Shown piece by piece: positions 1 through 39,953 of a stretch of DNA of 39,953 nucleotides. The notes beneath the pieces are model-generated. The model did not search any database and was not told the origin of the DNA. It worked only from the letters and a program-made list of their open reading frames with translations. Position 1 is the first letter of the stretch. The number at the start of each line of letters is the position of its first letter. Both the position numbers and the translations under genes were made by a program. Source of the stretch: Pedobacter agri PB92 (lineage in GTDB: Bacteria > Bacteroidota > Bacteroidia > Sphingobacteriales > Sphingobacteriaceae); the NCBI RefSeq assembly GCF_000258495.1, contig NZ_AJLG01000019.1, positions 1 to 39,953 of the forward strand, read 5' to 3'.

Positions 1-11
1 ACGTACACACT
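1..11 (+). other. Probable untrimmed sequencing barcode
   Basis: The first 11 bases, ACGTACACACT, are the exact reverse complement of the last 11 bases of the window. From memory they equal the Roche/454 Rapid Library barcode RL007; this needs checking against the vendor list. The reading frame of the traN fragment continues into them, but they are probably not genomic. Confidence 0.8.
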
Positions 12-48
12 GACAGCACAAAGCCGTCAGAAAAATTATCTTTTTCAT
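12..48 (-). CDS. traN: Conjugative transfer protein TraN, N-terminal fragment (partial)
   Basis: An ATG at 48 on the minus strand opens a frame reading MKKIIFLTALCC before it runs into the terminal tag. That is a typical start of a signal peptide (two Lys, then a hydrophobic stretch). The position directly after traM, 55 bases away on the same strand, is where Bacteroidetes conjugative elements carry traN, an outer-membrane-associated, VirB9-like transfer component. Only about 12 residues are present, so the call rests almost entirely on gene order. Bases 1-11 are excluded because they look like adapter. Confidence 0.6.
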
Positions 49-103
49 CACGAATGTTGAATAATTAAGTAAACTATAAATGAATTATTGCAGGCCAGCG
101 GCA

Positions 104-1294
104 TCAATGAGCAGCACGTAAGTGCTGTATTTTATTTTGGCCCTGTTTTTTTTTGATCAATCCTGAAATGGCTGAGGAAGTCGACTGGAATAAACGGTCA
201 ACCGTACTCATCAGAAACTGCTGACCCGAAGCCGAAGAAACCGATACGCCCTGAATGGATTCGCCGCCAATGTTTTTGGAAAACTCCCTAAAAAATGATG
301 ACGGTACATATAGGCCGGCCAAACCATCCAGATCATACACTTCCAGTTTGACGGGCAGAATCTTTCCCGCATATTGCACCGAAAAAATTGAAAGCTTTAT
401 CCGCTGATCTGAAAAGCCGTTCACCACGGCATAAAGAAAACTTCCACTGGGCACTTTGACTTCCCCTACCATCATATCTTCCATCAGACGGATACGAATG
501 CGCGATCCTGCAAAAGCGGTAATATCCTGATCAACGAGGCCTTTAACCTGCAAGGATGCCTTACCCTGGATATCAACAGAAGGTTTGACCCGAAGCAGTT
601 TCCGGTCAGCAGATTCCTGGAGCTGCTTTAATCCTAGGGATTCTGCCTTTCTTCTGCTTTCTTCCTGAAAAGCAGGGTCACTTTGCTTACTTACGCTATC
701 CATATAAGACATTTGCTTCCGGAAGATTTCCATTGGATCAGCAGCAGACTGGGCTATAATCCTGTCTTTTTGATCCACACGATCAACAGACTTTCTCGCG
801 GCAGCCAAATCAGAAAGTGCCTTAACCATTTGCTTATCCTGAGCATTCATCGTAGCATGATAATCCTTAATATTAACTCTCGAAGCATTCCCTGCCAAGG
901 GCACGTCACTACCAGCAAACCGGCCAGGATCATCCCTAATCCGATAGCCTCCTGCGCTGGATTTTAAAGATGAAGCAATGGAATCCAGACTCCGCTTTTC
1001 CGCATCCGAATAATTAGAGCGCAACACCGTATCCCGGATGAGTTCTTCTGAAATGGGATTGATCCCGGAGTACCCATCACTGGCCTTATACCGATCACGA
1101 TAAGCATCCAGCTTTCCAGATAGTCCCCGATCCCGCACCTGGTCGGAGATATCAGCAATCTGACCGTTCATCCCGTCTGCGGGAACCTCCTGCTTCTTCT
1201 CTGAACTATTGTTATACACATAAAAGAAAAGACATAGAAACGGCAAGGCCAGCAGCGGCAAAACATACCGCGGCTTTTTGAAATTGATTTTCAT
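104..1294 (-). CDS. traM: Conjugative transposon protein TraM (VirB10-like)
   Basis: This 396-residue inner-membrane protein of the conjugation channel has a short basic N-terminus, one membrane segment at about residues 11-28, and a long charged, partly coiled periplasmic linker to about residue 225. The C-terminal domain (about 235-345) is β-rich and contains FAGSRIRIRLMEDMMVGEVK and the GLYVP motif typical of Bacteroidetes TraM. The family is regarded as the counterpart of VirB10/TrbI, which spans the periplasm and links the inner- and outer-membrane parts of a type IV secretion system. It lies between traL and traN, the canonical order. Length fits the family (roughly 400 residues). The start has two nearby Lys residues and no competing upstream ATG. 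No frameshift is visible. Confidence 0.9.
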   Translation of the reverse strand: MKINFKKPRYVLPLLALPFLCLFFYVYNNSSEKKQEVPADGMNGQIADISDQVRDRGLSGKLDAYRDRYKASDGYSGINPISEELIRDTVLRSNYSDAEKRSLDSIASSLKSSAGGYRIRDDPGRFAGSDVPLAGNASRVNIKDYHATMNAQDKQMVKALSDLAAARKSVDRVDQKDRIIAQSAADPMEIFRKQMSYMDSVSKQSDPAFQEESRRKAESLGLKQLQESADRKLLRVKPSVDIQGKASLQVKGLVDQDITAFAGSRIRIRLMEDMMVGEVKVPSGSFLYAVVNGFSDQRIKLSIFSVQYAGKILPVKLEVYDLDGLAGLYVPSSFFREFSKNIGGESIQGVSVSSASGQQFLMSTVDRLFQSTSSAISGLIKKKQGQNKIQHLRAAH

Positions 1295-1333
1295 ACAATA
1301 AAATTTAAAGGATAAAAAAATAACAATGAAGCA

Positions 1334-1753
1334 CTAGCGCTCCATGACTTTGAGTGCTTGTGATAACCATAGCGAATCCTGATGGGTCAGCTGCTGTTTC
1401 TTCAGCAGCGAATCGACTCTTTGGTTTAGCTCCATATTTCGCCTTATTTTTGTAGCCGTGCTCGATATGCTCTCCAGTCCCTGATAAAAACCAGCAGCCC
1501 CTATATCCATGCCAGAAACCATAGGTGCTCCTTTAGATCGAACAACCGTGTCTTTACCGCCAAAGATATCCCCGGCTAACACCATAAGAGAAAACCCGAT
1601 TGATAATACCATAACTGTGAATACCGGTCTGGGATAACGAATCATGACCAACCGGCATTTCGCTAAACACCAGTTCCATATCGGACCAAAAGCCTCGTTG
1701 AGCTCTGATAAAAACCGTTTATCAGCCAGCCTAAAGTGAATTTTTCTGAACAT
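1334..1753 (-). CDS. traL: TraL-like small membrane protein of the transfer operon
   Basis: This 139-residue protein has a basic N-terminal third, one membrane segment at about residues 45-63 (PRPVFTVMVLSIGFSLMVLA) and a helical C-terminus. It sits exactly where traL lies in Bacteroidetes conjugation operons. Its first codons overlap the end of traK by 23 bases, which suggests translational coupling. TraL proteins are poorly conserved and of unknown biochemical role, so the name rests on position, size and single-pass topology rather than on a motif. The protein ends 39 bases before traM. Confidence 0.7.
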   Translation of the reverse strand: MFRKIHFRLADKRFLSELNEAFGPIWNWCLAKCRLVMIRYPRPVFTVMVLSIGFSLMVLAGDIFGGKDTVVRSKGAPMVSGMDIGAAGFYQGLESISSTATKIRRNMELNQRVDSLLKKQQLTHQDSLWLSQALKVMER

Positions 1754-2348
1754 TTTCCAGGTCTTTGTTTTCCAGTATTTTCCACTGGGTAATCAATACC
1801 CCGTGGGGATTATTTTCACTGCGTGGCATATCCCGCAATGTACCCTCAGTAATGAGTGATCGGACCACGGTCGCACTCCGCCGATCAATGCGCTGCTTCC
1901 CGAAAAACCGAAAATACCGTTTGGGCACATCCAGAAAGATTGAATCAGTTTGTAAGGTCAGCACTGAGGACGAAGAAAGCACCGAGCTGAAATAACCCTT
2001 CTCCTTCAAATCATTGTATTGCCTCGCCCCTGACTCATCCACCAGATACATCGCCTTTTTCATCTGGTATTCAATGAAACGGTCATCAGGAGTAAGTGAA
2101 AAAAATAGGGAATGGAACAAATCGACATCTGCCCGGTATTCCGCAGGCCTGTTTAATTGTACGTCCGTCTGTTTGGCGAGCATCGGTACATGGTTGTCCA
2201 GAATGTAAATGCTTTTTCTGGCCGAATTCACCTGCCGGTAGGCAAAGAACGACACCACAATAGTAATCACTACCGAGCTTAGCAGACTCCCTAGCGACAC
2301 GAAAGTAGCCAGGCGGATCTTGGATTCGATATTTTTAATCATCATCAT
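1731..2348 (-). CDS. traK: Conjugative transposon protein TraK (VirB8-like)
   Basis: This 205-residue protein has the usual TraK length. The start is placed at the triple-Met MMMIKNIESK at 2348; the frame is open further upstream, but that extension runs into the end of traJ. A single membrane segment lies at about residues 13-36, followed by a soluble periplasmic domain. TraK is thought to be the VirB8-like bitopic assembly factor of Bacteroidetes type IV systems. The conserved sequence around FFSLTPDDRFIEYQMKKAMY and the SVLTLQTDSI stretch fits the family. The gene overlaps traL by 23 bases and follows traJ by 35 bases. Confidence 0.87.
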   Translation of the reverse strand: MMMIKNIESKIRLATFVSLGSLLSSVVITIVVSFFAYRQVNSARKSIYILDNHVPMLAKQTDVQLNRPAEYRADVDLFHSLFFSLTPDDRFIEYQMKKAMYLVDESGARQYNDLKEKGYFSSVLSSSSVLTLQTDSIFLDVPKRYFRFFGKQRIDRRSATVVRSLITEGTLRDMPRSENNPHGVLITQWKILENKDLENVQKNSL

Positions 2349-2383
2349 CAGAAAATAAAAGGTTAAAATCAAAAAAGAAGGTC

Positions 2384-3541
2384 TTAAAAAAAGCTGCCCC
2401 CTGCTTTCTTTGCTACACCCATCACGGTCTGCGAGCCCCTGCCAAAGTTGGAAGCCGCTGAACTGATGCCCGAAGTCGAAATGATCCAGGTGGAAATGCT
2501 GGGCACGGTAAACATACAAACCGCTCCGATCACAAAGCTTAAAATCACCGTACCAAAGGAAAGAATCCCATTTCCCGCAAACCAGGCCATTTTCTCCAGA
2601 TTAGCTCCCGATCCTTCTTCCCCTATGAGTTCCTTATAGCGGTTGATCTCTACGGTCATCGCATATTTTTGCATCAGCGCTACCAGATACATCACCAGGT
2701 ATCCTATGCCCACATACAGGTTTACCGAAATGAACCTGGCAATCCAGGTAGACATTGAATCGCGGAAGGAAGGCAAGATACTCGCGGCCACAGCAAAAGG
2801 TCCAAGAATAATCAGAATGGAAGAATACAGGATCTGGATCATGAAAAGCACATATACCGCGATGCGTAGTATCCATATCCCCAGCAGTTCCAGCAGCTGC
2901 GTCAAAAGCAACTGCATCCCAATTTTAAGCCTGTTCTTGAGTTCAATCACCGGACTGACTACCGTAGACATGCCTTCTTTGATGGTGGAAGTGATCGAAT
3001 CCCATGCCCGGCCTGCCCAGGTATCTGATTCCTTTTCCGCCAGCTCAGTCTCTGCTTCAAAATTATATAGCGCATTGGCCACCTTTTGCATGTAATCCGC
3101 CCTGGTCAGCCGCAATGCATTCACGTTAGCCTGCTCTGAGGCAAACATCTCTTCAGTCTTTACGGCAACCAGATCAGTTGGAAAAGCGATCATTTTAGTA
3201 AAGCCTCCCCACCACATGATCACCATCACCAGGCCAAATGGCCTAAGCAGCGGCATAATCTCCAGCTTTTTATCTCCGGATATCATATCATAACTTTTTA
3301 TCGCAAAGAAAATGATCATAAAGATCGCAGCAAGCGCCTTGGCATCAGTGATAAAAAGATCAAAGTGCGTCCAGATCGATTCCCGTAGTCCCTTTAAAAA
3401 CACCATCATGCCTTCCTCATAAACTCCATTGCCCTGCAAAAACTCAAAAGCACTCTTGTTGTCAGGCTGCTGCGCTACCGCTGAAACTGTGCATCCTATT
3501 ATAATGAGCAGCACCAATATAAATTTCATTTGTTTCATCAT
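2384..3541 (-). CDS. traJ: Conjugative transposon protein TraJ (VirB6-like)
   Basis: This 385-residue polytopic inner-membrane protein begins with a signal-like segment (FILVLLIIIGCTVSAVA). Hydrophobic segments follow at about 70-88, 103-123, 212-255, 270-290 and 315-350. The middle region, with IWILRIAVYVLFMIQILYSS and GPFAVAASILPSFR, is the signature of TraJ, the VirB6/TrbL-like core of the DNA translocation channel. The C-terminus carries a Gly/Ser-rich tail. The gene lies between the unique 271-residue protein and traK, on the same strand and only 14 bases after the former. Length matches the family. Confidence 0.92.
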   Translation of the reverse strand: MMKQMKFILVLLIIIGCTVSAVAQQPDNKSAFEFLQGNGVYEEGMMVFLKGLRESIWTHFDLFITDAKALAAIFMIIFFAIKSYDMISGDKKLEIMPLLRPFGLVMVIMWWGGFTKMIAFPTDLVAVKTEEMFASEQANVNALRLTRADYMQKVANALYNFEAETELAEKESDTWAGRAWDSITSTIKEGMSTVVSPVIELKNRLKIGMQLLLTQLLELLGIWILRIAVYVLFMIQILYSSILIILGPFAVAASILPSFRDSMSTWIARFISVNLYVGIGYLVMYLVALMQKYAMTVEINRYKELIGEEGSGANLEKMAWFAGNGILSFGTVILSFVIGAVCMFTVPSISTWIISTSGISSAASNFGRGSQTVMGVAKKAGGSFF

Positions 3542-3555
3542 CTAGTAGGTTAATG

Positions 3556-4371
3556 TTAGAACTTTCGATCTGCTAGTACCCTTCTGGCAACCTCCGCATC
3601 GGAGATGGAAAGAGAAACGCCAGCAGGATTACCTGAATCCACTTTTGATTTAGCCGAAGACAAGCGCATCATTTTCTCAGCCGCCGCCCGCTTGGAAGTC
3701 CAGATGCCCTGGATCTTTCTAAACTCTAACAGCAGACGCTGGTAGGACAATATCCTGGACCCCCTGTCCTGATTGGTTCGCCGGCTCCCATCCAGCCGCT
3801 CGGCAAGCATGGCAATCTGATCCTTATACCAGTCATAACTTCCTTCGCTGATTAGCCTGGCCTTAACCGAAGCCGAAAGTCCGGATAGGATATCCACCCT
3901 GTCCGGATCAGTAACCGGCCTGAACTGCGAGGAATAGTAAAGCAACCAAAGCGGATCCGTATCCGAAAACAAACCTGCATGTGCACCAATCTCATCCAAA
4001 GCCACATTCCGGATGGTATCGCTCCCCAGTTCCATGTTTTTATCCGCCGACTGCATAGTGGCTAGCAGCCCCATACGAATCGTTTCATGCCCGGTAGCCG
4101 AAAGCGGTCTCAGATCTGTTCTAGGATAGTTAGGATGCAGACCCCAGGTCAGCCAGTAGTAAGGATTCAGCCCCAGAAAACCCGAAGTCGGCGTAAACTT
4201 TGCCCTGTCCCATGATTTAAAAACCATGCGTTCCTGCTGGTTGACCCCACTTTCATCCCTGATCGGGGTTTGACCGGTTGCGACTGAAAACAAAAACATA
4301 ATACCCATCCCCATCAGCAGCAAGTGCCTGCTAAATCCAGAAAAAGCACCTTTAACACTATAATTTTTCAT
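3556..4371 (-). CDS. Secreted conjugation-operon protein of unknown function
   Basis: This 271-residue protein starts with a basic N-terminus and a signal segment (about residues 16-33, ending ATGQTP). The rest is mixed α/β, with Trp/Tyr-rich motifs such as PYYWLTWGLHPNYPRTDLRP. It is cotranscribed with the transfer genes: its ATG overlaps the stop of the preceding paralogue by 4 bases, and traJ follows after 14 bases. It is not visibly related to the three upstream paralogues. I do not recognise a named family with confidence. From its position and export signal I infer a periplasmic component of the transfer apparatus or a mating-pair stabiliser. Confidence 0.75.
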   Translation of the reverse strand: MKNYSVKGAFSGFSRHLLLMGMGIMFLFSVATGQTPIRDESGVNQQERMVFKSWDRAKFTPTSGFLGLNPYYWLTWGLHPNYPRTDLRPLSATGHETIRMGLLATMQSADKNMELGSDTIRNVALDEIGAHAGLFSDTDPLWLLYYSSQFRPVTDPDRVDILSGLSASVKARLISEGSYDWYKDQIAMLAERLDGSRRTNQDRGSRILSYQRLLLEFRKIQGIWTSKRAAAEKMMRLSSAKSKVDSGNPAGVSLSISDAEVARRVLADRKF

Positions 4372-5079
4372 TTCTTTAAATATTTAGCTTTTAATAAAAT
4401 TTCTTCCACTATCCTTTGATCCGAATTAATAAACCCGGCAAATGGATTCAGGGAACGAATGATCCCGCGTTGTCCCGTCCAGTACATTGCCCTCCAGGCG
4501 CCGTAACACAGGCCAGAAATAATATGCAGTTCATCACTGATCCTTTTCAGAAGTTCATCTCTGGCGTTATAATCCATGAGTACATTGCCCCCCTGCTTCA
4601 AAACAAAATCGCCAACCTCGCTGATCAATCTTCCCGAACGCAAAGCCACTTCCCTTGCCATATCTTCAGCAAAGAGCAGCAAGTAAGGTTCTTTTCTACC
4701 CATTTCCACCATGGCATTAGAAAAAGAGATAATCTGATCACAAGTGCTGAACATGCTTTTCAGCATCAAGCCATTTCGAAGTGCGCCATTGACATTGGAA
4801 AGACCGGTATAAATTAATTCCTGCGCAGTAACCACTGAGCCGACATTCAGATTAATGTGATTCAGACTGTTTTCTATTTTTTCCTAGGTAACTTTGGTGA
4901 GTTAATGCTGCCGAAGTCCTGACAAAAGCATTTTCAGTAATAATGTTAAAATGCCCGGCATCATAGACAAGGCGCTGAGCAAAAACAGCAGGCGAAACCA
5001 TCCCCACTAATCCTAAAGAAAACCCAAGACTAAACCAAAATGAAATCTGACACCTAAAAATCTTCAAACCAGCTTTCAT
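4368..5079 (-). CDS. TraI/VirB5-slot secreted protein, third tandem paralogue, frameshifted
   Basis: Two open segments form one gene. The first (5079 leftwards) gives a signal peptide ending VSPAVFAQ and runs to LGKN. The second, from about 4877 leftwards, carries the body and ends at 4368. The run of six T at 4877-4882 appears one base too long: with five, the frames join through LGKIENSLNHINLNVGSVVT into a 236-residue protein. That length matches the neighbours of 229 and 242 residues. The C-terminal motif SLNPFAGFINSDQRIVEEIL parallels SRLNPFADFISTDKSVVEDI and ASLNPWGTWINMDVRIANSV in those neighbours. I infer a sequencing error rather than a true pseudogene. It overlaps both adjacent genes by 4 bases. 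The role is probably an exported component in the position VirB5 holds between VirB4 and VirB6. Confidence 0.8.
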
Positions 5080-5765
5080 AAACCAAGAGCTTTAGCCTTC
5101 CGCAAAATATCCTCCACCACACTTTTATCCGTACTGATGAAATCGGCAAAAGGATTTAACCGGCTAATCATCGAAGAAAGGTTAGCATGATCCAGTAGCC
5201 TGACCATTCCGGCAGACAATGCCGCAATCTGTTTCAACTCTGTCAATACGTGATCAAATAAGATCTTCCTGTCTGAAATTTTCATTTGGTTTAAAGCCCC
5301 GTAACTTAACACCAGCGCAAACAGATAGCCCGATAAATCCTTTGCCCGGAGTAAAAACTCCACTTCAGCCTGATATACCAAGGGCAGCAACAGCGGATTC
5401 AGGATCGCGGCGTTGTACAACCTAGACTGTTCCGCAACGATCTTAGTCACCAGCGGCGATGCATTCCATCCCACTTCCGCGGCAGAAACCGCCATCCCCA
5501 GAAATGAAAACCTACTTTGCAGCAAACGGTAAGAATCCTTGAGCTTAAAAAGGAGTGTTTTGTTCGCCTGCTCATTCACCGTATTCTGCGCCTGGCGATT
5601 CCTCGAAGTTTCCTGACGATCATGCTCTGATCTGGATGCCGCAACCAGCTGATGGATCCCCGCAATATTGAGCGCCTTTCGCTGTGCGAACCCGCTACCT
5701 CCATACAACCCGCCAACACTGAATAAAACACAAGAAATCAATACTATAAAGTTTTTCATATCCAT
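5076..5765 (-). CDS. TraI/VirB5-slot secreted protein, second tandem paralogue
   Basis: This 229-residue protein has a signal peptide (MKNFIVLISCVLFSVGGL, cut near FAQ), an N-terminal coiled region rich in Arg, Gln and Asn, and the family C-terminus SRLNPFADFISTDKSVVEDI. The middle (NPLLLPLVYQAEVEFLLRAK) aligns with ANPLLLLFAEEGAREFKLRA of the first paralogue. It shares its boundary base (5765) with the stop of the upstream gene and overlaps the downstream gene by 4 bases, so the three are translationally coupled. Function is unknown. The position between the VirB4-like and VirB6-like genes is where minor pilin or VirB5-type proteins are found. Confidence 0.8.
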   Translation of the reverse strand: MDMKNFIVLISCVLFSVGGLYGGSGFAQRKALNIAGIHQLVAASRSEHDRQETSRNRQAQNTVNEQANKTLLFKLKDSYRLLQSRFSFLGMAVSAAEVGWNASPLVTKIVAEQSRLYNAAILNPLLLPLVYQAEVEFLLRAKDLSGYLFALVLSYGALNQMKISDRKILFDHVLTELKQIAALSAGMVRLLDHANLSSMISRLNPFADFISTDKSVVEDILRKAKALGL

Positions 5766-6493
5766 TATCTATGTAAGTATTTCGCTTCCGTTAATACACT
5801 GTTTGCAATCCGCACATCCATATTAATCCAGGTGCCCCAGGGGTTGAGCGAGGCAAAAATTCCTTTCATTTTCGCCCAATACATCGCCCGCTGCATCCCA
5901 TAAGCAATGCCCCGTAGAATCCGCATTTCATTAGCAATATGGTTCAGCAGTCGGGAGCGCTCCCCGGCATCCAGCAAATTATCCCGACCGCCTTTGAGCA
6001 CAAATCCGCCGACCTCAGCAGAAAGCTTTATCGCCCGGAGTTTAAATTCCCTGGCACCCTCTTCTGCAAAAAGCAACAGCAATGGATTGGCCTTTGCCAG
6101 CGTGACTGACTTTTCTACATCCCGCACAATGTCAATCCCGATGTCGCCAATTTCCTTGATGGAGAAAAGGTTATTCATCACCGCACTCACTTCAGATAAT
6201 CCTCGGTATATCTTGTCCTGTAAGTCGTTAACAATTACCAATTGCCCGGTCACCGCGAGCTGGCCCCTGGCGATCAGTGATAGCCGCTCATTATTTTTAT
6301 CCAGCTGATTATTGATTACCGAAGTGTGCACCGCAATGGCGCCGGAAGTTACCGGATCTACATAGAGCGTCTGCGCCCTTACCTTAAAAATAAAAAAGCC
6401 TGATAGCATTACCATCAGGCCCATGGGCAATCTGCCCATAACCAAAAACCTTTCCATATCCATAACATTAAGTGAAAAAAAACTATCCGTCAA
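5765..6493 (-). CDS. TraI/VirB5-slot secreted protein, first tandem paralogue
   Basis: This 242-residue protein has a hydrophobic segment at about residues 17-37, cut probably near VRAQT. A helical region and the family motifs ANPLLLLFAEEGAREFKLRA and ASLNPWGTWINMDVRIANSV follow. Its start overlaps the stop of traG by 4 bases. In Bacteroides elements this slot is occupied by one TraI protein (DUF4141). These proteins are secreted, helical and of similar size, but I cannot confirm membership of that family. The N-terminus before the ATG at about MERFLVMG could be an extension, and a start at an inner Met would give a tidier signal peptide. Confidence 0.8.
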   Translation of the reverse strand: MTDSFFSLNVMDMERFLVMGRLPMGLMVMLSGFFIFKVRAQTLYVDPVTSGAIAVHTSVINNQLDKNNERLSLIARGQLAVTGQLVIVNDLQDKIYRGLSEVSAVMNNLFSIKEIGDIGIDIVRDVEKSVTLAKANPLLLLFAEEGAREFKLRAIKLSAEVGGFVLKGGRDNLLDAGERSRLLNHIANEMRILRGIAYGMQRAMYWAKMKGIFASLNPWGTWINMDVRIANSVLTEAKYLHR

Positions 6494-8946
6494 CCCTGGG
6501 AACCAGTTTCGTTATTTACCCCAACGACAAAGCTTCCCAAATCCTTTCCTGAAGAAAGAAAATCAGCAATAAAGTGTTTAATCGCTTCCTCATAAGATCC
6601 GGACTTTAAGCGGTAATATTCCACTGCCCTTTTCTCCGGCTTCTCAGTTGTATAACACAGATACTGGGCGAGCGACACCTCAATTCCATACACTTCCCCA
6701 ACCGATCCCCTTCTGATATATACTTCTTTGAAAGGGCCACGGCCGGCCTGATTGTCCAGCTGGTTGATTGAAAAGATCTTTCTTCGCTCAACCTCACTGA
6801 TGGAAAGCAGCGCCGCGATATCCGCATAATTGTCTCGAAACTTCCGCTGATCCAGCAGACAGACTGTATCCGAATTAGAAATGATGCTATCCTTGACAAT
6901 CGCGTTTCCAATAATATCGCCAAGTTCCTGCGTCACTACGATTACCTCTCCCCAGAACTTCCGCACCGTTTTAAAAAGGAACAGGATATAATCCGCCATC
7001 AGCGGAGAGGCCAGGCTCTTCCATGCCTCTTCAAGAATGAGTGACTTCCTGAAGGCATTCCGGAACCGCATCTTCTGAATAAAAACATCCATAATGATAA
7101 GCGTTACAATGGGGAAAAGAACCTTGTGATTTTTGATCGAATCAATCTCAAAAACAATCATCCGTTCGGTCAATAGCGATGCATCCGCATCCTCATTCAG
7201 AATCTGTGCAAACTCACCTCCTTTATAGAATTTTTTCAGTACATAGCGGAACTCATCCAGATCAAAACTGATCTTTTCCTGCTCCTTTATTTCCGGAATC
7301 TTGCCTAAAGCAAACTCATAAAAAGAATCAAAGTTCAACTTAAAACCACCTACCTTAAGCCTTTCAAAACCAGATGAATAATATCCACTGATTACTGCAG
7401 CAATCACATCCTTTTCCACTTGCGTGGCTACGCCATCTGCTCCTTTCCAAATCAGGCAAACCAGCGTAGCGAGAAAATCCTTCTTTTCAATATTGTACTC
7501 CCCTTCAGAAATCGAAAAGGGGTTCATCGTGATCGGCGCCTGCTCAGAATAAGTCAGATATTTTCCGCCGAAATAACTGCATAAGCCTGAATAACTGTGT
7601 CCGGTATCTACGATGACAACATCCATTTCATAGCGCAAATACTGTTCAATGAGCGCATTCATAAAAAAAGACTTCCCGGATCCTGATGGCCCCAGCACAA
7701 ATTTATTCCTATTATTGATCCTGCCGGTTTTCATGGGCAGATCCAGCGGATCCATCGCCAGCGGGATCCCTTGTCGGTCCGTGAAGCGGACCAAAAATGA
7801 AGAATCCTCATCCTTGGGTATCGACTCTTTAAAAAATAAGCACAGGGCAGCTTCGGCCGTGGTCAGAAACCAATCATACTTTTTCAGCTCCGCTGAATTT
7901 CCAGGCAGCACCGTCCGGAAAAGTTCCATCTGGTTATAAGCATTTGCTGAAGGGATGATGCCAATCTGAAAAAGTGCAGATTCCAGAAAATTACAGGCCC
8001 TGGATAGTTTATGCTTATCTGCGCAAACCAACACGTTGAAGTGTGCATGTACCAATAAGCGGTTATCCCTGGCCACATCATCCAGCAGCAAGGAAATATC
8101 CTCCACACAAATCTGGTTCGCAGGATCAGGTATACCTGAATGGCGCTTTCGCTTAAGCTCCAAGCCCCTAAGCAGTGATGGCTGCGCCGGCACCTCGATC
8201 ACCTGATTAAATACCATAACCGAAAAATCCGGTACTTTAAACAAAAAATGTAAAAGATCAGCAGGAAAGCCGGATAATGCATCAGCTGCCGAGAGAAAGC
8301 CTGAAGTAGAAAGCGAAGCAGGCAGATTGATCTGATCAATATCAATTAATGAAACCGACCGAAAGGCCCGCTTTCCCATACCCACCTCATGGTCACCGGG
8401 ACTAAAGTTATCCAGCACCAGATTCCCATCTGAAAAGTTAAGCGAAAGCATTCGCATCACATAACGGTTAATTTCTTTTTCCCTGAGTAACACTGGTAAA
8501 CAGCCTGCCTGCTCCAATACTCCCATTATCTTATTGACCATCAGCTTAAAATCCCTTCGCAGCGCCGGATCATACACATAGAACCTGCCGCGAGGTACCT
8601 GCCTGGTCAGCACAAATACGGTTTCCAAACCAATGTATTCCCGTCCACGGAAATGGGCAAAATAGGTCTCGTCTAAATAACCAGCCCCCAATTCCCCGCC
8701 TGCATAAAGTGCCCTGAAAAACACATCCTGTTTCTGCAATACATAACCTTCGCCCAACATCTTTAAAATCCCCAGGAACAGCGAATGAAATGCATTATAA
8801 CCCGAAGCATCCCCGCTATATCTCAAAACCGGATTAACCATTCGTATCAATACCGAGAACTCCCCATTCATTCCGTAAAGCAGATCCATGTCCGCAGATA
8901 AATCAATGCCCAGATAAGGCACCCTGAATTCATTTTGCTTTTGCAT
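6490..8946 (-). CDS. traG: Conjugation system ATPase TraG (VirB4-like)
   Basis: This 818-residue cytoplasmic ATPase powers pilus assembly and substrate transfer. An N-terminal VirB4-type domain occupies about residues 1-390. The Walker A motif GPSGSGKS is at 419-426 and the Walker B region SLILEEAW at about 635-642, followed by VIVVTQELGDI, the typical motif of VirB4/TraG ATPases. Length is normal for Bacteroidetes TraG. The start overlaps traF by 17 bases and the end overlaps the first TraI-slot gene by 4. Despite the name, this is the VirB4 homologue and not the VirD4 coupling protein; none of the latter is visible here. Confidence 0.95.
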   Translation of the reverse strand: MQKQNEFRVPYLGIDLSADMDLLYGMNGEFSVLIRMVNPVLRYSGDASGYNAFHSLFLGILKMLGEGYVLQKQDVFFRALYAGGELGAGYLDETYFAHFRGREYIGLETVFVLTRQVPRGRFYVYDPALRRDFKLMVNKIMGVLEQAGCLPVLLREKEINRYVMRMLSLNFSDGNLVLDNFSPGDHEVGMGKRAFRSVSLIDIDQINLPASLSTSGFLSAADALSGFPADLLHFLFKVPDFSVMVFNQVIEVPAQPSLLRGLELKRKRHSGIPDPANQICVEDISLLLDDVARDNRLLVHAHFNVLVCADKHKLSRACNFLESALFQIGIIPSANAYNQMELFRTVLPGNSAELKKYDWFLTTAEAALCLFFKESIPKDEDSSFLVRFTDRQGIPLAMDPLDLPMKTGRINNRNKFVLGPSGSGKSFFMNALIEQYLRYEMDVVIVDTGHSYSGLCSYFGGKYLTYSEQAPITMNPFSISEGEYNIEKKDFLATLVCLIWKGADGVATQVEKDVIAAVISGYYSSGFERLKVGGFKLNFDSFYEFALGKIPEIKEQEKISFDLDEFRYVLKKFYKGGEFAQILNEDADASLLTERMIVFEIDSIKNHKVLFPIVTLIIMDVFIQKMRFRNAFRKSLILEEAWKSLASPLMADYILFLFKTVRKFWGEVIVVTQELGDIIGNAIVKDSIISNSDTVCLLDQRKFRDNYADIAALLSISEVERRKIFSINQLDNQAGRGPFKEVYIRRGSVGEVYGIEVSLAQYLCYTTEKPEKRAVEYYRLKSGSYEEAIKHFIADFLSSGKDLGSFVVGVNNETGSQG

Positions 8947-9232
8947 ATCTGTTTATTTTAGAAAGTTGATTAACAGGATAAAAAACACCCATAGAAAAAG
9001 CTTTATCATGAAGCCCTTTTTTCTGGCGGGCACCGATATAAAAAAAACCAGAAATAATGATCCCGGCCATAACCACCGCCCCTAAATACATATTAATGAT
9101 CGCCATCGTCAAAGCGCCGATCACCAGTGCACTCAATAGCAGGCCTACTGCCCAATAGATAAACTTTCCCTTGAAACCCTTATAAACCATCGGTTTTTGC
9201 AGCCCCTTATAGACCGGAAATGACCTCGACAT
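8930..9232 (-). CDS. traF: Conjugative transposon protein TraF (DUF4133, VirB3-like)
   Basis: This 100-residue protein begins with a short cytoplasmic stretch carrying YKGLQKPMVYKGFKGKF, the conserved N-terminal signature of Bacteroidetes TraF. Two closely spaced membrane segments at about residues 26-44 and 47-66 and a basic tail follow. Size and two-helix topology match VirB3, which works with the VirB4 ATPase. It follows traE after one base and overlaps traG by 17 bases. Confidence 0.9.
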   Translation of the reverse strand: MSRSFPVYKGLQKPMVYKGFKGKFIYWAVGLLLSALVIGALTMAIINMYLGAVVMAGIIISGFFYIGARQKKGLHDKAFSMGVFYPVNQLSKINRYAKAK

Positions 9233-9233
9233 G

Positions 9234-9548
9234 CTACAAACCGAAAAAGGCCTTCACAATCAAAGAACTCAGCACCAGAAACAGGCAGGATCCGCCCCAG
9301 CCCATCAGTTCCTTATTGATATCCTGATCACCACTGTTCCACTTCGAATACACCCTGATCCCACCAACAATTCCCACGATCCCGCCAATCACCAGTGCGA
9401 TGTTTGTGGCCGGATCGACATAAGTCTTCAGGGTAGAAGTGGCCGTATTCAATCCCGTCACCCCGCTTTGTGCAAACAAGTCACCAAAAACAGAAATTAA
9501 TACCAACAGGCAAGACAGCCTTACTACATTCATCTTTTTCATTATCAA
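9234..9548 (-). CDS. traE: Conjugative transposon protein TraE (DUF4134, pilin-like)
   Basis: This 104-residue protein has a signal peptide ending DLFAQS (the ATG three codons in, MKKMNVVRL, is a good alternative start). A mature part with two membrane helices (about 51-68 and 86-102) follows, separated by the conserved loop VYSKWNSGDQDINKELMGW. DUF4134/TraE is the VirB2-like small membrane protein of Bacteroidetes conjugation systems and probably the pilin. A second gene of the same family lies just upstream at 9656-9957. Confidence 0.92.
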   Translation of the reverse strand: MIMKKMNVVRLSCLLVLISVFGDLFAQSGVTGLNTATSTLKTYVDPATNIALVIGGIVGIVGGIRVYSKWNSGDQDINKELMGWGGSCLFLVLSSLIVKAFFGL

Positions 9549-9655
9549 AAAATTTAAGTTTAAACCTCACCCCAATAGAAAAATCAGGGCACAAAAAAAG
9601 CCGCGGAGTAGCAGCAAAAAATTAAAACGAACCAACCAATTAAAACCCAACCAAC

Positions 9656-9957
9656 TTAAAGACCAAAGAAGCCGGCAACCATCAGTCCCAGGACCAATAC
9701 AAAAAGTGAGGAGAAAAACCAGGCCGGCACATCCATACTCACATCCTTCCCCATCTGCCATTTATGATAAACGCTGACGGCACCTGCTATAGCGATCAAA
9801 CCTGCAAGCACGAAAGAGAGGTCTCGAAAAGAAAAAACGAACCGTGCAGGAAGCTTTCCGCCTGCTGCAGCTCAGCTATTCCATTACCAGCTCCTGCTTG
9901 TAAAATCAGTAGAACCTGAACCGGCATTCCTGCCAAAATAACCCAAAGACTTTCCAT
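9656..9957 (-). CDS. Second TraE-like (DUF4134) pilin gene, frameshifted
   Basis: No single frame covers this gene. From the ATG at 9957 one frame encodes MESLWVILAGMPVQVLLILQ and on through GIAELQQAESFLHGS. Another frame continues RDLSFVLAGLIAIAGAVSVY, then HKWQMGKDV, and ends VLGLMVAGFFGL at a TAA at 9656. The second part matches TraE closely (VYxKW motif, two helices, ending FFGL). Adding one base to the six-A run at 9832-9837 joins the two into a 100-residue protein, the TraE size. I infer a sequencing undercall, so the gene is probably intact. Two pilin-like genes in tandem could give a composite pilus or one regulatory subunit. Confidence 0.8.
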
Positions 9958-9977
9958 AACCACCTCCCAACGAAATG

Positions 9978-10304
9978 TTAATATTTTACCTTGCCCGTAA
10001 ACTCTATACTTTCTGACCGGGCCAGTTCAAAGAGTTGTCTGATGTTCACCCCGGCAGAGGAATAAATGGGCGACTCCGGCACGAAGGTATCACCCTCATC
10101 AATAAAATAATCGATCTCCTCCCCATCACTCACCTTGACCGGGAACATCGTCTCATCCTCCGTATCTACCTTGACTGATATCAGAGTATTATCGCCTACA
10201 TCAACCGACCGCCTTACTTTTAGTAAATCAAAACCGATATTGGCGGAATAATAAAAAAAGTAGATACCCAGTATCCATGTTAAAAAACTGATCCAACTCA
10301 TCAT
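9978..10304 (-). CDS. Small membrane-anchored protein of the transfer operon, unknown
   Basis: This 108-residue protein has one N-terminal membrane segment (about residues 3-21, WISFLTWILGIYFFYYSANI). The acidic soluble domain that follows has a conserved-looking SVKVDTEDETMFPVKVSDGE stretch. It starts inside the end of the preceding gene (4-base overlap) and precedes the second traE by 20 bases. It occupies the traB/traD zone of other elements, but I see no recognisable similarity and leave it unnamed. Confidence 0.7.
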   Translation of the reverse strand: MMSWISFLTWILGIYFFYYSANIGFDLLKVRRSVDVGDNTLISVKVDTEDETMFPVKVSDGEEIDYFIDEGDTFVPESPIYSSAGVNIRQLFELARSESIEFTGKVKY

Positions 10305-10675
10305 TCAAAATTTTCAAGAGATTCCTTAATAAAACTTTTAATCTCGGGATGCCTTTCAAAAAGGTAGACAATCGAAAAAGCGATCACCCTATTCATATCC
10401 AGACCCGAAGCCAGCTTCAGCCGGCCAAGCAAAGCTACCGTGCGGGCATCCAGCCTGGGATGAAGCAAATGCTTCTGATCGCTACAATCGAATTCCCTGA
10501 TCCGCGAAATGATATCCGAAGCTTTCTTACCCTTACCCGATACCGGGTCATCTTTAGTAGCATCCACCTTTTTTCCTTTAGCACCAACCACCGGATCTTT
10601 GTTTGATGGGATCACTTCCCCCGTTCCGATACTCTTTCTGAGTTCATCAGCGAGTGATTTCATTTGTGTCTTCAT
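10301..10675 (-). CDS. Transfer-operon accessory protein, possibly TraC/DUF3408-like
   Basis: This 124-residue cytoplasmic protein has a low-complexity Lys/Gly/Asp linker (about 20-52) and a compact C-terminal helical region. That region contains DARTVALLGRLKLASGLDMN and VIAFSIVYLFERHPEIKSFI. The long linker and C-terminal helix-turn-helix or ribbon-helix-helix-like end recall DUF3408/TraC proteins, which follow the ParA gene in Bacteroides elements. The position, 28 bases after the ParA gene, agrees. It may bind DNA or partner with the ATPase; the family call is tentative. Confidence 0.65.
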   Translation of the reverse strand: MKTQMKSLADELRKSIGTGEVIPSNKDPVVGAKGKKVDATKDDPVSGKGKKASDIISRIREFDCSDQKHLLHPRLDARTVALLGRLKLASGLDMNRVIAFSIVYLFERHPEIKSFIKESLENFE

Positions 10676-10703
10676 ATTGAACCATTTAAAATATTAAAAA
10701 AAG

Positions 10704-11336
10704 TCAAGCAGGCTTAACCTCCAGATAACGCTCATAGACCTTTTCAAAGACCGGCAAGATCAGTGGAAAAATCATCATTGGCGTCTGAAAGGTATTGGTC
10801 CGCTGGAAATCAATACGGTCAGCAATTGCGGCTGATATCTCACCAAATCTGGAAAGCTGCAGTTCTACCTCGCTTTGCGTTTCATATTTGACATTTCCCT
10901 TGATCCTGTTGGGCACAAAGACTAGTGGCGCATCAGGATTGATCTTGCGGAAAACCACCGAAAAAAGAATCGTTGAATCAAAACTCAGTTCATCATAAGA
11001 AAAAGGACAAAGGGTCAGTTCTGCTGAAGAGAACACCGGCAACAGTCCATCATCATCGAGTTTCCCGGGGAGATCAATAATTACAATATGTTCAGGCTTG
11101 GCACTGAGTACGGTATACATCGAGGGAAAATGTTCCAGCCCGGCCGCGATCACTTCATATGGCGCTTCATTGTCCAGCACCTTTCCCTTCTCGTATTTTT
11201 GGGCCAGAGACTGCTGATAATCCATATCAATTACCGTCACCTTTCTTTTTTTGACCATCGTTAAAAAATTAGCTAATAGCAGCGCAAGCGTACTTTTCCC
11301 TGCACCGCCCTTTTGGTTTCCTATTAATATAAGCAT
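10704..11336 (-). CDS. ParA/MinD-type ATPase (TraA of conjugative elements)
   Basis: This 210-residue P-loop ATPase has the deviant Walker A motif KGGAGKST at residues 9-16, the second acidic strand VIDMDYQQS (about 35-43) and the HIVIIDLPG Walker B-like strand near residue 85. It is close in size to the ParA-like protein called TraA in CTnDOT-type elements. No ParB gene lies next to it, so it probably acts in element maintenance or in positioning the transfer machinery. It lies 16 bases after the relaxase gene and 28 bases before the next gene. Confidence 0.9.
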   Translation of the reverse strand: MLILIGNQKGGAGKSTLALLLANFLTMVKKRKVTVIDMDYQQSLAQKYEKGKVLDNEAPYEVIAAGLEHFPSMYTVLSAKPEHIVIIDLPGKLDDDGLLPVFSSAELTLCPFSYDELSFDSTILFSVVFRKINPDAPLVFVPNRIKGNVKYETQSEVELQLSRFGEISAAIADRIDFQRTNTFQTPMMIFPLILPVFEKVYERYLEVKPA

Positions 11337-11352
11337 ATCAGTAAAAATTTAA

Positions 11353-12516
11353 TTATCTGGTATTGGTCCTGGCCATTCCCTTTCTGGCCCGGTTGCGGCC
11401 AAGAATGGCCTCATCATCGATATCGTCTCTCAATTCCAGTAGGCCCATATCATCCGCACCTGTTTCGGCAGCCGCCAATTCACCGGAGCGTTCATCACCA
11501 TTGCCAGGATCAAAATTCCCGGTATCCTGCTTTCCTATAAGCTGATCAATAATGTGATCCACCCGATTTAGCTCAGTAGACTCCTGGGAAACTCCTGCCG
11601 CGAGCATATCTTTTAGCGGCATCACTTCAGCGCCTTTAAAAACCCGCTGGCCGGCGTGGTCTATGATCGTATAACCGTAAGGAAGCTTGCCCTTAGCGCT
11701 ATGAAAAACAAGCTCAAATCCAAGCTTTTCCGATGCAAAGGCGGCAAAGTCCGAAGTATACCGAATCGGCGCAACAGACCGGTAATCAGAAATGGGGACC
11801 GGAATCAGCCGGGGGAAATGAACAGGAAGATATTTAAGAAAAATTTGCCTGAGTTGATTGGCCCGCTTTTTATCAAAAGCCATAAACCTGGAATGAATCA
11901 GATTAAGATCAACCTTTCCCAGCACCCTGCCATAACGGAAAAGTTCCAGCTTTCCCTCAGCCTCACGAAGATCATAGCCACTGCTTTCCAACAACAATTT
12001 AAACTGAGCAAGGGTTGAAAACTGATAAGCAAGCGCCGAACTGATATCCTTTTTACAGACCACCTCCGGATCAATACCCTGCAAAGCATTCAATGCTGCT
12101 ACTGCTCTGATCCGCTCAAACCCCGACGAAATCTTTTTTCCTTCCCGGTTTACACGGCAAGAAACCAGGTGCACATGATGGTTATCCGTATCGCCATGAA
12201 AAACAATCAGGTAAGGATTCTTGCCATAACCCATCTTCTCCAGCCAGCGTTCAGCTAAAACTGAAAGTTCCTGAGCAGAAGTAGATTTACCGTCCGCAGA
12301 AATGACCGCGTGAAACTGGGGTTTGGCAATCCTGCTGTTTCCAGCGGCCAAATGTTTAAGGTAATTGATATAGTCCTGAGGACGGATATCAGAAAGAGCA
12401 TCCATGGCGCGAAAGTTTCTGGCCACCATCAGCTCGCCCATCCCCCGGTCGACCTTATCTGTATTATACCGTACCGCGGCAAAGCTGGCAGATGGACTAA
12501 GTATCTTGACAATCAT
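11353..12516 (-). CDS. mobB: Relaxase/mobilization nuclease (MobB, MOBP type)
   Basis: This 387-residue relaxase would nick oriT and stay covalently attached to the DNA strand. An N-terminal Tyr (VRYN, Tyr17) is the likely nucleophile. The metal-binding motif HGDTDNHHVHLVSCRV (about 107-122) has the three His typical of motif III. RWLEKMGYGKNPYLIVFHGD is the hallmark of Bacteroidetes MobB. The C-terminal third is variable and acidic, followed by a basic tail (RNRARKGMARTNTR). It is separated from the upstream mobilization gene by 316 non-coding bases. Between it and traG I find no coupling-protein gene (MobC/VirD4). Confidence 0.93.
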   Translation of the reverse strand: MIVKILSPSASFAAVRYNTDKVDRGMGELMVARNFRAMDALSDIRPQDYINYLKHLAAGNSRIAKPQFHAVISADGKSTSAQELSVLAERWLEKMGYGKNPYLIVFHGDTDNHHVHLVSCRVNREGKKISSGFERIRAVAALNALQGIDPEVVCKKDISSALAYQFSTLAQFKLLLESSGYDLREAEGKLELFRYGRVLGKVDLNLIHSRFMAFDKKRANQLRQIFLKYLPVHFPRLIPVPISDYRSVAPIRYTSDFAAFASEKLGFELVFHSAKGKLPYGYTIIDHAGQRVFKGAEVMPLKDMLAAGVSQESTELNRVDHIIDQLIGKQDTGNFDPGNGDERSGELAAAETGADDMGLLELRDDIDDEAILGRNRARKGMARTNTR

Positions 12517-12832
12517 ATCGCTTAAGATTTTAATATCAGGATCTCATCTTAGCCAGCTCATCAGATATCGCGTTATAGTAATAGCAAATGAATTTGTTAA
12601 TTTCAGATCAGGATTGATAGTGATCAAGCTATTTAGTTCGTTAAAGCGCAACATCGACCGCACTAAAGCTAACAAACTAGCAAATGACCTTGCAACCTGC
12701 TGAGTAAGCTAAATGACTAATCAGCTCACTGAATATCAGGAGAACAATTGATTAGGCTAACAAAATAACTCAGTAGCAAACTTGCTAACTAACAAAACAA
12801 CAAAATACTAAACTATCTGGCCATCACATTAG
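12517..12832. repeat. AT-rich spacer with repeated GCTAA/TTAGC words
   Basis: This 316-base stretch between the two mobilization genes contains no gene I can support. It is rich in GCTAA words on either strand, for example AGCTAACAAACTAGC near 12667, AAGCTAAATGACTAATCAGC near 12707, GGCTAAC near 12758, TTGCTAACTAAC near 12782 and TTAGCTAGCTA near 12829. The same words recur near 13733-13762 on the other side of the upstream mobilization gene. They may be protein-binding sites or simple drift. Confidence 0.4.
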
Positions 12833-13231
12833 CTAGCTACCCAGCAACCTGATGAGCTTTCTCATCAATCGTTCGAGATTCATCTTAATTTTGTTGTATT
12901 TCCGCAGCTCTAACAGCAACCTGTCCACCAACACACCTGATAGCAGTCCATCCTGATTTAGAATATTCGCATAACGTGCGAGCTGATTAATATTATTTCC
13001 AGCTCTTGAAAGTTCCAGGCCTATCACATCTAAATTGTTCATCATTAATTTTGAATCTATCACCATTCTTTCTCCTTCAGAGAGGACCTTTTTACGGATC
13101 AGATCCGCTTTTTTCATCCCTGAGGCTTTCTCCATTGCCAGGATCAGGTCAAACTCCTCCTCCGTAAACCGGACATCTATTTTTTTGATGCGTTTGCCAG
13201 AAACTAATGGAGGCCTACCCCTATATCTCAT
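12833..13231 (-). CDS. mobA: Relaxosome accessory protein (MobA/MobC type)
   Basis: This 132-residue protein has a basic N-terminus (MRYRGRPPLVSGKRIKK). A ribbon-helix-helix-like segment, IDVRFTEEEFDLILAMEKAS, follows. The C-terminal helical region contains LSRAGNNINQLARYANILNQ, the hallmark of the bacterial mobilization protein family (MobC, PF05713). In Bacteroidetes elements the gene in this position is usually called mobA. It would bind oriT and assist the relaxase encoded downstream. The inverted repeat, terminator and GC-rich island just upstream fit an oriT location. Confidence 0.88.
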   Translation of the reverse strand: MRYRGRPPLVSGKRIKKIDVRFTEEEFDLILAMEKASGMKKADLIRKKVLSEGERMVIDSKLMMNNLDVIGLELSRAGNNINQLARYANILNQDGLLSGVLVDRLLLELRKYNKIKMNLERLMRKLIRLLGS

Positions 13232-13340
13232 CTGCTATCCTCCTAAATTAACTTCTACAACCTATATGAAAGTTCAAAAAGGGAACGAGTTGCGAGTTTC
13301 CTTCACCCTTTATGATGAGCGGATCCCGCGAAGAGATAAA

Positions 13341-13378
13341 GGCAAGATTCTTTTTGTCCGACAAAAAGACATCTTGCC
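13341..13378. repeat. Long near-perfect inverted repeat, candidate oriT element
   Basis: The left arm 13341-13358 (GGCAAGATTCTTTTTGTC) and the right arm 13360-13378 (GACAAAAAGACATCTTGCC) are complementary except for one extra base in the right arm, with a one-base spacer. It lies 110 bases upstream of the MobA/MobC gene. Inverted repeats of this length beside mobilization genes are typical of relaxase recognition sites. A role as a second minus-strand terminator is less likely because the T-tract is short. Confidence 0.6.
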
Positions 13379-13474
13379 AATAAAAAAACAAACAGTACCT
13401 CATCCATATTACCGAGCTTCTCCTCTTAAAAGAACCGACAAAGAAAATCTGAACAAACCCTAAAATCAAGGCAT

Positions 13475-13498
13475 AAAAAAAGGGGCCTCCCGGCCCCT
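13475..13498 (-). terminator. Rho-independent terminator, minus strand
   Basis: On the minus strand, AGGGGCC-GGGA-GGCCCCT forms a 7-bp GC-rich stem (arms 13492-13498 and 13481-13487) with a 4-base loop, followed at once by a T run (13480-13475). No protein gene lies directly upstream on this strand up to 14 kb. It therefore probably ends a short non-coding or leader transcript before the mobilization operon. Confidence 0.75.
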
Positions 13499-13499
13499 C

Positions 13500-13630
13500 C
13501 CACCTTAACCAAAACACAAACAAACCATGTGCTTAAAAAAGGTAATCCGGAATTACTCGCGTCAGTCCATACAGACCGGGCCGTCGCCTGCCCCTGCGCT
13601 TTCATATATTGATATCATCTCAACTTCACA
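13500..13630 (-). ncRNA. Candidate short RNA or oriT core upstream of the terminator
   Basis: A conspicuous GC-rich island (about 13556-13605) sits in otherwise AT-rich DNA, and a small inverted repeat GTAAT-CCGGA-ATTAC lies at 13542-13556. Both lie just before the minus-strand terminator at 13475-13498, and no convincing protein is encoded. A 59-codon frame from 13605 runs through the terminator hairpin and has implausible composition. The block could be a small RNA, a leader, or part of the transfer origin. The boundaries are guesses. Confidence 0.35.
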
Positions 13631-13639
13631 GGATTTTCC

Positions 13640-14060
13640 GCTCCTCGCAGAATAATGCTTCATTCCCAAATGTCAAAGATCCAATTGACCACGGTTAAAG
13701 CAGTTTATGCTATTACCTCCGATAGGCCTATATCTAACTAGCAGCTAAATCAGCTAACTAAGTGTCTCGACACAAACCTATTCACGAATTGAATGATTGG
13801 AAATTTTTGAACTATATTGGGCTATATTGAACTGTAAATGAACTCAATATGAACTCAGATATTTTAATATTCAGGATTATATGTTTAATTAAACCTTTAA
13901 AAAAGAAAAAGCTATCTGTGGAATTTTTGGAAATCCAATATTCTCAGCCTGATGTTAACAATACGAGTGCTGGGTAGCATCGATCAGTAGTTTTGAAAGC
14001 TGAGGACTTTTTTATGTTATATTTACCGTCACAAACAATCTATAAATTTCGATTGGCATT
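13640..14060. other. Non-coding stretch with helically phased TGAACT repeats
   Basis: No gene is supported here. Four copies of TGAACT begin at 13808, 13828, 13839 and 13850, spaced 20, 11 and 11 bases apart, so they lie on one face of the helix. Two copies of CTATATTG at 13812 and 13822 lie within the same block. Such phased short repeats commonly bind a regulator or an accessory recombination protein. The DUF429 gene starts about 200 bases further on. Confidence 0.4.
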
Positions 14061-14723
14061 TTGGTTACAGATAATAAAGCAATTCTGGAAAGACTCATTA
14101 AATTAAACGACTCAGCAGTTGTTGGGATTGATTTAACAGGATCAGAAAATAAAGCTTCAGGATGGGCAGTCATTCAGAATGGAGATGTGAGTACGAGAAA
14201 AATCTTCAAGAATGATGAGCTGATTGAAGAAACTGTAAAGATGAATCCTGGAATTATTGCGATTGACTCTCCTCTCTCACTGCCAAGAGGTCGGATTTCA
14301 GTCTACGATGATGATCCTGGAAGGCAAATTTATGGGATCACAAGGGCTTGTGAACGTGAGATGTTAAAAAAAGGAATCAGATCTTATCCGCCATTGATCC
14401 AAAGTATGCAAAAGCTTACCTTAAGAGGCATTAACTTAGCAGGCGAGTTCAGGATATTGGGCTATCAAGTGATAGAAAGCTTTCCAGGCGGCGTTCAGGA
14501 CATACTTGGTCTTCCCAGGAAACAGAAAGATATTAAGCAATTGGTAACAGGGCTTGCTGAGATGGGTCTAAAGGGCGCTTTCTCCAAAGCCCGGATCAGC
14601 CATGATGAGATTGATGCTATAAGTGCTGCACTTGGTGGACTTTTCTTTGTCGCTGGAGAATATGAAGCGGTTGGAGACCATGAAGAAGGCTGTGTGATAC
14701 TCCCGAATGTTAAACACCGCTAA
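14061..14723 (+). CDS. DUF429 protein (predicted RNase H-fold nuclease-like)
   Basis: This 220-residue protein has the DUF429 pattern. The first acidic strand is VVGIDLTGSENKASGWA (Asp24) and the second is IIAIDSPLSLPRG (Asp69). A CEREMLKKGIRSYPPLIQSM motif, VIESFPGGVQDILGLPRKQ and a C-terminal HDEIDAISAALGG segment follow. The family is predicted to adopt an RNase H-like fold, and its biological role is unknown. The start is a TTG at 14061; the frame is closed just upstream by a TAA at 14043 and has no ATG in between. It is the first plus-strand gene beyond the conjugation operon and may be cargo of the element. Confidence 0.8.
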   Translation: MVTDNKAILERLIKLNDSAVVGIDLTGSENKASGWAVIQNGDVSTRKIFKNDELIEETVKMNPGIIAIDSPLSLPRGRISVYDDDPGRQIYGITRACEREMLKKGIRSYPPLIQSMQKLTLRGINLAGEFRILGYQVIESFPGGVQDILGLPRKQKDIKQLVTGLAEMGLKGAFSKARISHDEIDAISAALGGLFFVAGEYEAVGDHEEGCVILPNVKHR

Positions 14724-14931
14724 GCTATGTATACTGTCAGAAGTGAACGTTAAATACAAAATTTTAGCAACAAAACGATAATGGTTGCTGGTCAACTTTC
14801 CTGAACTGATCAAGATGTGATGGACCCGCTATTATATAAGGAAAATATGCCTTTGGCATACTCAGCAAATTATCATATTTGCGAGCACGAAAAATTTGTC
14901 TGGATAAAGCAAACTAAAAATCAGCTGAATT

Positions 14932-15411
14932 TTACACCGAACGCAGTTCCTTCTTTGCTTTCACTTCCAGCTTATAAGTGAAGTCCTCCGCGAAATTATA
15001 ACTGTACACCGTTAAATTCATAGCAATATCCTGTTGGAAAATCCGCTTCACATGCTTACAGAAAATAGATTGGAAGGTTCTCAGGTTCACCTGAGGTTTG
15101 CAAACAACGGAGATTTCATTATCTGATTTCTTTTCCACAGTACTGATGATACCTGGCCAGCGTTCCTTGATCCGAAGTGGAACTGAATCATAATAATATT
15201 GTTGAATAAAAGTACCTGCTGCCTGGATGAAACCGTTTGGCAACACTTCACCCGACAATTGCCTCCATACGCCATTTAGCCTGGACAAACGGGCGAGCAA
15301 TACATTTTCATCACGCACACACCACAGGTCATCACCCGGGTTCTGAAAAAGTATAAAGTGGCGGAAGTTTCCATAAATATCCTTGAAGTGGTAATCGAGT
15401 GCTATCATCAT
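14932..15411 (-). CDS. Conserved-looking protein of unknown function
   Basis: This 159-residue soluble protein has no signal peptide and is mixed α/β, with aromatic N-terminal strands (LDYHFKDIYGNFRHFILFQN). The C-terminus ends in FAEDFTYKLEVKAKKELRSV. Codon pattern and length argue for a real gene, but I recognise no family. It stands alone, convergent with the DUF429 gene. The two adjacent Met codons at 15411 and 15408 are equally good starts. Confidence 0.65.
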   Translation of the reverse strand: MMIALDYHFKDIYGNFRHFILFQNPGDDLWCVRDENVLLARLSRLNGVWRQLSGEVLPNGFIQAAGTFIQQYYYDSVPLRIKERWPGIISTVEKKSDNEISVVCKPQVNLRTFQSIFCKHVKRIFQQDIAMNLTVYSYNFAEDFTYKLEVKAKKELRSV

Positions 15412-15752
15412 GTTTGGTGTACGAAATTAGGAATCCCTGGGAAAGTGATCAATATTTTCTATCCACAATTTGTTGGCAAAAAACTGAGGAAATGTGCGCA
15501 TACATGCTAATCAGCTAAGAATGATATTTTTATTGAATCAATCAATTCTGCCGTGTTAGGTGCCATTTAGGAATTATCTAAACCAAACGGTGCATACTTC
15601 GTACGGTAGTTATCAGCAAATACTTCAGTATATTAACCAACTTAGGATCAGCCAGACGAAATCAAATCTTGGTACAACTACAACCGATTTAAGCGTCTAC
15701 AATTTCTTTAGCATCCAAACACAACTGTTTTTGTTCAAGATCAGCCAGATGA
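15412..15752. other. Non-coding stretch, nothing recognised
   Basis: These 341 bases lie between two minus-strand genes. The only open frame, on the plus strand from 15560, overlaps the 3' end of the histidine kinase gene and has a Thr/Gln/Ser-rich composition without protein character. No hairpin or repeat stands out. Confidence 0.5.
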
Positions 15753-17720
15753 TCACAAAGGAAGTTCCAGTGTAAATGCAGATCCTTTATTGATCGTGCT
15801 TTCCACAATAATTCGTCCCTGATGAAGCTCAGCAATCTCTTTGCATAAGTAAAGACCGATGCCAAAGCCAGCGATAGACCCAAGCTGTGGGTTTTTGATT
15901 CTATAGTACCGTTCAAATATCTGCTCCTGGTCTGCTTCACTAATGCCCATTCCCTTATCCTCAACCGTGATGCTCACCCTTTCATTGATGATGCTGGAGG
16001 ATGATATGGTTATAGCGGTATTCATAGGGGAATATTTAACCGCATTGCCTATCAGATTGTGGAGCACCTGTGCGATTTTTTCCCTGTCCGCGTTTAGCTC
16101 TACGGATGCTACCTTTTCGAAAAAAATCTGGTGAGTGTGAATGATGGAAAGCGTTTCTTCTTCAAGCTCCTTCATTAATAATCCCAGATCAAAAGGTGTT
16201 TTGTTAACAAGCATTCTTCCCGAATCGAGACGTGAGATATTTAGAAAACTGTTAATCATAGCTGTCATATTACGTACCTGCCTGGTCGACTTTTCAATAA
16301 TATTTTGCTGAGAGGTATTGCCTGTGAGCATTGCGGTACGCTGCATCAGTTGGAGGTAGGCATTCAGGGAGGTTAACGGGGTTTTCAGCTCATGGCTAAC
16401 CATGCCCATAAAGTCATCTTTGCGCTGTTCATCCTTTTTCTGCTCAGTGATATCCCTCAAAGTGCCGTTCAAAGTGGCTTTTCCATTGTGATTATAAAAC
16501 ACCTTTCCGATTGCCTGGACTAGCCTGTCTTTGGGGTCACCCGGATGATAAATACGGTATTCAATAAAATAATGCCCGTCACTGCTATTGAAAGATTGTG
16601 TGATGGCTTCTGCTACCCGCACTCTGTCTTCCTCGAAAATAGCAGAAACAGCAGTCTCCAACTCCATATTGTTTTCGCCAGACAGACCAAACCAGGATTT
16701 TAAAAGATCGTTGCCTGAAAATTGGTTGGTCTCCGGTTCATAGTAGAATGTAGCCAGTTCGCCGGCGACGGTAGCCATGGTAAGCATCTGTTGATCTTTT
16801 TCACTGGCACGGCGATCCAATACCTGCTGGGTGATCTCATCCAGGATGACCAAAACTCCCGTAACTTTTCCATCTGAGGAAAATACAGGTTGGTAAATCG
16901 AATTGACAATAGCCTCACGTAAACCATCCTTATCTAGTAACCTCACAAGAAATTCATCGTTTTTACGTCTTTTGCCTGTCTCAAACACTTCCGTTAGCCA
17001 TCTGTTGACAGGTTGTCCAATCAGCTCGGGGCGGGCAACAGCGTGCGGGAGCCCCTTCACTTCAGAAAGTTTACGCCCCCAGATTTTAAGAATCGCCGGA
17101 TTAGCGATTTCAATAATATGCTCCGGTCCTTCAAGTACGGCGATGCCTACCGGAGCTTGTTCGATAATCGTTTTCACATGCTCGCGGCTCTCCCCTAAGA
17201 GTTTCAATGACCTGTTCAAATCCTCATTAGTCGAACTAAGTTCTTCCATCGTAGTGGCCATCTCTTCAATCAGCGCCTGCTCATTTTCTTCTTTATGCTG
17301 AATTTTCTGCAAATACTCCCTTCTTGAAGTGACTTTTCGGGCGGTATTTAAAATACACCAGGTTTTGCCTTTCTCATCCCGAAGTGCCCTGTATTCGTAG
17401 TCGTAAAAATCCAGTGTAGATATGCCATTCTTCAAAACCCGGACCGGTGCATCCTTTACTGAATAGGTTTCACCTGAATGCCATACCTTTTGCAGCAGTG
17501 CAAAAAAAGGCTGGTCCTCAAGTTCAGGTAGCGCCTCCATCAAAGGTTTGCCTATCACCGTAGCAGTTTTGCCCCAGACCCCCAGCATGCCTTCATTCGC
17601 AAAACGGATGATCATATCTTCACTGGAGTAAATGGCTGTAGCTTCGGGAGAATAGGAAAGGGCCTGGATAATCAGCTCAACGCTAAACCCCGCATCAGGA
17701 AATTGTTTGTCAGTATTCAT
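15753..17720 (-). CDS. PAS-domain hybrid-free sensor histidine kinase
   Basis: This 655-residue cytoplasmic kinase has no membrane segment. Three PAS-like sensor domains (about 15-130, 185-300, 310-425), the first two joined by a coiled coil (about 135-180), precede the dimerisation domain with the H-box FMGMVSHELKTPLTS (His443). The ATPase domain shows the N box HNLIGNAVKYSP (about 554), the G1 box VEDKGMGIS and the G2 box GFGIGLYLCKEIAELHQG. There is no receiver domain and no adjacent response regulator on this strand; single-domain receivers lie at 21.9 and 29.9 kb. A TATGTTTG element at 17736-17729 lies 8 bases upstream of the ATG. Confidence 0.93.
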   Translation of the reverse strand: MNTDKQFPDAGFSVELIIQALSYSPEATAIYSSEDMIIRFANEGMLGVWGKTATVIGKPLMEALPELEDQPFFALLQKVWHSGETYSVKDAPVRVLKNGISTLDFYDYEYRALRDEKGKTWCILNTARKVTSRREYLQKIQHKEENEQALIEEMATTMEELSSTNEDLNRSLKLLGESREHVKTIIEQAPVGIAVLEGPEHIIEIANPAILKIWGRKLSEVKGLPHAVARPELIGQPVNRWLTEVFETGKRRKNDEFLVRLLDKDGLREAIVNSIYQPVFSSDGKVTGVLVILDEITQQVLDRRASEKDQQMLTMATVAGELATFYYEPETNQFSGNDLLKSWFGLSGENNMELETAVSAIFEEDRVRVAEAITQSFNSSDGHYFIEYRIYHPGDPKDRLVQAIGKVFYNHNGKATLNGTLRDITEQKKDEQRKDDFMGMVSHELKTPLTSLNAYLQLMQRTAMLTGNTSQQNIIEKSTRQVRNMTAMINSFLNISRLDSGRMLVNKTPFDLGLLMKELEEETLSIIHTHQIFFEKVASVELNADREKIAQVLHNLIGNAVKYSPMNTAITISSSSIINERVSITVEDKGMGISEADQEQIFERYYRIKNPQLGSIAGFGIGLYLCKEIAELHQGRIIVESTINKGSAFTLELPL

Positions 17721-17858
17721 TCAGAATCCAAACATAAAAAAAATGGTTGAAACTTCGTAGTGACTGAAACTTCTGCAAATAGGAATCAGAGCAGACATAC
17801 TCCCACACACAATTGAATCAGAAAGCATCACTCCCTTACCAATGTCACTGTCATGGCT

Positions 17859-17867
17859 ATCTTTGCA
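17859..17867 (+). promoter_or_regulatory. Candidate -7 promoter element
   Basis: TATCTTTGC matches the Bacteroidetes -7 consensus TAnnTTTG followed by a pyrimidine. No clear TTG -33 element lies at the usual distance. It is 124 bases upstream of the small acidic protein gene and may drive that gene and its neighbour. Confidence 0.4.
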
Positions 17868-17991
17868 TAAAGGCACATCTAAATTTATTTAAAGTCCTGT
17901 CCTACAAACTGATCATATCAAACAGTATTAGTTTTTTTAACAAACCTTTTCCAGTCATTTATGTCTAACTAATACAGAAAAGATAACTGAA

Positions 17992-18225
17992 ATGGAAAAT
18001 AATAAATCAAAAGAAGAAATAATTCAGGAACTTAAGGAAGTTCATGAAAGTGTCGCTAACAATCCTGCAGAAAACTATGATAGCAATGAGGTAAATGACA
18101 CCATAAGTGATCTTGATGAACAAATCAGTGGCAGTGATGCAGACAGCGACCAGTCACTTAATCCTACATCTGACGAAGCTGAAAAGCAGAAACAAAGCAA
18201 AGGAAGTGATGCTGCAAAAGCTTAA
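17992..18225 (+). CDS. Small acidic, probably disordered protein
   Basis: This 77-residue protein is rich in Glu, Asp, Ser and Asn, with a short predicted helix at the N-terminus (KEEIIQELKEVHESVANNP). A Ser/Asp repeat-like tail (DLDEQISGSDADSDQSLNP) ends in KGSDAAKA. It has no signal peptide or membrane segment. It is followed 39 bases later by a small lysine-rich protein. The opposite charges suggest the two might interact, but this is inference. The function is not recognised. Confidence 0.6.
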   Translation: MENNKSKEEIIQELKEVHESVANNPAENYDSNEVNDTISDLDEQISGSDADSDQSLNPTSDEAEKQKQSKGSDAAKA

Positions 18226-18264
18226 GTAGCAAATTAACAAATAGACGAACTAAAAAACATACCT

Positions 18265-18416
18265 ATGTCTACTCAAAAAAAACCAAGAAATCAGAAGATC
18301 GTCCAAAACCTGATGCGCAACAAAAAGCTAAACCAGCAGCAGCTGGCAAGGACACGAAAAGCAAGACCTCCACAAAGGAAGCCAAATTTGAGAATCCAAA
18401 AGATGACCCAGCCTGA
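18265..18416 (+). CDS. Small Lys/Ala-rich basic protein, frameshifted
   Basis: As read, the frame from the ATG at 18265 gives an odd Arg/Gln-rich peptide. Adding one base to the eight-A run at 18275-18282 gives a 50-residue protein starting MSTQKKTKKSEDRPKPD and ending KFENPKDDPA at a TGA at 18414. This is a much more plausible Lys/Ala/Pro-rich sequence, like the small disordered basic proteins common in Bacteroidetes. I infer a homopolymer undercall. It is probably cotranscribed with the acidic protein just upstream. Confidence 0.6.
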
Positions 18417-18728
18417 CGCTGCATCAATCAGTCGGAAAGTAGGATTATTCCACCTTCCAACGGATGCATTCCTTTCCGTCTGACCATGAAAAATGGTTAA
18501 ATGCTTCAGCTGAAACTGCTGAGACTTATTAACTAACTAATGAATCAAACAAATGTCTGTACCTGGCTTATATCCACTTTAAATACATATAATAGTCAAA
18601 TCCGACCCAACACACAAATAAGCCGTAAGATTGCCTACTAAAAACCATTCCATCATTGTGGAGTTGAATCAGCAACATTCTTAAACTTTGATGCCTTGCT
18701 TTTTGCTGCTCCTTAAATGCCTATCACT

Positions 18729-19439
18729 ATGAAACTATCATCTCTTCTTTTGTCGATTTGTCTTTTAACAGCTGTTCAGATCACCGTTGCACAGGGGCAG
18801 TCTACATACACTTTTAAAAAACCATCGGCGAACGGAACCGGCAAAGTTTATATGGGTAGAGAGATTGCCCATGTGATGAGTTTTGAGGGAGTGGAATGGC
18901 TAGAGCGGAACGGCCGGGTAAAGGAAGAAAACACCAATCTGGCGCTGGTTTCCCTGCCGCTGAAAAATAACAGCATTGTAGCAGACATTGGTGCGGGATC
19001 CGGCTTCTACACTTTTAGGGTTGCGCAGCGGATTCCAAAAGGAAAAATATATGCGGTAGAAATCCAGGATGAGGCAATCACCTTTCTCAAAAAAAAGGCA
19101 TCCGATGACCGCTATACCAATGTAGCAATGATAAAAGGTAACGAACAATCACCAAATTTACCAGCCAACTCCATAGATCTGGCCTTCATGGTGGATGTTT
19201 ATCATGAACTGCAATATCCTGCGGCATACCTGACAGCATTAAAAAAAGCACTCAAACCCAATGGCCAGCTACTATTGCTAGAATATAAAGCAGAAGATCC
19301 TGCCGTAGCCATCAAACCTGAACACAAAATGAGCGTCAGACAAGTCAAAAAAGAACTCTCGGCTAATGGCTTTAAGCTCGTCAAAAATGGTACTTTCCTA
19401 CCCCTACAGCATTTTTTGCTATTTGAAAAAACTGACTAA
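18729..19439 (+). CDS. Exported SAM-dependent methyltransferase-like protein
   Basis: This protein of 236 residues from the ATG at 18729 begins with a signal peptide (MKLSSLLLSICLLTAVQITV, cut near AQGQ). An alternative ATG at 18717 adds four residues and weakens the signal. The mature part is a class I Rossmann methyltransferase: motif I VADIGAGSGFYTFR, an acidic residue after the second strand (AVEIQD), and DLAFMVDVYHELQYP as motif IV. Export of an apparent SAM-dependent enzyme is unusual because SAM is cytoplasmic. The role is unknown. It converges with the NIPSNAP gene. Confidence 0.82.
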   Translation: MKLSSLLLSICLLTAVQITVAQGQSTYTFKKPSANGTGKVYMGREIAHVMSFEGVEWLERNGRVKEENTNLALVSLPLKNNSIVADIGAGSGFYTFRVAQRIPKGKIYAVEIQDEAITFLKKKASDDRYTNVAMIKGNEQSPNLPANSIDLAFMVDVYHELQYPAAYLTALKKALKPNGQLLLLEYKAEDPAVAIKPEHKMSVRQVKKELSANGFKLVKNGTFLPLQHFLLFEKTD

Positions 19440-19488
19440 ATGTAGGTTAACTTATTACTGCAGCAAAGATAAACCATTATCATAAAAT

Positions 19489-20262
19489 TTAAATATCAGA
19501 ATAATCCGCGGGATACAGGAACAAGGTTACATTTTTTGAAACATTATGCTGATACTGTGGCAGACCACTAATTTTTTTATATTCAGGACCAAAAGCCGCC
19601 CAGTGACTATCCCGATCCGCCTTATTGTTGAATGTCGTTAAATACATTAAGTTGGGCATTTTACTTCCTGAAATGACCTGCCCGTAAAAAACAGCGTTAA
19701 AATTCAACTTTGAAAAAATGTCGACCTCATAATCGTTAAACATTTCAATTTTGTTAAGAGAAAGACCTTCGGTCGAAGCCTCATAACTTCTTAATTCATA
19801 AACCCGTTCATTTTTAGGCGTAGTAAGTTTTGGCAGCGCATATTCCGGCATCGCAGCGAAAGCCTTCAATAAGATAGATTCGATACGGGTATACGGCGCA
19901 TCGTTATATGGTGCTTCCAGATACGGTTTTCCGCTTTCAACATAAGCTCCATCCTTGCCCATCGAAACTTGGGTTTTATCCAAATCAATCAGCTTCTTAA
20001 GCGGTATAAATACATAGATAACCCTGTCCGAAGTATCCTGAAGGATCGGCTTAAAAACACCGACATCCTTAATACCTGAGCGATGCAAAGCCGGCAGATA
20101 GGCCGATTTTAAATAAGCATCAATTGTATTTTCCTGCGCAGCGGTTTTAAAATGATAGATCTTAATCTGATAATAAAAGGCCGGCTTGACAGCAAAAACA
20201 TGTGTTGTCAAAACAATTAAAACAACAATAGAAAGCAATATTTTATTTAGGGAAGACATCAA
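19489..20262 (-). CDS. NIPSNAP-family protein, exported
   Basis: This 257-residue protein has a signal peptide (ILLSIVVLIVLTTHVFAV) and two NIPSNAP-type ferredoxin-like halves (about 28-135 and 150-250). The second contains the family motif RVYELRSYEASTEGLSLNKI, with FYGQVISGSKMPNLMYLTTF and WAAFGPEYKKISG. NIPSNAP proteins are dimeric α/β-barrel proteins of poorly defined function. Secreted two-domain forms are frequent in Sphingobacteriaceae. It converges with the methyltransferase gene 49 bases away. Confidence 0.88.
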   Translation of the reverse strand: MMSSLNKILLSIVVLIVLTTHVFAVKPAFYYQIKIYHFKTAAQENTIDAYLKSAYLPALHRSGIKDVGVFKPILQDTSDRVIYVFIPLKKLIDLDKTQVSMGKDGAYVESGKPYLEAPYNDAPYTRIESILLKAFAAMPEYALPKLTTPKNERVYELRSYEASTEGLSLNKIEMFNDYEVDIFSKLNFNAVFYGQVISGSKMPNLMYLTTFNNKADRDSHWAAFGPEYKKISGLPQYQHNVSKNVTLFLYPADYSDI

Positions 20263-20613
20263 GATATATTTGGTTTAAATTAACTACTCCGTCTCTGTGA
20301 AATATTGAGGTGACCAAATTTAGCATTATCCTAAGTTAAAAAAACATTTTTACAAAAATTTTATTGATACTCCTTGAAAATGTATCAGATTATACCATCT
20401 AGTCAGCATATGCAAAGACTGTATATTAGCATTAATGTAAATCCAGTGCGATTTCAAAACTTAGCATCACATTTATGGGCTGCGTCATTTGAAAACAAAA
20501 ATATGACTATCAGCAATAAAGATTCCCGAAGCGGGTTTGTTAATAGTCCATAGCTCACAGGAATATTTCAAACATAATATTGTTGAATATTGTTAAAGGA
20601 GAAATAGCATTTC
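20263..20613. other. Divergent intergenic region
   Basis: This 351-base AT-rich region lies between the NIPSNAP gene (minus) and an ECF sigma factor gene (plus), and must hold both promoters. No TTG/TAnnTTTG pair could be placed with confidence. AAAGGAG at 20595-20601 is a good ribosome-binding site 12 bases before the sigma factor ATG, unusual among the genes here. A short GC hairpin, CCCG-AAG-CGGG, lies near 20525. Confidence 0.45.
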
Positions 20614-21207
20614 ATGTCCCCTGCTCCTAATATTATTTTTCTTAAGTCATCTGTATCCAAGGCCGAACGGGAACTCATCACGGGCTTGAAACTCGGTGAG
20701 GTGTCCGCTTTCAACCAGCTTTACAACATGTATGCCTCTAAACTAATGGGGGTCCTGACACAGATCGTTAAACAGAAGGAAACTGCAGAAGATCTTCTGC
20801 AGGATTGTTTCACGAAGATCAGCCAAAACATTTCTCGTTATGATCCAAATAAATCCAGGCTTTTCACATGGATTTTGAATATTGCCAGAAACGGCGCAAT
20901 TGATCACATCAGAAAGCGCTCGTCGCAAAATCAAAAATACACCTACGAGCTTGAAAGTGGATGCAATGAAATTGAGAACTGCTTCACTCAAAGCATAAAT
21001 ACCGATACGATAGGCATGAAAAAAATTGTGGCATCTCTGTCGCCAAAACAAAAGAAAATTGTTGACCTGATTTATTTTCAGGGATACACCCATACAGAAG
21101 TTGCTGAAGAACTGGACATTCCTTTAGGCAGCGTGAAGACCTCTCTTAGAAATGCAGTGGTTAAACTTCGCATGATTTATTGTATCACTCAAAATTGGGC
21201 GGCATAG
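20614..21207 (+). CDS. ECF-type RNA polymerase sigma factor
   Basis: This 197-residue sigma-70 family protein has region 2 at about residues 25-95, with AEDLLQDCFTKISQNISRYD and SRLFTWILNIARNGAIDHIR. Region 4 is at about 135-190, with LSPKQKKIVDLIYFQGYTHT and the recognition helix LDIPLGSVKTSLRNAVVKLR. The first 20 residues are an unusual extension. A Shine-Dalgarno-like AAAGGAG precedes the ATG. No anti-sigma factor gene lies next to it. Confidence 0.93.
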   Translation: MSPAPNIIFLKSSVSKAERELITGLKLGEVSAFNQLYNMYASKLMGVLTQIVKQKETAEDLLQDCFTKISQNISRYDPNKSRLFTWILNIARNGAIDHIRKRSSQNQKYTYELESGCNEIENCFTQSINTDTIGMKKIVASLSPKQKKIVDLIYFQGYTHTEVAEELDIPLGSVKTSLRNAVVKLRMIYCITQNWAA

Positions 21208-21291
21208 GTACGGTAATCATTTAAATCTATTTTTAATTTATCTAAGTTGCCTATCATCCAAACAGATTTGCCTTACCTCGATAATCGGTTA

Positions 21292-21640
21292 TTATCTGAG
21301 TATTTGAACCCTTGCGCTATTGAAGAGGTAATTTACGTCGGATGGTTTTGCTACGAAATCTCAGCCATACACGACCCTTGAAAGTCAGCAGAACGCCTTG
21401 CAGCGCTCATCATTACAACCAGTACATATCTGGTGAGCTTATTTGCTTCAATTAATCACATACCGTCAGGCCACTTTCGTCAGGCAGCATGATATCTAAA
21501 AGAAATATATCCACATTGAGGCTATATATTTCCGGTAGCATAGCTTCAACGAAGCTATAACCACACAGATGTTAATTCTAGTCAGTAGAAAGAATTCCGA
21601 ACATCCATTATCCCTTCTTTATCCTCAACACACAAATCCG
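21292..21640 (-). pseudogene. Decayed response-regulator receiver domain
   Basis: On the minus strand, pieces of a CheY-like domain follow one another in the right order but in different frames. They are VEDKEGIMDVRNSFY (about 21629-21585), GYSFVEA and then VDIFLLDIMLPDESGLTVCD (21571-21452, ending in a stop), VLVVMMSAAR (about 21430-21395) and DFVAKPSDVNYL (21360 to the TAA at 21292). These correspond to the acidic pocket, the phospho-acceptor Asp strand, the Thr/Ser strand and the Lys strand. At least three frame changes in 350 bases, at sites without long homopolymers, indicate a true pseudogene. Confidence 0.75.
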
Positions 21641-21841
21641 CTTTTTGATAGTAAATTCTGCAACTTATTCATATCCTGCTCTACGGGTAATTCGCTATTT
21701 CGAAGTTTACCAGCTTACCATTCCGGTAAATCTTACATACTTATATTACAACCTATGGGAATTTGCTTAGTATAAAACTAAATTACCTATTAGATTTAGA
21801 GTGGTAAACTTAAGCAATTCCCCCTCTTAGATTAATAATCT

Positions 21842-21850
21842 TATCTTTGC
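21842..21850 (+). promoter_or_regulatory. Candidate -7 promoter element of the response regulator
   Basis: TATCTTTGC fits TAnnTTTG plus a pyrimidine and ends only 8 bases before the ATG at 21859, so the transcript would be almost leaderless. No clear -33 TTG is present. Confidence 0.4.
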
Positions 21851-21858
21851 ATTCACTT

Positions 21859-22230
21859 ATGAAAAGAATAATAATTGTAGAAGATGATGAGGCAATCTCA
21901 GAAGCGACCACGTTGGCATTAGAAATGAGCGGCCATGAAGTTGTCGTAACGAATGAAGTAGATTCGCTGTTTCAATTGATTTACAAATTTGGGCCTGATA
22001 TAATTCTGATGGATTATAGTATAGGAAATGCAAACGGAAGAAAGCTTTGCGAAGAAATAAAGCTTGAACTTAAATATGATAATGTTAAAATCTTGTTATT
22101 TTCTGCTGCTGTAAGTGATGAAAGTGAATTCAGAAATCCATTATTCAAATACTTTGACGGATTTGTTCCAAAACCATACGATCTTGAAGATCTTCTGTCC
22201 AAAATTAATGGACAATATGAAGTTAATTAA
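21859..22230 (+). CDS. Single-domain response regulator (CheY-like)
   Basis: This 123-residue receiver domain is counted from the ATG at 21859; a TTG 12 bases upstream is less likely. It has the acidic pocket IIIVEDDEA (residues 8-10), the phospho-acceptor in DIILMDYSIGNANGR (Asp52), the Ser in LLFSAAV and the Lys in FVPKPYDLEDL. There is no output domain, so it probably works as a phospho-relay or by protein binding. It lies next to a decayed receiver pseudogene on the opposite strand. No kinase gene adjoins it. Confidence 0.9.
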   Translation: MKRIIIVEDDEAISEATTLALEMSGHEVVVTNEVDSLFQLIYKFGPDIILMDYSIGNANGRKLCEEIKLELKYDNVKILLFSAAVSDESEFRNPLFKYFDGFVPKPYDLEDLLSKINGQYEVN

Positions 22231-22444
22231 TTTAAATATCACTCTCAATTTTTAGCTTCATTTGCTAAAGGTAAAAAATGAAAAGGCATTTTTTGCATCT
22301 GATTCAAAGCGTAACAGTATGAAACTGAATTCCAGAATAGATCCTAATTAGATACTTACACCACGGTATGTAAAAACACTGGCATACCGGGACGTCGCGC
22401 ATTTCTGAACCACTCTTCAAGTTGTCTTACTGCTGTAGCTGTTA

Positions 22445-23200
22445 TTACCTGTACTCCTTCTGGCCCGCAACGTAATACGATTTCCTGCTCCCTTTATTAT
22501 CGACAATTATCGTCTCTCCATTTCTGGTCTGATCTGTTTTAGGTAAATGAATTTTCATAAACTCCCGGTTCTCACCAGTGATGTAGTCAGGGTTGGCCTT
22601 ACTGATTTTATCAATCGCATCCTGCAATACGTCAATCATTGACCTATACAATTTATTTGCTGGCACTTTGTTGGCTAATGAATGCGGAGAGATACTAGCA
22701 TCATAGAGGATTTCATCAGCATAAGCGTTGCCAATACCCCTAATTGACTTTTGGTCGAGTAAAACGGTTTTTATATCGCTCTTTTTCTTAATTAGCAACT
22801 CAGCAAATTGCCTTTGCGTGATGTCCAATGCATCCGGCACTGTCGATTCCGGTGGATTTAATATGGGGCGAGCCTGATTTTGAAAATCAGTAAGGTAAAG
22901 CGATTCCTTCCCAAAATTTAAGTGGAAGATTGGAAACTTCGGCGGATCTCCATCGACTATCCTCAACTCGCCATGCAACATCAAATGGAGACCAAGCATC
23001 ATGTTGCCGATCTTAATGCGTAACTCCTTTCCTTCCCTGGTAACTGACTTCACTTTCTGAGCCACAAGCGCACCAAACAGTTCTTCTTCAGTAGCCACTG
23101 TTTTCCTGGATACGTGAAGCTCCAGAGATTTGACAATTTTGCCTTCAAGTTTTTTCATTAGGTTTTTCGCCATTACGGCTAAGTCTGGAAGTTCTGGCAT
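22445..23200 (-). CDS. Fpg/Nei-family DNA glycosylase lacking the zinc finger
   Basis: This 251-residue protein starts at MPELPDL (23200). An in-frame upstream extension to 23314 is rejected because the catalytic Pro must follow Met. Pro2 and Glu3 are the nucleophile and acid, and Lys58 (TREGKEL) the β-hairpin Lys. The helix-two-turn-helix is at QKSIRGIGNAYADEILYDAS. The C-terminal finger keeps the fold positions (NGETIIVDNKGSRKSYYVAG) but has none of the four Cys, so it is a zinc-less finger. It excises oxidised bases and cuts the abasic site. The extra upstream open frame is probably chance. Confidence 0.88.
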   Translation of the reverse strand: MPELPDLAVMAKNLMKKLEGKIVKSLELHVSRKTVATEEELFGALVAQKVKSVTREGKELRIKIGNMMLGLHLMLHGELRIVDGDPPKFPIFHLNFGKESLYLTDFQNQARPILNPPESTVPDALDITQRQFAELLIKKKSDIKTVLLDQKSIRGIGNAYADEILYDASISPHSLANKVPANKLYRSMIDVLQDAIDKISKANPDYITGENREFMKIHLPKTDQTRNGETIIVDNKGSRKSYYVAGQKEYR

Positions 23201-24127
23201 AATCACAAATCTACGGAAAAACCAAAGTGTATACCGTTGTCTTGTGAATAGCTTTTCTACGAACTTGTTGATGAAATAGTTACATTGATCCCTTACGTTA
23301 GGGTAACCAATCATCGAGCGATAGCTTAGCTACTAGGTACGGCTCGCTCATCCTGTGTGTTTGGTTTTACTATGAACATTCACCTCTTACCCATCCTTAT
23401 CCGGCAGCATATATGGTGGCAAATAGGATTTGACTATTAACTGGCAAACATCAATTCAACCCAACCTCCTAGGGTCGACCTTGTTGAACGTTAAGATTTT
23501 GTAATCGTTGATGGTTTAACGCAAGACCTACATTCCATATTTGGGATCCAAAAGAACATATCTAAAATAATCATATATTCCTACATGCTTTATTGCTATG
23601 GACGATCAAAAAATAAGATGTCCTTGACGATGCTAACGTAGATTTGAAAGATCCAAATGAAGTGAATTATGCGGCAGCAGGCCCTCATCCAAAGGGAATA
23701 TAAAGGTTTGCAAAGGTAGCCGAAACATCATCACAAATGCTATTGCAAATTACATTAAATAACATAAGTATCAGGCATTGTCCCATTGGCTAAGAAATCC
23801 CGTGAGCAAAACATTGCTGAATTTGATGCACAGTTTTTTACCTCAAGAAATCATAAGTAATGCCGGTTAACATGTTAGCGCTTCAAAGTACCACGATTAT
23901 TTAAATTGATACATCAAAATAAATAACATAACTTTGAATCGTTGATCATAAAATTTGTTTAGTTTATCGATCATCTAAGGGTTGCCATTCTTGGTGGCCC
24001 TTTCTTAATAGAATTTTCGTTTATTTAATAATAAGGTGGGCTGTCGCGAGATGGCTTCTTTTTACAAACAAATTTTCATTTTGCGCTATTTGTCTGCTGA
24101 AGGTAGCATGATCAGCATTTGGTTGAC
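23201..24127. other. Long gene-poor stretch, possibly decayed coding DNA
   Basis: No intact gene can be supported in this 0.9-kb stretch. Short protein-like open pieces occur on the plus strand, for example DANVDLKDPNEVNYAAAGPH (from about 23628) and HWLRNPVSKTLLNLMHSFLP (from about 23783), in different frames. That would fit an eroded gene. I could not assign either piece to a family. Confidence 0.35.
23977..24002 (+). terminator. Hairpin, possible weak terminator
   Basis: AAGGGTTGCCA (23977-23987), a TTCT loop and TGGTGGCCCTT (23992-24002) form an 11-pair stem that includes three G-U pairs as RNA, followed by TCTTAATA. The plus orientation has the better U-tail, but no intact plus-strand gene precedes it. 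Confidence 0.35.
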
Positions 24128-24958
24128 CTACTTTATCATATTATTCAAGCCAACTGAAGCTTTCCTAAAGTCTTTTAATTTTAAAACCAAACCGACATTT
24201 GGAATTCTTTCATTAGTGTAGGCCTGATAGTTTGGGAAAACTTGGGATTTTGGTATTTTGTGTTTGTTTAAAAATGTCTTGCAAATATCCCAGAAAACCG
24301 AAATACTAATATCTGTATCAATCAATGACCATAAATCATAAAAATATCTCGCTGCCTGGGTTTTATGTTGTATTGCAAAATTTAATACTGCTTTGGTCAC
24401 ATCTTTTTGTCTTTCAACTCTTGATTGATCATCATACATGGTTCCGGCAACTCTAACCCTCGCGTATGCGAGTGCCTGGTCACCGGTCATTTTTATGTTC
24501 CCAGTTCTCGTCAACGGCAAAAGTGATATTCCTTTCAATGATGCTTGCTCATCGATATAGCGATTAACATATTGATGGATACCCTTATCAATGTGCAAAT
24601 TCACTCCGCCAAATTTATCGATGACGTCTGCTGTATTACGAAAGTCTGTTATTATAGTCTGAGATAGATTTGTTTTAAAATTTGCATTGATAGTGCTCAG
24701 CAATAAATCTTTTCCCCCCAGTCGATACGTTGCATTTAATTTTCCATTGCCATATCCTTTGATGTAGACATAAGTGTCTCTCAAAATTGATGTGAGCTTT
24801 ATTTCATTTTCTTTAACGGTTATGACCATTATTACATCTGCATTTCCTCGCTTGCCTTGCTCCCTAGAATCCGATCCAATTAAAAGTATTTGACTTGCAA
24901 ATGATTGCACTGTATAATAAATTAAAAACACCGTGAGAAATAAAAATTTTTGAGGCAT
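24128..24958 (-). CDS. LytR-CpsA-Psr (LCP) family protein
   Basis: This 276-residue exported protein has a signal peptide (FLFLTVFLIYYTVQSFAS). Directly after it comes the LCP domain: ILLIGSDSREQGKRGNADVI, LTSILRDTYVYIKGYGNGKL and the C-terminal motif MTGDQALAYARVR with DDQSRVERQKDV. The Asp30, Arg32, Arg60 and Asp61 positions correspond to the pyrophosphate and metal pocket. In Gram-positive bacteria LCP enzymes attach polymers to peptidoglycan from lipid-linked donors. In a Bacteroidetes the substrate is unknown, perhaps a capsule or surface glycan. No glycan-synthesis genes adjoin it. Confidence 0.88.
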   Translation of the reverse strand: MPQKFLFLTVFLIYYTVQSFASQILLIGSDSREQGKRGNADVIMVITVKENEIKLTSILRDTYVYIKGYGNGKLNATYRLGGKDLLLSTINANFKTNLSQTIITDFRNTADVIDKFGGVNLHIDKGIHQYVNRYIDEQASLKGISLLPLTRTGNIKMTGDQALAYARVRVAGTMYDDQSRVERQKDVTKAVLNFAIQHKTQAARYFYDLWSLIDTDISISVFWDICKTFLNKHKIPKSQVFPNYQAYTNERIPNVGLVLKLKDFRKASVGLNNMIK

Positions 24959-25217
24959 GATATACTAATATTTAAATACAACTTGGGGATTCAAAAATAA
25001 ACACAACATGTTACCTGTTATATAGCCTTTTTCAGCTACATATAGTTACTATCATGCGCTAAACAAATCACAGTTAACTTCATGTAGCCATTTAAATCTC
25101 CAGGTAGACAAAGCATCTTTTTCTGAAACCTCAACCAAACTAAGTAATTAGTGAAGCGCTGGATGAGGTGGATGTTTATTCCGGTTGCGTTTCCTATTAG
25201 ATCGAACCTGATACAGG
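24959..25217. other. Intergenic region between LCP and small membrane protein genes
   Basis: This AT-rich region is between divergent genes, so promoters for both are expected. TTTATTTTTGAAT on the minus strand near 25000 resembles a -7 element for the LCP gene, but the spacing of a -33 TTG is not right. No gene is seen. Confidence 0.35.
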
Positions 25218-25248
25218 TTGGTAGTTTTATTAACTTTTTTATTTTTGC
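25218..25248 (+). promoter_or_regulatory. Bacteroidetes -33/-7 promoter
   Basis: TTG at 25218-25220 is followed after 19 bases by TATTTTTGC at 25240-25248, an exact TTG-N19-TAnnTTTG-pyrimidine arrangement. The ATG of the next gene is at 25252, so transcription would begin at or within the first codons, implying a leaderless or nearly leaderless mRNA, or a later start. Confidence 0.6.
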
Positions 25249-25251
25249 CGG

Positions 25252-25452
25252 ATGAAACTAAAAATTTCAAACTATCCGGTTTTTTATATATTTATTACGA
25301 TATCCTTAGTCACGGTTTTTACTTGTTTGATCGGCTTGTATGCCCCCTTTGTGAAAAGGACGATTACAAAAACAGAGCTAAAAGAGCAGTGTAATGGATC
25401 TGCAAAATGCGAAAGTCTTTATAAGCTGATGCGCTATGAAGTTATAGAATGA
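25252..25452 (+). CDS. Small single-pass membrane protein
   Basis: This 66-residue protein has one membrane segment (about residues 10-30, VFYIFITISLVTVFTCLIGL) and a charged C-terminal tail with two Cys (EQCNGSAKCESLYKLM). It is preceded by a strong consensus promoter 4 bases before the ATG. No family is recognised. The good promoter and membrane topology support a real gene. Confidence 0.5.
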   Translation: MKLKISNYPVFYIFITISLVTVFTCLIGLYAPFVKRTITKTELKEQCNGSAKCESLYKLMRYEVIE

Positions 25453-25488
25453 CTCCAAACAAACCCCAAATATTCTTATTGTAATACC

Positions 25489-25611
25489 ATGTCACCATTC
25501 AAAGCAGGTATATTTGAAGGCGTAACAATTGGCCTATTTTCGTTCATTGGTATCAAGTTATCACCGACCCGTAAGTTTGTAGAGGTTATTTACTTAAAGA
25601 TTATTGATTAA
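25489..25611 (+). CDS. Possible 40-residue protein
   Basis: ATG at 25489 opens a 40-codon frame starting MSPFKAGIFEGVTIGLFSFI with a weak hydrophobic segment and ending VEVIYLKIID. It lies 36 bases after the small membrane protein gene, so it could be cotranscribed. Only the reading frame and composition support it. Confidence 0.3.
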   Translation: MSPFKAGIFEGVTIGLFSFIGIKLSPTRKFVEVIYLKIID

Positions 25612-26021
25612 TTTGGCATGTGTGGTGTTATTTTTTTAAATTTCTAATGGATACGGAGAACCTCTTCGTATTCCATACTATGACAGGTTCATTCTTACCA
25701 TCTTAACGACCAGCTATTCAGTTTAATATCACTCTTTCTTTTTTCAGTTGGGCTCATCCCGCGTGATCCTACAGTTAAATAGATTTGAGATCCATATCGG
25801 TTCTCACTGAAAAAACTCTTTTGAATAAGCTTTCAAAGATCCAGGCGTAGACTGGTAAGTGCAGATCATTCCATTTCAGCAAACCCCATACTGAGAGTGG
25901 ATTTTAATCATTCCATCTTATTTGTCGTCTGTAGTAAATCCGATAGTTATACTGTTTTTTCAAATGATGTCAAACCATTATTGAACTTATTCGTTCAGAT
26001 AAAACCTTAAATCTCCTAGCC
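25612..26021. other. Non-coding stretch, nothing recognised
   Basis: This 410-base AT-rich stretch upstream of an ECF sigma factor gene has no open frame of protein character, strong hairpin or repeat. It presumably holds the promoter of the sigma factor. Confidence 0.45.
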
Positions 26022-26528
26022 ATGGATCAATCAGAATTCTCACATACGATTAGTAAATACTCCAAACATTTATACGATCATGCATTGAAGTTCACCAATG
26101 ATGAAGACGATGCCAAGGATTTAGTTCAAGAAACGTTAATCAAAGGAATGAGGTTCTGCAATAACTTTGATCGAGGCACAAACCTTCGTGGCTGGCTTTA
26201 TGTGATTATGAAAAATACCTTCATCAACGAATTCAGAAAAGCTGCAAAAACAAAAAAACTCATCACTACAGATGATGAAATCAGTGATGCCAACCTGACT
26301 AAAAGCGCCGCCACAAATACCGCCAATTCTACTTTTGCTATGGAAGATATCAATAGAGCGATGGCGTCAATTAAAGCGGAATACAGTATTCCTTTTCAGC
26401 TCTATTTTGAAGGATATAAATACGAAGAAATAGCTGAGCAGCTGGATATACCACTAGGAACAGTAAAAACGCATATCCACCAGGCGCGCCAAGGGCTTCA
26501 AAAGTACCTTGCATTGTACAGGAGATAG
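26022..26528 (+). CDS. ECF-type RNA polymerase sigma factor
   Basis: This 168-residue protein has region 2 with DDAKDLVQETLIKGMRFCNN and FDRGTNLRGWLYVIMKNTFI, a Thr/Ala/Asn-rich linker, and region 4 with IPFQLYFEGYKYEEIAEQLD and IPLGTVKTHIHQARQGLQKY. It resembles the orphan ECF sigma factors common in Bacteroidetes. No anti-sigma gene is adjacent. The ATG at 26022 is the natural start. Confidence 0.93.
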   Translation: MDQSEFSHTISKYSKHLYDHALKFTNDEDDAKDLVQETLIKGMRFCNNFDRGTNLRGWLYVIMKNTFINEFRKAAKTKKLITTDDEISDANLTKSAATNTANSTFAMEDINRAMASIKAEYSIPFQLYFEGYKYEEIAEQLDIPLGTVKTHIHQARQGLQKYLALYRR

Positions 26529-26775
26529 ACAAACCCAAATAATTAGCTCTCGATGCGTAAACATTCAAGACCCATTTATATTCGCCTTATTTATAGAGTT
26601 GGTATATTTTTAGCTTACATCCCTAGTTAGCGCATTCAAATTCGATTTGTTCTTGCGGGATTATAATTTTGGCAAAGTGCTTGGTTAAATGGAAGATTCG
26701 ACTCGACCTTTTCTTACCGGCAAAGACAATAAAAAGGCGTAGCCCTTATTCAAATTGCCTTCAGGAAGTACCAAT
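26529..26775. other. Intergenic stretch before a strong terminator
   Basis: No gene is seen in these 247 bases between the convergent ends of the sigma factor and endonuclease genes. Confidence 0.4.
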
Positions 26776-26811
26776 AAAAATGGGGGAAGCTTTTAACATT
26801 CCCCCATTTTT
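26776..26811. terminator. Bidirectional rho-independent terminator
   Basis: A perfect 13-bp inverted repeat (AAAAATGGGGGAA at 26776-26788, TTCCCCCATTTTT at 26799-26811) with a 10-base loop gives a GC core flanked by A and T runs. It can therefore terminate from both sides. It lies 53 bases after the endonuclease gene on the minus strand and also stops transcripts from the sigma factor side. Confidence 0.85.
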
Positions 26812-26864
26812 AAATTTATTAGTTAACTGTTACTCGGATCAATTAATCCCGTTCAATAGGTTGA

Positions 26865-28297
26865 TTAGTTCCCACTATCTTTCACCTTCTCCACCACGTC
26901 CTGGATGTTTTTTGATAAGTTGGACAGCAGGTTGTAACCTGTTGCAGCTTCAATGTCGCGAACAGAAACAATATAATCTTTCCAGCTTGCACTGGTGCTG
27001 TTAATGTTAGGTGTATTGATGGCAATTACCCGCGTGGAAGAAGTCACCCGGCTTAAATCGTTATCGCCTGTTTTTAAAAGTACCGCTACCTTCCAAACGT
27101 TTGCCGGAACCGTTACTTTTCCATTGTTAATGCTATTCACTACCGATGCACTCGCTGAACCAATGCCTCCGGTACCATAACTGCCCATGATCACATAAAC
27201 CTCATAACCGTTCAATGCCTGGCCACGAAGGTAGCTTTCAAAAGACTCCCAGGTTTTCTGGTTGTTGTTTGGAGCCTGAGGGATCATATTGGTCATTAGA
27301 AAAGTTGCTGAGTTAGCGGTACTGGAACTGGTACGGTCGCCACTTGGACAATTGTGCCCCCTATCGAAACCTGAGCCTGAATAGCTGTTACTTTGCACCT
27401 GGTACCAGTTGGCTGGCAGGCCGGTGAATGCAGCGAAATCATCTTTTCTGCTTGCGGCACCATTGAAGTTATTTGGATCTAAGTGCCAGCTCACCAGTTT
27501 GGAATGCCACGGGTCATGCTGTAACTTTCTACATAATATTTCTGATCGATCAGGTAGTTTTCCGCTGAAACCACTGTTGCCATCGCACCTGAAGGATTGC
27601 CAAATAATAAGTTTGAATTGTCTCCACCTGCCGGGGGCGCATCTGCACCTGCCTCGGGCGTTCCTCTTCCGGGTGTTGGATTGGTGGAGTTTCCATTATC
27701 CACAGGATCGGTATCTGGTGCACCTACCGTAATACCCGGATCGCCAGTGCCCTTGAAAATAATGTCATCGATATTGATCCTGGTGGTGCCTGCCTTCTTA
27801 ATCTGGAAACGGATTTTACCGGTGCTGCTCACTTTGAACGAATCTGTTACTAAAGTCGTACTGGTTTCAGCAATATCTGAACCGAGCTGAGCATAGGTTT
27901 TACCACCATCCGTGGAGGCCAGAAGCTGCCAGGTAGAATTCGCGTCTGTGCCGTATTTGGCATGCGACACATAGATCATTTTCGCACCCGCTACGTCAAA
28001 ATTCATAGACAGGTAGCCTGTTCTCAACCTAACAGATTTTGCACCATTTTTAGCATCTGCAGCAAGGTTGCCGATAAGGGCATCACTCATGGTCCATTTT
28101 CCGGTTAACAGCTGAACACTGTCTAAAGCATAGGCTCCTTTCGTACCCGATTCGAACGTTTCAGTAATGGCATAGGCCGTAGGTGCCTTTGGTGGCGTGA
28201 CAGGTGTTTCTTCTTCAACCGCTGTTTTTTTTGAACAAGCCGATAACGACAGGATTCCAACGAACCCCGAATAGATAAGGATGTTTTTAAATGTCAT
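26865..28297 (-). CDS. Lipoprotein DNA/RNA non-specific endonuclease (NUC1 type), frameshifted
   Basis: Two adjoining frames make one 477-residue protein. The N-terminal part has a lipoprotein signal with lipobox LSAC (Cys21), a β-sandwich domain (about 42-185, TFESGTKGAYALDSVQLLTG to INIDDIIFKG) and a Gly/Pro/Asn-rich linker. It stops after RGIPNW. One missing G (CC at 27494-27495 on the plus strand should be CCC) restores RGIPNW-VSWHLDPNNF, the normal junction in this family. The C-terminal ββα-metal nuclease has the catalytic motif FDRGHNCPSGDR (His about 315) and NNNQKTWESFE. It is probably a surface or periplasmic nuclease for nutrient or defence use. The break is probably a sequencing error. 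Confidence 0.85.
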
Positions 28298-28347
28298 TTT
28301 TTTAAATGTCTTAGGGTATGCACTATTCAGATCTTCTAAAATGAAAT

Positions 28348-28376
28348 GCGAAGGTATAAAGAAATGGCGATTGCAA
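28348..28376 (-). promoter_or_regulatory. Candidate promoter of the endonuclease gene
   Basis: On the minus strand, TTG (28376-28374) is followed after 17 bases by TACCTTCGC (28356-28348), one mismatch from TAnnTTTG. It lies about 50 bases upstream of the ATG at 28297. Spacing is slightly short, so this is tentative. Confidence 0.3.
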
Positions 28377-28632
28377 GGTTATATTATTGTTAACAATTCG
28401 GGTGGGGCTCCTGCGCTTACAAGGGTTTTAAAAGGCAGCTCTAAGGCTGATTGATTAGTAACCCAATTAAAGTTTCGATAGAACCTGATTCAGCGCTATT
28501 GGTCAAACAACAGTTGGAGAATCTGTGTTTATTTTCGAAAATCGTTACAGTGACATTTAGACCAGCAGGCTAGCGTGGTTCCGGCCGAATCTAAAAACGC
28601 AAAATCAATTTCATGCGATAGCAATCAATACT

Positions 28633-29178
28633 ATGAAAACAATCATTTGGAAAGGAATTTATTATAAGGCTCTTGAATATTTCCAGTTGTCTGAAACGAA
28701 TGACAACCTGCAAGTGAAGTCTAGAATCATCGGAACTTTTGAAGATAAATTTTATTGGGTAGATTATTCATTGGTTATTGCGAAAGATTGGACATTAACC
28801 AGTTTTAAAATAGAGTTTGAGGTCAATAACAATAAAAAAAGGATAGTGGGAGAAAAAATTAATAGTGATTGGTCAATAAACGGAGAAATGAAGCCGCTAT
28901 TCCGAAACTTCAACTTTATAGATATTTCATTGACACCCTTCACCAATACGCTGCCAATCAATCATTTGAACTTTATTGCTCATCAGAAAAAGACGATAGA
29001 AGTCATGTATGTCGACATTTTTAAAGGATCAATTGAAGCGGTAAAACAAAAGTACAGCAAAAATTCTGACCTTAATTATCACTACGAAAACATTCCAAAA
29101 GATTTTGAAGCAGACCTTGATGTTGACGACAGCGGATTTGTCAATCTTTACCCCACTTTGTTCGAAAGGATTGTTTAA
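28633..29178 (+). CDS. Putative glycolipid-binding protein (PF06475 type)
   Basis: This 181-residue soluble protein has the pattern of the putative glycolipid-binding family described for Pseudomonas PA1994. An N-terminal β-rich half (WVDYSLVIAKDWTLTSFKIE) is followed by the conserved core DISLTPFTNTLPINHLNF. IEVMYVDIF, a QKYSKNSDLNYHYENIP segment and the ending DDSGFVNLYPTLFERIV complete the pattern. There is no signal peptide. The true ligand and role are unknown. It stands alone downstream of a 335-base intergenic region. Confidence 0.8.
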   Translation: MKTIIWKGIYYKALEYFQLSETNDNLQVKSRIIGTFEDKFYWVDYSLVIAKDWTLTSFKIEFEVNNNKKRIVGEKINSDWSINGEMKPLFRNFNFIDISLTPFTNTLPINHLNFIAHQKKTIEVMYVDIFKGSIEAVKQKYSKNSDLNYHYENIPKDFEADLDVDDSGFVNLYPTLFERIV

Positions 29179-29329
29179 CAACTAACAAAATTTGAACCTG
29201 CTCTGCAAAGTATCTCTTGACCTAAATTAGTTAGGGTTTATAATTTCATTCACTTTTTATGTCTATCAAAATAGATGGGTGGTGATGTCAATTTTAAAAC
29301 CGATTTCAGGCCAACTCGAAGCTTGACTA

Positions 29330-29713
29330 TCAATATCCTAAGCGGGTGAACGTAGGATAGTATTTGTTAAAGAGCCGTTCGATCTGTACTGCGGCTTGTT
29401 TGTTTCTATTTTCTGGGCATTGTTTTTCGAAACATTCAGGAAGCAGGTAGCATAACGTTTTAATTTCTTTTTTAGTTACCAAATGTATAATCCAGGTGCC
29501 GCCATAGTATGTGGTTCCTGCAGATTTGCTTGCACGTTCCGCATCATAGGTTTCATCATCAACAAGCTGCCATGGTTTAGATGATAGTACTTCCCGTCAT
29601 AGCTTTTTATTCGATGGGTGTCTATCTGAACACCATTTAAAAATATGTTGATTCGTGTTGAAAAAATTTTTATTTGGATAAAATGTTGTTTATATGGTGG
29701 GAAGGATAATCAT
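29330..29713 (-). CDS. Unknown protein of about 126 residues, frameshifted
   Basis: No single frame covers this gene. One minus-strand frame is open from 29709 and encodes FIQIKIFSTRINIFLNGVQI and THRIKSYDGKYYHL. Another continues KPWQLVDDETYDAERASKSA, GTTYYGGTWIIHLVTKKE, TLCYLLPECFEKQCPENR and ends PTFTRLGY at a TGA at 29330. One extra base in the TTT run at 29576-29578 joins them. An ATG at 29713 is one frame off, so a second small error or another start must be assumed. Composition is fully protein-like. Family and function are not recognised. Confidence 0.65.
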
Positions 29714-29749
29714 TATTTCAATCGAAGCCCTTATCTAGGAAGTTAAGCG

Positions 29750-29854
29750 ATGGCTAATAATCCATTCCAGTCTGCCCTAAAGCGCGGTATAGGTATGGTT
29801 GCTGCCTGGATGAAACAAAACCTAATGCCTAAAATAATTATTGATAAACAATAA
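29750..29854 (+). CDS. Possible 34-residue basic peptide
   Basis: ATG at 29750 opens a frame encoding MANNPFQSALKRGIGMVAAW followed by MKQNLMPKIIIDKQ. It is a basic amphipathic peptide with no upstream hydrophobic signal. The codons look natural, but length gives no statistical support. Confidence 0.3.
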   Translation: MANNPFQSALKRGIGMVAAWMKQNLMPKIIIDKQ

Positions 29855-29881
29855 AATAGGAAAAACCGATGAGCTAAAAAT

Positions 29882-30244
29882 TTATGATGTGGCTAGAAGA
29901 CTATTAACTGTCCGAGCAAGCTCATCATAGTCAAACGGTTTTAGCATCACTTTATCAGCAACAATCGGGACAGTATATATTTGGGATTCTAACATTGCAG
30001 TGATGAGTAATATCGGAATGTGCGCAGTCTTAACTGATCTCTTCAAATCAAAACAAAGCTGTCTTCCATCACATTGATCGAGCAAAATATCCATTACAAT
30101 AAGTTCCGGATGGAATTGATCAATCATCTTCTCTAATAAGGCGGCATCATTAATTGTTTTCACCCGATGCAATTGTTCTGTTAATTCCAAATGCAGCACG
30201 TTAGCATTTCCGGCGTCGTTTTCAACTACTAATATCTTGGCCAT
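29882..30244 (-). CDS. Single-domain response regulator (CheY-like)
   Basis: This 120-residue receiver domain has the phospho-acceptor strand ELIVMDILLDQCDGRQLCFD (Asp52), the Thr strand IPILLITAML and the Lys loop VMLKPFDYDELARTV. The acidic pocket reads VVENDAGN, so the usual Asp-Asp pair is Glu-Asn-Asp. This still leaves two acids but is atypical. No output domain or partner kinase is adjacent. It is about 28% similar by eye to the receiver at 21.9 kb. Confidence 0.9.
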   Translation of the reverse strand: MAKILVVENDAGNANVLHLELTEQLHRVKTINDAALLEKMIDQFHPELIVMDILLDQCDGRQLCFDLKRSVKTAHIPILLITAMLESQIYTVPIVADKVMLKPFDYDELARTVNSLLATS

Positions 30245-30637
30245 GATTACTTTTTAATTGCCCTAAATTTACAGAAAATCCACACAATTTCAATTAACTC
30301 ATCACTGAGCAAAGACTCAGGGCATTCAGGGGTGCAATCAAGCGACGGAAGATCAAAAATATATCTACACCAATTTAAACGTGTATTTCTGCTAACAGAC
30401 TTGCTTTTCTCTGTTTTGAATCCATACGAAAGCAATCACTTAACGACAGCGTATTATTGATTTTACTTTCCTGATAAAGGTTTCGTTGACTACATTGATA
30501 ACGATCGTATACTGGGTTTGACTTAGGATTATGGATACAAGTGTTTTATATGCCAGTGATTACATCCTTTACATGATCTTTCAAATAAATAAAATCAGGA
30601 TTTACGCTTCTCAATAGTTTTTAAAGCTATACCTCGT
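30245..30637. other. Non-coding stretch, nothing firm
   Basis: This 393-base stretch lies between two minus-strand genes. A 62-codon minus-strand frame with a TTG start (30435-30247) ends 2 bases before the response regulator gene, but its Cys/Trp-rich composition gives no support. No hairpin of note. Confidence 0.4.
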
Positions 30638-33052
30638 CTATTTTACAGTAAAAAAAGCCACTTCCCGCGTAATTTGACCATTGATGCCAATCCCCTCTAA
30701 CGTTACCTGGTACCTGCCTTTTTCATCAGCGGTATAAAAGTCTAATGTTGCCATGCCTTCTTTGTCTGTAATGATATCAGGTTTCCAAAATAAAGGATCA
30801 CGAAGATCTTTGGCAATGTCGACTTTCTTAATCGCATAGTTAGGACTAGAAAAAGCTTTAGGAGCAGCAAAACCTGGAATTTTTTTTCGAATGATACCCG
30901 TAGTTTGCTCAGTAACCTTTGCGAAGTTTGGATTATGATGATTGGAGGTAAGAAAGATTATGCCAAAGCATACCCCCTGACCATACAAACTTTCGCCAAA
31001 TTGGTTTGCCATGCCCGCTGCTGTCACACCACCTTTGATAATTTGTACCCCAGTTAGCGATCTCGGATTGACAAAAGATAAATCCTCGATATTTTGACCA
31101 TTTAATAAAATCAACATAGGTCCTTCTTTACCTGCACATCTTCCCATTACCTTATTGTTTACTACAACTATTCCTATAAACCTACTCCTCAGGTAATCAG
31201 TTAAACTTATAATCTTGTGCAGCTCTTCAGCTTCTATGGTATAATCTGGAGGTGCAGCCGCGAAAGGATAAACCGAACCAGGAATGACGGGCCGACGTTT
31301 GGCGGCAATTTCAACTGTTTTTAATTCATTAACTTTCTCTTTTGATTGGATAGGATGAGGTTGGTTTTGATTTGATCCTTCGCTTTTTGCTGCTTTGGTT
31401 CCGTTCGCGTTTGGTAAATAAGTGGCTTCATCTTCAATGCTACTCACTTCCTCTTCCAATATAATCTGAACATTTTTTTCATTGCCCAGGTTGGTTACCC
31501 TGATCACCACCTCCGTACTATCTAAAACGCTGAAGTTTTCAAATTTGAAGATGCCATTTTCATTGGCAACAGTATCAATCAGCATCATATTTTTTGCCGC
31601 AAAAAGGCTCAGTTTTGCGCCAGCCATCGGCTTGCCATCTGTTTTCAGTACCTTTCCGCCAATGGATAAGCTTCGTTCTGCTGTAAATGGGGACGGGGGT
31701 TGGTTGTCTGTAAATATTTCATCCCAGGAAAAGGAACCCAACCTTTGTGTAATGAGATGCATGTCGAGCGCAGCTTTTCCCGTTTGCGCCTGAGGATCAA
31801 AATCAATGCTTTGGTCTTCATTTGTTTCATTGAGAATCAGGCTTGACCAGATTGACCAGCGACTGTTATTTTCCTCGAGGGGCTCATCTGCTTTGGCTAT
31901 AGCAATAGAATAGCCTCCTACAAGCCCGACACCCGTGTCATCAGATATGTTGAGCTTGATTTTAACGGGTTCACGGGTACCATATTCATTTCGATCCAGG
32001 AATAATTGCTTCGATGATTGCTTTTCTGGTACAAATAAAAACCGGTTCGCAAGCAAGGTGTTCTCCATTGAAAAAAGTGCTACCTCATTCAAACCCGAAG
32101 GCAGTAAAGCTTTTGGGATTTTGAGTGCTGATGATCCTAAGACAATCGATACGGGTATAACATGGTATATATTTCCATTGGCTTGAAAAACCACCCGCAC
32201 CTCATCCTGGACTGTCATCGTTTTGGATATTCTTACCGTTAAAGTATCTTCATTAGTGCTGTTTACAGCCAGTACATAGCCCTTATCCTTTACTTTTGGC
32301 AGTTCAAAGCGCCTGTTTGCAACGCTTTTTTCTAAAACAGCGCTGTATTTTCCTTGCTGTTTGGGCGATAATGCAAACATGCCCATCCCGGATTTTTCGG
32401 TTGCGAACTCGGCAACTTTATGATTTCCTTCATCTATCACATAGCCATTTGCAGCGATAGGATTACCCCCGGCATCCTGGCTTTTGACCACGACTTTCGA
32501 CCTCAGCCCGGCAACCAACGTGCCGCCTTCAGGATAGAATTGAAGTGAAGCAACCTCACTGGAGGCAGTTGGCAAATCAGCATTCCCTTTTATGCCAATA
32601 TTTAAATTAAAAGTATAAATCTTCTGAGCGCCATGCTCCATCAAACGGGTGTGAACATTAAATGGATAGCTTCCTTGATTAAACTTTTGAGGGCTTAAAA
32701 CCAAATATCCGTTTGCCATACCGGAATTTACCGGAAGCCGTAATTTTTGACTTTGGCCTTCACCGTTTACGATTTCAACATGCACGAGCTTACTTAAAGC
32801 AGATAACTGATTATTGTAGGCATTAACAAGATAAATTTTATACCAAACGGTATCGCCAATCGCGTAAATTGATTTATCAAAGTGGACATGAACTTTCTCT
32901 TTCGGGTGCTCCTGAAGAAACTGCTCCAGTTTTAAACTTAAATTTTTTTGATGATTAGATTCAATACCATCTGCAAGCGTGGGTTGCTGACCAGCAGAAC
33001 TTGCAGCATTTAATATAATGATCAATAACAACAGGTAATAACATTTGATCAT
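30638..33052 (-). CDS. Large exported MG2/carboxypeptidase-regulatory/TonB-plug protein
   Basis: This 804-residue protein is counted from the ATG at 33052 (MIKCYYLLLLIIILNAASSA, signal peptide, cut near GQQ); an upstream ATG at 33088 would spoil the signal. Macroglobulin-like β-domains occupy about 30-330 (KVHVHFDKSIYAIGDTVWYK, FYPEGGTLVAGLRSKVVVKS). A carboxypeptidase-regulatory-like domain follows (about 470-530, SIGGKVLKTDGKPMAGAKLS), then a TonB-receptor plug-like segment (about 615-705, ILLNGQNIEDLSFVNPRSLT). A final β-domain ends REVAFFTVK. There is no outer-membrane β-barrel. Such proteins are common in Sphingobacteriaceae; the role is unclear, perhaps surface peptide or polymer handling. 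Confidence 0.85.
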   Translation of the reverse strand: MIKCYYLLLLIIILNAASSAGQQPTLADGIESNHQKNLSLKLEQFLQEHPKEKVHVHFDKSIYAIGDTVWYKIYLVNAYNNQLSALSKLVHVEIVNGEGQSQKLRLPVNSGMANGYLVLSPQKFNQGSYPFNVHTRLMEHGAQKIYTFNLNIGIKGNADLPTASSEVASLQFYPEGGTLVAGLRSKVVVKSQDAGGNPIAANGYVIDEGNHKVAEFATEKSGMGMFALSPKQQGKYSAVLEKSVANRRFELPKVKDKGYVLAVNSTNEDTLTVRISKTMTVQDEVRVVFQANGNIYHVIPVSIVLGSSALKIPKALLPSGLNEVALFSMENTLLANRFLFVPEKQSSKQLFLDRNEYGTREPVKIKLNISDDTGVGLVGGYSIAIAKADEPLEENNSRWSIWSSLILNETNEDQSIDFDPQAQTGKAALDMHLITQRLGSFSWDEIFTDNQPPSPFTAERSLSIGGKVLKTDGKPMAGAKLSLFAAKNMMLIDTVANENGIFKFENFSVLDSTEVVIRVTNLGNEKNVQIILEEEVSSIEDEATYLPNANGTKAAKSEGSNQNQPHPIQSKEKVNELKTVEIAAKRRPVIPGSVYPFAAAPPDYTIEAEELHKIISLTDYLRSRFIGIVVVNNKVMGRCAGKEGPMLILLNGQNIEDLSFVNPRSLTGVQIIKGGVTAAGMANQFGESLYGQGVCFGIIFLTSNHHNPNFAKVTEQTTGIIRKKIPGFAAPKAFSSPNYAIKKVDIAKDLRDPLFWKPDIITDKEGMATLDFYTADEKGRYQVTLEGIGINGQITREVAFFTVK

Positions 33053-33463
33053 GAAAGCGTTTGTTTTTAGTATTACTAAGCTAAACACTTAAAGTTAGGC
33101 TTACAAGTTTTTCTGCAATAGGATAGGGTTGGAGCCCAAATTCACAGATCTTTATCGGGCTGGCCGCTTAACAGTTATATTTCCAAATCATAGGTAGTTT
33201 GTGTAATTGATGAGAAGCTGCACTTTTATGAAATACGTTGCATCAATCAAATTCTCCGAAAGTATTTTGATCTAAAAGTTATCCTGATTAGAAGAAGTGT
33301 ACAAGACTATTCGAATAAGGTTTAAACACGTCAGATATGAGTTGACCAAGGAAAAAATGCTTTACATGAGAACCCACGTAAGATATTTTGTAACAAAAGC
33401 CAATAAATAAAGTCTTTAATATATGCTGATGGGTAAATGTCTGATTAATAGAATTGTATCGAT
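33053..33463. other. Non-coding stretch, nothing firm
   Basis: This 411-base AT-rich region lies between divergent genes. A short open piece near 33290-33410 (plus strand, ending RYFVTKANK) lacks a start codon and is probably chance. Promoters for both flanking genes are expected here. Confidence 0.4.
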
Positions 33464-33961
33464 ATGATTAAAAGTTCCTCACGGTTTACGCTTACAGTCC
33501 TTATGTTAGGTTTCCTTTTAGCAACAAGTTGTAATAAGGTAAATAATGATCATCATATAGTATTGCTTTTAAAAAAGGAAGTGTCAAGAAATATCGGGGG
33601 AAAGATTGAACTTGGAAAGCTGATAAACTTTAAATGGGATAAACTGCTTATCCTTCCTCCGTATACAAACATTAATCGTATTGAAAAAACTCACAATATC
33701 AGTTTGAAGCCCATTAAGCATTCCCGTATTGATATTCGTGAAGACATTAATCAAATTGTGTTTTTCGAAGATAATAAGATTATCAAAATGATAGAGTTTC
33801 CGAGGTCAAGTGGAGACTTCGAAAATGCTCATCAATCTGAATTGTTTACAAGAGCTAACGCTAATTTTAAGATTTTCGCAACGAACCCACCTCAAACTAC
33901 ACCAAATTCAAAACCTTGGATTATATTAAAAAAAATATCAGTAAATTTCATCGATGGTTAA
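33464..33961 (+). CDS. Lipoprotein of unknown function
   Basis: This 165-residue protein has a lipoprotein signal (RFTLTVLMLGFLLATSC, Cys23 after a LATS box). The rest is a small α/β domain with HIVLLLKKEVSRNIGGKIEL and VFFEDNKIIKMIEFPRSSGD. It lies 27 bases upstream of the DUF6438 gene on the same strand, so the two envelope proteins are likely cotranscribed. No family is recognised. Confidence 0.7.
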   Translation: MIKSSSRFTLTVLMLGFLLATSCNKVNNDHHIVLLLKKEVSRNIGGKIELGKLINFKWDKLLILPPYTNINRIEKTHNISLKPIKHSRIDIREDINQIVFFEDNKIIKMIEFPRSSGDFENAHQSELFTRANANFKIFATNPPQTTPNSKPWIILKKISVNFIDG

Positions 33962-33988
33962 AAGGTATAATAGGTAAAATAAAATAAC

Positions 33989-34900
33989 ATGCGCAACTAT
34001 GTAATATTGATATTTTAAATTTTCTTTTGGAATTCGGCTGTTTACGCGAATAGGATTGATGATTTGATTACTGATTCCGATGTAAATAATTTCGTAAAGT
34101 CGGAAAATCCCGACTTTGCAAAAGATAAATTCGGAAGGTTTCAAGTACAACCAACGGATTCACTCTTAAAAAATCTTAAATGTAACGGCATACTTGCCAA
34201 CTGGAATATCAGAAATTGGGAGAAGGTAGATGTTACCAATGATGGTTTAACCGACTTGGTTTTTATTGCATATTGGTATGATTACATCAGCTATGTTTTC
34301 ATAGATAAAGGAAATAATAAATTTCAACTTTTTAGATTTTCTAAGAATTTATTTGAAAACTGTGAGCTGATAAAGCCCATAAAAATTGGCACAAAAAACT
34401 ATTTAAGGCTCTTTCGCAAAACCCAACAACCTGACTTTGAAAGCAAAATCCCTTTTTCCTATAAGGAGGTGCTAATTACCGACACGCTAGTTTTTAAATA
34501 TAACAGCTTCATTGAGTTGGAAGTACCTGTAAACGATATTGTAAAATCTATCGAAATGAAGGCTTCAGGTTGTTTTGGCAATTGCCCGGTGTTTAGTTTA
34601 ACACTGTATCATACTGGTAAAGGTGATTTCGAGGGAATTGCATTTACCAGAACCGATGGCAAATCTTCGAAAATTTTATCGTTGAATACATTTAAAGAAT
34701 TATGTGACTTGGCAAATTACATCAATGTAAAAAAGTTAAATGATCAATACCAGGTGCCATGGACCGACGACCAAACAGCTACCTTAACCATAACCTATGA
34801 GAATGGTTTAAAAAAAACCATCAGAGATTATGGCATGCAAGGAACATTTGGGTTGAGCGCTTTGTATTTAAAAATGACGGATGTTGCAGTAACCTGGTGA
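33989..34900 (+). CDS. DUF6438-domain exported protein with in-frame stop in the signal peptide
   Basis: From the ATG at 33989 the frame reads MRNYVILIF, a TAA at 34016-34018, then IFFWNSAVYANRIDDLITD without a frame change. If TAA were TTA the N-terminus would be a perfect signal peptide ending VYA. A TTG at 34064 could start a shorter, cytoplasmic form, but this is unlikely. The C-terminal domain (about 185-300) has the DUF6438 pattern: KASGCFGNCPVFSLTLYHTG, a DDQTATLTI stretch and a TW ending. The N-terminal part has a VTNDGLTDLVFIAYWYD motif like FG-GAP-type repeats. A real nonsense mutation or a T/A run miscall are both possible. Confidence 0.75.
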
Positions 34901-35119
34901 TGGATAGAAATTATGTTTTAACATTAAATGAACTTCCATCCCTGTTAATTCCATCCGGGCAGATACTTTTATTGAAGAAATTAAATGTTCAAAGGCTTTG
35001 CTGAACTGGTTTCTTTTTATTTATGAAAATCACCTTTTTCCTTTCAAATGGAGAAAATTGCTTCACAATCTGACATGAAGTGATTTGGAATGAGGTTTGG
35101 GTTAACAATAAATTTAAGA

Positions 35120-35563
35120 TTAATCCTCAAAAATTTCAATCATAGGAATTTTATCAGTAATGATATTGACAATAATGTTTTGAGCGTATACACAATAATG
35201 TTTAATGCTTTGTAAGCTAAGGTCATCAAAAAAGATTCGAAGATCAGTCCACTGATTCAAATACTCCATATATTTAGAGCCTAATAATTCTTTTAAGATA
35301 ACTGAATTGAATTCGTTAGCGTATTTTAGCCCCTCTCTGGTTTCATCTGGAAGATTTTCTTGTATTACCATATACGACTGAACACTTGTAAATGAGAATT
35401 TGTAAATAACGTTTTGAGCTTTGTAATGCACCAGAGATACATTAAGTATTTCAGTATTTAAGGGAAAGTCTATTTGAATAATTCCAAAATCACCCCCATT
35501 TGTTTGAGCAGTAAATCTATGGAATATATCTTCCTGCATTTCTTGTAATGATACGATCATCAA
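35120..35563 (-). CDS. Unknown small protein, possible immunity-type gene
   Basis: This 147-residue soluble acidic protein has strands such as FGIIQIDFPLNTEILNVSLV and a helical C-terminus (SLQSIKHYCVYAQNIIVNII). It has no signal peptide and no recognised family. It is last in a minus-strand cluster behind three other small genes, starting with a DUF1963 gene. Size, acidity, low GC and clustering recall immunity genes of polymorphic toxin loci; this is inference. Two adjacent Met codons are possible starts. Confidence 0.6.
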   Translation of the reverse strand: MMIVSLQEMQEDIFHRFTAQTNGGDFGIIQIDFPLNTEILNVSLVHYKAQNVIYKFSFTSVQSYMVIQENLPDETREGLKYANEFNSVILKELLGSKYMEYLNQWTDLRIFFDDLSLQSIKHYCVYAQNIIVNIITDKIPMIEIFED

Positions 35564-35578
35564 TAATCAAATTAGATA

Positions 35579-35770
35579 CTAAATTGCTTTTCTATAGATA
35601 AAATAGACCAGGTTGATCTTAGGGTCATAAACGATAATTTTAAAATTACTCATGCTAAACTTATATTCATGATAAAACGTTCCCTTTAGCTTGAGCTTCA
35701 ATCCACTAAGGCCAAGCGAATATTTTTTTAAAGGAGATAAGTCTGCAAATATATTATCACCTATCTTCAA
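35579..35770 (-). CDS. Unknown short protein or fragment
   Basis: This 63-residue frame begins with a TTG at 35770 (KIGDNIFADLSPLKKYSLGL and on to KIIVYDPKINLVYFIYRKAI). It has no ATG start and is preceded by a stop two codons upstream, so it may be a fragment or a gene damaged at its 5' end. It lies 15 bases before the 35563 gene on the same strand. The composition is β-rich and basic. Confidence 0.45.
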   Translation of the reverse strand: MKIGDNIFADLSPLKKYSLGLSGLKLKLKGTFYHEYKFSMSNFKIIVYDPKINLVYFIYRKAI

Positions 35771-35777
35771 AAATTAA

Positions 35778-36027
35778 CTAATTGGAAAACATCCCTTCGG
35801 CTTTTAAGATAGCCAATGATAATGTGATTTGTTTTTCAATAAATGAATTCCCATACATTAATGTCAGCCACCCTTGTTTTCTATTTTATGGTCAAGAAAA
35901 TAGCATTATTATTCTTAAAACTATATCTATCCAAAGAAATGGATGGGTCAAAAGAAAGGGGATACCACCACTTTCCTGTGGATGCAGCTGCTAAGGGCTT
36001 AACATGCCTAACTATGGTATAATCTAC
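35778..36027 (-). pseudogene. Unknown small gene with frameshift, downstream of DUF1963 gene
   Basis: On the minus strand an open frame runs from 36027 (VDYTIVRHVKPLAAASTGKW, then WYPLSFDPSISLDRYSF) to NNNAIFLTI and meets a stop. Another frame continues KQGWLTLMYGNSFIEKQITL and ends EGMFSN at a TAG at 35778. Removing one T from the run at 35884-35887 joins them into about 82 residues. It begins right at the end of the DUF1963 gene. A plus-strand frame (35782-35994) overlaps, but its ending in SCGCSC and its isolated orientation make it less likely. Confidence 0.4.
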
Positions 36028-36030
36028 TCA

Positions 36031-36855
36031 TTAGGTATTTTGCATCACCAGGATCACATTATCAAAATTCTCCTTAGCCAAATCTTCTTCATGGATACCA
36101 AAGTAAGCAACGCTATCTCCAAAATGCTCAATGCCGATTTTTGGATCGCTAAAATCTAACTGAAGCAAGAGTACAAACTGATCTTCCTCCCGGTTAATGC
36201 GATCCATTTGCTCCTGGGTGATGGCATCAATATGATCAATACCTAAATATTTCGCAGCCCACCAAAACCTTACTGTACCCTGAACAGCGTTTGGATGCCC
36301 TAATATTTGATGCCCGATATCAGTCAATGCCGATGCCGATTGAAGTTCCATTTCAAGCGATTCCATCAAAAATAAATCTTCATCACTAATATTATTTTTA
36401 ACAATCAGATTTTCCTGATAGCAAGGAAAGGTATACTGTTCGACAAAGGAAATAGAAAATGCTGGAATTTCCTCACTTTTTCCATTAACATTACCTTGTA
36501 TCGTACTGTTGACGAACACGACTTTAAATTCATTTTTTTGGTCAGGATAGCGGTTGCCAATATCATTTAAGAGTATAAAAAAACATAGCAGGCCACTTTT
36601 AGGCAATAAACCATTCAGGTAATGAATATCATCTAAAGAAATTTGTGCTAAAAAGATTAAGGGAACATCATGAAGTGATGGATAATGCTGATCAAAGATC
36701 CTGGGCGCTCCCCCAATTTGCGACCTTGATTGCTTTATTGCAGCAGGCTCATCCAAACTGAATTTTAAACTGGGTAGTAATAATGATATTATTTTTTGCC
36801 CGTTTACAGCTTTTGTATTTTCTATAAGTTTAATAATTTCTACTTTCTCCATCAA
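36031..36855 (-). CDS. YwqG/DUF1963 family protein
   Basis: This 274-residue soluble protein shows the DUF1963 features. They are SRSQIGGAPRIFDQHYPSLH, VPLIFLAQISLDDI and the GLLPKSGLLCFFILL strand, then GHQILGHPNAVQG, and FVLLLQLDFSD with FGDSVAYFGIHEEDL near the end. The function is unknown. Such genes often lie in clusters with polymorphic-toxin immunity genes. It is first in a four-gene minus-strand cluster running to 35120. The two initial Met are equivalent starts. Confidence 0.85.
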   Translation of the reverse strand: MMEKVEIIKLIENTKAVNGQKIISLLLPSLKFSLDEPAAIKQSRSQIGGAPRIFDQHYPSLHDVPLIFLAQISLDDIHYLNGLLPKSGLLCFFILLNDIGNRYPDQKNEFKVVFVNSTIQGNVNGKSEEIPAFSISFVEQYTFPCYQENLIVKNNISDEDLFLMESLEMELQSASALTDIGHQILGHPNAVQGTVRFWWAAKYLGIDHIDAITQEQMDRINREEDQFVLLLQLDFSDPKIGIEHFGDSVAYFGIHEEDLAKENFDNVILVMQNT

Positions 36856-37586
36856 TCTAGAAAATTAAATCATTTAAGTGAATGTTAGGATGATTGATTA
36901 AAGCTTGTTTTGCTCCAATAATGATATTCGTCACATTCCTAAATATAGCATCAAACATACTTTTAATAAGTCATTTACTGAATTGATATTTGAACTGCAA
37001 AACGCTTCGTTTTTTGGGACAATATTACAGGGAATTTTCAAATGATTGTGCAAGGAATTTATGATAACACCATACTGTATGAAGCCAAAACGTTTACAGT
37101 GACCAAGTGATGTGATTAGCATATTCAACAAAAGAAAGCCCATCTAAAAAAAGGCCGGTAAGCAGCTATTGGATTTTAAATTTGTGTATAGATATTTAAA
37201 GGATATCAAGTCTCAAAAAAGAAGATATCCCTCCCCTATCAGCTTAAGCTTATATGCAGTATTCCGCAAATAGAAAATGTATCATAAAAGCGAACATTTG
37301 CCTGTCTTAAACCTCATAATCTTGGAGTCATTATATGTTGAACCATATAGCTAATTAAGTCATCTCACACAAATATCAAGGGACTTAAATACCGAAGTAT
37401 TTTGCCAGTGCATAAAATTGAAAAATTGACGTTTCTTTATTGAGGCGATGAGCAAAAATATTTGCATCAGTCAACGGACAAAAAACTTATGTTGGTATAA
37501 GTTGAAATAAAAAAAACAAGTGGATTTGTGATGTGTGTAATTCCTTAAAATTTGTCATCATAAAATAACTGGACTTCAAAGAAAAA
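36856..37586. other. AT-rich non-coding stretch upstream of the IS110 element
   Basis: No convincing gene. A 70-codon minus-strand frame (37143-36931) has Cys/His-rich, low-quality composition and is rejected. The left end of the IS110 element lies somewhere here or in the next segment, but IS110 elements lack terminal inverted repeats and I could not place the boundary. Confidence 0.45.
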
Positions 37587-37784
37587 TGTCCCTTAATGCG
37601 AAGTAATTATTGAAAGGCAATGAGTTAAAATGACCTATGTATACCATCAAGACAAAGACTTACGGCATGATTAAGGATTTTAAGTTTTGCAGGAGATAAG
37701 TATAAACATTCAGTTGGGTTGAATCAATATCAAAATGAGGATCAAGACCTATATTACGATGAGATGCCCAACTGTCAAGGGACA
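37587..37784 (+). ncRNA. Candidate IS110 bridge RNA
   Basis: Just upstream of the transposase ATG, TGTCCCTT (37587-37594) pairs with AAGGGACA (37777-37784), closing a 198-nt segment. Inside are two further stem-loops. One pairs CAAAGACTTA (37653-37662) with TAAGTTTTG (37681-37689), with one bulge. The other pairs CAGTTGGG (37711-37718) with CCCAACTG (37767-37774). The second encloses an inner stem AATAT/ATATT plus AGG/CCT, leaving internal loops of 7 and 11 bases. IS110-group elements encode a bridge RNA of about this size upstream of the recombinase, with such two-sided guide loops. The pairings are seen; the function is inference. Confidence 0.4.
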
Positions 37785-37795
37785 ACTATTTAAAC

Positions 37796-38830
37796 ATGAA
37801 ACGATATAAATACTTTATTGGAATTGATGTTAGTAAATTGACCCTTGACTTTGCGATTATGAATGTAGAAAAACTGATCTATCATAAAAAAATCGCAAAT
37901 GACGACACTGCAATAGCATCGATGCTCGTTGAGCTAAAAGAAATTAATGGATTTAAGCTATCAAATTCAGTGTTTGGAATGGAACATACTGGAATTTATT
38001 CCAATAAAATCTTGAGTATATTAGAAAGGAAAAAAGCAAATATTGTTTATGAAAACCCCACTCATATCAAAAACTCACTAGGTAATTTGAGAGGTAAGAA
38101 TGACAAGCTTGATTCCATAAGAATTGCCACTTATCTCAAAAAATTAAAGGATGATTTAAGGTTATGGCAAGGAAAGAGAAAAATCATTCAGGAGCTTGCT
38201 AGCTTAGTCGCATTGAGAGACAGGCTTGCAAGAACAAAAAGAGCACTAAAAACTCCATTGAAAGAAGATCATTTATTTGTTAGCACCAAATTTGCAATTC
38301 AAAACGAGAAGTTTTCATCAAGAACCATAAATGGCTTAGAGGCTGATATCCATATCTTAGATGAAACGATTAACTTATTATGCTTGTCCGACCCAAAGAT
38401 TAAAAGAATGATGGATATTATCACATCAATTCCTTGCGTTGGGCACTTTACGGCGTTACAGATGATCATAACTTCCAACGAATTCGAAACCATCAGTAGT
38501 CCTAAACAATTCGCAGCTTATGCAGGTTTGGCTCCCTATCCAAAACAATCAGGAACCGGGCTGCAATCCAGGAGTCGTGTCTCAAATATTGCTAATAAGA
38601 AAATGAAAACACTTTTGCATACATGTGCAATGTTATCTAATCGTTTTGTACCTGAAATGCAAGCTTATTTCAAAAGAAAAACTGAAATAGAGGGAAAACC
38701 GAAGATGCTTGTTTTTAATGCCATCAGATCAAAGCTCGTCTTAAGGGTATTTTCCTGTATTAAACAAAATAGACTCTATACTAAAGATTATGATTACACT
38801 AGTGAAAAACTAACTCAAGAGATAACATAA
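37796..38830 (+). mobile_element. IS110-family transposase (complete)
   Basis: This 344-residue serine/DEDD recombinase has an N-terminal RuvC-like domain with FIGIDVSK (Asp11), FGMEHTGIY (Glu63) and GKNDKLDSIRIA (Asp103, Asp106). A central coiled-coil linker follows. The C-terminal Transposase_20 domain contains ITSIPCVGHFTALQMI and FAAYAGLAPYPKQSGTGLQS (Ser252 is the likely nucleophile). Length is normal for the family and no frameshift is seen. Unlike many neighbours it reads cleanly. No terminal inverted repeats or target duplication were found, as expected for IS110. Confidence 0.92.
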
Positions 38831-38891
38831 ACATAGTTTGCCGTTTTATTGCAACTAGAAATAAATTAAAAAAATAAGAGGTACTATTTTA

Positions 38892-39005
38892 TTATAGTTC
38901 TTTTTTCAGTACTACAACAGGCCACGGATACTTTTTCCGCTTAGGATCCGCGTACACTTCACATTTTGGGAGGTTGAAATGGAAAGATTTCGAGGATCTT
39001 TGCTT
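38892..39005 (-). pseudogene. C-terminal gene remnant between the IS110 copies
   Basis: A minus-strand open piece encodes KSFHFNLPKCEVYADPKRKK followed by YPWPVVVLKKEL and a TAA at 38892. Composition is strongly protein-like, but a stop at about 39006 and no start codon precede it. The adjacent frame upstream (DVLADDRSKDPRN) may be the continuation. It is probably the 3' end of a gene broken by insertion or decay. The family is not recognised. Confidence 0.4.
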
Positions 39006-39182
39006 CTATCATCTGCTAAAACATCAATTTCATACATTAAACTTGCGACCAGGCAGTGGGGATATAGACAGATGCGATAAAGACCGCCTCTTATTCTTAT
39101 TGACAATGAAATTTCTTACTTTGTACTATCAAATCACTCAACTGTTTGTATTGACATTTTTGAGATAAACTTATGAATCATT

Positions 39183-39196
39183 ATAGTTATAACTAT
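39183..39196. repeat. 14-bp perfect palindrome
   Basis: ATAGTTATAACTAT is fully self-complementary and lies directly before, and overlapping, the ATG of a small membrane-protein gene at 39195. It could be an operator; AT-rich palindromes of this size also arise by chance. Confidence 0.3.
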
Positions 39197-39386
39197 GCAC
39201 TATTTTAAGCTCAAAGATGACTACTACTGCGGAAGAAGCAACCTATATGTTGAAATAGATTATAAATCTTTATATGATTAAAGGCCTTTCGAGTGGTTTG
39301 ATTTCTTACTTCTACCAATTCTAATTTTTGTTTATCTTGTATTACAAAATCTCAACCATGGATATCTTCATTTTGAAATAGACTAA
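39195..39386 (+). pseudogene. Small membrane protein gene interrupted by an in-frame TAA
   Basis: One frame of 64 codons starts MHYFKLKDDYYCGRSNLYVE, reads to YKSLYD, meets a TAA at 39279-39281, and continues without a frame change as RPFEWFDFLLLPILIFVYLV. It ends HGYLHFEID at a TAA at 39384. The second half is a clear membrane segment. A single change (TAA to AAA) restores a 63-residue protein. It is either a nonsense mutation or a miscall between adjacent T and A runs. The family is unknown. Confidence 0.45.
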
Positions 39387-39527
39387 GGACAAGTGTTAGT
39401 ACTGATCTATTCAAGACCATAAGCATGAAGGTGGTTATTTCGTGGCATATGCGACCTAGTTCTAAAGGTAGACGAATAAATTGTTGATTAAAGGACTTTA
39501 TAATGGTTTGTTAAATTAATATGTGTT
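39387..39527 (+). other. Upstream region of the second IS110 transposase gene
   Basis: These 141 bases are all that separates the interrupted small gene from the second transposase gene. They must contain any left-end guide RNA of that element. Short inverted words (AGGT near 39429 with ACCT near 39453) are present, but no convincing overall fold was found by eye. Confidence 0.3.
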
Positions 39528-39942
39528 ATGATAGAGAGCAAGCTCACTGTTATTAAATATTTCATTGGAATAGACGTCTCTAAAGCTACATTTAATTACT
39601 GCTTAAGATATGCAGGAGGGCCTGTTTTGAATGGTAAAGTTGCTAATAATGTGGAATCAATTAAGGAATTTATTCTAACACTTAAAGAAATTCCAGGCTT
39701 CAAGTTAGGTTATACAGTATTTGGAATGGAAGTCACCGGAGTATATGGTCTCATACTGATAGATACTTTAACCAAGATGAAAGCAAAAGTGGTTGTTGAA
39801 CCTTCGATGAGAATTAAGAATTCCCTCGGAATCATTAGGGGCAAGAATGATAAACTCGATGCTGCTCGAATCGCCAGATATCTTATCAAGAACCTTCAGG
39901 AATTGAAACTGTGGGTACCTCACAGAAAGATTATAGATGAGC
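39528..39942 (+). mobile_element. IS110-family transposase, partial (cut by contig end)
   Basis: From the ATG at 39528 the frame encodes the N-terminal half of a second IS110 transposase. It has KYFIGIDVSKATFNYCLR (first Asp), VFGMEVTGVYGLI (Glu), RIKNSLGIIRGKNDKLDAAR (third and fourth acids) and ends LKLWVPHRKIIDE where the window stops. By eye it is about 45% identical to the first copy, so it belongs to a different lineage and is not a duplicate. The final 11 bases are not homologous and look like barcode. Confidence 0.88.
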
Positions 39943-39953
39943 AGTGTGTACGT
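39943..39953 (-). other. Probable untrimmed sequencing barcode
   Basis: AGTGTGTACGT is the reverse complement of bases 1-11. In the transposase frame the family sequence KIIDEL should continue with A/S-rich residues, as in the first copy (KIIQELASLV). Instead the homology stops exactly where this tag begins. Confidence 0.8.

What the first reader, a model, noticed from the sequence alone, without database searches (positions are those of the whole stretch)
37587..37784. Candidate bridge RNA of an IS110 element
A 198-nt segment ending 11 bases before the transposase ATG is closed by an 8-bp repeat. It contains two stem-loops, the second with a 7- and an 11-base internal loop facing each other between two stems. 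This is the layout described for bridge RNAs that specify donor and target of IS110 recombinases. If right, it defines a programmable recombinase-RNA pair from a lineage distinct from IS621.
Basis: inference. Interest (0 to 1): 0.62.

Follow-up and report, generated by a model that had tools for sequence, protein, structure and literature searches.

The report
Bridge-type guide RNA beside IS110 recombinase
Next to an IS110-type recombinase gene in a Pedobacter genome lies a folded RNA with two guide loops, of the kind that in related elements matches the DNA sites to be joined; what this copy's guides point to is unknown, and some of its nearest relatives carry whole rows of such guides.

Summary
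The 198-nt segment is real: an 8-bp inverted repeat (37587-37594/37777-37784) closes two stem-loops and ends 11 bases before the ATG. Alone it proves little (fold z -1.66; 23 of 300 shuffles give as good a closing stem). Comparison does more: several relatives keep a closing stem of different sequence at a similar place, and SL2 is the best hit in the window of a model built from other Bacteroidota IS110 stem-loops. Each loop parses as box, 11-nt left guide, hairpin, 7-nt right guide plus GA. In 12 tested relatives outside its branch such guides match the DNA on both sides of the inserted element (0 of 10,000 permutations as good). So this is very probably a bridge RNA. But its own guides match neither its flanks nor a plausible end, nor do those of 11 loci of its branch taken together. 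The recombinase is single-copy, and its 38-row Pedobacter/Mucilaginibacter branch holds six loci with three to eight guide stem-loops beside one gene, which I found in no paper searched. The RNA is right in kind; an element whose ends and target are specified by these loops is not shown.

The parts
37526..37554 (+). possible promoter, TTG (37526-37528) and TAAAATTTG (37546-37554)
   Evidence: read, checked; the Bacteroidetes consensus (TTG, TAnnTTTG) is recalled, not tested; inference
37587..37594 (+). P1, 5' arm of the closing stem TGTCCCTT
37622..37684 (+). SL1, proposed target-binding stem-loop (arms 37622-37631 and 37677-37684)
   Evidence: hand parse; called target-binding because it comes first, as in the MIP2422 element and other relatives; inference
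37632..37637 (+). SL1 box GACCTA (near GNNTTA in relatives)
37638..37648 (+). SL1 left guide TGTATACCATC
   Evidence: position as in relatives tested
37649..37661 (+). SL1 inner hairpin AAGACAAAGACTT
   Evidence: compare AAGTTTTAAGACTT in MIP2422
37662..37670 (+). SL1 right guide ACGGCAT plus GA
   Evidence: G invariant and A nearly invariant
37711..37774 (+). SL2, proposed donor-binding stem-loop
   Evidence: best of three window hits of model R2, 37710-37775, 16.8 bits, E 0.033
37727..37737 (+). SL2 left guide ATATCAAAATG
37738..37750 (+). SL2 inner hairpin AGGATCAAGACCT
37751..37759 (+). SL2 right guide ATATTAC plus GA
37777..37784 (+). P1, 3' arm AAGGGACA
37796..38830 (+). IS110-family DEDD/serine recombinase, 344 aa
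   Evidence: D11, E63, D103, D106, S252 invariant among W1 and 5 relatives and aligned with the same residues of ISCro4

Best explanation
The segment encodes a bridge RNA: two guide stem-loops (SL1 probably target-binding, SL2 probably donor-binding) held together by a closing stem P1, made just upstream of and used by the adjacent IS110-type recombinase. Each stem-loop offers a left guide pairing with one strand and a right guide pairing with the other strand of a DNA site; the recombinase joins the two sites so chosen. Shown: the anatomy, its kinship with a stem-loop family that has compensatory changes, and that the same guide positions match real flanks in relatives. Inferred: transcription, binding, and activity here. 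Not known: which two sites this copy joins; they are not its own flanks as found.
For: Stem-loop family with covariation (17 units of related loci, 91.4% of cells paired vs 77.8% shuffled, 11 of 13 pairs changed on both sides, score 0.546 vs 0.284, 0 of 500). Its model R2 gives 3 window hits at E up to 5; SL2 is the best, E 0.033. In 119 genomes of the genus (own included) R2 gives 47 matches at E up to 0.01 in 17 genomes; 32 of the 47 lie within about 350 nt 5' of an IS110 gene listed (compared by eye), the other 15 were not checked. P1: 11 distinct arm pairs, 94.3% paired, 7 of 8 pairs changed on both sides; 5' arm at -185 to -221 in 16 of 20 regions (W2 left out). Guides match flanks in 12 relatives: left 96 vs 55.9, right 60 vs 30.2, 0 of 10,000; 7 copies in MIP2422 and 5 copies in a same-genus genome show it directly. 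Recombinase residues intact.
Against: R2 does not report SL1, whose parse was made by hand and by pattern. SL2 is weak: E 0.33 over 66 sources, and the own genome has no R2 hit at E 0.01. P1 arms were picked because they pair, 11 of 21 regions have best stems reached by 54 to 294 of 300 shuffles, the nearest relative L032 by 294. Own guides match no flank. No Rfam match. No expression data.
Confidence: 0.8

Rival explanations
1. It is an ordinary IS110 insertion sequence; its ends and target exist but were missed, because the flanks decayed, a neighbouring IS110 inserted at its right side, or I misread the guides. (This is a special case of the best explanation, so the odds overlap.)
For: Relatives outside its branch behave so. 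Members of two subgroups of its own branch (L154-L158, 82-92% identical; L149-L153, 63-73%) share almost no flanking ORFs, as mobile DNA would. A second IS110 gene starts 698 bp downstream.
Against: Single copy in its genome; its guides fail against its flanks; 11 branch loci together fail (158 vs 158.2, 5,897 of 10,000); no clear site in the regions scanned (one relative, L023, scored 16 of 19 against at most 15 in six shuffles); best plasmid hit 36% and best phage hit 28% identical, no confirmed viral-contig relative.
Confidence: 0.4
2. A decayed remnant: the RNA and recombinase were a transposon but the guides have drifted.
For: Guides match nothing near; no match of the predicted target with 0 or 1 mismatch among the genome hits.
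Against: Open 344-aa frame with all catalytic residues; P1 perfect; both right guides keep the GA.
Confidence: 0.15
3. A structured 5' leader that only regulates translation of the recombinase gene.
For: It ends 11 bases before the ATG, so P1 could affect the start region.
Against: The same stem-loop family occurs in rows, also downstream of the gene or on the other strand; the second element of the window has its closing stem 225 bases from its ATG; in L042 left guides differ on a nearly constant scaffold.
Confidence: 0.05
4. Chance structure in AT-rich DNA.
For: Single-sequence statistics are weak.
Against: Comparative evidence.
Confidence: 0.03

Closest known systems
IS621 bridge RNA and recombinase (IS110 group; PMC11208160, PMC11208158)
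   Same: RNA encoded 5' of the recombinase; two loops with left and right guides; DEDD plus serine recombinase.
   Different: [quoted passage not shown] here one stem closes both loops. IS621 guides match its ends and target; here no match was found. The recombinase is distant (phmmer E 1.5e-16).
ISEc21 seekRNA (IS110 family; PMC11187229, sections 12 and 13 read)
   Same: Upstream non-coding region giving a guide RNA with the bottom-strand match 5' of the top-strand match.
   Different: ISEc21's target is known and surrounds it; none found here.
IS110 elements of Weeksellaceae MIP2422 (L105-L111) and of other Bacteroidota outside the W1 branch (such as L037, L038, L041, L050, L054)
   Same: Two guide stem-loops with the same box, hairpin and GA; P1-closed in MIP2422.
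   Different: These have recognisable ends (left CTTTAG or TCTTAGG, right ATAGAAATC) and guides matching both flanks.
TIGR-Tas arrays (PMC12045711, passages read)
   Same: Tandem guide units and, by that paper, a related RNA-binding fold; comparable only with the arrays in this branch.
   Different: 36-nt tigRNAs and Tas proteins; [quoted passage not shown]

Membership tests
IS110-family recombinase | DEDD_Tnp_IS110 and Transposase_20 domains | tested here: met
   71.8 and 67.6 bits, cut-offs 29 and 21.3
IS110-family recombinase | DEDD residues and catalytic serine | tested here: met
   residue roles from passages (D102, S241) and recall
IS110 group (not IS1111) | guide RNA upstream of the gene | tested here: met
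   rule
Bridge RNA | two guide stem-loops conserved in structure | tested here: inconclusive
   SL2 found by model R2, E 0.033, family covariation; SL1 by hand parse and pattern only
Bridge RNA | target guides match the DNA flanking the element | tested here: not met
   left guide best 8 of 10, 273 of 1,000 shuffles as good; right guide 6 of 9, 896 of 1,000 (999 of 1,000 up to the contig end); met in 12 relatives
Bridge RNA | donor guides match the element's ends | tested here: not met
   left 7 of 10 (999 of 1,000 shuffles as good), right 7 of 10 (903) or 7 of 9 in a second reading (900); the ends themselves are undefined
Bridge RNA | transcribed and bound by the recombinase | not testable with these tools
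   no expression or binding data
Insertion sequence | defined ends or several copies | tested here: inconclusive
   one copy in own genome; no ends drawn; related genes lie in different surroundings
Known Rfam family | match to a curated model | tested here: not met
   none at E up to 1 in 36800-39953

The most novel reading that the evidence does not exclude
The window's recombinase belongs to a Sphingobacteriaceae branch of IS110-type recombinases whose bridge RNAs no longer specify the element's own ends and site. Instead they form pairs or tandem arrays of guide stem-loops (up to eight beside one gene) with different guides on a near-constant scaffold, so that one recombinase can be sent to many site pairs: an RNA-guided recombinase with a guide array, possibly for rearranging host or foreign DNA.
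Probability: 0.35. Interest if true: 0.85.

Novelty: new variant of a known kind. Interest (0 to 1): 0.6.

Why it matters
It adds a recombinase-RNA pair far from IS621 with a closed two-loop RNA, and a simple reading rule (box, 11-nt left guide, hairpin, 7-nt right guide plus GA) that was checked against natural insertions in Bacteroidota. If the branch really uses guide arrays not aimed at its own ends, bridge recombination is not only a transposon's tool, and the question of what such recombinases do for the cell becomes testable.

Tried and rejected
Element ends of W1 by guide matching: exact and wobble scoring at every junction in about 36901-37586 and 38701-39500, joint junction patterns in the window, shuffled-guide ranks, whole-window joint site scan: all at background. 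Predicted target in the own genome: 138 places at up to 3 mismatches against 76 for the reversed pattern, the best with 2 mismatches; not read as evidence, since the control differs in word composition.

Targets of the arrays: L034 guides in 60 kb around the array, two patterns in its genome (34 vs 57 control; 520 vs 520), one degenerate pattern for L042 guides in its genome (39 vs 46 control): nothing above control.

Invertible DNA in the window: repeats scanned, nothing pointing to a shufflon. RNAalifold on the mixed alignment A2 gave no pairs; I put this down to outer stems out of register and realigned 17 units as A3 with a structure of my own. A candidate left end near 37361 (ATCTCAC) was dropped: it does not stand out and lies about 225 bp from P1. 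The crude stem scan (75 loci) gave 368 units against 213 in shuffles, too noisy to use alone. The L011-group homology breaks seen do not fit that group's guides as I read them; left open.

Literature: searches (bridge RNA, seekRNA, IS110 with arrays, phase variation, Piv, inversion, Bacteroidota); listings only, except the papers named in the report. None of the listed titles and abstract starts described arrays of bridge RNAs; bioRxiv is not held, so this is weak evidence of absence.

Full report
WHAT IS THERE. The window is contig C19 of a 5.14-Mb genome in 379 contigs. A same-genus genome, G088, has its IS110 gene on a contig of the same length and at the same place as the record titled Pedobacter frigiditerrae, so the organism is a Pedobacter by inference. 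ORF 37796-38830 is a 344-aa IS110-family recombinase, with solved relatives ISCro4 (9t56, E 5.9e-17) and IS621 (8wt6, E 1.5e-16). A DNA search finds this element once in the genome. A second IS110 gene (W2) starts at 39528 and runs off the contig.

THE SEGMENT ALONE. Alone they prove little: 11 of 200 shuffles fold as well, and 23 of 300 shuffled window pairs give as good a closing stem. No Rfam family matches.

RELATIVES. 198 genomes, the own one included, were searched with the protein; 73 matched, best 54% apart from the window itself. One scan of genome contigs gave 149 relatives, of which the best 80 were returned. In a tree of 88 rows (quick method, SH-aLRT only; the window's second gene and L101 left out) the window's recombinase W1 lies in a 38-row branch (support 100) of Pedobacter and Mucilaginibacter, nearest L032 and L044 (fork support 91). 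Elements with recognisable transposon ends (such as L037, L038, L041, L050, and MIP2422) fall outside it.

READING RULE FROM REAL INSERTIONS. Weeksellaceae strain MIP2422 has at least 7 copies of a 39%-identical element; comparing them brackets both ends. Its RNA has the window's plan: closing stem AAGATTACA/TGTAATCTT; a first stem-loop whose left guide GCTTCTATC equals the left flank in 4 of 7 copies and differs by one base in 3, and whose right guide is the complement of AAATCCCTGC at the right junction of all 7; a second stem-loop whose left guide (ATAGAAAT) equals the right end of the element and whose right guide partly complements the left end. Of 17 loci of this transposon type with a first stem-loop, 12 had recognisable left and right ends and were tested (L046 and L064 lacked the left motif, L060 both, L091 and L101 the right one; L055's right end was taken by eye, and one of two left motifs was chosen in L038 and L069). 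Own left guide against own left flank: 96 matches, permuted mean 55.9, maximum 79; right: 60 against 30.2, maximum 55; 0 of 10,000 permutations as high for either. Flanks were cut by hand at the motifs; permuted guides had the same freedom. Five copies of a 34%-identical element in a same-genus genome agree: the left guide ends TTCGTC and all five left flanks end CGTC; the right guide predicts TCATTTCAT and all five right junctions read TCATTTCGA, though part of that may be the element's own end.

THE UNIT. Thirty-one stem-loops from arrays and transposons align to one plan: outer stem, box near GNNTTA, left guide, hairpin AGG..CCT, seven bases, GA, outer stem. On 17 units from six loci of the W1 branch the named stems give 91.4% paired cells (77.8% shuffled), 11 of 13 pairs with a change on both sides, covariation 0.546 against 0.284, 0 of 500 shuffles; slid versions reach at most 56% paired; further pair types were not beyond shuffles (88 of 500). 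A model of these (R2) run over 66 sources, 400,518 bases, gave 81 matches at E up to 0.5; W1's SL2 was among the weakest, E 0.33. In the window alone, unfiltered, it gave three matches at E up to 5; the best is SL2, 37710-37775, 16.8 bits, E 0.033 (the others E 0.17 and 0.73). SL1 is not found by R2; its parse (box GACCTA, guide TGTATACCATC, hairpin, ACGGCAT plus GA) is by hand and by pattern. In 119 genomes of the genus, own included, R2 gave 47 matches in 17 genomes and none in the own genome at E 0.01; by comparing coordinates, 32 of 47 lie within about 350 nt 5' of an IS110 gene; the other 15 were not checked.

CLOSING STEM. Of 20 upstream regions (W2 left out, its frame differs) the best stem's 5' arm lies at -185 to -221 from the start codon in 16, with different sequences: TGTCCCTT, ATCCCTTTA, TGACACCTCT, TAGCCCCTG, ATCAAATCACTC and others; the window allowed -260 to about -121. 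L032, L016, L017 and L008 lie outside, and the stems of L033 and L020 may be chance. Of all 21 regions, 10 (W1 and W2 among them) have stems reached by at most 32 of 300 crude shuffles, the other 11 by 54 to 294. On 11 distinct arm pairs (L020's taken): 94.3% paired against 61.2%, 7 of 8 pairs changed on both sides (24 of 500 shuffles do as well), score 0.977 against 0.251 (0 of 500). These arms were chosen because they pair, so this count is biased upward.

WHERE DO THE GUIDES POINT? Not to the flanks. W1's guides score no better against its flanks than shuffled guides: left target guide 8 of 10 (273 of 1,000 shuffles reach it), right target guide 6 of 9 (896), left donor 7 of 10 (999), right donor 7 of 10 (903). 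Eleven branch loci together: 158 against a permuted mean of 158.2 (5,897 of 10,000 as high), although one of them, L020, scored 11 of 11 only because the scanned region overlapped its own RNA. A joint-site scan of the window and eight regions of 15-19 kb, with six shuffles each, found best scores above all shuffles in three cases: two RNAs' own antisense (L011, L015) and L023 (16 of 19 against at most 15). The predicted target showed no place with 0 or 1 mismatch in the genome. The surroundings of relatives differ: among L155, L156 and L158 (about 90% identical) no flanking ORF is shared, and among L149-L153 none; L154 and L157 both lie beside homologous operons, but on opposite sides of the gene. 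So these genes do seem to move or to be exchanged. The best plasmid hit is 36% and the best phage hit 28% identical, and no viral contig match was confirmed.

ARRAYS IN THE SAME BRANCH. At E up to 0.02 six loci hold three or more units: L034 eight, L035 four, L036, L039, L042 and L062 three each. L034, L035 and L039 gave training units; L036, L042 and L062 are independent. L034 alternates two unit types over about 660 bp upstream of the gene. In L042 four units of one type share a nearly constant scaffold and right guide but carry left guides GGGGGCAGG, GGTATAGTT, AGCGACAAG and AAAGATGTC. In L034 left guides differ less, about as much as the scaffold. Some units lie downstream of the gene (L035, L039, L062) or on the other strand (L043, L048, L067). 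Their targets were not found. In the G052 element two of five copies carry a 157-bp duplication of left end plus first stem-loop, a possible first step to an array.

VERDICT. It works like a bridge RNA in plan; the flank tests are not met, so I call it a variant and leave its sites open. In checking, I lowered the best explanation from 0.82 to 0.80, because one search is weaker than I had first written. Papers used: PMC11208160 (sections 5, 6, 7, 12 and part 1 of 43), PMC11187229 (outline, abstract, sections 12 and 13), PMC11208158 (passages), PMC12045711 (passages), PMC13199778 (passages).

Noticed in passing
window 39128-39302 and 39528-39953: A second IS110 gene (49% identical to the first over 130 residues), cut by the contig end, with its own closing stem ATCAAATCACTC/GAGTGGTTTGAT (39128-39139/39291-39302) and 225 bases to its ATG. 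Contig C176 of the same genome starts with part of an IS110 gene (residues 106-333, 40% to the first).
   Followed up: partly
L034:1802-2464: Eight tandem alternating guide stem-loops upstream of an IS110 recombinase in Mucilaginibacter polytrichastri; by eye, unsearched ORFs around it look like conjugation and integrase genes; a second such recombinase (L040) lies about 26 kb away.
   Followed up: partly
L042:1796-2369: Pedobacter panaciterrae array: four units with near-constant scaffold and four different 9-nt left guides, alternating with a second unit type.
   Followed up: partly
L179, L180 (copies of a five-copy IS110 in G052): Two of five copies have left end plus first stem-loop duplicated 157 bp apart.
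   Followed up: partly
L179-L183, right flanks: The five copies of that element sit next to variants of one sequence (ATTTCGACCGGAGTGCAACGGAGTGGAGAAATC and the like), which looks like a repetitive extragenic sequence.
   Followed up: no
L150, L154, L157: Three recombinases of two subgroups lie near homologous operons with proteins of about 1,076 and 500 aa, which by size look like RND efflux operons (names not searched).
   Followed up: no
L049, upstream of the recombinase: The gene before the stem-loops ends in a stretch that reads like a phage tail-collar protein (read by eye, not searched).
   Followed up: no
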